NCBI GenBank assembly: GCA_009599575.1
Contig: VWND01000003.1
Span: forward strand, 372,001 to 436,000
DNA from: Blumeriella jaapii
Lineage: Eukaryota > Ascomycota > Leotiomycetes > Helotiales > Drepanopezizaceae
Reading direction: 5' to 3'
DNA length: 64,000 bases
Numbering within the stretch: position 1 is the stretch's first letter; every line of letters begins with the position of its first letter. The notes beneath the pieces are model-generated. The model did no database searches. It was given only the letters and a program-made list of their open reading frames with translations, and was not told the origin of the DNA. This document shows positions 1 to 64,000 of the stretch, one piece after another. A program made the position numbers and the translations under genes.

Positions 1-537
1 CTCCTCTTCCAACTCATCCCCCTCGCAAAGGTCTTTTTCGACCCTACCTGGGACACCTTCATCGGGGCCGTCGCGCTCTGCGGCTATGCATCCTTCCTCT
101 TCGGCTGGCATGTGCACGAGAAAGCCATCCTTCTCGTGCTCCTCCCCTTCTCCCTCATCGCCTTGCGAGACAGGCGCTGCCTCGGCGCCTTTCGCCCGCT
201 AGCCGTCGCGGGACACGTTTCGCTCTTCCCGCTGCTGTTCACGGCGGCCGAGTTCCCGATCAAGACCGTCTACACGATCTTCTGGCTCGTGCTGTTCCTG
301 CTCGCCTTCGACCGGCTGGCGCCCGCCAGCAGCGGCCGCAGGGTTTTCCTGCTCGATCGCTTCAGCTTGGTGTACATTGCCATCAGCATTCCGCTCGTCG
401 CGTACTGCAGCCTGCTGCACGGGCTCATCTGGGGCCGTAAGCTGGAGTTTTTGCCGCTCATGTTTGTGAGTAGTTATTCAGCTATCGGGGTAGTGGGGAG
501 CTGGCTGGGGTTCTTGGTCGTCTTCTTCACGAGCTGA
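1..537 (+). CDS. ALG8: ALG8, 3' end only (dolichyl-P-glucose alpha-1,3-glucosyltransferase)
   Basis: This is the C-terminal part of a GT57-family ER membrane glucosyltransferase. The frame is open from base 1 to the TGA at 535-537, so about 178 residues are present and the 5' part lies outside the window. The stretch [20 protein letters not shown] is the hallmark of the ALG6/ALG8 family. The ending [20 protein letters not shown] points to ALG8 rather than ALG6. Several hydrophobic segments alternate with short polar loops, as expected for a multispanning ER protein. The family adds the second glucose to the lipid-linked oligosaccharide Glc1Man9GlcNAc2-PP-dolichol before transfer to protein. 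No intron is visible in this part. The ALG8-versus-ALG6 choice rests on recalled family motifs. Confidence 0.9.
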
Positions 538-3500
538 AGTCCCTTGCAAATATTCATGATAGGATATGCAGCAAAAGAGATTGAGATCTTCTGTCTGTTC
601 CAGAATTCAAATTTTCCTTTCTCGCAGTGACAGATGATCGAAAAGCTTGCTTCCTTGCTTTCTCATGCATGTTGCGTCGTCTAACAGTCCAGGTTTGGGC
701 CCTCGAGATCCGCATGTCTTCACCACAAACACATCGCATTGAATCTTCACCAACGCCACTGTTACTGTATCGTCTACTTGCTGATTGTGTCTGTTTTGGC
801 TTCTTTCTTGATCCTATAACCCACCTCGATTTATCTGTTTGTTCACGATCCCTTCTTAAGCGAACCAGGCAGAAAAAATACCGACCTCCTATCCCGCCCA
901 ATCATAAATAGACCTTTGCCTCCTCTTTTGACGTAATGCGAAGTTCTCGGACCAGGAGTTCGTATTCCTCTATTGTAACTGATAAGATGATCGTGCTCAG
1001 GAAATCTGCTGGAACAGTTTACTACTTGGGCAGTATGACCAAGTGCCGATGTGATCAGAGCCTCGAGAGGGTGGATTATCTAATGCACTGTTCTAAAGCA
1101 TTATTTTACTACTTTCCAGATGCCCCTTCCTCCGAGATGCTTTGCACAAGTAGCATTTCTGTCATGCTAGATGTAATGCATTCTTTGCTGCCCTCTTTGC
1201 TGCCAACAATTGTAATTTGCTGCTACTATCTTCGTCATTGTCACCCGCGGTACTTACTTTTCACATATAAATATCGGCTCAATATGCCTCTTTTTCATTC
1301 ACTATTCGAGGAATTATCTCGATCAGTCTGCCGAGATTCAAAAAGTCATAGCACCTACTCAGTAAAGTTGAATCAGCATACTGTACGCGCCGGGTGGGAA
1401 ATTAAGTGGCCGATTATGGCCCGCTGTGTATGCAGAAGCTTTTGAACCAGAAGGTCAATGGAATCTTTATAGACATGAATCAGAATGTGCAAAAGAGATC
1501 ATTCTCAATTTCGATGCGGCGCACGTTTAAAGTGAGTCAATTCTAGGTTAAGTAAACGACTACGGATCCTTAGGCAATCGCTTGATTCTCCGCCCGGCAA
1601 GCGGGCAACAACAACGCTGAGGGTAACAACTATAATAGCACAGATGAAGACCACCTCCGATACCTGCTCTAGAGTCGGAGAACCCGATTTATAAGCAATC
1701 GAGATGGTCTCCTGCCTAAACCGTGGCGAGAGCGGACATGCAAAGCGAGATTGCTCCAATTCTCCACCATTGCCTTGGAAGGAACGCGCGTCCTATTGTA
1801 CATCGGCAGGCATTATTGCTGTCATTCCCTCCTCCGCTATCAATCAACCTAAGCCTCTTTTGACTCTCCTACGGTGCTAGGCTTCTCCTCATGCTATCTC
1901 TCCATCAAGACCGCACAAGACTCATAAGCCATTTCAATCTCGACGCTTCCAACGCGTACCTGATAACTGTATACATCGAAATCCAAAAAATTGCCTTGTC
2001 AGACCCAGATAGTTATGTTACGAAGTTAGCACATCACTTGCTCGAGTTTCTAACTCTTGTAACTTCCAAAAGTATCCTTAAGCTTGACCTAACTTCTACG
2101 ATCCAGCGATCCCAAAAGAATAAGATACCAAAAATCATTTGTTGCGAAAAGTTTGAAACCCGATCGATGGAACTCCATGCGCTAGTGCTGGACATGCCGT
2201 CGAAATCCCTCTTCCATTCCAAAATTCATTCTCAATTCATTATTCTCATCTGGCTTTATAAACACGACAATTTTAGACCCAGGTCTTGCTGTCAATTCCA
2301 TCCTCGCTATCAAGTTACGCACAGCTTTCAACAGATTAGATGGCCTTGACATGCCGCCTTTCCTCAAATGCCACACCAATTCCGCGTGATACGAACGAGC
2401 CGTACACTGCAACCTTATCATTAGAGTAGAAGCGCAAATATTACAACGACATACAGACAACTTCTCTTTCCGTTACATCCGCGGTTGTTGACAATTAGAC
2501 AGGGTTGTAGTGCTTGAAGCAAGACTACACTGTTTTCGAATGCGTTTAGATCCCTCTTTTTTCTCACTCCCGATCTCTCAAATGAATAAGGACTTGAAAA
2601 ACCCTGCCTTGGCCTACCCGCCTTAGAAACCGCCTTGTCGTCTGAGCAATTTAACCAAAAGCAGCCCACGCTTTGGAAACGGATTTAACCTGGAATTAGT
2701 CATCTGTCTTTCTTTCCATGACACAAGACCCAAAGCAGTCCCTTCCTCAGGACCCCCAAGCGAGTTGCCCCTCGTCCTCCCGCTCTGCCTAGAAACGAAA
2801 TACCCTCCAACCCCATCACCACTTCTCCAAAAATTCATGTTCATCAACAAGGGAAGAGAGACGCTTCCCCAACGCTATCTTCTCACGTCTAACAGCGCCA
2901 AGTAACACACCCTCCATCTCGACTTGGGAATGTCCACTCTAGGCTTTTCTGGTGGACATCTCAATTGCAAGCTTCATACCAACAATTTCCCAGTAGACTC
3001 AGCCGCCCCCCAGACTACCTTCAATAAATGAATCTCCCACTTCCAAGTCCATTTTCGCTGTCAGTACTCGGTCATTCGTACCGAAAAGGAGTAGATAACT
3101 AGTCACGTTCGTACCTGCGCAGGCAGGCACGCACGCACGCTTCTGTATCCCAACGCATAGCACAGCCATGTTGTTCCCACGCAACCAGAAGAAAAAGAAA
3201 AGGAGAAGAAGAAAAAAAATATAAAAAGGCAAAAAACTTCCCTTGACCCAACGCTACGACCATCCGACGTCCTCCTCCGTCTCGCACTCGATGAAGAAGA
3301 TGGATTTCCTGGTGTGATGATCGATCCCATGCCGTTGTCTCGAGAGCGTCTTAAGTAGGTAGGTAGATAGGTACATACCAGCGGGCCAGAAGCGAGCACG
3401 AGAAACGCGCCAAACACGCGGTGTACAGAAACGGAAGTGAATCCGAAAGAGTCTTCTCTTCGTGTACGCTCGACAGCCCTTTTTCGGAAGGAGTCACATC

Positions 3501-4089
3501 ATGCTGGACAGCTCAAGAACCGAAAGGCCGTCTTGACTCATCGCCTTTCTTCGTTAGCTACTTGCTTCCTCGAGCGATGCGTGTGTAGAGGCGATACGTA
3601 TCGTATGTGCAATTCTCGTGGTTCGGCCAGGCAGGATTCCTTCCTTCCTTTCTTCTCGCGTTGATATTAACCACCATTCGTAAATCGTGAGCACCCAGCC
3701 AGCTTCCCCCACCAACAACATCATGCGAGAGGAAATATTGTACCATGTAGATTCTCATCTGAGCTCCTATAAGCTAACTAGCTAGATAGTCAATGCCACC
3801 AAAGGCCTCCGGACAGCGCCTATGCACAAGCCAGAATCCCAGTCCGAACACTCCACCCATAGTTCGACCACCATGACAAGAAGATGTTGCTCCGTAACTC
3901 ATAATGATCAGACATAACAGTAGACACGCTCCATATTTGGCACCCCGAACCCCGGTTCCCGTGCCAACAAGACGTGTCCAAACAATAGCAAAAAGCAAAG
4001 TGTCGCTTATACACAGTCCGGACTCCACGCTTAATCATCACAACGCCCCATTCCCGAAATATAGATAAATGCAAGGTATAGCAAGAGGA
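538..4089. other. Intergenic spacer, no supported gene
   Basis: About 3.5 kb between the 3' ends of ALG8 and ITC1, which converge on it. Short open frames exist (for example 936-1445 and 1891-2349), but they have no recognisable domain, codon bias or intron pattern. Small simple repeats are seen: GCAC repeats near 3123-3140, a purine tract near 3184-3225 and TAGG repeats near 3354-3375. Nothing else is evident. Confidence 0.6.
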
Positions 4090-7000
4090 CTAGGAACTGA
4101 ACCGCGCGCTATGACGACCAGTGTTCTTTCTGTCTCTGCCTTTGGCCTCGCTGCGAGTTTGACGCTCCTCCTCGACCGGTGGAGGAGCAGCCGCTGACTT
4201 CTTGGCGGCCTCAGTCTTCTTAGCTGGTTTGCGACTGCGGGGTTGCTCGAAATGATAATGGCCCAGCTCTTCATAGGCCGTGTTGTTGTGCCACGAGAGA
4301 CATCTATAGGCGACGTGCTCGACTGCTTGCTCCTTTTTGCGCGTCGACATACGCTTCGATCCAGAATCGACCGTGATTGTCTTCACCTCAGCGGCCTTGC
4401 TGAGATACTCCTTGCGTTTGTCCATGCTTACGGCGATGAGGTCGCGGTAGTTCTTGAGTTCCTTGGAGAGCTTGCTCTCATTGGTCCCCCGGACGTCGAG
4501 CCACTTGATCAATGCATCAAGAGCCTCGGGCGTATCGTAGTATGCCCACTGATGGGCGTTATAGACACTAGTGTTGCCCTCATCCAACTTCTTGCGCTCT
4601 GGAACGGTCATGTTAAAGCGGGCTATGTGCTCGTTTTGCCATTCAGGCTTCATCTCGATGAAACCCTCACGCTCAATGTCATCCGGACCTTGAATCCAGA
4701 GGCGGCCATTTGCATATCCGGCATCGGCCGTCGAGCTGTTTGGCAGCCCAGCATAAGGCATGCCGTTACGCTCAAACCAGTAATATCGGTTCCAGTATCT
4801 GTCCTTGCCGAGAACGCGGGTGCGGGGGCAGTCATTCTCGCGAAGATCGTTGTCTAAGATGGAGATTTCTTTCTCAGCTGCGGCGATCAGTTCTTCCTTC
4901 TTCTGAATGTCCTTCAGCAACTTGATGAATTGCTTCGTCTGCTTCGGCACCTTCGCTTCGGCTTCAGCCTTCCTTCTTTTCTTTCTTCTCCTGCTGGGCG
5001 TCGCGCTTCCGCTTCTTGTCATTGCCACTACGGCGTCGTGTGCGGCTAGACTTGAGGTCGTCATCGGTATCCATAGCGTCCTCCTCCGCGGAATCCTGAA
5101 CTTCCTCAACTGGTGGAGCATCTAGCATGGAAACATCACCGTTCGGCTGAGCATTTTCTGGGGCGGGAGCTGGCGGCATGTTGGCTGGGAGTTGAATCTT
5201 CCGCTCCTCATTCAATAAGCGGAGCTCCTCTTGTCTACTGCTATGTTAGAAACCGCAGAAGAAGCATGATCACGTGAAACTCACAAATCCTTTCGTTTTC
5301 TCTGGTGGCCAATCTTCTCCTTCCGGTAGGCGGTCATCTCCTCAGCACACTCTTCCATGTACGCTCGAAGAGCTCTGGTCTCGGCTGTAAGCATGACAAC
5401 AATCTGCAAAGCCTGTATGCGGAGATTGACGTCGAGGGTGGAGTATCGCTTGCGACAGGTCTCTGCCGTTGGCTCCATATCGAGAGGTGCAAGCTCCCTC
5501 AGCAAAGTGTCGCATGCCTCAAAATGACGAGGGCCCTTGGACAGTTGGTACAGTAAGCCAACCATAATGAATTGCCACCCGCCTTCCTTGAAGTCACGCT
5601 TTCTCAGACGCTCAATCCAATTCTCCTGAGCTTGCATATCAGCGGCCCGATGGAAGACCTTGGGCTCAGGTGTCGGCTCCTTAGCTGGCTCTGGCTCTGC
5701 TCTCAACGCTTCGGCTTCAGCCTTGGCTAAGCTGCTTCGAGTTGCCCGTCCCTTTGGTTTGGGCTCTGGTTCGGGTGTCGGAGTCGACGGAGCGCTGGGT
5801 TCGGCACTAGAATCCTCCTCCTCATCCTCGCTATCCATCTCCGGGAGTCGAATGTGCACATGCCCGCCTTCTGCCTCCGAGCTGACAAGGATCTTCAAAG
5901 TCGCACAGTGCACCTCGACAAACAACTGACACTCGATATCCTCATTTGCAACCTGCATCGCTTCGACAAAATCATCAAAGGTGAACGAGTCCAGTTTGAA
6001 TACCTCGCAGTAGACGTTCAAAGTATCCCAAGTCTCGAGAAGAGGCCCGACAGACCTCATGAGGATGCCATTTCCTTCCTTGGCCTCTTTGTCGTCCATG
6101 GGGGTATCTTGCGAGAAGTACTTCATGGGAGGCTTGATGGGAGGGTTGTGCCGGAAGATGACCTGTAGATCCTCGATAGGATACTTGATCGGTGGAGCCG
6201 GCGGCGGGGGTGGATGCATCGCCATGTGTGGGTAGGGATGCTGTGGTTGATGATAGAATTGACCAGGGTGAGGACCAGCCGGGTGTGGTGGGCCGGGTTG
6301 AAAGTTGTGAGTTACGTAGGGAGGCTGAGGAGGATAGTATTGAGGGGGGTAGGGAGGTTGTGGAGGCGGAGGAGGACCGTAGTTCAAGAATGTCTGCTGC
6401 TTAGTCTTGGCCAGCTGTTGGCCTTGATGCTGCTTGCTCTTGTGGCTCTTGGGCGCGGGTTTCAGTTCTGGGAGGCGAGATCCGTTTCCTTGAAAGCTGC
6501 CAACCATTCCTTCATAATCAGGAGGAGCACTCTTTTGTTGCGCCTGCTTCTGCTTTCGCTCGGCGGCCTTGCTTTCGTACTTCAGATGTGGAGGTATCCG
6601 AGAGTCGATGTGGTAGATCATCGCAACTTCCGGCTTGACCAGCCACGGGGCACCAGTCCAAGCTTCTCTGGTTACAGTCTTCTTGATGAATGATCGAAGA
6701 ACCTGCTTTGTAAAGACTTTACGATCTCTCGTAATATGCGCGTCGTCCACCACAGCTTCCTCGGTGGGCCGGTTGTCGAGGCTGACAAAGTATCTCGAGA
6801 AAGGCGGATTTAATGTTCCATCTGGCATCTGCTTCGCACCAAATCTAGTCTTGTCTCTGACAATGCCTGTAAGTCGCTCGCCCGTAACCACATGTACCGT
6901 CACCGCCTCGCCGGGGTAGTAGTCGGATCGAAATTCATCGAAGATGAGGTCTACGAGGGTATCGATTCTGGAAATCGTTTGGAATTGTACTCGACGGAGG

Positions 7001-7537
7001 ATAGGGCCCTTGAGGGCTTCCGGGAAGGCCTCCTCAACCTCCTGTGCACCTGCTAGCTGGGACAAATTAGTTTGCGCCCGGCTGTAACTTCGCTTCCCAT
7101 GATGCTCACCTCGCTCTTGAGAGCCTCGAAGAATGACAGTCCGGAGTGGCCAGTGATTTGACAGATGAAGCGACGCTAAGACAGATCAACGTGTATTCGC
7201 GACGCGGGTGAGGGTCGAATTTCCTAACCTGCTTGTAAAAGTCCATCCTGACAGAAAGCGTTAGTTGGGCTACAAGAAAGCGACGTCTGCACACTTACCG
7301 AGCCAAATACTGCTCATAGTCCGCGAAAACCTCTCCGGTCTGTTCGATCATCCATACCTGTCTCGGCATCAATGCTTGTGCCCCGATACATCTATCTCCT
7401 GGCCGGGGTCCTTACCTCATTGTCATCGCCATTCGCCGGAGGCATGGACTGGTACTGGACGGGTTTCCGCTTGAACAACACCTACACACATCAACAGACG
7501 TCTTGGATGGGGGCCGGGCGGGGAGAGGCGCTACCAT
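4090..7537 (-). CDS. ITC1: ISW2 chromatin-remodelling complex subunit ITC1 (ACF1/WAC-DDT-WHIM protein), with an apparent frameshift
   Basis: Homologue of yeast Itc1/ACF1, the accessory subunit that pairs with the ISWI ATPase in the nucleus to space and slide nucleosomes. I infer seven exons: 7537-7535, 7481-7416, 7357-7299, 7247-7229, 7175-7110, 7056-5285 and 5240-4090; all junctions are in phase. The N-terminus MVLFKRKP, then VWMIEQTGEVF, DFYKQ and CQITGHSGLSFFEALKSE, form the WAC domain (about residues 20-125). A Pro/Tyr/His-rich linker follows. The DDT domain is near residues 406-463 (WDTLNVYCEVFKLDSFTFDD) and WHIM motifs begin near 562, with the later RYWNRYYWFE block. About 1044 residues after correction. 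The first exon is only the ATG and exon 4 is only 19 nt. A +1 shift is needed at about 4968-4985, in a Lys/Glu-rich AG tract, to join the acidic/basic stretch to the rest of the C-terminus. No intron fits there. Confidence 0.88.
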
Positions 7538-10500
7538 CTTGTCGGCTTTTGGCGTTCGAGGCACGCTGGTGGTGCCGGAAAACCTGGGTACCGTTGCATG
7601 TCAGACTCGAGGTAGGCAAGCGTCACGTAAACATCCATCTCGCTTCGCCGAGGCTGTTGGGAGAGCTCAGAGCTCGGAGAGGGTCGTGGGACGAGTCGAG
7701 GGCGGGCGAGAGTGCGTAGCCAGAAGCGGCCAGGCCCGATTGCGCATGCACCAGGTGGTATCTCGAGGGAGGCACTTACAGACGAGGCTCTCGACGCGTC
7801 TTCGCTCCGAGACGTGCGTAGCCGTGGCGCACGCAATTGCAGACGGGGCGGCTGGAGGAGATGGTGGTCGTCGGCGATGGTGGTGGATCACGACGCGTAG
7901 GGTGGGAGGAGGAGAGAGAAACAAATGGAGGTCAGAGTTTGAGGCTTCGGGAGAAGAAAGATGGAGTGGATCGATATCGCGCTAGCAGGGATTCGCGGAG
8001 CGGGACCAAGCTCGCCTCGCCGCTCCTCATGGACCAACCCTTCGACCCAGTGACCTTCCTCGGCTGGAGAGAAAACAACAAGTCGTCGTTCACACACCTT
8101 TCTACACTCGCTGGAAAGCTCGCGAGAAGCGCTCTCGATCGAGTACTCATGGGTCTATGTTCATGGCACGGGCCGTCGATTGGCGCTGGGTATGGGTGTT
8201 CCGCGAGCAACTGCAGAAATGGATGCGCCTCTGATCCAAATCAACCTCGATTTGCGCTCCAGGGGCACTGCAACCCACGGCGCCAAAGCCGGGACCAAAT
8301 GCAACCCGGCTATGGAAAGATGGCTGGCTCCTGGCTCGCAAAGTGCAGTTACTGCCAATGTACACAAAGGTGGTTGAGACGCCTGGACAGTCTCTGGCTG
8401 TGTGCTGGATAGGGTTGTGGTCCTTCGATTCAGGGGGTCAACGATACCCGAGCCCGACTTATATCATTCCCAAGGGATTGCGCGTCCCTAACTCTGTCTA
8501 GGCCTCTTTCACACAGCTGCCAGAGCGTCAGGAACCGCTGTGCTTGATGGTCGCTTCTACGCAAACTCTCCTTTCTCCAGACCCCAGGCTTTGCTGCCAT
8601 GTTCGCTGGCAGTTTGCGATCTGATGTTTGTACCCGGGCTAGGCGAGATGGAGGCACGTGACTGCGCTAAGAGACGTCAGGTCTCGGCTCTCCGCAACCA
8701 TTAAATCTCTTCGCCCCCGGATCCCTTGCACACCGCAAGTTTCAGAATCGCTTTTCTTCAACTTTTTCGACATCACTTGCGTTGGTACGAGTCGCTGCAG
8801 TTCGATGCGATGAAATGGTTTCCATTTTTCGCTTATCTGCAACTCAGGGGCTTTACCGAGAATACCAGAAGTGATTGAGCCTCGATCACTCCGCCGTCCC
8901 GGTTGCAATGGTCATGGCATGCACATTGGCAACTACGGATTATCGCGTACAGGCCGAGCTCATCTCAGATGACATGTGATCAATCAAAACATGGAGTTGT
9001 TTTTGTTTTTGCATTGGTTCATTCAACGCATAGCACAGTCGCACTTGGCATTGTTTACTTTCTGGTACATCGCACTGCACCATCGATATCTCCTTCTCCC
9101 ACTGCCCAACACCACATCGGATGCCCATGGATCAAGTCTCCGACCGCTTCGCTATCTTTCACACGTCCAATACTAGTGTCACGCATGACGTGGGGATTTA
9201 CGTCGTATGAGCTGCGGCATCTCGGCACCCAATGATCTCAGCTTTGTGGGACTTGCTGATACAAATCCTCGGAGAGATACTTCGCACTGTTGCTGCAAGC
9301 TCAGGGCACCTTGGTCTTGCTTTTGGTCGAGTTCTTGTCGTGAAGGCTTCTTCTCTCGCACCTTCCCGGCACAAATTCGAACCCCTTCCCCAATCTAGTA
9401 GCATGTTTGACTTTTACAACACCACTCCTCTAGCTTTCTGGCAGCTTGCTAAAATCACCGTGTGATTTTTGGAACTGTATGAAAGACCAGAAATCTTGTC
9501 AAAGCGAGGGTCTTTCAGCAAATCATAGCTGGTACAACTATCACTCTGCGCTAGGCCTTTAGAACCACCATCTTTCCGCTACACAATTCTACAATCACGC
9601 CAGCTCGTAAAGGTAGCAATTTGCAAAGGGTGGCCAGACTAAACCCCCATTGACTATACTGAGATTTCTACTGTTCATCCTACTACCAGATCATCCATCT
9701 CCCTGCCAGATACAGAACGCAAATCAACAATCCTGCAAGCATAAAATTCAATCCCCTCTTGTTCCATCCACAGATATAGATTCCCCAGCCTCATGTACCC
9801 AAGCCCATAAATTGCAATCCTAAAAACAGGCCTCCACAGCCCATCTGCACGCTTTCTTCCCTCGACTTGCAGAATTATCATAGATCGTAGCCAGCTCAAG
9901 GGCCTAACAGTTCAAGTGACGCCTTCCATTAAAGCTAGGCGAGGATGCTGAATCAGCAGCTGCTATCACCAAGCTCGGCGGAAATCTAGTCTCAGTGAAT
10001 GAGCGAGCACAAGGGAGTCTCTGGACAGGAGATCCTTGTTCGGGAAGGAAAGTGCGATAGACCCTGGGGCGAAGCATTTTTCCCACTCTCTCGACTACTT
10101 AAGAACCAAGCTTTGCATGTTCTCCCATTCAACAAAGAGGCAGGCCTGGCAGAAGCAGATGATGGGACCTCCAAGCTGCTTTGGTTTTGCAGATGCTGTA
10201 GCCAAGCAGACTATTGCTGTTGTTAAATCTATCAATCTGCGTTCACGGGGAACAAGTAGGAAAGCTGCGTCTGGTCCATTACCGCTTGACTAGTTGGAAG
10301 TGACAGTGGGACATTGATATGATATTCCAAAAATAAATGACAGCACATCAGAGGGTATTGGACCCAAAGGCCAGTTGACCTTTTTTCCACATGCAAAGGT
10401 CTTTTGCGCCAAAGCCCCTTTATTGCTTTGGCTTTGTCAATAGCCTGGCAAGGTATTTTTTTCTAGGCTTTTATTACTATTCCAGAACTTGTTTGCTGAC

Positions 10501-11610
10501 CAGTCAAACGAACGTTAAATCTCGCCCTGTCCTTGTACATCCGTCTGCTTCTCCGCTCCCCATTCCAACCCAGAAGGAAAAAACCCACCCGGTCAACGCG
10601 TAGCTTTCACACAATCCTACAGATCTAAACCAGCTTGAAAACGACAACAGCAAAGCAACAGCACAACATCAACTCCCCTCATCTTCCCACGCCGTCCCCG
10701 TCCAAAAAAACAAAACCAGCCTCCCAGAACGATTCCCTCCCCATAGGATCTCCCAGAAACCACCGTAAACCGCCACATCTCCCATCCCCTCCCCCCATCC
10801 AATCCAATCCAGCCAGCAAGGTGAACCAAGCAGCCAAGCAGCAAAGCAGCAAGACTCGAGGCCCTTCCTCTTCACTGCTCCCCATTCCGCTCCGTCTGGT
10901 GGGTTGGTAAGTCACGAACTGCGGGCGACTCGAGTGCTTTAAATACCCAACACCCAACCCCCCCTCCTCGCTCCTTCCCCCCCGCCCCCGCCCCGCGCGT
11001 GCCTCGCCTCCTGTGCAGGTTCCCCAATTGGACAGAAGAAGAAGATCTGGGATTGCTGTTTCAAAGGCATTCACCTACACAGTCGGTACCGACCTACGTA
11101 CCTACGTACCTACTATTTATGTCCCCACCGAGGGATAAGGAAGAGTGAATTTCACACCGCAGAGCATCTATCTCAATACCACTCTTTCCCTTCCCTTGAG
11201 CCGTGAAACAGACATGGTAGTAGACATCGAATCCCTTAGAGGTACTTTATCAGAACGTGTTCTTGCAATGCCGTGACCTATTCCCTAGCTGTGTCTCGGC
11301 TCTGGGCAAGCATCTCGATCGTGTTGGTTGGCTTGATACCTTTCTCTACCCTCGCACGTGGAAGAGAGGGTAATAGATATGAGGTAGAAAGGAGTGGGTT
11401 TGTATTCGCAGGAATCGGGATAGGTCAGGTAGGTGGGTATTTTACATATCTATAGTATCATACATAAGTTAGCCATCTAGCCGCTAGAAGCCGCTGCAAA
11501 CCCAACGCTGCCTATGCTTCATCCATCCTCAGTTCATCTACACCCTCGCTTTCCTTTTTCCTCTTTCCCTCCATTGCCTTCCTCTCTCCTCCCCGTTCTC
11601 ATTCCCCAAT
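7538..11610. other. Intergenic spacer: ITC1 upstream region and mL46 downstream region
   Basis: About 4 kb. The part next to 7537 should hold the ITC1 promoter and 5' leader. Open frames at 7503-7985 and 7837-8412 lie there but show no domain and overlap the likely leader. Around 10975-11000 is a C-rich tract, and 11089-11115 is a CCTACGTA-type repeat. I see no RNA gene and no recognisable protein. Confidence 0.55.
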
Positions 11611-13010
11611 CTACCGGTCAGCCAACATGTTTCTCACGGCCGCAAAATAGCTCGGCTTGACATGCTTCCCAACCTCCTCCTTCGTCAACCACTTGAAATC
11701 TCTAACGCCCATCGCATTGCCCGTGATGTTCGCCTGCCCCGCCATGATGCGGCCCTTCAGAAAAAACTGCTTCTCGCCGGGCGCGACGAGCTGCTGCGCC
11801 TCGCCTTCGCCCGAGCTGTACTGCGGCGGCTGCACGTAGTGCCCGACGGGGACCTTGCCCACGACCCAGGTGTTCATGTTGACGCCAGCCGTTTGGACGA
11901 TGATGCGCTCGGCGGCCTGGTGGGGAGTTATGTTAGCTAGAGGCCGTGATGCGAGACATTTTCCAAGACCCCGATGCCGGAGATCAAGAGAGAGGCAAAT
12001 AAGCAAGAAAGGAATGGACAAAGTAAAAACACTAGAAGAAGAACCCACCTGATGCAAGTTCTCCCTGCCCTCCAGCCCGCCCACCGGAAATCCCCACCGG
12101 CCGCTCGCCATCTGCACAAGCAAGTACAGCGTTCTCGTCAACTCCCTATCCAGCCTCCTCTTGTCCCCTACGCGATCGCTCTCCGTCTTCCTGCTCAACG
12201 GCCTCTCGATCCTCACCTCGCCGGCGCCCAGCTGTTCCTCTCGCCCTCCCCCCTCAGCACCAGCATCCAATTCGACCTCCACCGCTTCGCCATCCTTACC
12301 CTCTACGGCCCTAACCCTCGCATCCCGCAGCAAGCTCTCCACGATCCACTTCGGCTCCGCCAGCCCCATCTTGCCCACACTGACATCCTCCACGCCAACA
12401 CCGGCCTCCACCTCCGCGGAGAGCAGCTCGTCATGCCACGCCTCCGGGCCGTACGCCTTGTACGCGCCGAGCTCGCGGGCGGCGGCGCCACCGCGCTCTC
12501 GCATCTTGATCTTGCGGTCCGTGTCGGCCGGCGTGCCGCGCTTGAAGTAGAAGTAGGGCTGGTAGGGCAGCGCCAGGCGCTCGTTGAGCCGCTTCTGGTA
12601 GAAGAAGAAGGCTTTCTCAAAGCGAGTTTGCGGGGCGGTCAGGAGCGGCGCTCGCGAGAGCAGTATTCCGGCCTTGGGGATGTAGGGAGGGGCGCCGGTG
12701 CTGGTGCTGGTGCTGACGTTGGGTAAGGGAGGATGGGTCGGGAGATAGCTGGTTGGGGGGGCGGGCGTTGCATTGCTGGCAGAGGTGGTTTGGAGGGAGT
12801 AGCAGCGACGGGACAGAGGTGCGAGGCGTTGCGAGATGCAGTCGGTACAGATGGGACGCGGTCGTCGTGTCGAGCCTGGTGCTGTCAGTAAGTATATCTT
12901 CATTTTCTCGATTTCCTCCTCGCAGTCCCAATTGCCCTCTCCCTCCCGCATTAGCACTCACGGAAAACCTCGGCCGCCGCTCGACTGCAGCCTCTACTCG
13001 AGGCCGTCAT
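11611..13010 (-). CDS. MRPL17: Mitochondrial large-subunit ribosomal protein mL46 (MRPL17 family, Nudix-like)
   Basis: Structural protein of the mitochondrial ribosome, imported into the matrix. Three exons are inferred: 13010-12962, 12881-12049 and 11916-11611, giving 395 residues. The start at 13010 is chosen because its short exon adds a basic, Ser/Ala-rich leader (MTASSRGCSRAAAEVF) typical of a mitochondrial presequence and joins in phase to the PRPICTDCISQ segment. Family marks are FEKAFFFYQKRLNERLALPYQPYFYFKRGTP (two stretches here), the Glu/Asp-rich middle, and the Nudix-like C-terminus with WGFPVGG, TWVVGKVPVGHY, FFLKGRIMAGQ and FKWLTKEEV. The 132-nt second intron has no stop and is a multiple of three, so an uninterrupted frame exists through it; the family alignment and GTGGGT...CAG ends support splicing. 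The middle is unusually Glu/Gly/Val-rich. Confidence 0.88.
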
Positions 13011-14305
13011 GTTCGCTGTCGTGATCTCTTTCCGGAATCCTCTCGATTGTTTCTCAAGTCCTTCTCCAGCTTCATCTCGCACGTCTCGTTCCTAAGAAAC
13101 AGCTCCCAGAAGATTTACCGCTTACCTAATCCAGCCCCTAGCTCTGCTGTGCACCCGCTAGCCACTAGCGTCTCGGCCCATCCAGTACAAAGAGAAATCT
13201 CGCTCGCCATCTCAAACTCTTTCTTTCTTCTTTTTCCATAATCCACGGCACCCATCCTTATCACCCGAACACCGTCTTTCTCTCCATACAAGTTCGGGTC
13301 ATTGAGAGTGTGTCTAGAGCGAACCTATCCCAGGCTTTTTTCGCTAGCGTTACCCTCACTTCTTTTACTCTACGGGAATCGTTAGATAGCGACTGTTGAC
13401 ATTTCCCTCTCTCTGTCCATCTTGCGCCGCTTCGGGACTCGGGAGGATGCATGCATGCTTGCATGTGTGGATGGGGTTGGGAGGTGCGGTGCGGTGGGCA
13501 TGTACTTACGTGGAGGAGTGATACCAGAGCGTGCTAGTACTCATCTGTAAGGTGGTATGGCGATGGAGAAGATGCACGTTGGGAATGATTTTACGATGAG
13601 AATCCCAAGCCATCAACGCTAGAATGGTCGATGTCATAGATAAGAAATCGTTAATGTCCTCCTGCTTAAGGTTAATGAATGTTCAAATTTTCCGGGCACA
13701 ACTATGCCCTTTTGTGACGGCAATGAATCCTACGGGAAATGTGACGTTCTGTTACATAGCGACGGTGACATTCCCCGGCCCTTGCCTGCCCTTTTTGTAT
13801 TCCCACTCATCGTACAGGTATTGAGGGTGTGAATTGTGGTTGTGGTTGTGAAGACGAGAGGTGTGAAGACGAGAGGTAGTAGTCAGGCTCATGAGGTGAT
13901 ATGGTGCTGATGCCGGGTGGCAATTTCACGATAAGAACTTCATCACCTTCGTCACGCTGGCTGGCAAGTGAAAAGATTCCTCCATACGTAGCTCGAGCCG
14001 TGTGCATAGCACTCGTATTTTCATAATCACCTTTGCCTCACATGAGATTCCACGAAAGCCCTGAAAATTTGTAGCAAATATATGTCACGCAGCTATGTCT
14101 TTAACGCCATCTATGTATCAAGCCATGCAAAAGCACTCGCTATCACGGCTCCACAATGACCGTTGAACGCCAGCAGAAACCACACGATAGAAGACTCCTC
14201 CATGTACCGCACGCAAGCCAAACACCGAGTCTCCTGTTCCGGGTATCTATTTTATTGCGCCTTGCCTGAAAACCAATCCGTTTCGTCGTGATTACGTATT
14301 GACGT
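13011..14305. other. Intergenic spacer
   Basis: Holds the upstream region of the mL46 gene and the downstream region of the RING-PHD gene, plus a short GCATGCAT-type palindromic run near 13448-13465. No coding or RNA feature can be supported. Confidence 0.5.
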
Positions 14306-16430
14306 TTATGCCGCCAGCATTTTCACCGCGTTGGCGACCTCTGTCGTAGCAATCTTCCCTAGTTCGTTACCAGATTCGTCATGGAGTTTCTGCTCGGCAG
14401 CTATTTCGTACAGCTTTCGCGATATATCACGATTGATTGCTGCGTATTGTTCCTTCGTAAGCTCGGCAGCTTTCCAGTGGGGTGCAAGTGCGTGTTTAAC
14501 AATCTTGTTGATGCCCTCCTTAGCCTCGATAGTCATCGCAGCACGAGTCGGCGAGGCATCTCCAGAGCGTGGTAGTCGTACAGTGCGGTGTCTAGGGCGA
14601 GGCTGGCGCAGCTCCGGGGTGTTTTCTGTTTTGTTCTCTGGGGGCGAACGATTCGGCAAGTAATTTGCTGGAGGGTATATCGGTTCGACCCTCGACGTCA
14701 AGGGAACGGGTGGTGACCTCGACCGGCTGCTCAAGTGAGGTGGCGGAGTGATAGACATGGCCCGAGGCGAGTGGTAAGGTGATGACGATGCAGGCGAAGC
14801 TGCAGGAGAGGAGTAGTCGAGTGTCGGACTGGTGACCCTGTTGGGGGCCGAAGCAATTGTCGAGGAAACAGTCGATCGTTCATCATCGGAGGCGTGATTC
14901 ATTTCAACCTCTCGGAGTAGCGACGACAGAAAAGATGGCTGGCCATGGGCATCGTTCAAAATGCGAGCTGTAGGAGATCCTTGGCGCATGCTATTTGATT
15001 GGCGACTCGAGCTGGAAATAGAAGGCGATGCTGAAGATTCTGGTCGGTCCAGTGTCCTTCTAGTCCGAGGTCGCTTCAACTTGCGCTCCGGTTCTGCTGG
15101 TGCTGATGGTCCGGCAATAGGGGAAGCAGTGATCGACCTAGATTTACGCTTTCGCCGGGCTGGTGTAGCAGTATCGATTTCCTTGGCTTCTCAAACGCAC
15201 CCCAAGCCCTAGTCTCCTCAATCGATTCGACGGGAGTCTGTGGTCTATCCTGCAGTCTGGCAGGGGCAGCGAGGCGGAATATGTCTCTTGCTCCTTGGCG
15301 GCCTGCAATCCTCAGTCTTTGTTGGTACTGGTTGATTTCCCTCCTCTCCATAGTAGTACGACGTTGGGTTTCTCGGTAAGTTGTCAATGCTTGATCGTCG
15401 TCGTCTGAGAAATCTAGGTCTAAGCCGGCAACATCGTGGATTCTGCTGCTCAAAATGCTCCAGGCCCCAAACCAGTGGTCATTTCTCACTCGCTGGCGGG
15501 TGCGACGCATGCTAGCTTGAGTTCGAGGAGCAATTCTTCCTGCAAAGACTGCAGCAGTGAGAGGCTGGGAAGCGATGCTTTCGTATGCACCTCGATCTGC
15601 ACATTCCATGCAAAACCAATGCCCAGTGGGAACTCGGTCGAGGCCAGTACAGTGTGTGTGGTATGGTGCGTCGCAGGAGTCGCACAGAAGCAGCACCTAG
15701 GGTTATCAAGTCAGTAAAGATGACACAGCATTGCTAGTTTTCCGAGGACCGGTTGCCGAGCATGTACTCGGGGCCCGTATCAATAACGGGTTGAAAGATG
15801 TAGACATGGATCCATACCTCTTCTTGATCTGCTGTTCCGCATATCGGGCAGGGCCGAGTATCTTCATCATCCTCCTCATTCTCGTCCACCCACGCATTCA
15901 AGTCGAACTCGGCGACTTGTTTCTTATCCTCGACCTCGTAATTCGACAGAACAGTACCTGCAGGGATTCAGTTAGCACTTAGTCAGTTGATCTTGCTTAT
16001 CGCAGCCCCTCCTAGCTGACGACTGCTCGCACAATCCGGCTCGGACAGAGAGCTTCCGAGTGAACAACAAGACGTGGACGTTCCCTCGAGACCGAAAGAT
16101 TTCGCAGCGTGTGCGATAGCGTAGCGAAAGATTCTAGAGCGTGGGGAAGGACATACCTCCGACCCTGTCCAACACCTCAATCAGATTGAAGGATTGTCGA
16201 CAAATAGGGCAGCTGTTTGCCTGCTGCGACCATTCCCGCAAACATTCGTCGTGGAGGACGTGATTGCAGGGTTTGATGAGGGCAATCGCGAGGTTGTTTG
16301 GGGTTGTGCTGGGGTGTTGTGGTGATGCGGTCGGTGCCGCCACCGCGCCCGCATCTCGAAGATCATGGTGGAGGGCTGGGTCGGGCACAGCGTCCAAGTC
16401 CTCCAGACAAACAATGCACTGGTCAGCCAT
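14306..16430 (-). CDS. RING-H2 plus PHD finger protein, with an apparent frameshift
   Basis: Probable nuclear ubiquitin ligase or chromatin/transcription regulator. Exons: 16430-16157, 15957-15818 and 15696-14306. The start is MADQCIVC, just before the first zinc ligands. RING-H2 ligands are C5, C8, C55, H57, H60, C63, C74 and C77; a long low-complexity insert separates C8 from C55. An acidic linker leads to a PHD finger at about 128-178 (CPIC, CDSC, HTHC, CMEC pairs) that spans the second intron. The middle has a conserved AWGAFEK motif, and the tail carries basic KRPRTRR and Ser/Pro-rich stretches. The C-terminal helix-rich end (INKIVKHALAPHWKAAELTK) resembles CTD-binding SRI-like ends of PHRF1/SCAF proteins; that is an inference. 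The frame changes near 15180-15195: one missing base would give FEKAKEID in frame. A 41-nt GTGCGT...CCAG intron is the less likely alternative. Confidence 0.78.
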
Positions 16431-18119
16431 GAAGGCGGCGAGTTTGGTTGAGATGGGTGTTGGTGGGCGAGAGGGACATGAAAAAGATTGAGAGCGGGGG
16501 AGGTGAAGGAGTATCACGACTGAGGGCTCTGAGATTTTTCGGATTGGGGCTTGGGCGACTTTGAAAGAGAGATGGAGTGAGGTCGAGAGCTGGTGCAGGT
16601 GCAGGTGCTGAAGCGGGACCTAAGTAGGATTAGCGCGGCTCGGTTAGAGTTGGCGTCCGAAGCGGGCCCGGGGCCAATCACGCGCCGCAGAATGGCTGGT
16701 GGAGCGGGACAACACCGACACCGACGCTTGACCTGGGGGGGGGTGGCGGGTGTCCCCTGGCTGGGATGAAGCGTGCGCGCACGGCGCAGAGCAGGCGGTG
16801 AATGCTCGGAAGGATGGGGAGTGAGTGAGTAGTGGGTGAGTAGTGGGTAGTGGGTGAGTAGTGAGTGAGTGAAAGGTAATGCCGCAGCACCGCACAGGAC
16901 ATACCGTACAGTATGTACCGTACGGTACACACATACATACGCAGGTGGCTATGAACGGGGGGAGACTAGGCCGAGGCCTCGTACGTACCTTGCTAGCAGG
17001 TACGGTGGTTGGTCCAACGTGGCACAGGGCCGTGACCGAGATGTCCCTGGTGTCGGCGACGGGCGTGCTGATGCGGAGACGGTTGTCGCGGTTGTCAAGG
17101 TGTTGAGGCACAGTACAGTCGGTATGTATGTAGATACGGTACTGTATGGAGATGGCTGCATGGCAACTTGGCTAGATCAAGATGGGCCGTTCGAACTTGG
17201 GGGTAACGTGCACCCTGCGTATGACCAACCGGGAAGGCAGAGAAACGAACTCGGATTGGCCGACGTTCGCTTCGACGCCCAAACTGTGAATCGTAAGGTG
17301 CCTACGAAAGCTTGTGTGACGAGACGAGGAAACGCGTGTGAAGAATGGGGTGGGCAATACTTCCAGAGACTTGTTTCAGGTCGAGCGAACCCTTTTGGCC
17401 CTGCCGACACTCATCGTCGGCGCCTCTGAGAAGAAGCAGAGTCAGAAGAGGATGTCAACTAGGAGCAGCGTGAGTCACAGGAACATCTCAGAACTGGGAC
17501 GATGTACTCAACAGCGGATCCATTCTCTCGGAGATGGATGCATGATGAGGCAGGAGGCATCAGGAGACAACGATTCTGGCGGCCTACGATGGGCAAATGC
17601 CTGGTACGCGACATCGATGTGGTCGAGGCATACCAGCCCTATTGGGCAAAGAGATTCGGTATCGCAGGCTTGGTTGTGGCCGTGCTCTTCGAAGCAAGAA
17701 CTTCTGACTCAGTACTGCTTCTATCATACGTTCGTTCCCTATTCTTTTCTCGACACACGGACTAAAGTAAAGGAGTAAGAGAACCGGTTGGTACGAAGAT
17801 ACCGGGCTACCGGGCTACCGGATAGAATCTGTTGATGGGCCTCGAGCCGGAGGATTGCCTGTCATCTGTAATCCTGTTGGGTAGGGTCAACATACAGTTC
17901 CCAGTCAACATCTGCGTCCTCTCTCAGAATTCACAAGTGGTATCCATGAAGCGAGCGATCGCGAGTGAGGCACGTAGGCATGGGACGAGTCGTAATCTTG
18001 GATTGCTTTATTCAGTGCTCCTTTTGCGGAAGCAACTTCGAAATTCGTACCCGTCGTGGAGTGCGATCCCAGACACCAGCAAATGCCACCCGAAACGAAA
18101 TACACCTTCCCCAATCTCT
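16431..18119. other. Intergenic spacer with GAGTGAGTAGTGGG-type and GTAC-rich repeats
   Basis: Contains the promoter side of the RING-PHD gene and the 3' side of the eL43 gene. A degenerate GTGAGTAGTGGGTGAGT tandem lies at about 16815-16875 and GTAC palindromes at about 16908-16950. Open frames at 16869-17429 and 17338-17778 look random. No gene is supported. Confidence 0.5.
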
Positions 18120-18661
18120 CTAAACCTCAGCAATCTCCCTCAATCGTCGAAGTGTCGATCTCATGGCGGCGGCGGCGGGTGTCCTGCAGTAACTGTCAAT
18201 CCAGTCCTTCCTCGCATCATGTCAAGTCCAGCAGTATCTCATCGGGGTGCATTCTCAGTCTGGGTTCACGTACGCCACCGTGTAGGCTCCTCCAGCAACA
18301 GTCTTGTCGCACGACTTGCAGTTCCAGATTCCGACGGAATGTCTCTTGACGGTGGTCTTTCCGCAGAATGTGCAGACGTATTTGGCGTGTTGGGTGATTT
18401 CCATCTTCTTGACTTGCTTTCGGAGGGAAGCACCGTATCTGTAGGGCGAAGGAAATCCCAGTCAGCGCTCTGCTTGCATGTCTCCTTCCCCTGGATGCGC
18501 GCGGCGATGAAATGGATGGCTCGTCGATTGGCAAATTTTCGAATCGGAGCTTCGTGCTCTGAATTGGCGCGCATCGAGGACTCTGCTTCGCGGAACGGAT
18601 CGAAGACATACCTTGTACCGTATTTTCCGGTAACACCGACCTTCTTGGTTCTCTTCGTCAT
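18120..18661 (-). CDS. RPL43: 60S ribosomal protein eL43 (L37A/L43)
   Basis: Small zinc-binding protein of the cytosolic large ribosomal subunit. Three exons, 18661-18612, 18438-18274 and 18183-18120, give exactly 92 residues, the usual family length. The sequence starts [20 protein letters not shown]. The zinc ligands are C39, C42, C57 and C60 (CTFC ... CKSC). It ends with the conserved [18 protein letters not shown]. The introns have GTATGT and GTACGT donors. The exon phases fit only with the acceptor after TTACTGCAG for exon 3. The start lies 300 nt from the start of the divergent oxidoreductase gene. There is nothing odd in the coding sequence. Confidence 0.97.
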
Positions 18662-18961
18662 CTTGGCTGAGTTGCAGTGATGAGCGTTGTCTGGGGATGT
18701 CGTTGATGGTCGGATTTCTCGCGTTGATTTTCTAAATGCCCAGTGTGGTGGGTAGCGAGCTTTAGCGTGAGCCGGGATGGGTTGCACGTGACTCTCGGGC
18801 AAAATATCTTGGCGCTCAAGATCCAATACAGTACTCTATATGTCTCTACATCTTTTCGCATTTGGGCCAAATTGCCTCCGTTGGGTGAATACCTCCCTTG
18901 TCGGTTCTTAAAGGCAAAAATCTGCTATCAAGTAAAATTCCGTCCTCTTTCTCGCGCCACC
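18662..18961. promoter_or_regulatory. Shared divergent promoter region of eL43 and the oxidoreductase
   Basis: The two start codons face away from each other with only 300 nt between them, so this stretch must hold the promoters and 5' leaders of both genes. Pyrimidine-rich runs occur near the oxidoreductase start (CCTCTTTCTCGCGCCACC before the ATG). I cannot identify specific factor sites with confidence. Confidence 0.7.
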
Positions 18962-20392
18962 ATGTCAAATCGCCAGTATGATATTGTTGTCTTTGGTGCT
19001 ACAGGCTACACGGGAAAACTCACAGCCGCGCATATCACCACAAGCCTGCCTACAGATCTGAAATGGGCGATTGCTGGAAGATCTGTCAGTAAGCTTGAAG
19101 CCGTGGCCGCACAATGCAAGGCTCTGAATCCCGACAGGACACAACCAGGTAAGCACTAACCGGCTCTTGTCCTTTTCGACTGTCGTTGTTTACATTGATA
19201 CACTACACACCATACACCCAAAAGACTCCAACTAACATCTCGTACCTAGACATCGAGATTTGCAACCTCAACGACTCCGAGTTGGATGCTTTGGCCAAGA
19301 AAACCCAGGTCTTCATTGCGGCGGTTGGTCCTTATGGGACGTACGGCGAGCATGCCTTCAAAGCCTGTGCCGAGAATGGTACCCATTACCTAGATATCAC
19401 GGGCGAAGTCCCCTTCGTCAAGGCCATGATCAAGAAGTATGAGTCCACTGCAAAGAAGAATGGCTGCATCATGATCCCGCAGATCGGCATCGACAGCGCG
19501 CCTCCCGACCTCATCACCTGGACACTGGTCGACATGATTCGGAAGAGGTTCTTCGCGCCCACGGGAGAAGTCGTGGTGTCTGTCTACGAAATGAAGCAAG
19601 TCCAGTCCACCTGTACTTCCTGCTGCTACTCAATTAACAGCTTTGCAGTGCCGCACCATCAGGTGGGACTTTAAATTCGGTCTTTTCCATACTCGACACC
19701 TACACACTCAAGGAAGTAGCCGCAGCCCACGCCCGTGGCGGCATCTCCCCCATCCCCGTCCCAAAGGGCACTCCCAAGTCCCTCCTCACTAAGATCCTTG
19801 GTATCCGCTCCGTTCGCGACCTCGGGATTCTGACCGACCACTGGGGCGCCGTCTCCGACGTGCCGATCGTGTACCGGAGCTGGGCTCTACTAGGAGGCGC
19901 CTCGAACTACGGTCCGAAGTTCGAATTCTCGGAGCACCTGAAATCGCGCAACTATTTGACTGCCATTGCCTTTCATTTCAGTCTCTTGATCGGCACGCTG
20001 CTGCTTGCGATCCCGCTATTCCGGACGCTCGCGAGGAAGTGCGTGTACCAGCCTGGCGAGGGCCCGACGGAGGAGCAGTACAAGAATGATCGGGTGGAGT
20101 ATCGCGGGATCGCCATCCCCGATACCGAGACAGCGACGCCGGTCAGAGCGTACTGTCGGGCGAAGTTTGAGGGCTCGCTCTATGCGTGTAAGCTTGTCTT
20201 GTTCCGCGTGACGAGCTGGGCTAATCGTACCCAGTTACCGGTGTCTCGGTGGCGGAGGCCGCCATCTCGATTCTGCGCGATGGACATGATCTTCCTGGCG
20301 GCGTTTACACGCCTGCATGTCTGGGACAGAAGTTTATCGATCGGCTTGAGGGGGCTGGCTTCGCGTTTGAGAGGAGGTTTTTCGAGAATTAG
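18962..20392 (+). CDS. Saccharopine-dehydrogenase-like oxidoreductase (trans-acting enoyl reductase type)
   Basis: NAD(P)-binding protein of the saccharopine-dehydrogenase-like family; the substrate is unknown. Exons: 18962-19148, 19250-19595, 19649-20187 and 20235-20392, for 409 residues. The start is MSNRQYDIVVFGATGYTGK, with the Rossmann glycine motif GATGYTG at 12-18, and AGRS follows in the expected second beta-alpha unit. Further family marks are VGPYGTYGEHAFKACAENGTHYLDITGE, seen here as adjacent blocks, and IGIDSAPPDL. A hydrophobic segment (FHFSLLIGTLLLAIPLF) lies in the C-terminal half and suggests membrane association. The second intron (19596-19648) starts with GCAAGT, not GT, and ends TTTGCAG: a GC-AG intron. 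All phases close only with this junction. The end FAFERRFFEN follows a GGVYTPACLG motif typical of the family. Confidence 0.9.
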
Positions 20393-21463
20393 GGCTGGTT
20401 TGAGCTGATGCCTATCCGTCGTCTTTAACATGTTCTATGCACCCCATCGTTTCTATAAACCAGAAGTCTCGATTAGGGCTCACACCTGAATCACAACATT
20501 CCTTCTGCACCACGGGCGTGTAGTAAGGCTGCAAGAATACCTTCAAATATGATCAAAATCTGGGTCCCGAACCGCTTCCCATCTCATTGACAACGGACCC
20601 ATAACTCACATGCAAGAAATTCCTCACTAGTCTATCTCTGCAAAATTGCTTTTCCCCTATGGGATCAATTATGGCCTCACGAACGGAGGGATCCGACGCT
20701 CTTATGTAGGTAGCTGATGTAATTCTCGCCAACACAACGTCGATCCCACATTTTATTATTCGCGTCGAACAAGCATTCGAAAGTAAAGTCAACCATGGGC
20801 CCATGGAACAGCCCAACTCCGCAGTTTTACAATACAGCCTGAGGATGCGGTGAACAACCGGTCGTACAAGTTGTCGACTTGGAGTTACTGTACGCGTGCA
20901 GATGACCAGATCCTCGCACGATCAGCAAACAGCCATCCTACCACATCACACCCGTCTCCTGGGGGGGGGGGGGAACCAACGGCCGCACGCAGCCCCTCCT
21001 CCTTTCCACCGAGATCTCGCAAGCAATGGATACTGGATCTTCACTCGCAGCATGCAAAGTTGCAGAAGCGATCGTGATCTTGAGCTTGCGTTGTGGAGGA
21101 AAGATTCATGCGTGGGCCTTGAATCGGTCTTGAGTTTGAAGCAGCGTGGATTGGCGACGAGCCGAAAGGGGAGTGCTTGGTCTGGTTCTCCGCCGGATAG
21201 CTAGGGCTTTCGACATGCCAGTACTGTCGAGACACATTCTCTCCAAATCTAATGTGTATATATTTCTCTCGATCCAACATTTTCCCCAACCAAGAGTTTT
21301 GGTGGTAAATAGTACAGAGAAGTACAGTACAGTACAGCATGTATTGTACAGTACAGTACGTGGCTGGCTCGCTTGTGACCCCGCACCGCGGTCTGACCTG
21401 CATTTTTCTCGCTGGGTATTATAACCACGGTCCACCTTCTTGACCAACACATCTTTAAGAAGA
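20393..21463. other. Intergenic spacer upstream of the tRNA gene
   Basis: Contains a 12-base poly-G run at about 20960-20971 and GTACAGTAC repeats at 21321-21360. No coding feature is seen. Confidence 0.5.
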
Positions 21464-21470
21464 CCCTCGG

Positions 21471-21482
21471 TCGTCTAGTTGG
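21471..21482 (+). promoter_or_regulatory. Pol III A box in tRNA-Tyr
   Basis: TCGTCTAGTTGG fits the internal A-box pattern TRGYNNARNNGG loosely and sits at the expected D-arm position. It is inferred from position and sequence only. Confidence 0.6.
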
Positions 21483-21502
21483 TTTATGGCGTCGGACTGT
21501 AA

Positions 21503-21514
21503 TTGTTCAGTAGC
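21503..21514 (+). other. Canonical 12-nt tRNA intron
   Basis: TTGTTCAGTAGC lies between base 37 (A21502) and base 38 (A21515) of tRNA-Tyr, the usual place for fungal nuclear tRNA introns cut by the tRNA splicing endonuclease. Removal leaves a seven-base anticodon loop closed by a five-pair stem. Confidence 0.8.
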
Positions 21515-21529
21515 ATCCGAATGTCGCGT

Positions 21530-21583
21530 GTACGTGCACCAGCTCATCATAATCTCCTCAGACAGCTGCTAACAGCTGTACAG
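21530..21583 (+). other. 54-nt spliceosomal-type intron inside the T stem of tRNA-Tyr
   Basis: The segment begins GTACGT, contains GCTAAC (21568-21573) with the branch A 11 nt before the end, and finishes ACAG. Its length and signals match the protein-gene introns in this window, such as the GTACGT introns of the eL43, ABC transporter and NiCoT genes. It splits the T stem between the fourth and fifth pairs, and its removal restores all five pairs. The branch site sits in the loop of a 7-bp hairpin (ACAGCTG at 21562-21568 with CAGCTGT at 21573-21579). The two intron ends can pair over five bases (TGTAC with GTACA). Confidence 0.75.
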
Positions 21584-21592
21584 GTTCGACTC
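21582..21592 (+). promoter_or_regulatory. Pol III B box, partly supplied by the intron's last bases
   Basis: AGGTTCGACTC matches the B-box core GGTTCGANTCC well. The first AG comes from the 3' end of the 54-nt insertion; without the insertion the same position would read TGTTCGACTC. Confidence 0.6.
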
Positions 21593-21611
21593 ACGCCTGA
21601 GGGAAATCCAA

Positions 21612-21621
21612 TTTTTTTTTT
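21612..21621 (+). terminator. Pol III oligo-T terminator of tRNA-Tyr
   Basis: Ten consecutive Ts begin seven bases after the discriminator base, as expected for RNA polymerase III termination. Confidence 0.85.
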
Positions 21622-23285
21622 GCATTTTTCCTTTGCACTTTTTTTAGGGAGGGCTCCAGTTGTTAAATATAGCATGCTGCTTGACAAGACGGACCCCGCT
21701 TCAGTCGAGGATTGAGGAATACTTGGTGCAGCGGCAGAGCACAGTAGTTCATTAGTACTTTACGATGTACATCTGTGTGTACGGTGCTATACTGTATTGT
21801 AAAATGAATATTACTTTTTGATGTACGTACAGTAAGTATAGTGTAAATTGTGTCTACGATAATCCGTAACCGGATGGTCGTAGACTACCCCCTTCCGACA
21901 GAGCTGCGCATACACAAGAAGCACTGCAAAAATATCAATCACGGCTTTTCAAATGCTATATATTCCCTCACCAAAACATCATCACCTTGTGTTAACGACG
22001 CCTAGTTTATCCCCGGCCCGATACAATTAGTGAGAAAGGCAGCTTTACTAAGCAAGAAGGTCAGAAGACTAAACTCGAATACCAATGTACTAACGTTGGT
22101 ACATCTGAACGACGGTTCTCGTATAATGTATGCGAATACTGCGATCGCTTATGTTTGTGTCGCAGGCCGCAAGACACGGAGACTTTGGAGGAGGATGTGG
22201 CCGGCCGCTGTGACGGACCGGTTCTCTACTACCAGCAGGTAGGAGTAGGAGTAGAAGTACGGCTGGACCGACATGTAGCACGCTACTGCCTCGGCCTTGC
22301 GCTGGTTGAGAAACAGCGTCAAGGCCAGGGGCAGGAACATGAGCACTTGTCTTCTCTTTCCGCCGAAGACACGGGAGACATCTTCGGGGGAGATTCTGTA
22401 CCACGAGCCACGTTTGGTGTATACTGAAACTGTTGTTGCACACAAGCGACTGACTGGGCTCTAGCGATGGAACCCCAGCGATGGCGTTCAGCGACGAGCC
22501 CACCCTCACTTTTCAGCCGCGCAAAATGGGAATCGGAGTAGGTTAAAGCTCCCGAAGAAACAGGATAAGACAGAAATCCTTTCGAACCATGATGTTCTGG
22601 GTGAGAGGTGAAGCGAGAATGGCCTGCCCCAAGTTAGAGTTTGGCGAGGTACTGTAAATATTGACTTCGTTGACTTCGTCGAGAGAAAACAGCACTGGGG
22701 AAGTACTGTACTGTACTGTAGAGTGGCAATGGGGTGTCATTGTTTATGCTTCTGAAATCAGCCATCTCTTGTTTATGCAACATGTCTGACTCGACTGATT
22801 CGAGCAAAGAAAGGAAGAAAGGAAGAGAGAAAGAAAGAAAGAAAGGAGGAAAGAAAGAAAGGAGGAAAGAAAGAAAGGAGGAAAGAAAGAAAGGAGGAAA
22901 GAAAGAACATTCCATCTCCAGCAAGGATTGCGGTCCTTTCACTGGAAGGAATGGCAGCCACACGAATAGCTGATACTGGTCTGAACCCCATTGTCTGGTT
23001 CGCCGTTCTCATCACCCCACGCCTGTGTAGAAGCCCAAAAGCATGCCACTTCTCATCGACGGAGAGAAACGCGGACCACGTGACTGAGCCTAGAGCTCAT
23101 CGTCGCCATGATCTTCCCTCTTCCCTCTTGCTCTCTTCCCTCTTCCTCTCTTGCCTGAATGCACACCTCTTCATCAACATTCACACACATTCCCGGGTCC
23201 GTGCAAGCTTCTTCCCACTGTACCATAGATACCAAACAAGACCACCTACGTTACACGCCTCGCTTCATTTCATCGGCCATCCACC
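21622..23285. other. Intergenic spacer
   Basis: No supported gene. It holds GTACTGTAC runs near 22705-22722 and a homopurine microsatellite (22805-22910). Small open frames at 22090-22509 on the minus strand include a short hydrophobic stretch but no recognisable family. Confidence 0.5.
22805..22910 (+). repeat. Homopurine GAAAGAAAGGAG microsatellite
   Basis: About 105 bases of almost pure A/G on the plus strand, built from GAAA and GGAG units with a roughly 16-base higher-order period. Confidence 0.9.
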
Positions 23286-23888
23286 ATGTACATTCCATCT
23301 GCGCAACAACTCATGACGGCTGGCCTCGTCGCCACCGGCTGCGTGAAGTCCGGCGTCAAGTCTCTCGGTGCGTTTCTCCCTCTCCCTCTCCTTCTGCCGA
23401 CGGATTGATTCCCTCCCCCCCCCCTCCCCCCTCCCCCCTCCCCCTGCCACCGAAAGCCTGACTCCCCTTAGCTGGCGACGAGGTCTCCTCCGGCACGATC
23501 CTCGACTTTGCCGTCGAGAAGTGCATCGACCGGGATGGCAACCAGCGCTGCAGCGCGCCCTTCCTCGTCTCCGAATCCAAGTGCTACACGTTGGAGTGGA
23601 GGACCGAGGGCAGCGTCAGTCACACCACGGCCGAGGTCCGGGATGCCAAGAGTGGTGAGATGGTCTACTACCGGGACATCAACGGCGAGTGGACTCCCGA
23701 GAAGAGCGAGGTATGTTCGACACTCTCCCCCGATGGCCGTGGTGCGGGTGCGGGTGCTGGTGCTGTACACATGTCGGGCTGGTGGCTGGTGCTAACGAGA
23801 CGTGCAGCTTGTGTACCTGGACTTCAAGCCGAAGATCTGGAAGACGGGCAATGACACGGTCGAGTACAAGGTTTCTCTGTGCAAGTAG
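23286..23888 (+). CDS. Small protein of unknown function
   Basis: I do not recognise this family. Exons 23286-23367, 23472-23710 and 23808-23888 join in phase to give 133 residues. The second intron has a clear GCTAAC branch site and GCAG end. The first intron carries a long C-rich tract. The protein starts MYIPSAQQLMTAGLVATGCV, mildly hydrophobic but not a clear signal peptide. The rest reads like one compact beta-rich domain with three later cysteines (KCIDRDGNQRCSAP, SKCYTLEW) and ends KVSLCK. The good exon phasing, the conserved-looking aromatic and charged residues and the lack of low complexity make a real gene likely. Function and location are unknown. Confidence 0.7.
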
Positions 23889-25688
23889 GCCGCGGGCCGC
23901 ATCATCCGCGATGATCTGGTACCGTAGTCGCGGATGAGGGGTTGTGGAGGGAATCGTGAATGGGATACGGACCTCACGGCACGCATCGTCGACATTGATC
24001 CAGTATCATCATCACAGGGAATGTACAGTACTGTACAGTGGGTGGACATATGAACATGCGCGTCTGTAATCGCTCGTTACCCCACCAATTATCCACTGCC
24101 TTTACAACTTCATAACTCTACCATTAGTAGCTTGGTTTTAAATATAAATAGCTTGAATTAAAGCTGAGTATCGAAAATATATTTAAACGAAAAGATATTT
24201 AATTCAATTACTATTTAGTATACCATCCGTTGGCAGCTTTGCATTGCATTGCATTCATCGACGGCCATCACGGTTCTCTTCACTTCTCCGCCTCTTTCCC
24301 TTCCCCCTCCCGGAATGGCAACTAGGGTGTATACCTACTGTACACTTCTGTACTATCGCCTTCGAATGCCAGTGATGACGTTCACCATCGGCTGTCCATC
24401 GTCATCGCGTATCCATCACCATCGCCTGTTATCGATGCTTCGGTTCGTGTTTCTGCATCGGTCGCGCAGACGAACGGATGCTGCGTTTTTCTTCTTCTTG
24501 GGAACGTCGCCGCACGCGTTGCTCGGCTCGTCGAGAGGCCCACATGCTGTCCTCGACCACGACGGAGCTCAGTCATCTTGTGTGTCTGCCACACCGTAAG
24601 CTGTGTGCCGACATGGCGATACATCACCGCTGAGTGGGGACGTGGGTCTCTGTGGCCAGAGGATGACATCAGCTACGGACAGGACTGGCCAATTGATCGT
24701 GCATCAACAGCAGAAATTGAGCGAGCCCCTCACAATTCTTTTATCATCATTGGTTAGTGGCGCAACTGCGCAACTATGCAACGTACTGTACTGTACTGTA
24801 CAGCCGACCAAACCGAACCACATCTGGAAGTTGGAGAATTGTGAACATCTAGAGAATCTTATGAAAATCGTTGAAGCGATGTCTACCTACTGTACCTAGG
24901 TAGGTACCTACCCATAGATCGCTTGACCTCTGAGCATGTCATCTGTCTGCCGCAATCACAGCTGCAATTCGTCTTTTTATCGATTACCATCCATCATCAC
25001 ACAACTTCTCGTTGGCCAGTTCTGCGCCGCCGGCCAATACGAATCCACTTTGCTCGAGCTTCTTTTGATTCGCTCCGATCTGAATCGTACCCCGAACTGC
25101 CGAACATTGACGGTAGGTGGCGCATCTTCCCCAAGCTTTCCCAGCGACCACCCTTTTCCACTTTTTGCGTACGGCGAAACATGATCAGACCGCGGTTTGG
25201 TGCATTCGTCGCGACACGTGACTGTGCCGAACCGTGCCGTCGCATCGCCGAGTCAACAAAGCAAGCGAGACATCGACCAGCCTCCACTCCACTCCACGCA
25301 TGGACTGCGGCATCCTGTGATGTTCCGGGCAGAAATGACGGTAGTCGATCTCGGCCTTCAGCAAAAGGCCGAACGCGAGCGCGATGCAAGCCCCTTCACT
25401 ACTCAATAGCCTTTCGGCCTTTTCTAGTGCTTTGGCGCCTTTCCAGGTGGACTGCGGTGTTGGGGCAGTGGACGGGGTCTCAATGCTCTATCCTCGGGCC
25501 CGTTCAGTACAAAGGCTAATCGCACCCCACCGACAATTCCTCACCCACAGCTTTTCTTCCTGCGCTTTTCCTCGTCTTGCTGCTCTGTCGCCATCGCGGC
25601 CTTTCTCCCCTTCGCGGCGCTCTTTCGTGCCCAGCCCAATTGCACGCCCGGGGCACGGCAGCTTCACGACAGCCACGCAGCGCCCGTC
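23889..25688. other. Intergenic spacer, including the ABC-transporter promoter
   Basis: An AT-rich patch at about 24110-24225 contains a 10-bp inverted repeat (24153-24162 and 24198-24207). GTACTGTAC runs occur at 24024-24038 and 24783-24801, and a GTAGGTACC palindrome at about 24890-24912. No protein is supported; the last few hundred bases should be the promoter and leader of the ABC transporter. Confidence 0.5.
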
Positions 25689-28600
25689 ATGCCGGCGCCG
25701 GACGGGGCGACGTTGGCGCCCAAGGTGAGCGCGCATGCCATTGGCAGCGGCCTCGCCCGCGTGCTGAGCGGTGGCTCGAGGATCTCCAAGAAGCGGACCC
25801 ACGATAGACGTTATTCTGACGAGGTGGTGGATGATGGCGACCCGATCACGGATGACTGGAGCCTGATGCCTGAGCTCAAGGAAGTCCAGAAGCAGAGGGA
25901 AAAGGACGGCGCCACGGGACGACAGCTGGGCGTGACCTGGACCAACTTGACGGTCAAGGGAATCAGCGCCGATGCCGCGTTGAACGAAAACGTGGGCTCG
26001 CAGTTCAACGTTCCGAAGCTGGTCAAGGAGAGCAGGCGACCAGCGCCGCTGAAGTAGGTGCACCGTTCGTCGACGCGCGGTCGGCATTGTGCTAACGAGA
26101 CGGCAGAACCATCGTCGAAGAGAGCCATGGCTGCGTCAAACCAGGCGAGATGCTGCTTGTCTTGGGCAGGCCTGGAGCCGGATGCACGACCTTGCTCAAA
26201 GTGCTTGCCAACCGCCGGCGTGGCTACGCGGAAGTCACTGGCGATGTCAGATGGGGGACGCTCGACCCCAAGCAAGCCGAGCAGTTCCGCGGTCAGATTA
26301 CCATGAACACCGAAGAAGAGGTGTTTTTCCCCAGTCTGACGGTGGGCCAGACCATTGACTTTGCAACACGCATGAAGGTATGGGTTCTCCTCTGCTGTGT
26401 GTCCAACCCCCGTGACAAAATCGAGGAGGACGACCATCGCCTTACGTGCAAAGCATGGGCAGAGGGCATTTCTAACCGTGCAGCAGGTCCCATTCAGCCT
26501 GCCTTCGGCTGTCACATCTCCTGGAGAGCTTCAGAGACAGACCCGTGACTTTCTCCTCAAGTCTATGGGGATCAGCCACACGCATGACACCAGAGTCGGC
26601 GATGCATTCATCCGGGGCGTTTCGGGGGGCGAGCGCAAACGAGTGAGCATCATCGAGACTCTGGCCACGAGAGCATCGGTGGTGTGTTGGGACAACTCAA
26701 CCCGAGGTTTGGATGCCAGCACGGCGCTTGAGTACACGAAGGCGATCCGCGCTCTCACCGACATCTTCGGCCTCGCGTCCATCATCACTCTGTACCAAGC
26801 CGGAAACGGTATCTACAACCAGTTTGACAAGGTGCTGGTCTTGGATGAGGGAAAGCAAATCTACTACGGCCCGCGGAAGGAGGCTCGCTCGTTCATGGAG
26901 AACCTCGGATTCGTCTGCGCGGATGGAGCCAACGTGGCCGATTTCCTGACTGGCGTCGTCGTTCCATCCGAAAGACGAATCCGCGAGGGCTTTGAGGACT
27001 CGTTTCCCCGTACTGCCACGGATATTCGAGCTCGCTACGTCGCTTCGACCATCAAGGCGGAGATGGAAGGCGAATCCAATTACCCTGCGAGCGATGAGGC
27101 CAGAAAGAATACCGAGAATTTTCGCCTCGCGGTCATGCGCGACAAGCACAAGAGTCTGCCAAAAAAGTCTCCTCTCACCGTCTCGTTTGCGATGCAAGTC
27201 AAGGCGGCCGTGATCCGCCAATATCAGATTATCTGGGGTGACAAGGCTACCTTCTTCGTCAAGCAGGCATCCATCATCATCCAGGCCCTCATTGCCGGTT
27301 CCCTCTTCTACAATGCTCCCGATAACTCGGCGGGTATCTTCATCAAAGGCGGTGCTCTGTTCTTCTCTCTTCTGTTCAATGCCCTGATCGCCATGTCCGA
27401 AACTACCGACTCCTTCACTGGTCGTCCTGTGCTGGCAAAACACAAGGCCTTCGCTCTGTACCACCCGGCCGCCTTCTGCATCGCACAGGTCACCGCCGAC
27501 ATCCCGAACCTCATCGTTCAAGTATCGATCTGCTCACTCATCTTGTACTTTATGGTTGCGTTGAAGATGACGGCTGCAGCGTTCTTCACCTACTGGGCTG
27601 TCGTCTTCGCGAGCGCCATGTGCATGACAGCCTTCTTCCGAGCTGTTGGTGCTACTTGTAAGACCTTCGACGCAGCTAGTAAGATCTCGGGATTTGCCAG
27701 CTCGGCTCTGTTCATGTACATCGGATACAGTACGTATTTTTGAAGCTCCATTTCTCATGTTTCGGACTGTCCACCCGATTCGGGGCATCTGATCAGGCAC
27801 TCATTGACTAACCATCTGGTGTTCTACAGTGATTCCAAAGCCTCAGATGCATCCGTGGTTCGTCTGGATCTACTGGATCAACCCTATGGCTTATGGCTTT
27901 GAAGCGATCCTCTCCAACGAGTTCCGAGGGACCATCATCCCCTGCGTGGGCAATAATCTGGTGCCCAATGGGCCTGGATATGCCGACGTTGCCTCTCAAG
28001 CCTGCAGTGGTATTGCGGGAGCTGCGCCCGGCTCGGCCAGTGTGACTGGAGAAGAATACCTGGCTTCCTTGTCCTATTCTGCTGACAATATCTGGCGCAA
28101 CTTTGGGATCATTTCGTGGTGGGTGTTTTTCGTGGCCATCACCATTGTGGCAACCAACAATTGGGACACGCATTCGGAGAACAGTGCCTCCCTTCTCATT
28201 CCCCGTGAGAAGGCCAAGCAGACCAAACACTTGATCAAGGATGAAGAGTCCGCGACTCAGGATCAACGCGCCCAAGAGAAGCCCAAATCGAGCGACTCTT
28301 CGGAGACGAGAGCCGAGGAAGACTTAATTCGCAACACCTCTGTCTTCACTTGGAAGAACCTCACTTACGTGGTCAAGACCCCTGAGGGTGACAGGACTCT
28401 GTTGGACAATGTTCAAGGATGGGTCAAGCCTGGCATGCTCGGTGCCCTGATGGGATCTTCGGGCGCGGGGAAGACTACCCTCCTCGATGTCCTGGCGCAG
28501 CGGAAAACAGACGGCACCATTCGTGGCTCTGTTCTCGTTGACGGCCGCCCTCTGAACGTCAGCTTCCAGCGCTCCGCTGGATACTGCGAGCAATTGGACA

Positions 28601-30240
28601 TCCACGAGCCTCTCGCTACGGTGAGAGAAGCCCTTGAGTTCTCCGCTCTCCTACGCCAGCCCCGGACCACGCCCAGGGAGAAGAAGCTGCAGTACGTCAA
28701 CACGATCATCGACTTGCTAGAAATGCACGACATCGAAAACACTCTTATCGGCAACACAGGTGCTGGCTTGTCGGTCGAGCAACGCAAACGATTGACCATT
28801 GGTGTTGAGCTCGTCTCGAAGCCGAGCATCCTCATTTTCCTGGATGAGCCCACTTCGGGGCTTGACGGCCAGGCAGCCTTTAACATCGTGCGCTTCCTGC
28901 GTAAGCTAGCTGACGTCGGTCAAGCCGTTCTTGTCACGATCCACCAGCCCAGTGCGCAGCTTTTCCTGCAATTTGACTCGCTTTTGCTTCTCCACAAGGG
29001 AGGCAAGACTGTTTACTTCGGTGACATTGGCGAGAACGCATCAACACTCAAGGGCTACTTTGACCGTAACGGCGCGCCTTGTCCGCCGGGGGCCAATCCG
29101 GCAGAACACATGATTGATGTCGTCTCTGGATCCCTCAGCAAAGGCAAGGATTGGAACCAAGTGTGGCTCGAATCCGCCGAGCACAAGGCCGTCATCGAAG
29201 AACTAGACACCATCATTGCTGAGGCCGCAGCGAGGGAGCCCGGCACCAAAGATGATGGCTTTGAATTCGCCATGCCGCTCTGGGAGCAAACTAAGCTCGT
29301 CACGACCAGAATGAACCTGTCGGTCTGGAGAAACACGGACTACATCAACAACAAGCTCGCCTTGCACATCGGCTCGGCCCTGTTCAACGCCTTCTCATTT
29401 TGGATGGTCGGAAACTCGGTCCGGGATCTCCAACTCCGCCTGTTCACGATCTTCAACTTCATCTTCGTCGCGCCGGGTGTCATCGCACAGCTGCAGCCCC
29501 TCTTCCTCGAGCGCCGAGATATCTACGAGGCCCGAGAGAAGAAGAGCAAGATGTACTCGTGGATCGCGTTCGTCACGGGCCTCATCGTCTCGGAGCTGCC
29601 CTACCTCGTCGTCTGCGCGATCGCCTACTTCGTGTGCTGGTACTACACCGTGGGATTCCCCGGCGACTCGGGCAAGGCGGCCTCGGTGCTCTATGTCATG
29701 ATCATGTACGAATTCGTCTACACGGGCATCGGGCAGTTCGTCGCCGCCTACGCGCCCAACGCCGTCTTCGCGTCCCTCGTGAACCCGATCATCATCGCCA
29801 CGCTGGTCTCCTTCTGCGGCGTCCTCGTGCCCTACGCGCAGATCACCTCCTTTTGGCGGTACTGGATCTACTACCTCAACCCGTTCAACTACCTCATGGG
29901 CTCCCTGCTCGTCTTCACGACGTGGGAGGTGGAGGTCAGCTGCTCCGGGTCCGAGTTCGCCGTCTTCGATCCGCCCGCGGGCCAGACGTGCGCGCGCTAC
30001 CTCGCCGACTACCTGCTGGGCAGCGGGTCCGGCGCGAACTTGACGAACCCGGATGCCACGCGTGGATGCCGGGTCTGCCAGTACCAGCGCGGCGCCGACT
30101 ACCTGGCCACGCTCAACCTGACCACCTACGGCCACGGGTGGAGGGACGCCGGCATCGTGACGCTGTTCGCGGTGTCCAGCTACTGCATGGTCTACCTGCT
30201 CATGAAGCTGAGGACGAAGGCGAGCAAGAAAGCCGAGTAG
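25689..30240 (+). CDS. ABC-G (PDR/CDR-type) full-size multidrug transporter
   Basis: Plasma-membrane ATP-driven exporter of hydrophobic compounds, with (NBD-TMD)x2 order. Exons 25689-26053, 26107-26377, 26487-27729 and 27830-30240 give 1429 residues, normal for the family. First NBD: Walker [10 protein letters not shown] (142-150) with the fungal PDR Cys in place of Lys, signature VSGGERKR (about 257), Walker [16 protein letters not shown] (about 275-289). The first membrane domain follows, ending with the PDR motif [15 protein letters not shown]. Second NBD: Walker [10 protein letters not shown] (about 835-843), degenerate signature [12 protein letters not shown], Walker [15 protein letters not shown]. 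The second membrane domain ends near residue 1420. The asymmetric catalytic sites are typical of the family. Exon 3 has two tandem CAG acceptors; the second gives MKVPFSLP. Substrates cannot be deduced; azole or toxin efflux is possible. Confidence 0.95.
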
Positions 30241-31254
30241 ACCGACATCTGCGCCCCCCGGCTCCTCCTTATCATTTCGTCTGTACATTTTGGGTTCTCA
30301 CTTGTGTGTGGCGGTAATCATGATACTCACTTCACCGCGTCGGCGTCCGAAGACGGACGGACGTGATGCATAAATACTCTCGGGCCATAAAGGTAGATTA
30401 ATTAGATGGCGCGACAGCGGGTCTGGCGCCGGAAGCACGCGGTCGTGGACGTACGTACATAGCATAGCATAGCATAGCATAGCATAGCATACCTGCCATT
30501 CGGAATATATACCAACGTTGCTACTGCACCTGTTACGGACCTCTCTGTCTCTTCGCTGACCCTCTCTCTCTTCTCCACCGTGACAGGAGCGCTGTCTTTC
30601 CCGGCATTGCTAGAGGCAAGTGGACTCCTTTCAGAAGGGGGGGGGGGTGTCTACGGACGTCGTCTTCTCTAGCACAGGCGATGAGATGAAGACGTCGTCG
30701 TGAAGAAGCTGCTTTTTAGGATTCGGTCGTGAGTTGACAGCCCGTCCGTCTACCACAACACATGGATGTACCTTACCTACTTACCTTATTATACAGTACC
30801 TACATACCTAGGTAGGTAGGTATGTAAGAAAAAGAAAAGGAAAAGGAAAAGAGTCACCGACCCACATGCAGCTCGAGACCCGAAGCAGCCGCCGCCGATT
30901 TCGAGACCGAGACAGACAGAGAGACAGACAGACAGAGACGCCTTTGTACGCTGATCTCACTGTGCTACTCCCCCCCACTTGCGCTTCCTCTGCCCACCCC
31001 CTTCAGGCCTGGGACTAACTTGTGAGACGGGTTCGGGGCTGCTGTGCTGTTCCGGTAGTGGTGCGTGCGTGTACGAGAAGATGTCTTCAAGTGGAGTTCG
31101 ACGACGACGACGACGAGAGGAAAGAGAGAGAGAGAGGGGGGGGGGGGGGGGGGGGGGGGGGCGTTTTTTGGCTGGTTCTATGTGGTGGGGTGGGGGGATG
31201 ACTTGCGCTATTGTACATAGGTAGGTAGGTACTGTAGGTAGGTATGTATGTACA

Positions 31255-31328
31255 GTGAGTGAGTGAGTGAGTGAGTGAGTGAGTGAGTGAGTGAGTGAGT
31301 GAGTGAGTGAGTGAGTGAGTGAGTGAGT
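31255..31328 (+). repeat. (GTGA)n microsatellite
   Basis: About 18 nearly perfect GTGA units. Confidence 0.97.
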
Positions 31329-31885
31329 AAGTACTCGCTTACGACACCCGATTCGGGGGAAAAGGGGGGATTGTAAACAAACAGGAGCCCCTCTCTGGCG
31401 ATCCGAGATCGAACTCTACGATACGAGTGGTGACTTTCCTTTCCTTTCTGCCGCACGGCGAAACTCGAGACGACAAAGATGACGGGTGTCACACGGCATA
31501 GAATGAATGTAGCACACGGAGGAGGTTCGGGCATATCTTTGTTTGGATGGATGGGATTACTCACCTCGCGCTCGCTTACAGTAAGTACGTAGCACTTGGG
31601 GCGGGCTGACTCACCTTGTTCATCTAGGTACGGTACTAACCTCGACTTCTCGCATGCTGCAACAACAACAACAACACCACGTCTGTCTGTCTGTCTCCCC
31701 TCGCTCCGTACACAAACACGGCAGCCATACAACCGCCACATCACGATCGTGCTCTCGAACGTGTGCTCTCAAACCTCTGTCGCACGAGGGAGGCCGCAGT
31801 GCTCCGACTCCTACAACAGCATCCCGCTCCCGGTCGTGGTCGTGGTCGAGCGAGACTCACGATACCCACGCCTCCGACACCTACA

Positions 31886-31926
31886 GCACAGCATAGCACA
31901 GCACAGCATAGCACAGCACAGCACCA
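31886..31926 (+). repeat. AGCAC/AGCAT pentamer array in a 5' leader
   Basis: Eight or so pentamers of AGCAC and AGCAT lie directly upstream of the start codon at 31947. Confidence 0.85.
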
Positions 31927-31946
31927 CCGCCCAGCCCAAGATAGCC

Positions 31947-32695
31947 ATGGCCCATCTGCGGCGCGAAACGTACCAGATCGCGCACACGGCGCGCTGCAAG
32001 CTCCAGATGGCCGCCGACCAGCCGGACCGCAACCTGCGCTTCATCCTCGGCCACGCCTTCACGCTCGACAAGCTGCGCCTGCGCATCGCCGAGATCGAGG
32101 TCGCCGGCGCCGGCTCCGACTCGGACTCGGACTCGGACTCCGATGACGAGGACGCGCTGCTCGAGATGGCGCCTCGCAAGGACCGTGGCCCGGTCTGCGG
32201 CGCTGCGGGCGCGTCGAGGCGAGTCGCTTTCCAGGAGACGAAGGGCGCGAGTCCCGCGGGCGCGACGACGAGGCGGGGAAGCCCACCGCTGCCGCAGTTG
32301 CCTCTGCAGGTGGAGGGAAAGGGCAACGGTGAGGGGGGTGGGGACTCGTCAGAGGAGGAGGGGGAGGGGCACGAGGATATTGCAGAGGACGAGGAGGGCG
32401 AGGATCTGGGACTGGTGCGTTTCGGGAGCGCGTCTGCGCAGCCGCCTCGCGTCGTGGCCGCGGACGAGGAGGAGCCGGAGCCGGAGGCGATCGAGGTCGG
32501 GAGCGGACGTTCTCGCGCGGAGAGCTGAAGCTGCTGTGTGAGGGCGCGGGGGACGAGGAGCTGAGGGAGGCGTATGCGAGCCTTGCTGGCTGTCCGTGTC
32601 ATGGGGAGAAGGGCCCGCAGGTTGAGAGGCTCTGGGAAGTGCCTGGGCCGGAGGGGGCTTGGGGGCCGCGGCTGGCGGTGGTGCAGGTTGCGTGA
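31947..32695 (+). CDS. Conserved fungal acidic protein of unknown function, with an apparent frameshift
   Basis: The function is unknown; I recall similar hypothetical proteins in other filamentous ascomycetes. The N-terminus MAHLRRETYQIAHTARCKLQ, followed by the DRNLRFILGHAFTLDKLRLR block, looks like a conserved helical domain. The middle is acidic and Asp/Ser-rich, including an (SD)n run near residues 54-62, then a short conserved motif LGLVRFGSASAQPPR. In the first frame a TGA ends the protein at 32526-32528. In the -1 frame the sequence continues as FSRGELKLLCEGAGDEEL, AGCPCHGEKGP and ends AVVQVA at 32695, which fits the family end as I remember it. So one base appears missing near 32495-32510. 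Corrected length is about 249 residues. A sequencing error or a real truncation are both possible. Confidence 0.7.
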
Positions 32696-35600
32696 GGGAT
32701 TGGGGAGGAGGCGGGAGGGCGAAGTGCGTTCTTGACCTCTCGCGACACTGGTTCTCTCGACTGGAGTTGCGGGTTGGCTTGCGCTTTGAGCCAGCCGGTG
32801 TTTGGCATGGGATGGAGCAGCGGATCGCGTCTGGAGGGACGGGGTACACTTCCATCGAGGAGGGCTCTCACGCGTCTCCGAGGACGGGGCTCCTTCCCCA
32901 TCGTCTGCTTCGATCCCTCCGCAACACGGGTGCAGATCTCGTGAGATCCTGTCCCCTGGACACAAGTCCGATTGCAATGCAATTCTTCCGAAGACACCTT
33001 TTCCCGTGCCGCTTTGACCAGACTTTCGTGTGATTGAACGCCTTGGCTGATGAGCCTTCCATGTTCATGAGGCTGTTGTTTGGACGTTCCACTAGCGAAG
33101 CAAGTCGTCTGCGCCAGAGGATCACATCTCGGGGGCCTCGCTAGGAGCTGGGATGGAATCTTGCCAGAATCAACATCTGTCGGTACGCGAGCGACGAGCG
33201 AGCAGCAAAACGAAAACGCATCTAAGCTTAGGCGACAATCGAGAAAGAAAGAGAAAGAAAGAAATAAGAAAGAAAGAAGACGTGGTTCTGACGGCTGAAC
33301 ATTGGAGAATCGAACAGCACATACTGTGAAGCGGCGATCGAAACAGACGAAAGCAACCACGGCGTTCTTTCTCGACGGTTGGATGCTAGAACCGCGAGAA
33401 GGGTCAGGTCCACGTAACCATCGACACAGGAACAGCAGTTGAATTCTTTCTCTGCGTACCCGGAGGAACGATCCAGAGACGGGCATGCAGCAGACACTTA
33501 TCTCATGAGCACCACTGACACAGCTACAGAATGCAAAAGCGAGGAAACGTGAACCAGAACGAACCACTGGCAGGGAGACCTCGGGCGAAACTGACAGCGA
33601 GGGCCGTACCGGTGGTCCCCCCTCGGCTCTCCGTTGATCCTGGCGAGCTTTGGAGCCATGGATGAAAGAGCGTCGACGATCTCCACGCGATGGATGCTCT
33701 TCTGCGCTTCCAGCGAAAGTGTGTTGTTGAACGGGGGGGGAGAACACTATTCCCCTCCCGACGACGGGCCTGTCCTGTGCCAAAGCCATGACGATGACGG
33801 GATGGCAAGCCAGGCAAGCAAGTGAGTTGGGCCGATCTGTACTGTACTGTACATACCTTCGGGGAGTCTTTCTCGCGCACCGAGGCGTGCGCCCAGGTGT
33901 CGACTTGGCCTGATCGTCGCTGAGATGGAGCTTCGATGAACACGCCTCGGATCGTCGCCAGTGAGTGGCCCGCTGCGAAACACGAACGGTGCGGTCTCTT
34001 TCTTGCTCAACCGGCCAGGTCCGGGGATCTTGCTCCACTGTTGCTGATGCGCGAGACCTCCATGGCTCGAGGATAGCGTGAGGCCATCCATGGATAGAGA
34101 GCAAGATGGATCGAAAGCGAGGCGGAGACGTGGTAGGGTAGATAGTACAGTATAGTACTGTGCTGTACTGTACTGTAGATGGTACCTAGTGAAGAAGATG
34201 AATAGCAAGGTCAAGAGAACAGGCGTATCCTCCCGTTGCCTTTGCTCCACAAGATATGCTCAGGCTCTCGGCTGGTCCAGCCATGGCCCTTGAACGTACA
34301 GTATCTGTACATAGTACGGTATGTACACACAGTACGGCCGGCTCTTGGTGATGAATCCCAACGCGCAAGAAAAGATGAAGCATTCGAGAAGTCGACATGC
34401 AGAACAGAACCCGTGTAGACAGACGTACAGCACAGCAACCGAGGCCTGCTCACTCACACCAGACGGGGTGTTTTTTTCTTTTTATGTGTACTGTAAGACG
34501 CTCCAAGAGCTCAAGCAGCCACACACAAGCAGCAAAAACCAAGAGCACACCGACCGCGATCCATGGCCGTCTTGTATTATCATCATGCGTGCGCTTTGAT
34601 GCCCCGGCCACGGCGCCTCCTCCCGCTCCGCTGTCCATCCCGGCTTCAAACAAACTCTCCGGGCGCCTCACGTTCCTCTGCTGTACTGTGTACATACTGT
34701 GTACATACTGTACATACATACCTTACGGCACGTTTCTGCTTCCACCGGTTCAGGACGTGCGATACCCACGCGCGTCGCAGGCAAGCTTCCAAGGCCTTCG
34801 CCTGCACCGGACGTCGATCGCCAGACGTGGCAGCGCTTCACGGGGAAGAGGAGGGAGGCATGCCGCGCGCGCCGTGAGAAGTATCTATCGCGCGATTTAC
34901 TGTGTGTGTGTATGTACAGTATCTGTACCTCGGGAGAGAACACAGACTTTACCACCTGCAGGCCGACAGAATGTGTGCTGTACTGTGTGCATGCTGTACG
35001 TACAGACAGAGTTAGTCGATCATACTGTACTGTAATGTAATGTACAGATACGGTATTCTTCGAGGCTTGGATGCTTGGGATGTGAGGGAGTGGCTTTCGC
35101 GAGCCGGACAAGGCGAGGCGAGGAGGAATGGGCTCGTCTGAGATACTGCTGCTGCGACTGCTGCTATTGCTGCTACTGCTACTGCTGCTACTGCTACTGC
35201 TGCTACTGCTGCTATTGCTGCTACTGCTGCTACTGCTACTACTACAACGACGACGACGACGACGACGTACTACACTTGTCTCAGCAGGCAAGAGACTTCT
35301 CCTACTGTACAGTCCATACAACTTCAACCTCGCTCGAGGAAAAGTGCAAAAAGGCTGGATTGAGTTTCCGCAAGCGAAGGCGGGATCAAGAAGGCGAGAG
35401 GGTACTGTAGGTACAGTACAGTACAGTACTGTAGGTCAGAAGTCAAAAAGTCAAGAACCCAAGAACCCAAGAAACAATAGCTGTTCGACCGAACGAACCC
35501 AAGCTTCTGGGCATCGAGCCGCGCTGTGACGTGGAGGTGTTTTACGCCGTTTTCGGTCCGCACCGCATGTGCAGCTAGCTCTCGGACTCGTTTTCTCTCT

Positions 35601-36653
35601 CGAGTGTCGAGTTGTATGTACGGTACGGTAACAGTAGCATCGTACATACAGTGCTTGCTGTACACACAGTGCTGTACATACTGTGCTGTACCGTAAGTGT
35701 GACCTCGCAGAACGTCCCATTTCCAGCATCTTTTCCACGGCCTGCCCATCCCGCCCGGAGCGCGTGGCAGAATGGATCGCGCAACCGAGCCGTTGATTCG
35801 TGTCCTCCCTCCCTGTGGCAGGATCTCGTCGACCCGAGGCCTCGGGGAAGTGATCCGTGATGTGGTCATTCGACTCTCTGACCGGTTCCCGACAGCACCG
35901 TACGTACCGTGTACTGTACTGGACAGTACAGGCGATGATTTACTCCGCCGTATTCAACCTTTGGGGTGGGGAAACGCCGCGGCGAGGCGGGTTAAGCGCC
36001 GATGCCCTGGCCCGGTGTCCGCCATTGCCGCCCGGTTGGGGCGTCTGGACGATGCTGCGGGTGCGGGTGCTCGTGGTGCGGTGCGTGTTACACTGGGAGA
36101 GGGTGAAACGTCTTCCTCGAGTGACTCTCTTCGGGCAACTCTGGGGGGTTGGGCGTCGTTGTGGCTGCGTGACGAGACGGTCGATGGTTGGCGATCGGCT
36201 CTTTGTTTACTATTTACTCTGACCTCGCCTCGGCTAGCGGGCGTGCCACCGCAGGAAGACGCCGTCCGCAGGTCCGCAGGTCTGGACCCTGCAGACATCA
36301 GCTACATACATAGTACGGTGCCAGACCTGTCGCGGCCGCGGTCCCTCCCCCCCCCCATGAACCTACATCGTTCGTTTCATGGTCGTTCAGACGTCGATCC
36401 TATAAGTATCATCCTCTCTCAGACGCAGCAGAGAGACGCCCGCCCCCAACGAGACACGCTGTCGGTCTTGCTCGCAGGCGAATCGTGCTCGAAGGCGATT
36501 CGACCCCCCCTCTCCTCGACCCGAGCGAGGAGGCATAGAAGAACGCCGGCTGCCTGCCTGTCTGTACGCCCCCTCTCTCTCACGACTCACGACTCACGAC
36601 TCTCGAACTCTCGAACTCTCGACTCTCGCCGCCGCCGCACACGCCAGGCCAGC
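32696..36653. other. Intergenic, repeat-rich
   Basis: No supported gene. It contains a GAAA tract (33238-33280), several GTACTGTAC runs (33838-33853, 34146-34177, 34680-34712, 35021-35045, 35411-35434), a CTG/CTA trinucleotide array (35144-35269) and ACGACTC/TCTCGAAC heptamer-like repeats at 36578-36628, probably in the leader of the next gene. Long open frames on both strands here lack any domain. Confidence 0.55.
35144..35269 (+). repeat. CTG/CTA trinucleotide array
   Basis: About 125 bases of interrupted CTGCTA and CTACTG triplets that end in a run of ACG triplets. Confidence 0.95.
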
Positions 36654-37271
36654 ATGCCCTCCGCCCAGCTTCCGCCGGTCGAGTGCGGCGCCCCGACGAC
36701 GACGGCGACCATGGACCACTCGCCGTCCCTCATCAAGCGCGCAAAGAAGATCAGCCTCTTCCATCGGCGGCGGGCGCAGACGTTCCCCGAGCGGCCCAAG
36801 TTCGCGGAGCTCGAGCGGCGGCCCGCGCTGGACGGGAAGAGCGTCTCCATCCACAGCTCGCCGTCGCCGTCGGGCCCCGGGCCGTACGAGCAGCCGGACA
36901 GCGACTACCCCGTGCGGTCGCCGCCGCCGCCGGCGCCGACGCGGCGCCGCGGCAAGCTGCTCACGCCCATGGACTGGCACGACACGCCGCAGACGTCGTG
37001 GTCGGTGCAGGACTGCCGCGACTGGGTGACGGCCTTCATCTACGCCAACAGCACCTCGTCGCGCGAGCTGTGCGCCAGCAAGGCCCGCAACATCGTCGAC
37101 GACGGCGAGAGCATCTACTTCGCGAGCTACTACCACCTCTTCCACCAGATCGGCCCGGCCGCGGCCCTGGTGCACGAGGAGCTGCGGCGGCGGAAGAACG
37201 ACGGCCTGGTCGTCTCGCTGGATCTCACCTTTGACACGAGCCGCTGCGTGCGGTGTGGCGGGCTGGCGTGA
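36654..37271 (+). CDS. Conserved hypothetical fungal protein
   Basis: I do not recognise a known domain. The chosen start gives 205 residues beginning MPSAQLPPVECGAP. The frame is open for a further 294 codons upstream, but that part is low-complexity, Arg/Ser-rich and contains leader-like repeats, so I leave it out. The N-terminal half is basic and Pro-rich (RAKKISLFHRRRAQTFPERP). The C-terminal half has an ordered look: TPMDWHDTPQTSWSVQDCRD, then WVTAFIYANSTSSRELCASK and YFASYYHLFHQIGPAAALVH, followed by a helix rich in Glu/Arg, ending CVRCGGLA. Strong third-position GC bias supports coding. Neighbours give no hint of function. Confidence 0.6.
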   Translation: MPSAQLPPVECGAPTTTATMDHSPSLIKRAKKISLFHRRRAQTFPERPKFAELERRPALDGKSVSIHSSPSPSGPGPYEQPDSDYPVRSPPPPAPTRRRGKLLTPMDWHDTPQTSWSVQDCRDWVTAFIYANSTSSRELCASKARNIVDDGESIYFASYYHLFHQIGPAAALVHEELRRRKNDGLVVSLDLTFDTSRCVRCGGLA

Positions 37272-37426
37272 TCTGGTGGGGGGGGGGTCAAGATGTGGAG
37301 TTGAGGGGTTTGTGTTTGGTTGAGTGGACAACTATTTTTTTGGTTTATCTTTTTGGTTTATTTTTTTTGGTTTTTTTTGGGTTGAGCGGAAAGCAGGTGC
37401 CAGGGCTCCGGTGTTCAGGATCAAGG

Positions 37427-37513
37427 ATTGGATGGGATGGGATGGGATGGGGTGGGATGGGATGGGATGGCATGGCATGGCATGGCATGGCACGGCATGG
37501 CATGGCATGGCAT
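37427..37513 (+). repeat. GGGAT to GGCAT pentamer array
   Basis: About 17 pentamers; the unit changes from GGGAT to GGCAT half way, so a point variant has spread along the array. Confidence 0.95.
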
Positions 37514-37965
37514 TGGATCTCGGATCGAGCGTTCCGGACAGCGAGTTATCATGTGCGATGCAGAAAAAGGAAAACCCACAGAACGACGGGAAATAGATGA
37601 CGGGCGTAATGGACGATGCATGTATGTATCACCTGGGCATCGAAGAGCCTCCTTCTCCACATGGCACCGTACAGGACGGTAGCGTACTGTATGTATGTGT
37701 ACAGTACCTACAGCACAGCACAGCACAGTAGTACAGTACGCACAAGAAATGTCAACAGCACATAAACCACGCATGCAATTCCCATCGGGTCACGCCCGTC
37801 GAGAAAAAGCTGCGCTGCACATGGCAGTCCGGTCTTTCAAGGTGGCAATGCATCGGTTCGTTCGTCCATCGTGCCGTTTATTCTATTCCTTCGTTGCTCC
37901 TTTTCTCCACACGCTTTTGGTAGCGGGTCTTGGTTGGGGCTTGTGTGCTGCTTGCTAGTGAAGGA

Positions 37966-38094
37966 TATACATGTATGTGTACATATAGGTAGGTATATAC
38001 ACACATATATATACATACATATACATATACATATACATACATATATACATATACATATACATACATATACATATAAGGTATACATACATACACA

Positions 38095-38135
<41 letters not shown>
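37966..38135 (+). repeat. ATACAT/CACA microsatellite
   Basis: Alternating purine-pyrimidine tract of ATAC, ATAT and CA units, about 170 bases. Confidence 0.95.
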
Positions 38136-38843
38136 ACACAGTACTGTATTACACTACACCCTACGGTACTGCACTGTACTGCACTGTACAGTACTATACT
38201 TCTACTGTACTCCTACTGCACTTCTACCATACACGTGCACGCGCAACACATCTATCTATCTCTGCCGTTCCCTCACATCTGGCATGTATTGTACAGTATA
38301 TACAGTACAGTACGTATGTACATACAGTACAGTCAGTATCGCACAACACAGTACAGTACCGCAGGAACGAACGTCGTCGTCGATTGGCGTGCAAAGCGGC
38401 TGGCTTGGCTTGGCTTGGCTTGGGATCGATCGGTTGAGGGATGGATACCAAGCGATGTATGTATGTACTGTGTATGTACAGTACTGTGTCTATGTTTAGT
38501 ACTGTACTGTATGTATGTGTGTACTTCGTACAGTGCTGTGTACGTACAGTAAGTAAGTGGCAGGCTATTCCAGGAGTGGCCTGCATGGCTAAGAATGTGT
38601 GTAGGGAACGGTAGGGTAGGGTACGGTATTGTGACTTCTTCGTGTGTACGGTACGTGCTGTGCTGTACGGTACTGTAATATAATGTGCTGTGCTGTGCTG
38701 TGATGTGATGTCATGCCCTGTCCTGTAATGTAATGTACCTCTATTGTACACAGTCCATCGGCTATATACTGTGTACACACACAGTAATGTTAATCGCTCA
38801 AACACGGTGGGGGGGGGGGGCGGGGGGGGGGGGGGGGGGTTTA

Positions 38844-39077
38844 AAGCCGCACTTAGTCCAATCGGGCAATAAGCCAGTCAGCTCGCCGTCCAGCTGTAAT
38901 CGACACTGCAAAAGAAACACCCAACATTCAAAAGGGTAAAAACTTTCCATATCCTTTTCGTAGATACGAGAGCATTTTTCACCTTTCGTACTTTTCTTTC
39001 GTACTCTGTATACGTCTTCACGTTCCGTAGAAGCGCCCCGGATGTTGGGTTATTACCCGATTGGGCTAAGCGGGGCT
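38844..39077. mobile_element. Probable 234-bp MITE with 33-bp terminal inverted repeats and TA target duplication
   Basis: The left end (38844-38876, starting AAGCCGCACTTAGTCCAATC) and the reverse complement of the right end (starting AAGCCCCGCTTAGCCCAATC) match at about 28 of 33 positions. TA dinucleotides flank both sides (38842-38843 and 39078-39079), as for Tc1/mariner-type insertions. No transposase is encoded. The interior is AT-rich and unique in the window, apart from a 17-base resemblance near 41427. Confidence 0.65.
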
Positions 39078-39699
39078 TACTCACACATGTGTACTTACTA
39101 CTTCTTTAAGCGACTAGCATCACTTAGCCGATGATGGACTGTGTACACAGCACATACAGTACAGTACTGTACAGTACAGTACACACTGCCAAGTCATGGA
39201 TGTCCGGTCGGTCATGTAATATGATGCAATATAATAACATTATGCAATATAAAGCAAGCGATGTACACAGTACACAGTACAGTAAAATCATGCCATGTAC
39301 AGTACAGTACAGTAATAGCATGCCATGTACTGTAATATCATGCAACGTAAAGCAAGCCAGCAAGCGATCCTCCTCCCTCCCCCCTCGCAAATCGGATCGC
39401 TGCCGAGCCCCTCCGCTCCGCGCCGCTCATCTGACCGCGCCGGGTTGGGGAATTGGGGATTTTTGCTTTCGACCACGTCTGTACAGTACGATGGGATTTT
39501 GGCTCGACACCAGACCCTTGGCTGGTGAGGTAGGTAGGGAGGGAGGGAGGGAGGTGTATGCTGGCTGGCTGGCTGGCTTCGTCGGCTGAGGAGAAACACA
39601 CGGCACAGAGAGACCGTTGGTGGCGGGGGAGGGGGTGCGTGTAGATAGTCTTGTACGTTTTATATGTGTGGTGCTGTATTGTACGTTTTGTATGGATGT

Positions 39700-39772
39700 G
39701 TGTATGTATATATGTGTGTATGTATGTATGTATGTATGTATGTATGTATGTATAAATGTATGTATGTATCTA
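39700..39772 (+). repeat. (TATG)n microsatellite
   Basis: About 70 bases of TATG/TGTA units. Confidence 0.95.
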
Positions 39773-40497
39773 CTGTACTGTACTGTACGTAAGGTATACT
39801 GGATGCTCATCATCTACAAATACAGTACTTGGCAAAGCTGTATTCCATCACTAGGCGTGGTACAGTACAGTACATACAGCACTGCACTGCACACATACCG
39901 TACACAGGTATAGCACATGTACACAGTAGTACTGTAGTACAGTACAGTACACAGCTGCACAGCATCATAAAGTATCCTCCTCGTGAACGTAAAAACCCTC
40001 CCCCTCCCCCTCCCCCCCTCTCAGTGTGTACACCACGAACACCAGTACAGTACAGTACCGTAGCTGGATCACGCCGCGCGAAAAAAAAAAAAAACATCGA
40101 AATCGAAAACTCAACCCGGCACACGATCTCGCAATCCCTCCCTCCTTGGCTCCCGCCCGTGCCCGCCCGTGGGCGTCGGTTCCGGTCGGTTCCTCTTGGC
40201 TGCGGCGATGGATGGTGGGAACGGAAAGGGGGGGGGGGGGGGCGTCTGCGCTTGCGGAGGTTGACTGTGCTGTGCTGTGTGTGTGTGTGGGTGGGTGGGT
40301 GCATGTGTAAACAGAGTTTGTGAGGTGGACCGGCGGCTCCCATGAAGCCTGCATTGCTTTGCAGGTACTGTACTGTGTGTGGGCTGCAGATGCAGATGCA
40401 GATGCAGAATCATGAAGAGAAGAGGGTGGGGGGGGGGGTGGGAGGGGGGGGGTTGGGTTGGGAGGGGAGGGGTTGTGGTTTTCTGAGGGATGGGAGG

Positions 40498-40680
40498 GGT
40501 TGGGATGGGTTGGGTAGGTAGGTAGGTAGGTAGGTACTGTATGTAGATTTGTAGATTGGTATATGTGTATGTATATGTATATGTGTATGTGTGTACTGTA
40601 TGTATGTGTGTATGTATGTGTGTATGTATGTGTGTATGTCTACATGTATGTATATATTGTATGTACTGTATGTATGAATA
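40498..40680 (+). repeat. TAGG followed by TGTA microsatellite
   Basis: A (GGTA)n run at 40515-40537 leads into a long TGTA/TGTG tract. Confidence 0.95.
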
Positions 40681-41036
40681 TACAATACAGTGTACGGACT
40701 CTGTATGTACTACAGCATGTAATTCTCCATATGCACAGCACAGCACAGTACAGCACAGCACATCAAGTAGGTACTGTGTACTGTACATCTACATATGTGG
40801 GTTTTGGTTTGGGTAATCTAATCTGATGTGAATGTGACTGTAACTTTTGCACTGTACATATGCATGTACTGTACATCACACGGAAAATTGATCACGAGCA
40901 CGTACAGTACTGTACGCAGTACATCGTATATTTGTATGTGTCTGACGATACGGAAAGCAGGAAAAGATAGCCGGGCGTCTTGGGCTCGCTGCTATAGCAT
41001 AGTATTGTACAGTACTGTACTGTACATACTGTACAT

Positions 41037-41117
41037 GTGTACATACACACATACATACATACATACATACATACATACACACATACATACACACATACAT
41101 ACATACATACATACACT
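41037..41117 (+). repeat. (CATA)n microsatellite
   Basis: About 80 bases of ACAT units with CACA interruptions. Confidence 0.95.
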
Positions 41118-41995
41118 ATACGCACACATACAGCACATTCAGAATCCCATCTCCGGATCTCTTCCGTCCATCCGCTCCCGACGTTGCGGAACCGTGCCTG
41201 ACTTCTAGCTTCTAGAAGTAGTTGCGTCTTTCGTTCCCGGCCCGACGGGCTACCCGTTGGCGTGAATATGGCTGGAGATGGGAAAGCACTTGTTCTCTTC
41301 ACTTGGGCCGAGGAGCGTTGCCAACGTGGGTACAGCACTTACTAAGTGTGTGACACAGTACAGTACTGGCTGAAGACCCCCGGTCACTTCCCGTATCGTG
41401 GTGGGTTTTTACCTCTACACAGACACATTCAAAAGGGCAAAGGAGTCGATACTGTACTGTACTGTAGAAGTGTAAACGTCATCTTAGCCTTTTGCACTCT
41501 TGGGATTGGGAAAATCGGGCTGGTGTCAGGCAAGCTAACGTGGAAACGGTTGTAGCCCTGATATGTGAACCCAAAACCCCCATGTCGCATGTCGCATGTC
41601 GCATGTCGCAGAGAAAGTCAACCATAGCCTTTTGGTCGGGGTCTTGAAGCTAGCTTTCCAGTGACGATCATTCGACGCTGGTTTAAGTCGTTTCTACTCC
41701 GTATACCCGACACTGGCTTGAGCCTCGAGAGACAGATGCTCTTAACGGGCGTGGACATAGAGCGGAGAAGATGACAATGCTCGTACTGTGCTGTAGAACA
41801 GAGATAGGTATGGAGGATTGGGGCTCTATGATAACGTGAACCTCGTGAAACATCTGATGTCTTCTCGTAGCCTCAGCCTCTGCCCCTCCACTGATATTCG
41901 AATGCCCCCAAATGGCCTTCAAAGCCTCCTTCATCGACACATCCCAGGAACTTGGCGGACGAATCGATCAAGACGGTGTACATCGACACCATCAG

Positions 41996-43265
41996 TCAGA
42001 CTTTCTCGCTCACTTGGGATGAGACCTTGGGTACCGGCTTCTCGTCAGCCTCTTCGGCCACCTGCTGTGACTCGACGGCTTCTGGCGTAGCTCGGCTGTG
42101 CTCGCGGTCAACAAATCGTCTCCACGGCTGGTAGAGCACAACAGACAGAGCTCCAAGAACCACAAAGGCGCCACAGATCGCGCCCCCAACCACGTCGTAG
42201 TGCTCTCCGACGGCCTCCACCCCGTGCCAGAACGGTCCACTCGCGAAGTTCGAGATCAGGGACAGGAGTTGGATGGTGCCAATCGTGACGGCTACCAGCA
42301 CGGTGATGGCGGAGAGGACGATGGAATAGTAGAGGATCGCCACGGGGTCGCGGGCGAGGGAGGTAGAGGTGTAGAGAGTCATCATCAAGGCGCCGTCGGT
42401 CGTGTCGATGAGACACATGCCAGCTGCGCAGAGGTCAGCCAGTCTGGACTTCGTGACGCCGCGAGGGAGCCGCAGAGCGACGCCGACGTACCCGTAAACA
42501 ACGCGGGAAAGATGAGAATGAGCCAGATGCTCGCCCCTTGGGCGCCGTGCAGACTCGCGATGCCGAGGACCGCAACCTCCGAGCTGGTGTCGAAGCCCAA
42601 TCCGAAGAGCAGGCCGAGGGGGTACATCTTCCACGGCCGATCGACGAGGCGGAAGACCCTCATGAACAGCCGCACCAGCACGCCGCCGCCCTCGAGATGG
42701 AGGCTCGCCGGCGCGCCCTCCTCCGCCGGCGCGCCCTCGCCGCTCCACTGCTCGCTCACGACGGCGCGCAGCCGCTGCACCAGCTTCACCAAGATCCAGG
42801 CGTTCCCCAGGCCCAGCAGGATCAAGACCGCCGCGCTCACGCCCGTCCCACCAGCGCGCCGACCTCCTGGAAGCCGTCGAAGCGCTCCGCCAGGGCGCCG
42901 CTCGTGGCGGCGACGACGACGCTCGTGACGACGACGATGGTCGAATGCCCCAAGCTGAACCAGGTCCCGACCGTCACGGGCCGGCCCCCCGTCGCGACCA
43001 GGCGCCGGGTCATCAGGTCGATGGCCGAGATGTGGTCGGCGTCGAGGGCGTGTCGCAGGCCCAGCGTGTAGGAGAGCAGCGCGGAGGAGGAGAGCGCCGC
43101 GTGCCGCCGGAGCACGACGGCGACGGCGGCCCACACGGCGGCGTTGACGAGGACGAGCAGGCCGATGATCTGGACGGCGCCGAGAGGCATGAAGCGCAGC
43201 TGAGGGGGCAGACGGTCGATGAACCTCTCGAGCCAGGCTGGGCGGAGGAGGGTGGAGCGGCGCAT
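41996..43265 (-). CDS. Nickel/cobalt permease (NiCoT family), with an apparent frameshift
   Basis: High-affinity Ni2+/Co2+ uptake permease of the membrane, likely supplying urease. Exons 43265-42492 and 42423-41996. The signature RHALDADH (71-78) in the second membrane segment holds the metal-binding His/Asp residues. GTWFSLGHSTIVV, LGLLFGLGFDTSSEV and, across the intron, LFTAGMCLIDTTDGALM are the other NiCoT motifs. The intron has a GTACGT donor and GCGCAG acceptor. About 400 residues after correction, with about eight hydrophobic segments. The first frame runs to FQEVGALVG and then stops; the family continuation TGVSAAVLILLG is in the next frame. One G appears missing in the G-rich tract at about 42840-42855. 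The start at 43265 is the first Met before the first membrane segment; an upstream exon cannot be excluded. Confidence 0.85.
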
Positions 43266-44235
43266 CGTGTGGAGGCTTGTTCGTCGAGCTGCTCTGGACG
43301 GTGGAAGCAGATGCTGAGAGCCCCGGATGTGTGTACAGCACATACAGGATATACAGGACATACAGGATACACAGGACATACAATACATATGGTACATACA
43401 GGACATACAGGACATACAGGACATACCGTACAGTACATACGCTGCCCCTCATCTGCACCAAGCACCGTTGAGGCCGCCGTGGATGTTATCCCACTTTCGA
43501 GAAGAGAATGCACATTCTTTTTCCTTGCTCGGTCTTTTTCCAAGAGCTGGTTCACCCAGCGAGTCGACGAGGTAAAAGCATCCTTACAGTACCTAGGTAG
43601 GGACGTTGAGCTCTATGAACTGTAGAAGTCGAGATTTTAGCGAGCATCTTCCGCGCCGGCTAATCATAGTAAACAAACACCGCAGCTGCGTCGATCGATC
43701 GCGTCTTTTCTTTCCTGTGATCTCCACGGCCATGTAAGCCCCCAGCAGATATTAAACAATATCATCCTTAGTATCATCATCATCAATACGGCCATGTCAG
43801 GCCAGTACTGTCAGCTCTCGAACCGTTTCGCAGGGTCTTCTTCCTTTCCAATGGCACTCAGCCGCGGACGTGAAAGAGGAAAGTCGTGATATTGCAAGCA
43901 AAGGTGCACAGGAGTCAGGGAGGAGAAGACCGACGGAGATCTTTGTTTACATCTTCCGGCCTGGCGATACGATATCAACGCAGCCAGCCACTGCTTCAGC
44001 CCGGCGAATCACGAGACCAGCGCCACGGCAGACAACCACAGCACTTCATCTTTTCTCCAACTGCATCCTGCATCTTTTATCTTGCATCCAACATCCAACA
44101 TCCAATATCCAACACCCAACATCCAACTCCCTTTCCTATTATACAGCCAACTTTACCTTCCTCCATCTCACATAAGCCCCTTCCCACAGTGCCAACCTCG
44201 GACATCAACCTGCGCTCCGCGACCACTCACCAAAA
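43266..44235. other. Divergent intergenic region between NiCoT and the thioredoxin-like gene
   Basis: Should contain both promoters. Holds a 10-base tandem (43340-43440), and ACATCCAACATCCA repeats at 44090-44130 in the likely leader of the thioredoxin-like gene. Confidence 0.6.
43340..43440 (+). repeat. CATACAGGA minisatellite upstream of the NiCoT start
   Basis: About ten imperfect copies of ACATACAGG/ATACAGGAC, beginning some 75 bases from the NiCoT start codon. Confidence 0.9.
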
Positions 44236-44751
44236 ATGCCTCTTCAAATCTCCTCCGAATCCCCTTCCGAAGTTGAAGCGTTCCTCAGATCTAAGGCTAC
44301 ACCCTTCAAGCCTTCCTATCTCGTCGTCTACGCTTCACTTGGCCCCAACGGCAAGAGCTGGTGTGGTGACTGTCGAGACGCAGAGGACTTCATCAACAGG
44401 AAGTTTGCGGACAGCGAGGACGTGGTCAAGATTGTCTACGCCGGACAACCCGCCGAGTCAGTGCCATCTTCCCAAACACCACTGCCACGACTTGGAAGCT
44501 ACCCGCTGACCGGTGATTTTGGATCAGGTGGAGGAATGCGAGCAACCTTTGGCGACAAGCCCCGTTCTCCATCACGAATCTGCCGACGCTTGTCAAGGTA
44601 ACAGCAGACGGAGTGAGTGACCTTGGCATTCGTAGCTAAGAATCGAAACGCTGATCCATGTTAGCACTGGGAGAGACTCGTTGAGGGTCATGTCTACAAT
44701 CAGAAGAAGCTCGATGCTTTCGTGGGCGAATCTGACAAGGGAAGCTTGTGA
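44236..44751 (+). CDS. Thioredoxin-like protein, TXNDC17/TRP14 (DUF953) family
   Basis: Small cytosolic disulfide reductase. Exons 44236-44456, 44528-44612 and 44665-44751 give 130 residues, close to the 120-130 usual for the family. The active site is WCGDCR, with C43 and C46; the family pattern is WCPDC or WCGDC. It is preceded by LVVYASLGPNGKSWC, the typical beta strand and loop. APFSITNLPTLVK contains the cis-Pro loop. The end WERLVEGHVYNQKKLDAFV is the last helix region. The exon 2 end is chosen to keep VTADG in frame before the intron with donor GTGAGT. The gene diverges from the NiCoT gene. Nothing is odd in the coding sequence. Confidence 0.9.
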
Positions 44752-45856
44752 GGGATCCTGTGGCGGTTTGGAACTCCACGGGCTGCGCGAATCCCACGAC
44801 AAGATGAGATGTAACACAGACGAAAGAAGCCCTTCTCGCATGGCTTAAAAGCCCTACACTCCAGGTCCAACACACGCAGCTTTTGACAAGGGTTCAAAAT
44901 CGGCCCTCGGATTCACCACGAACCCAACCCCGAATGCACACTGAAAACCTACTAGGCTCTAATTCGAAGCGCCCGACAGAGGGACGTTCGGGCATATCCA
45001 ACGAGCGCGCCACTGGTAGGGGCTTACGAGGAAGGCTCCCATTTATCCAGACACCTGCCCGGTGATCGAGCACTACTGAGATGCAACTTTGCGGCGCTCG
45101 CCGTCCAGGCCACGGGACCTCTGTCTGCCCGACGGGAAAGACAACAACTTGCGTTGTGTACACAGATGAGCGATCTCGCTTAGCAAAGGTAAACGAGTGA
45201 GTCACCCATCAACCAAACATATCTTACAGTAGTAAGCCTCCCTTTTCTGCACGCATGCCCGATATCGATTCTGGCTTGTGATGCACGGTGCAGTATAAAA
45301 ACAAACATAATTTAGCGAGCCTCCCTTTTTTTGTACAAATGCGCGATATCGATTCGCTACCCAACAAGCAATCTTTTGTTTCTGGCTCGGCACGAGCAGA
45401 AAATGGGCAAGTATACTAACAGCGTTTGCTGCGTGCGGGCTGGTGCCTTTGGAGCTCTGGGGTGTTTCGCATTCTTTCTCCTTCTCTTCTTCTCTTTCTT
45501 TTCTCCGGGACTAAGTTGGGTGTTATTTGTGTATAGTCGAAATTCTTGGTAGGCAATTCAAAGTTTTCGTCCATGATCAAACGGAGAAGAGAAAGGGGTA
45601 AATGGGACAGACAGACCAATGTCGATTCTCGAGTAGAAGGCTGTGAAGGTAGTAAACGGAGACTAAGATTAATTTTCTATGTACATTATAATGCCCACCC
45701 AAGACGCCAGTCTAGCTCTGCCGCAAGAACTCCCTTAAGACTATATAACGCAGATACATTTTCCTCCATGGTATATCTATATATGAACATCCCCAAACCC
45801 ACGCACGCCCGTATGTGCACGAAGCCCAACAGCTCACACCCTCGGCCCTGGACCAC
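44752..45856. other. Intergenic spacer with a short direct duplication
   Basis: The 3' sides of two convergent genes. Two related copies of a 52-58-base segment lie at 45213-45270 and 45302-45353, both ending CGATATCGATT. No gene is supported. Confidence 0.55.
45213..45353 (+). repeat. Two diverged direct copies of a 52-58-bp segment
   Basis: Both copies run CAAACAT...AGCCTCCCTTTT...TG[CT]AC...GATATCGATT with several differences; the start-to-start distance is 89 bases. Confidence 0.75.
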
Positions 45857-48800
45857 TCACGACGCGGCGTTCTTGGCCGCCTTCGCCAAGTCGAAATAGT
45901 AGAGATTCAAGCGGTTGCCGGCGCCGCAGAACTCGCTCGAGTTGCCCGGACACGGGAAGTTGCACTGGGCGTCGCTGACGTTGGCGCCGGGCGTGGCGCC
46001 GGCGTTGCCGGCGAGGTTGAGGGCGTTGCCGCACCAGCACTCGCGGCCGTACTCCACGCCGGCGTACCGGTACGGGGCGCAGACGGCGAGGCAGCGCGGG
46101 ATCGTCATGGCGGTCCCGTTGTTGTCCAGCTGCCAGGGGAGCACCTTGCCGGCCGACGGCTCCGACACGCAGGAGTAGTAGGTGAAGTTGACGTTGCCGG
46201 CCGACGTCACGGGCGGCCCGGTGTAGGTCGCGACTTTGGAAGACGTCGTGGCGCTGGAAAGGCTCGAGGACGACGAGCGCACCGAGGACGTCGTCGACGT
46301 CGTGGCGGCGAGCGTGCTGGTCGGTGATGAGCTGCCGCTGCTTGATGTCGACTTGGGGCTCGGACTGGCGCTGCTTGAAGAAGATCCGGACGAGGTGGAG
46401 CTGGATCTGCTCGATGAGGTGCTGCCGAGGGAAGAGCTGCTCGACTGGGTCGAGCTGGAGGAGCTTGACCGGGCCGGGCTGGAACTGGTCGACGAGGTGC
46501 TGCCTGGGGAAGAGCTCGACTGGGTCGAACTAGAGATGCTTGACGACGAGCTTGACCGGGTCGAGCTGGAGCTGGCCGACAAGGTGCTAGAGGCACTTAA
46601 GGAAGAGCTGCTCGAGGAAGAACCTGGCTGGGTCGAACTAGAAATGCTTGACGACGAGCTTGGCCGGGCTGTACTAGAAATGGTCGACAAAGTGCTAGAT
46701 GTACTTAAGGAAGAGGCGCTTGAGGAAGAGCCTGACTGGGTCGAACTAGAAATGCTTGACGACGAGCTTGACCGGGTCGAGCTGGAGCTGGCCGACAAGG
46801 TGCTGGAGGTACTTAAGGAAGAGGCGCCTGAGGAAGAGGCGCTTGAGGAAGAGGCGCTTGAGGAAGAGACGCTTGAGGAAGAGGCGCTTGAGGAAGAGGC
46901 GCTTGAGGAAGAGGCGCTTGAGGAAGAGCTGCTCGAGGAAGAACCTGACTGGGTCGAACTAGAGAAGCTTGGCCGGGTCGAGCTGGAACTGGCCGACAAA
47001 GTGCTAGAGGTACTCAAGGAAGAGGCGCTTGAGGAAGAGCCTGACTGGGTCGAAGTAGAACTGCTTGATGAAGTGCTGGTAGTGCTTAACGAAGCCGTGA
47101 CCAAGGCCGACGTGCTCAAGAAAGAGCTGGAACTTGCTAAGCTGGAACTGAATGGCGCTGACGACGACGACGATGTCGACGAAGAACTGGCGACTGGACC
47201 CGTCCCGTTCTTAATGTATACGCTCAATCGATTTCCGTTTCCACAGTATTGAGAGCTACTCCCGCCACAAAGCATGGTGCAGTCCGAGTCAGGCGCTGAG
47301 ACAGCGCCCTTACCGAAGGAATTGCCACACCAGCACTCGCGGCCATATTCGGCTCCAAAGTAGGTGTAATCAGAACAAGCCTGAGCGCACGTCTGAATCG
47401 TCAGGGAGTCGTTAGCATACAGATTCGCGCCAAGGGTACGTTCGGTGCCTTCGGTCACGCAGCCATAGTAGTTGTATAGACCGACGGAGGGGACGATGGT
47501 CGGCCCAGTTGGGGTTGGCTGGGTGGAGGTTGATGTGGATGAGACGGATGAGATGGATGTGCTCGTGGAGGTCGAAACAGTAGAACTCGTTGTCGAGACC
47601 CCCCCGGACGACACAGAGCTACTTGAAGACGATGAAAGCGTGACCGGAATGCTGCTAGACGAAGAAGACGACATTGCGGCGTTTTTCTGGTAGACATTCA
47701 GTCTGTTGCCCGCACCGCAGTACTCCGTGGCGTTGTTATTGCAGACCATGTTACAGTCCGTGATGGCAGTAGGGACAGCGCCTGCGCTGAACGCATTTCC
47801 GCACCAACACTCGCCGCCGTATTCGACACCGGCGTACATGTAATTGGCATTCGCACAGGCAGCGACACAGCTCGCGACTGTCTGAGTAGTGACTGAGATC
47901 AAGTTTGGCAAAGCGCGATCGTTAGTGGCCTCGGTGTAGCAGCCAATGCTGCTGTATCCGAGAACACCAGGGTTGGTAAACGGTCCCCCGGTGGGCGTAG
48001 GTACAGCGGAAGTTGTGGTGGAGGAGCTTGGATCAGCTACAGCTGATCCATTCAATGTGAATAGTGAGATGAAGCTTCCGCCCGCGTTGGAACCGATTCC
48101 ATTGCCACCGCAGATCTGGTTGATGTCGCCCATACACGCAAAGTTGCAGTTCCCCTCGTCCACTTGAAGGCTCGGGATAGTTGGACCACCCCAGCATTCT
48201 CGAGTGTATTGCGTACCGCAGTACGTGACGCCAGCTGAGTTACAGGCGGCGATACAGATAGCATTGGTCATGGTATCCGAAGCAGTCAATTGAGTCTTCA
48301 GTTGACGACCGGGGTTGTTTTCCTGGTAGCATCCCGTGTACCTGTACGCACCCAGGCCGTTGGACTGCAGAGGGGGAGCTTGCTCGGCGACGGCCTTGCA
48401 CACAAACCCAATGTCATGTTTACCAAAATTGGGGTCATTGAGGTTCATGGTCCAGTGGGCCGAGCCGTCATAAGGATCAGTGTTCCACTGTGTCTTTGGG
48501 ACGGAGCAATATAGAGTAGCCGTCGCGTTCTGTCCAGGGCCGAGAATAGTCCCTTCAGCAAGGTCGGCCTGATTATTCGCTCCGATGAGGCCGGCAACAC
48601 CAAAGGGAGGCTTCGAGACGGTGAGGGAGAGTTTGGCACCGTCAGCCGTAGCGTTGTTTGTGACACGCAACTTAAGCGAGCGCGTGTTGTTTTCGGTGAC
48701 ATTGCCGAAAGTAAAGTTCTGGTTCGGGTTGAATGTGACCCATCCTGATCCGTCGGGACTTTGAAACTCGACCAGAGCAGAAGGAGCAGAGCCGGCCGAG

Positions 48801-51231
48801 GCAAAGACATCGAAGATTTTGGTGCCACCGTTCGAAGTCACCCTCACATAAGCAGCAAAGTTCCCATTCTTGGAACTATCGAAGTTCACAGTCACACTCA
48901 CTCCGGAATTCCCAGAGATGGTCGTGGGGAGATTGGAAAAGGTGAAAGGTCCTGCTCGAGGGTTGGTAGCGGTCCCATTGGGAGTGATATAGGGACCAGA
49001 CTCCGAGACGATTGAATATTCGAAATTTGAGATCGTCAAGTTGGCATTGCCCAAGTTGTTGAATAGCAAGGTTTCGTTAATGCCACCGACTTGACTTCCA
49101 GCAACAACGCCGTCGAACGACAGACTGACAGGGCTGATCTGAAGCAACGCGCTTGCGCTTTGTCCCGTACCACGAAGGGTTACAGGGCTTCTGGTACTGT
49201 ATCCTGTCGCGCCATTCGTAGTAGTGATGACCACATCGGACGAGAGTACTCCGACAGTTTTGGGGCTGAATGCAGCGCTGAAGCTGAAGCTGGTTCCTGC
49301 TGCATAATTGGTTGGAACGTTTGGCAAGCCGCTGACGACAAAATTGGGATCCCCAGAGAGCGTAATATTAGAGATTGTAACCGCAATGTTGGCCTTGCAC
49401 GTAATAGCCTGCGAGGCGGTGGTGTTGTTGATAGCCGAAGAACCGAATTGCACAGGCGACGTACAATTGATCGGTAAATTGACAGGGGACCCGAAAGCGT
49501 ACAACGTTCCTTGTGTCGTTCCCATGTAGACTCGGCCGTCTCCAAATACAGGTCGAGTAAATTTGGTGACACCATCGATATTGAATGAGTTAATCATTGT
49601 CAACAACCCGTTCTGTGGAACGGCATTGTAGATTCTCAAGTTGGCTCCTCTGACATCACTAGTCCAGAGCAGACCGGTACCGGCTTGTCCATTGAGGGAA
49701 GTAGTAGTTCCATGTCCTGTTCCGAGAATCGCAGCGTTGCTCGTAGGACTGTCTGCTATCTTCGCGAAGGAAGGAACACCATTACTACAAGAGAACTTGA
49801 AGACGTGGGTAGGGTAACCGATGGCTGTATCTGTCAGCTAATGATCAAAAGAGAAACGGGAGCCCACTGAACACTTCTGAAGGCTTTGAGCGACTCACGA
49901 TTGACGTAGATGTAGCCACCCTCAAGAGGGTAGACACCCGCTCCAGCATAAACGGAGTTTTCGTTTTGGTAGACTTGGATGATGTTGTCTAGCTTATTGG
50001 GTCCGTTTTGATAACCTCCCAAATCGTCCAAGTTCAACCAGTAAGTCTTTCCAGACTTTCCAGTGACAACACCAATGCGCTTCACGTCGCCGCAGGAGAA
50101 TTCGCTTGAGAGAAGCTCCAAAGGAGATGTTCCCAGATCTTTATCAGCACCATCTAATTGTTTCTTTTCCCAGGGCATGAAAAAATCCACAATCTTCAGG
50201 CTACCGTCGTCGTTGATAGTCATATGAACAGCTGCCTCTTCGAGCGAGGTAGGCGGGTTACGGCCATTGACAGGAATTGCGTCTAACTGGGAAGCGTATC
50301 CATTTCCAGTGGCAAAAAACATCGAACCTGCATTGTCTGAGGCTAGACCTCCTCCAGACATCCAGACTCCGCCCCCTGGGGTTGAAGTAGGAACTCCTTG
50401 GCCCTCTGTGGCGTATCTCTCGACATTTGCTCCTGTCGTCTTATCCCAGCCCATGATCCATCCGGTAAAGTTGTATTGGACGCAGTGAGATGCAAATCCG
50501 GCGTAGATGTACTGTCCAGATTGAAGTAGCGCTGGACGTTGATGGTGGATTCCTCCATTGAAACTCTTGATCGGGTTGTTCCTAGCCACGGTTCCTTCAA
50601 GGTCGACAGGGAAACCGGCTCGCTCAGTAAGATCGTTGATGTTGATGGCATGAAAGTAATATCGTCCCGCTGGCTTTCCCTGGGCCACGTTGACTCGAGT
50701 TTGGGCCGCGTAGGTCTTCGATGTCAGGTACCACGTATCCGTGGCCGGGTCGATAACCCCGGTCGCTGTAACACCAACGTGTGGGTTGATGTCGACACAG
50801 CCATCGAGATCTGCAGTGAGGAAGGGAATGGCCAAATTTCGGGACAATACTATGGCACCCGTCTTTGCATTGATTTTGTACACATTGTTCTGTGTCGTGG
50901 CAATGAAGACATATTGAATGCCATCAGATGGAGTGTAGACGAGAGGTTGAGCGTACATTTGCTCTGCCACACCACCATAGTTACCTGGCAGTGTGGTTAT
51001 GAAGAGCTGTCCGAATTGAGAGGATCCGACAATCGATGGGTCCATATTATGATTACTATCTCATCAGCTTAAGGCATTGACAGTTCACGAATCAACTCAC
51101 GTTTGATAACCAGTCCTGGAATTGTCACCACCCCAAGTGATGGTATCCGTGGAAGCTAGTGAAGTTACATGGCTCACGAAAAACGAGAGTAGAAAGGCCA
51201 CGAAGACCGTAGGAGACATGATGCCGGCCAT
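45857..51231 (-). CDS. Large secreted multidomain protein: beta-propeller, Ig-like modules and four WSC domains
   Basis: Extracellular or cell-wall protein of 1751 residues. Exons 51231-51101, 51055-49899 and 49824-45857. The start MAGIMSPTVFVAFLLSFFVS is a signal peptide. Residues about 30-560 look like a quinoprotein-alcohol-dehydrogenase-like beta-propeller (repeats such as YVFIATTQNNVYKINAKTG, GKTYWLNLDDLGGY, GRVYMGTTQGTLYAFGSPV). Residues about 560-900 form two or three Ig-like ASH/HYDIN modules. Four WSC (carbohydrate-binding) domains follow at about 923-1019, 1052-1142, 1212-1301 and 1656-1745. The last three have the GRECWCGN-like core and C-GAGNRL end; the first lacks the second Cys of the core (ECWGG). 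A 350-residue Ser-rich linker separates WSC3 and WSC4 and is probably O-glycosylated. Many N-x-S/T sites are present. No transmembrane helix or GPI signal is seen. The second intron's acceptor could alternatively be six bases earlier. Confidence 0.85.
46812..46946 (+). repeat. 15-bp coding minisatellite in the Ser-rich linker
   Basis: Nine consecutive 15-base units of the CTTGAGGAAGAGGCG type. Read on the minus strand, each codes for a five-residue ASSSS-like unit. Longer, more diverged copies lie on both sides (46430-46800 and 46950-47100). Confidence 0.95.
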
Positions 51232-53418
51232 CTTGCCCTCGATCTCGAGAGGCAATCGCAGTATCAAGGAAAGCGAAGGCCAAAATGAGCGCGATTATTT
51301 CAGATATAGTAGTCCCCAAGAAGGGAGCAAAAGTCCAGGGCATGCCTATCTTAAGTGTCGCGTAATAACAAACACAAACGCCCCGCTGAAGTGCAGTGCC
51401 GTGCACGGAGAGAGCAATGCTGCCTGTCCATCACATAGCCTCAAGCCTCCGGGAGAGCGAGAGGGATCCAGCCCAGCCAGACGGGACATATCGTGGCTTA
51501 TTGGGACTAGCTCTGCATGAAATGGCGATACGTATCTGCATCCGCTTCTCCATCGCAATTGCTTGCGTAGTCTCCCCTTGGCACGCAACCTTGCAGAAGA
51601 TGCTTAAGATTTCAAATTATTGACAATTAGCGAGGCAAGATGCCGCCAGTAGTCAGAGCAAGAGCCCTTCGGGCTTCCGGGGACTACAGAATACAGCAAA
51701 ATACGTCGATGTGCTGCAGTGGCGATTCTTAAGCTCTATCCATGCCGGGCCGCCCTCGCCAGCCAGACCCGACAAGTATTGAACTCTGGGGATCTTCAGG
51801 AACCGGATCTAGTTCAGCCTCCGATGGGAAAACAAAAAGCGATAGATCAGCCCCGAGGGACAATACGGGAGCTAAGCGAGTACCGAGAGACCTGGCTCGT
51901 GGTCTAATCGGCGAATCAACCGCGTCGGGCACATGCCAACCACACTCCCAACTACTGGGACGTTTCAGCTCGAATATCAGCTCGAACATGTTCGCCTGCG
52001 CAAACGCCCTCTGGAGGCCTAAAAAAAAGAAAGAAAAAGGAGAGAAGAGAAGAAGGAGAGAGAGAAAGAGGATTTGACCAGGTCTCGAGGATTCAGCTCG
52101 AGGTGCTGCCAGAAGTAAAGGCTCAACCCTAAGATAATTGCTAGTGTTGCTGTGTACGAGCACCTGCTTTGTTTAGACTCGCCCGTCGCTAAACGCTCAG
52201 ACGAGATTGACAACAACGAGCCGAGAAGCTTCTGTGAGATCGGTGATCTTGGCCTCGCTTGGCAGTAGTTAGTAAGTAAACAACGAGCGATCAAGAGCCT
52301 ACGATGCGCTTCCAGCACTTAGAACACAAAAAGTCGCAGAGGAGGCGGCACGACGATGGTATGAAAAGGCCATCCCACTGCAGGAGATTTTCATAGCCGG
52401 AGGCTCATGAAGCCTGGGCTACAGCGAGCGAGTGAAAAGCCTAGGAGGTGCAGATCTCGGAAGGTCAAAGCTCCAGCTCGGCTCCTTCACGAACTGCATC
52501 ACGTTCCACCGCCATCAGTTGCTCGTACTGTACACCTTGAGATTTGAAAGACAGCCACCAACTGTTTGTGCCAAACCTTGGACCTATTGATGGGAAGGCT
52601 TCATCTGCATCAGACATCTGCCTCAGATGCTCGAACTTTGAGGTGTCGGAGGAGTCTCGGGACAACATTGTGATAGTAGGTTCTAAAAGACGTATTTTCT
52701 CGGAGATGTATTGGTTTCCCGCTTCTTGGGCGTTGCAGTTAAATTGACGTACGTAGCCCGAGAAAAGATGTCATAGTGGCGTTACTGGCGTTTGCTACCA
52801 CCCCTGGTAGATAGAGCTACCGCCCACGCTCCACCATCCGTGGCCCTTCTGCTTGCACATTGGCATGCGGTTGTACCGTACCAATGTGATTTCTTCCCGC
52901 GGTTTGGTTCAGGCCGCGAAATCTGCTTACGACTTTCACTAGCTGCTGCGGTTGGCCACGCTGTCGCATCGTCCCAGCGCTTTCTTGTAAACAGATACTG
53001 GAGACTAGAAGTGAAAGTCTCACGATACTTGAATCTCCTGTGGATACCCGCCCAGTTCAGTCATCTGTCAACCGTGCCTCGGGAACACGACGAGGTGATA
53101 TCAGCCTCGGGATGCCTATCCAATATCTCTTACAGGCTATTGAGTGGCTGGGTGGCTCTGGCTTCAGCCCCAACAGGCCTCATAACATTTTTGAATCAAT
53201 TTTCCGCTACAGAACAGTTTGAAGCTTGGGTTTTGATCTGGCAAGCTCGAGTCCGGTCCAGGATTTCGTTCTGGAGTGAGTCTGTTTGTTTTGACGACCC
53301 CTTTATCTTCCTCGCCTGCGATAAGATTCTTATCGGCGCTTAGTCATCCCCAAGGATGGAATTCACGACGGCTTGCAGAGAATTTTCTGCGTGTTCATGA
53401 CAAAGACAAGCCTCCTCC
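51232..53418. other. Divergent intergenic region
   Basis: Upstream of both the WSC gene and the helicase gene. An open frame at 52792-53343 shows no family features. A purine tract lies near 52020-52072. No gene is supported. Confidence 0.55.
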
Positions 53419-55308
53419 ATGTTGTCGTTCTCTCTCCTCCCACGCAGCCCGCGATTGTTACGCAACTTCAACCTCATCGCCACCACTATGGATTCCACGA
53501 GAAACAATGCCGTCAGACGGCACCCCGGCAGAGGCAGAAGTCGAGGAGGTAGAGGGGGAATGTCCACAACGGCAGCTCCTCGAAATGCTCCTCCACCCCC
53601 TATGAGAGTTTCGACTCCCCCCCTCACTGCGCCAGTGCCTCTTGATACCCCCCGATTCGCAGAGCTCGCGGAGCAGAAGCTGCTTCATCCAGTCTTGCTG
53701 CAAACCATCACTCAGGATCTCAAGTTCGACCACATGATGCCCGTTCAAGCTGCGACTCTCCATGAGCTCCTTGCTAACAGAATCGACTGTCTGGCACAAG
53801 CAAAGACCGGAACTGGAAAGACTATTGCCTTCCTTCTCCCCGCTATCCAAACCCTGATCAACAAGAATCGCAAGCCCGGCTCAGGAATCTCTCTCCTCGT
53901 CATCTCCCCAACCCGAGAACTGGCTATGCAAATCGCAAAGGAAGCAACTGCCCTTCTCCAACGCCTCCCCCAGTACAAGGTCAGCTTCGCAATCGGAGGA
54001 ACAAACAAGGACAGGGAAGAAAAGAGCATTCTCAGCGGGTGTGATATCTTGATTGCAACTCCAGGCCGCCTCTATGACCATCTTAGCGATGCGCGAGTTG
54101 TAGATGCTTTCAGCAACCTTGATACCCTTGTCCTCGACGAAGCTGATCGCCTCCTTGACATGGGCTTCATGAACGACCTGAAAAAAATCATCTCGTGTCT
54201 ACCAGACAAAGCTGCCACCCAAAGACAAGGCATGCTCTTCTCCGCCACCATCGCCCCCCACGTCGAGAAAGTCGCCCATCTCGTTCTCTCCAAAGACTAC
54301 AAGTTTATCTCCACCATCCCGGAAGGAGATATCAACACCCACGAACGTGTCCCGCAAGAATTGATTGTCGTTCCGAATTTTTCGGATGTAGCAGCCGCTC
54401 TTGTCGGCTCCCTCCGCGCAGAGATCAAGCTCAACGGCCGAGAGACCTTCAAAGGCATTGTCTTCGCCCCCACCGCCGCTCTAGTTGACTTCTACGGCGG
54501 AGTCCTCGATAAGCTGCCCGATATGCCGCAAGTCAGCGTCCTACACTCCCGCGTCTCTCAGAGCAAGCGTACGAGCGTCACCAATGCTTTCCGTGAGGCG
54601 AAGGCTGGTATTTTGGTTGCTACCGATGTTGTAGCCCGTGGCATGGACTTCCCGCTCGTCACCAACGTCCTGCAAGTTGGTATTCCGTCCGACAAGGAGT
54701 CTTACGTCCATCGCCTGGGACGAACTGCGCGTGCCGGCGCCGAAGGCCGCGGTACGTTCATCGTAACTGAGGCCGAGACCTTCTTCTCACAGTGGACGTT
54801 GAAGGACATTACATTCAATCCCACGTCGGCTGACTTGACTTCCATGCCGGAAGTGATGTCCATTGCCAGAGAGAGAGAGGATCATTCCAAGACGTACCAG
54901 GCATGGATGGGCTACTACAAGAACCACATTAAAGGGCTCAAGTGGGACAACGAGGAGTTAGTCAGACAGGCGAACCAGTATGCCCGCGATGGGCTGGGAA
55001 GTCCCGAAGTGCCGGGCGTGGCCAAGAACACAATTGGCAAGATGGGATTGAAGGGTGTTAAAGGCCTCAACGTTATTCCTAACCCACCAGGGGATGGTTC
55101 CGGACGTCGTGGCGGCGGAGATGGCCGTTCTGTTGGGCATGGAGGCCGAGCAGGTGCTGCTCCGGATGCCGGCCCAAGAGGAGATGTTGGGCCAAGAGGA
55201 CCAGTCTTTGGTGGTGATTTTGGGTCTAATGCAAACGCTGGAAGAGGTGGCAGAGATGTCGGAAGAGGACGCGGTCGTGGTGGAGCGAGAATGGGTGGGT
55301 TCAACTAA
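53419..55308 (+). CDS. MSS116: MSS116-like mitochondrial DEAD-box RNA helicase
   Basis: ATP-dependent RNA chaperone; family members (yeast Mss116, Neurospora CYT-19) promote mitochondrial group I/II intron splicing and translation. It is a single exon of 629 residues. Motifs in order: PVQAATL (near 108), motif I AKTGTGKT (128-135), Ia PTRELA, GG doublet, Ib TPGRL, II DEAD (240-243), III SAT, IV IVFAPT, V ATDVVARGMD, VI HRLGRTARAG. The start MLSFSLLPRSPRLLRNFNLI has Arg but no acidic residue and looks like a mitochondrial presequence; a second Met at 24 (MDSTRNN) could give a shorter form. The C-terminus is rich in RGG/GR repeats, which bind RNA. No intron or damage is visible. Confidence 0.9.
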   Translation: MLSFSLLPRSPRLLRNFNLIATTMDSTRNNAVRRHPGRGRSRGGRGGMSTTAAPRNAPPPPMRVSTPPLTAPVPLDTPRFAELAEQKLLHPVLLQTITQDLKFDHMMPVQAATLHELLANRIDCLAQAKTGTGKTIAFLLPAIQTLINKNRKPGSGISLLVISPTRELAMQIAKEATALLQRLPQYKVSFAIGGTNKDREEKSILSGCDILIATPGRLYDHLSDARVVDAFSNLDTLVLDEADRLLDMGFMNDLKKIISCLPDKAATQRQGMLFSATIAPHVEKVAHLVLSKDYKFISTIPEGDINTHERVPQELIVVPNFSDVAAALVGSLRAEIKLNGRETFKGIVFAPTAALVDFYGGVLDKLPDMPQVSVLHSRVSQSKRTSVTNAFREAKAGILVATDVVARGMDFPLVTNVLQVGIPSDKESYVHRLGRTARAGAEGRGTFIVTEAETFFSQWTLKDITFNPTSADLTSMPEVMSIAREREDHSKTYQAWMGYYKNHIKGLKWDNEELVRQANQYARDGLGSPEVPGVAKNTIGKMGLKGVKGLNVIPNPPGDGSGRRGGGDGRSVGHGGRAGAAPDAGPRGDVGPRGPVFGGDFGSNANAGRGGRDVGRGRGRGGARMGGFN

Positions 55309-57905
55309 AAGGCTCCCGGCACCGAACCAGATGGCCGGCATTGTACGATGGACCGATGGGTCTTGATAGATAATGCACCGAAGGCGCGCGCAAAGTGTGC
55401 CATAGTTTGGTGGGTAACGTCCATCTGGGTAGTGGACTGTGTAAAAAGATAGATTAGATTCTAGATACCCATAGCTGAGTCGGCGCAACAGAAGTTGTGG
55501 GGGCCGCCGAAGGAATACTTGTATTGTAAAACTAAAACTAGACCAAATCATAAGAAGGAGAGATGAAGAAAAACGAAAAGAAAAAGAGGAAAAGTAGAAA
55601 ATGGAGATATCTCAAAATCGGTAACTAGCAAACAAGTTGATCATATCGGGAATCATATCGGGGAAATCCTTTCACATTTCTCGGCTGTAAAATGCCAACG
55701 CCCTGGTCCACCGCTACAGCGCTAGGTGTATCGCGTAGTGCTCTCTGGGTGAAAGATGGGAAGCCGATAGTCAAGGCTGCCGAAGAAATCATTCACATTC
55801 ATAATCGAAGCAGTAAGCGTTGTAGTTGAATTTTATAACAAAGGCGTTGGGTCTAAGCTCACGCTTGTCACGCATCCTTTGGTTCTGTGCTCTCCACGAA
55901 ACACCGTTCAGCAGAACGAGAACTCTGCAAGTGTGTTCTGGACCGGCCGGGCTTCAGCTGGGTTCTATCCACGTTTCTTTGGGATTTGCCTTTGAAATAT
56001 CAGGGCGGAATGGTAAGGGCTGTGAAACGACGGTGATGAATCGATTGGAGCAGTTGACAGATGACGAGGCGACTCAGACGGCGTCGCTGTTAGAGACCCC
56101 GTATCACAACGGTATCAGGTACGCTGTCGTGATTTTCACGGTTCTTTGCTCTCCTGGCTTTAGCTGGAATCGGTCACCGCGGTAGTGTGTTGATGCCCGC
56201 TTGCTTTACGAGGCAGTTGGATTCTCGCAGAGACCGGTTCAGACGTTGCTCGGTTGGAAATGCGTTCTGATGTGTAGAGCCAAGCCAGCTCGTCTGCGTC
56301 TTGTGATGTGCATTTGCCCTGCCATCTACTATTGTATATTCTTTGGAACGCTTTGGATGAGGTCCTCGTTAGCTACCTAGGTAGCATAGGTACACAAAAG
56401 GTCAGAGTACTACAATTAGGTACACAACGTATGCAGAACCCATGGTGCCAGCTCGCGAATGATGGAAAGCACCGCTGATCATCCAGCCAGATCTCGCTGG
56501 AGAGAACTCATCAAGAGGTACGGATCTAGGCCCAGAGGCTGGCGGGAAGTTCTGCGCCACGTCGGGCCCATACTACAGTACAATCAAGTTGCGACGCGAG
56601 GTTCTTGGGGTTCTCACGAATCTCTGAAAACCACTCTACAACCATCAATTGTCATCGACTCCCGAAACGTCGCAATGTGTTGAGAATTGGCCAGCTAGCT
56701 ACATGTAGGTCCACCATGGAGAACCACTTGTTCTTCTACTGTACTGTACTGTTCTGTATCATACCGTGGAAGGTTTATACGTCCAACCATTTGGGAAAGT
56801 ACATGAGGAAGAAGTGGGATCTTCCAGAGGCAGCCGCCGGGTCTTATCATCGCACCACTCACTCTCACTGTGTTTCTCAATCGAGCAATGAATGATTAGT
56901 CGACCGATAAGCAAACTATTCTTAGAATCTTATACATACTATACAGTACCATATGTGGAATGCCACGCATATACAGTACTGTATTGTACTCTACTGTATC
57001 TGTACCGTACAGTACTCCACTATAAAATGTGTTTCCGAAAAGCTCCGAGCAGGAAAGTGATCCTTTGGCGTGTTTGCTATACTGTACTGTACTGTGCTGT
57101 ACTCTGCTCCGATCAGCCACATCGTTTCCGGTCTGTTTACGTGTGCTCACATCCATCGAGATACAAGCTTTTTACATCGAAATCCAGCACTTGACATGAC
57201 TCAACTCTTATCGTCCGTCGATCACGGTTTCCAAGCAATCTTGAGAATTTAGCAGTTGGACTTTTTCGTACTGAAACCTCGCATGCGTAGGTACCTATCC
57301 ATTGTGACGGAATATGCAGTTCCTAAATCGGCGGCTCCCTCTACCTGAGCCAGGAATCGAGCGTTCGGAAACGTCTGTGGCCTTGGTCGGGTTAGGAGCC
57401 GGTTGGATTGGAGATGTTGGCGGTGGGGATGGCGAAGAAGGGAGTATTGTTGTCATTCTAGGGATGCTCGGCTTCACTTCTCCATCGTTGACCTAACTAA
57501 GCTTTCAAGACCGGATGTCAACAATTTGTTCTAGCAACTGTCTGTCTACCTTTAGTGACAATTTCCAATCGGAGCCTGTCTTCTTCGCAGCGTGGCAGAG
57601 AATAGCCGGGCGCTTGAACAGAAAGGCGATCCGCAGAGCCCACCGGAGCCAGCACTGGCTTCTCCGTTACTATAACACTAATCGCTCTCTCAAGTGCAAG
57701 GGATTCAGTCCGAATCGTAACCCGACTCGCTGTGCGTTTCGCGTTATCTGATATTGCCATATTATGAGTCGTCTGGGATAGCTCCTGAAGCCTCTACAGA
57801 TTTTAAGTAGAAGCCGAAGATCACCCCCACCTCGCGAAAAACAAGCCCGCCAAAGCGCGTCGCTCACCTCTGTGCGCGACGACACCCAATACCACAAACC
57901 CAAGA
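55309..57905. other. Intergenic spacer
   Basis: No supported gene. Contains GTACTGTAC-type runs at 56738-56755 and 56937-57100. Short open frames at 55826-56185 and 56459-56683 have no recognisable features. Confidence 0.5.
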
Positions 57906-59695
57906 ATGGCGATGCCACCGAACCAGAGCTTTGAAGCAAACGACGGCGTCACGCTCAGGTATCTCGATACCGGGCTGGAGAATGCGGAGGGCAGGGAGAG
58001 GCCGTGGTTGGTTTTGGTACGTATGCGTAAGAGGTCGGCGCGCGGGGGATGTTTGTGTTGTTCTGTGTCTTTGATGCTTTTGCGGTTCTCGTATTAAGTC
58101 TCTATGTTGTTTTGTTATGTTATTCTGGGGTTTCTACTGCAAGAGCTTTGGTTCTGAGTGCCGTGTCGGAGTGTGCCATGTACAAAGAGAGCTTCGAGAC
58201 GCGGGTGCAGTCTTTCATCTCGTCTCGTGACTCGACGAAGGGAGATGGAGGAGAAGAAGAGTTTGTGTGTTTCTGTCCTGGGATTTCTGGGCCATTGTGC
58301 GTGTTTTATAACCGATTTGATGTGCTCAGTTGAAAGGAGTCGAATATTATCGCTTTACATCAGTCGTGCGTTCTGCCTCGCATTGCTTTTTCATGCAAAC
58401 CTAGTACTTGTTCTGGTTTTTTGGCTATCGCAAACGCTTCCTACCTACCTATAGGTATGTATGTACACCTTCGCCTGGGATGTATGTACAGGGACAAGTC
58501 TCGCTGGTATTTCTTCCATTCCAAGTTTTTCCTACCTGCATTATCTATCTCCTCTACACCGTCGCCGTCACTGTCACCCTCTCAACGCCATTCACATGGA
58601 TATAGCATACCTCTCTCGTCACGATCATCTCACCTAACGTACCCCAGATCCACGGCTTCACGGGCTCCTCGCAAGTCTGGCAGCGTAACATCCCCGCCCT
58701 CGCAAAGTACTATAGAGTCATAGTCCCGGATCTCCGCGGCCACGGCGACAGCGAAAAGCCGGAGCATGGGTTCCAGGTCAGCCGGCTCGCGATGGATCTG
58801 AGGGAGTTGGTTCTGCTGCTGCAAGGCACAGAAGCGGCGCCGCGTGAGTGGAAAGTTATCGGGGGCAGTCTGGGGTGCTCGATCATATGGTACCTATACG
58901 CTTCTCTCCCCCTCCGAAAGAGCGAACCGTTTGTATCTCGCTCATGATTCTCGGTGTCTCATCACGCGTTCGAGAGCGGGAGATCTGATGTCAAGCAGGT
59001 GCTACGCCGCTCTCTTCACCTCCCACGCCTTCACCCACAGCATCTTCGTCGACCAAGCGCCGCTGCAAAACCGCCTCCCAGACTGGCAGCCCCCGTTCTG
59101 TAACCGCGGCATGAACAACCCCACGGCCGTGGCGGCGCTGCAGGACACGCTGGCCACGGCCCCGGCGACTGCCCACCGAGGCACCATCGCCGCGTGCCTC
59201 TCCTACCGCGCCCACCCGCTCCCCACGGACTTTGCCTCGCAGGAAGAGAGGCAGGCCGTCACCGCCGCAGACGAGCGCTTCTTCCTGGCAGAGGCAATGA
59301 AGGGCAGGCAGGCGTGGTACGGCCGGCTGATGGCGGACCACACGGCTCTGGACTGGCGCGCGAGCATCGCCGCGACGTTCGGGCCCCAGAGCGGGAGTCG
59401 GACGAAGGTGCTGGTCGTGGCGAGCGAGAGAAGTGGCTGTTTCCCGGCTGAGGGGCCGCTGTTCGTCGTCGGTCTGGTAGGGGAGAGGGCGAGAGGCGTG
59501 AGTGTGGAGTGGGGTGGGCATTGGTGCTATGTGGGTGCTCGATCTCTCGTTCCGTCCCTCGGAATCGCGCGCAGCACTGACTTGGCTCTTGCGCAGTGGG
59601 AGGACCCTCAGAAGTTCAATGAGCTGGTGCTGGGGTTCTTGTCTGATGCTGCCGGGGACTCGGGGCTGGGCCGCTGGGTCGGAGGCATCGCTTGA
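57906..59695 (+). CDS. Alpha/beta hydrolase
   Basis: Serine-type hydrolase of unknown substrate. Four exons, 57906-58016, 58648-58889, 58999-59530 and 59597-59695, give 327 residues. The oxyanion-hole motif HGFTGSS (39-45) opens exon 2. The nucleophile elbow is GGSLG with Ser at about 111. The catalytic His is in GGHWCYW, formed across the last intron. PDLRGHGDSEKPEHG is the typical strand-4 segment. The catalytic acid is not certain. The last intron (66 nt) has no stop and is in frame, so a longer, unspliced version can be read; the family join GGHWCYWEDPQKF supports splicing. The first intron, about 631 nt, is far longer than the others in the window. There is no signal peptide, so a cytosolic enzyme is likely. 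Confidence 0.85.
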
Positions 59696-60022
59696 TCGGC
59701 AGCGTTGGGCCTGGAGCGCATGTGCCACGAGTCGCTGAAGGAGAACTTGAGACGCGCAGCCTATGAGTTGGTATTTCTAATCCTTTGCCTTCCTCGAGCC
59801 TTGCTTTGGGACGACTTAACCTCCCCTTCAGTCGGTATTCTGACAGACATCATCCCGCCACACATCGTGAGAGGAACGTCTGCCTGAGCTCGCGCAGAGT
59901 ATAGAGTATACCTTCGGACTTCATTCTCTCTTTCTTGAGCGACAGTATCTACACGAACTCCAAACGATTGTCACGTTCCCTCCCTATACAATGCCACCAA
60001 GCACACCTCGATGCAGAGCAGC
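59696..60022. other. Short convergent intergenic region
   Basis: The 3' flanks of two convergent genes; no other feature is seen. Confidence 0.6.
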
Positions 60023-60794
60023 CTAATCCACCTTCTTCCACCACAGCTCCCCCTTGAACCCGCCACCGCGTTCACTCCCAATGACCAGGTACGTGACTTC
60101 GGTTTTGTCCTCGACGGCTTCGATCACCTTATAGTTCCGCACGTGCTTCTTGCCCACCATGGACGGCACGTTCGAGACCGTCAGCGGACCGTGAAAGAGC
60201 TGGCCACTCGTCGCGCTGAAAGGGAGGGCCGTGTTCTGCAACCCGCGTCGATAGTCAGCCATAGCACTTCTGCCCACATTCACAGGATCGAGGGTTGGAT
60301 GGGGGGGAAGGGCACGAGAGGCTCAAGTGAATCGCAAGCACGTACGATGCTGAAGGGTCCCGCGTAGGCGAGCGTGTGCTTGCCGATCAGCGCCCAGTCG
60401 GCGTCGGACTGGCCGTCCAGATAGGGGAAAGTGAGGTGTTCTGGGCGCAGGTTCTTCTCCGTGGCGGCGTTGGTCGCTGACATCCAGCCCGTTGGGGTGT
60501 AGGTGAGCAGGCCCATTGGGGCAGCGCCGTACGTCACGTCAGGGATGGGTTCCCCGTTGTACGTGCTGATGCGGCGCGTCAGCGTGGTGTTCTTGACGAG
60601 GGCTTGCATGGGTCGGCGAGGGAGCACGGGAGGGAGAGATACCTGGTGGTGTTGACGAGGGAGTATGTTCCTGCCAGCTCGCGGACGACCGAGGAGGCCG
60701 TTTTCGCGACGGCCACCGCAGGGCTCGGGGCTGCTGAGACGAGGGAAGTTGAAGCCAGAAGGGCGGGGAAGAGAAGGCCGGTAGGGAACTGCAT
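60023..60794 (-). CDS. Secreted lipocalin-like protein
   Basis: Small secreted beta-barrel protein of the lipocalin-like (Lipocalin_5 type) family, possibly ligand-binding or enzymatic; the exact role is unknown. Exons 60794-60643, 60565-60346 and 60235-60023 give 194 residues. The start MQFPTGLLFPALLASTSLVS is a signal peptide followed by APSP. The mature part begins RELAGTYSLVNTTSTYNGEP (ELAGTY/LVGTW motif), then the family motif MGLLTYTPTGWMSATN. It ends YLVIGSERGGGFKGELWWKK. Introns have GTATCT and GTACGT donors, and both acceptors are CAG. The gene converges on the alpha/beta hydrolase gene. Confidence 0.82.
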
Positions 60795-63700
60795 CTTGAT
60801 GTCTCTGTGAGAGGTTTTTTTCTGTCGTTGTCGAAGGACGGTGGCTTGCGTTTGAAAATGCGGTGTGGTGTTGTGTTGTGGATGAGGGAAAGAACAGGAG
60901 CTGCGAGACACGTATATATACCTTTTCCTCCCGCGTGCAAGCCGACCTCCTCTGGGATGGAATAAATAGATGCCTCTATTCCTCGGAGCCCCGAAAGCAG
61001 GCAGGAGGCCAAAGAAAGATAGACCGGACATGCGTTGCGTCCCCCGAGCAGTCACAGGAAGGGGGCCATCGGCGAGGCGAGATAAGACTCGCCACGCTTT
61101 TCCCCCACGCCCTTCCTTCTTAATGCAACATCCACTGTTACCCTACTCCATGCCATTTGCCTCTGCCATCTGCCATCTGCCATCTGTCGTCGGCCTGCTG
61201 TGCTCGCTCTTTACTCTCAGTGTAGCATCTAGTCATTTATTCCTCCCTGTGTCTTGTGATTTTGGGATGCGTGTGCTACTTGAAGTGGTGGTATTCAAGA
61301 AACAAGAAAAACATCGACGAATCTGGAATGTCGCAAGCAACACAGTGGCTGCGTAATCGACGCAAACATACCTACGTTCTCATGTAAGCGAGCGTCTCGA
61401 TGTCACATCGGACAACCACGACGACGAGCAAGAAGACGGTACCGAAGAGCAACTGCATGCGAGCGAGAGTGGTCAGCATCCACGGCTTATCGAATCCAGA
61501 TTTACGTACTGATATCTGCATCGAAGAATCTTTCGAAGAACAATTAAAAAAAAAGGGTAGAGGAAGGCAGCTAGGCGGCTTTCCGACTTCACATCCGAAA
61601 CGAAAAGCTTGACCCAGACCCTGATCGAGGATTGCGATAGCCGGCTCGAGCAGATCCTGCTCTGCTCACATACGCTTACTCGTATGCGGAAACTGTAATC
61701 CCGGGTGCCGTGATAGGCGCCCCATCCTCCTCGTCTCCAAATCGCGGATCAGTAAGCATCTTACTGTCCTATGAATACTGCGGATCTGCACTTCCGCCGT
61801 CTGGTGGGTCTGGTCCAGACTGCTTTCTCGCGTCTCGGAGATGCCCTTAGCAAGTGTGCGGCATCCGGGAACGATGCCGGCGATAGGAGAGGGAACTTTA
61901 AACGTCTCTCAAGCCCTGTGCTTTCACGCCCCAGAGTGCTGTTCATGCGAAAGGCCATAGAGGCTCGTGGAGGTAGGTAGGTCATCATGGGAATTCCGGT
62001 GAAGCAAAACCCGGTGACAAATTCAAATTCAATTTCAAACTCAACCACATACGTAATCTCATGTCAACACGACAGATGCAAGCGAGCGTACCCGCCAACT
62101 CACAGCTATTAATAAAGCTCGGTGCCAAATGTACCTCTTCAATCCCCTTCAAGCGCGGGACGCGCTAAACAACAACGTCCCAGTTCCAAGTACACTTATG
62201 AGGATGTTACGCAAGCGATTGATTGACTTGGTTCCAAACGCACCATAAACAAGAACAGCAACAAATGAGGTAACGCGAACCGTTTTGGAAAACGTAAAAA
62301 ACCACAGCTTGGAAACCATCTATCCTGAAACCCCACTAGCCGGCGGCCTACAGCGCTGACAAAACCGCCATCGAACACGCCGTGAAAGCGACGGAAAGGA
62401 TTGCACGTCGATTGCATTTTGAAAAGACCTTCTCTCAAAAGATGGCAAACCCATTATCGCGCCGGTGAAGCAATACTTCGAAGCAGCACAGAAAAGGGAC
62501 TTGATACTTTACTCTGGTGCGCTGCGTGCCCTATCGAATCGACGGCGCGCGTTGCGTTGCGTTGCGTAGAGCGAGAGCCTGGTTGAGGAGGTATTGAAGC
62601 GGGAGGTTTCGGCTTTGTGTGTGTGTGTGTGTGCATTCGCTTTTCAGGCGATAGATAGGCTTGTAAATGAATGGTTTGAATACACGGAACTTGAAAAAGA
62701 AGGGGACGTACTGTACTGTACCTACCTAAGGTAGGTAGGTACGGTAAGTAAGGCCTCTAGAGCTCTGCAGGGCGTGCATCACCAACAACGAACGCCTTGG
62801 GCGCCTAATCTTAATCGTCGACTCGCGTGGCCCAGAAGATGCTTTTGTTCCTTGCGTTCCAGCTAAATGTGTATGATGTTTGTAAGATTTCAACTGTGCT
62901 GGCCTTCCTGATATAACTTGATTGCTGGGACTGTTGGTAGTTCGATAGGCAGTACTTGGGAGCAAGGAGTGGTCTTGAACGTATTGGTTGATTTGTAATA
63001 AATAGTATTATTCAGCTGTAGAATTGTGCCCTGGGATGTGCATTTGCCAAGCCCCAACGGTTGCTTGATAGGCACGTGATGTGATAGTTCGCAACAGCTT
63101 GTTGCTTTTTTTCTTTTCCTCAAATTTGGCTTAGTATTGATTTTCATTTTTACAGAAAAAGACGACGAAGACGAAGAAGAAGAAGAAGAAGAAGAAGAAG
63201 AAAATTGCGGCGTGAGCATTCGGTTTGACACGACGTCAGGAAAAGCAAGAAAAGCGTCTAGAGCTTCCATGGTGATACGGAATTCAGCAAAGGAGGCTGT
63301 TCAAACCAGCTGTTCAGATGAATTTTTTCTAAAGCCATAAGAAAAAGATTCGCAGCACAAAACAGCGCTCTCAGGTGAATGTTGAAGCATGCAAAATCAC
63401 ACTACACTGATACCAAGGAAGGGGAAATCTTTGCTCGGCCGGTAAGCGTTCCAATCGGCGCTCGGGAATAATGCTCCATACCAGCTAGAGCGAGTCATGG
63501 TCGGAATTTGCAAGACGTCTCTGATGTTGACGAAAGGGGGGGGGGGGGAGTGTGACTGCAATGTACAGTAAGATCAAATGCTGTAACTGTTTTGTAGTGC
63601 TTATGTGGTCTGCGGAGGGAGGTGGTCCCTCAGGCGAAGATCTGAAAGTGGTTTTCTCGCTTACAAGAGCACTAAGCAGCCCTCATGTCTTTGCGCCGGG

Positions 63701-64000
63701 CATCACGGTCTCCTGGTTATGTTTCAAGAGGTAGATTCACAAGGCAAATGTAAGCGAAACATGTATTCTGTATCTCGGGCAGGCCACCCACTACAGGAAG
63801 GTTCGCGGTTGAAAAGCCAAAGTAGCCATCCCAGGGCGAAAAATGGGGGTTACGTTTGAATGGCCGATGCGGACCAATCGTTTTGAAGGGCATGACGAAT
63901 GCAAACCGAGTTTTTGGTGATGTTCGCATGGATGATGATATTATTTAACGTCTGGTATTCGCATGGAGAGGGTATTGAAAAAGCTATTATTGAGGAAAAC
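60795..64000. other. Intergenic or gene-free end of the window
   Basis: About 3.2 kb with no supported gene. It includes a (TG)n run at 62616-62634, a GTACTGTACCTACC run at 62708-62745, a GAAGAA tract at 63164-63202 and poly-G at 63536-63549. Short frames at 61771-62048 and 63552-63859 are not convincing. Confidence 0.5.

Follow-up and report, generated by a model that had tools for sequence, protein, structure and literature searches.

The gene described here, a tRNA-Tyr(GTA) gene located on the forward strand at positions 21464–21604 of the window (the whole analyzed stretch of 64,000 nucleotides from Blumeriella jaapii), is interrupted twice, by an intron in the anticodon loop and by an insert in the T-stem. 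At the level of the sequence, there is good support for assigning the 54-nt insert as a spliceosomal-type intron of the T arm. The gene is probably spliced and functional, with the 54-nt intron removed by the spliceosome before the tRNA endonuclease (SEN) acts. A little more cautiously, we lean toward regarding it as the first working nuclear tRNA gene, within the literature searched, whose precursor would depend on the spliceosome for the T arm and also on the tRNA endonuclease for the anticodon arm. The original prediction had proposed the spliceosomal-type intron and left undecided whether it is spliced or has silenced the gene; the first part stands as far as the sequence goes, and the second appears to tip toward splicing.

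Organization of the tRNA-Tyr gene

All elements described below are on the forward strand. Exon block 1 (21464–21529) comprises the 5' strand of the acceptor stem, the D arm, the anticodon arm with the GTA anticodon and a SEN-type intron, the variable loop, and bases 1–4 of the T-stem. Exon block 2 (21584–21604) starts with the last base of the 5' strand of the T-stem and continues through the T loop and the 3' strands of the T-stem and the acceptor stem to the discriminator A73. The SEN-type intron in the anticodon loop is 12 nt long (TTGTTCAGTAGC, 21503–21514), as delineated by ARAGORN and by comparison with the paralogous genes, and the 54-nt GT-AG intron of the mRNA type (21530–21583) is placed in the T-stem between Sprinzl positions 52 and 53. 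The limits of the gene, the insert, and the exons had been proposed earlier at these same positions, and they hold in both the sequence and the ARAGORN output.

When the intact 142 nt were submitted to ARAGORN with anticodon-loop introns allowed, no tRNA was returned. With the 54-nt insert omitted, the program found a tRNA-Tyr(gta) of 75 bases in which all five T-stem pairs form and a 12-nt intron interrupts the anticodon loop, and the same tRNA-Tyr(gta) was obtained with both introns omitted. These runs bear out the earlier claims that a cloverleaf forms only without 21530–21583 and that removal of this segment restores all five pairs of the T-stem. The tRNA model of Rfam gives a full-length match to 21464–21604 in which the insert is accommodated as a gap, scoring 25.4 bits vs. 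the gathering score of 29; the gene is missed by Rfam at gathering scores, as well as by ARAGORN in its bacterial setting. Its identity is indicated by the cloverleaf, the GTA anticodon, the C1-G72 pair, and A73, the last two being tyrosine identity elements. The minimum-free-energy fold of the mature tRNA is not the cloverleaf (−29.8 vs. −23.6 kcal/mol), and since the cloverleaf is not the most stable fold of either paralog (−32.2 vs. −27.2 and −26.4 vs. −24.0 kcal/mol), this property is uninformative on the window copy.

The T-arm insert and the mRNA introns of the genome

The insert was compared with 43 putative mRNA introns collected from 204,954 bases of the genome (36 loci, some overlapping), chosen by open frames and motif scoring with a branch motif required at 4–25 nt, so that the consensus of this set is partly circular. 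The 5' splice site of the insert, GTACGT (21530–21535), is together with GTGAGT the commonest one in the set, each being present in six introns. The branch-site sequence GCTAAC (21568–21573) lies 10 nt before the end of the intron, within the range of 4–19 nt seen in the 43 putative introns; the exact hexamer is found in two of them and GCTGAC in 11. The 3' splice site, ACAG (21580–21583), is shared with 7/43, and the length of 54 nt falls within the range of the mRNA introns (shortest 44, median 73, with 15/43 not exceeding 60 nt). The GT-AG ends together with the 5' site, branch distance, and length match those of a U2-type spliceosomal intron. The original prediction had named the same 5' site, branch sequence, 3' end, and mRNA-intron size, all of which are confirmed, and had placed the branch sequence 11 nt from the end, which is corrected here to 10 nt.

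The junction of the insert can slide by 2 nt, creating three registers, of which one has GT-AG ends. The frequency of chance matches was estimated from distinct sequences of the genome with the insert itself excluded. Among 372,085 54-mers, none matched a strict version of the intron pattern and four matched a looser one; with lengths of 50–58 pooled, there were four strict and 48 looser matches in 3,348,727 sequences, some of which may be real introns. At boundaries fixed by the cloverleaf, the expected frequency of chance matches over the three registers is 3.6e-6 for the strict pattern and 4.3e-5 for the looser one.

A 7-bp hairpin predicted in the insert has the branch site at its loop, which speaks against the proposed splicing, although the stability of the insert fold is not unusual (z −1.18). 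The insert shares the absence of TTTT with 34 of the 43 putative mRNA introns, and therefore nothing follows on selection against T runs in it. Two other kinds of insert were considered. An introner-like element would be expected in many near-identical copies; a DNA search of the genome, which skips very common words, matched the insert only to itself. The catalytic core of group I and group II introns comprises a few hundred nucleotides; the insert has 54, and no such family was found in the Rfam scan of 21300–21750 at E ≤10.

Promoter and terminator signals

The region TCGTCTAGTTGG (21471–21482), identical in both tRNA-Tyr paralogs, and GGTTCGACTC (21583–21592) are taken by us, on the basis of the box consensus, as the A and B boxes, respectively. 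The B box is complete in the unspliced gene, since the last G of the intron, which is also the first G of this box, occupies the position that is T52 in the spliced tRNA. The distance from A to B is 112 bp, and the gene spans 141 nt up to A73, compared with 116 nt for the longest of 39 other tRNA genes (37 listed by Rfam and the two tRNA-Tyr paralogs). Upstream of the gene are the elements ATTTTT (21402–21407) and TATAAC (21420–21425), the latter placing a TATA at −44; in the paralogs it is found at −34 and −43. A TATA starting between −25 and −55 is present in 17 of 40 tRNA genes, the window gene included, vs. 4.8% of 34-nt background stretches. T runs within the gene do not exceed three residues, and ten T (T10, 21612–21621), a terminator of the Pol III type, follow on its 3' side. 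The mRNA-type intron is thus located inside a predicted Pol III gene that has both promoter and terminator signals.

The 37 genes come from a list of 60 Rfam tRNA matches, which is incomplete, since both tRNA-Tyr paralogs are absent from it. The remaining 23 matches, on a contig of 91.7 kb (C36) taken as mitochondrial, were left out. Several of them are repeated about 61.4 kb apart, and C36 may be a circular mitochondrial genome whose assembly ran on beyond its starting point.

Introns in U6 and other structured RNAs

The same genome has an mRNA-type intron of 51 nt in U6, inserted between ATTTGGTC and AATTTGAAAC (L088:207–257, corresponding to about 1619206–1619256 of contig C7). In other fungal U6 genes, ATTTGGTC presumably stands directly before AATTTGAAAC. 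The order of elements at this locus is GCCTTCGGGCATTTGGTC, then the 51 nt with GTAAGT, TACTAAC, and CATCAG at the 5' site, branch region, and 3' end, and then AATTTGAAACGATACAGAGAAG. The Rfam match to U6 starts inside the intron, whose end is used by the alignment to form the 5' stem, two of the pairs being non-standard. A single copy of U6 was detected by the Rfam match and the DNA search; since U6 is essential, its intron is presumably spliced, and very likely, judging by this locus, the fungus already splices one Pol III transcript. No intron was seen in the gene of the SRP RNA, the match to which covers 295 nt vs. 293 positions of the model.

Spliceosomal introns in the rDNA of ascomycetes were reportedly described by Bhattacharya et al. 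in 2000. They resemble the present case as mRNA-type introns in a non-coding structured RNA, although their host is ribosomal RNA, transcribed by another polymerase. The U6 of fission yeast carries an mRNA-type intron, according to an excerpt of PMC10484740. In a corresponding excerpt of PMC5832005, normal spliceosomal introns are given for 138 of 310 fungal U3 snoRNA genes, and, among small structured RNAs, only U3 and U6 are said to be known as frequent hosts of introns. Similarly to the fungal U6 introns, the insert in tRNA-Tyr combines GT-AG ends with a branch site in a small structured RNA gene of the Pol III type, although its host is a tRNA with a second intron, of the SEN kind, in the same gene. 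The U3 introns, as that excerpt presents them, are likewise ordinary introns of the spliceosomal type within a small structured RNA, whereas they reside in another class of host RNA, and tRNA-Tyr is a single case vs. 138/310.

Paralogous genes and the possibility of silencing

Two further tRNA-Tyr genes are present in the genome, both lacking the insert and carrying anticodon introns of 13 and 12 nt in the same place. The total of three rests on two DNA searches of the genome; an earlier pattern search for tRNA-Tyr had matched 173 places. According to the original prediction, several intact tRNA-Tyr copies elsewhere, together with transcripts that are either only unspliced or lacking, would mark the gene as a disrupted pseudogene, and the first half of this combination, two intact copies, is indeed found. 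With two uninterrupted genes available, the window gene may be dispensable.

The three genes differ at eight of the 75 mature positions, all of which belong to four compensated stem pairs (acceptor 4-71 and 5-70, T-stem 52-66 and 54-64, in linear numbering), and no difference is seen among them at unpaired mature positions. Only two bases are private to the window copy. They form the T-stem pair 54-64 (Sprinzl 52-62), which is T-A vs. C-G in the paralogs, and the two halves of this pair flank the insert. Such a pattern suggests that the lineage of the window copy was under selection after the split of the paralogs, unless T-A is the older state. The comparison may accommodate the origin of the compensated pair either before or after the insertion. 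Signs of a pseudogene, such as one-sided stem changes or a lost promoter or terminator, were not found in the window gene when compared with its paralogs.

Further cases were sought in the whole genome (47.4 Mb in 91 contigs) with a pattern consisting of a branch site, AG, and a B box, such as a GT-AG intron immediately preceding the T loop would produce, that is, at one insertion position. The branch patterns CTAAC, CTGAY, and CTAAT yielded three, eight, and two places, respectively, which is no overall excess over the seven, seven, and nine of the reversed controls. Eleven of the 12 places outside the window gene were scanned with Rfam at E ≤10 and none matched a tRNA, the twelfth (L101), which overlaps L100, having been left out of the scan; since the window gene itself reached only E 0.34 there, weaker tRNAs could be missed.

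The most serious alternative to a spliced gene is that a recent insertion of a real mRNA-type intron silenced this copy, splicing being absent or inefficient and the gene a young pseudogene, which we regard as possible, though doubtful. The two intact tRNA-Tyr genes would cover for such a loss, and no second tRNA with an insert next to the T loop emerged from the limited genome search; in addition, according to an excerpt of PMC4090602, a eukaryotic tRNA gene with a short insertion in its D or T arm is likely to be a pseudogene when it is one of many synonymous genes. This alternative is opposed by the lack of one-sided stem changes and of changes at unpaired positions relative to the paralogs, by the promoter elements, terminator, and splice signals, all of which are in place, and by U6, a Pol III gene in which an intron of this kind persists in the same genome. 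The absence of decay, the promoter elements, the terminator, and the U6 intron tip the balance toward a working, spliced gene.

Comparison with other tRNA introns

Introns at sites other than 37/38, including the T arm, occur in tRNAs of archaea, nucleomorphs, and Cyanidioschyzon, as stated in an excerpt of PMC4090602. The same excerpt ties the non-canonical introns of archaea and red algae to bulge-helix-bulge (BHB) motifs and the tRNA endonuclease, reports excision of T-arm introns from nucleomorph tRNAs as seen by RT-PCR, and gives the introns of the Guillardia nucleomorph as 3–24 nt long, with their splicing unexplained. The insert in tRNA-Tyr is likewise located outside 37/38, but it has 54 nt and mRNA splice signals, and no BHB was found at its junctions.

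We consider it very improbable that the insert is removed by SEN in the manner of the non-canonical tRNA introns of archaea and perhaps of red algae and nucleomorphs, even though T-arm introns are excised from nucleomorph tRNAs in the RT-PCR experiments of that excerpt. The position of the insert at Sprinzl 52/53 is not that of SEN and the BHB motif (37/38), the 12-nt intron being the one that sits in the anticodon loop. No BHB is present in any of the three registers, with two of four central pairs in each and at most two of four pairs in the flanking helices. The mirror form of the motif has two, two, and three of four central pairs across the registers, the last value being the one that could speak for SEN. 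The 39 other tRNA genes contain 25 canonical introns called by ARAGORN, the isotype and intron calls being doubtful for some of these genes (for example, a tRNA-SeC); GT-AG ends are found in none of the 25 and a branch-like motif in one, and the mRNA splice signals of the insert do not occur together in any of them.

Still less credible is the notion that the GT-AG intron is part of an overlapping transcript made by Pol II, with the tRNA reading incidental. The splice signals would suit such a transcript equally well, but the ends of the intron coincide with the junction defined by the tRNA, which has promoter elements and a terminator of its own; no ORF of at least 200 aa extends over the locus, a cut-off that spliced short exons would escape. 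An artefact of assembly or collapse is just as hard to credit, since no other sequence of the assembly matches the insert and a coherent intron anatomy would hardly arise in this way.

Proposed pathway and its implications

The features read directly in the DNA are the two inserts, the cloverleaf obtained after their removal, the splice and branch motifs, the promoter and terminator elements, the lack of decay, and the U6 intron. From them we infer the transcription, splicing, order of steps, and function of the window tRNA-Tyr. In the proposed pathway, TFIIIC would bind the A and B boxes. Transcription by Pol III would continue across the insert, in which there is no T run, and terminate at T10. 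In the nucleus, the 54-nt GT-AG intron would next be removed by the major spliceosome, in the way that U6 precursors are spliced, and the T arm would thereby be restored. The remaining steps toward the mature tRNA-Tyr, namely processing of the ends, export, and cleavage of the 12-nt intron by SEN, could take place only after this. A normal T arm is required by the enzymes that process the ends and by the export receptor, and the insert prevents its formation; the spliceosome should therefore act first.

If the gene is spliced as proposed, a single tRNA is handled successively by two splicing machines unrelated to each other, and one tRNA isodecoder depends on the spliceosome, linking the supply of tRNA to it. 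A tRNA would then join the structured RNAs colonized by spliceosomal introns in fungi. Even if the gene has been silenced, the insertion would still document the gain of an intron at a precisely defined point of a tRNA gene, and the locus makes intron gain testable. The precision of a GT-AG insertion in the T-stem, where no coding frame could select it, points to reverse splicing or to another mechanism of comparable exactness. A cDNA of the mature tRNA would be an unlikely donor, given that the anticodon intron, the promoter elements, and the terminator are all retained.

In the open-licence literature searched (titles and starts of abstracts), none of the matches listed reports a nuclear tRNA gene with a spliceosomal intron. 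A tRNA as the host of an mRNA-type intron thus appears to be new, the kind of intron itself being known from U6, U3, and rDNA. An excerpt of the description of tRNAscan-SE 2.0 presents the examination of noncanonical introns as a step applied to archaeal-model candidates; on that description, eukaryotic cases may lie undetected, and they could be revealed by searching fungal genomes with a model that tolerates a gap in the T arm.

The mL46 protein encoded in the window shares 61% identity with Drepanopeziza brunnea, 57% with Marssonina coronariae, and 58% with Diplocarpon rosae, all members of the Helotiales. Two minor observations concern other DNA of this genome. Short GTACAGTAC/GTACTGTAC repeats recur in the intergenic DNA of the window, at 21310–21362 and elsewhere. 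The locus C15:712150–712280 (L047) includes an imperfect inverted repeat of roughly 12 bp, a CTAAC...GTTAG arm, and GGTTCAAATCC; no Rfam tRNA match is present there at E ≤10, and by eye the locus resembles a degenerate class II tRNA.
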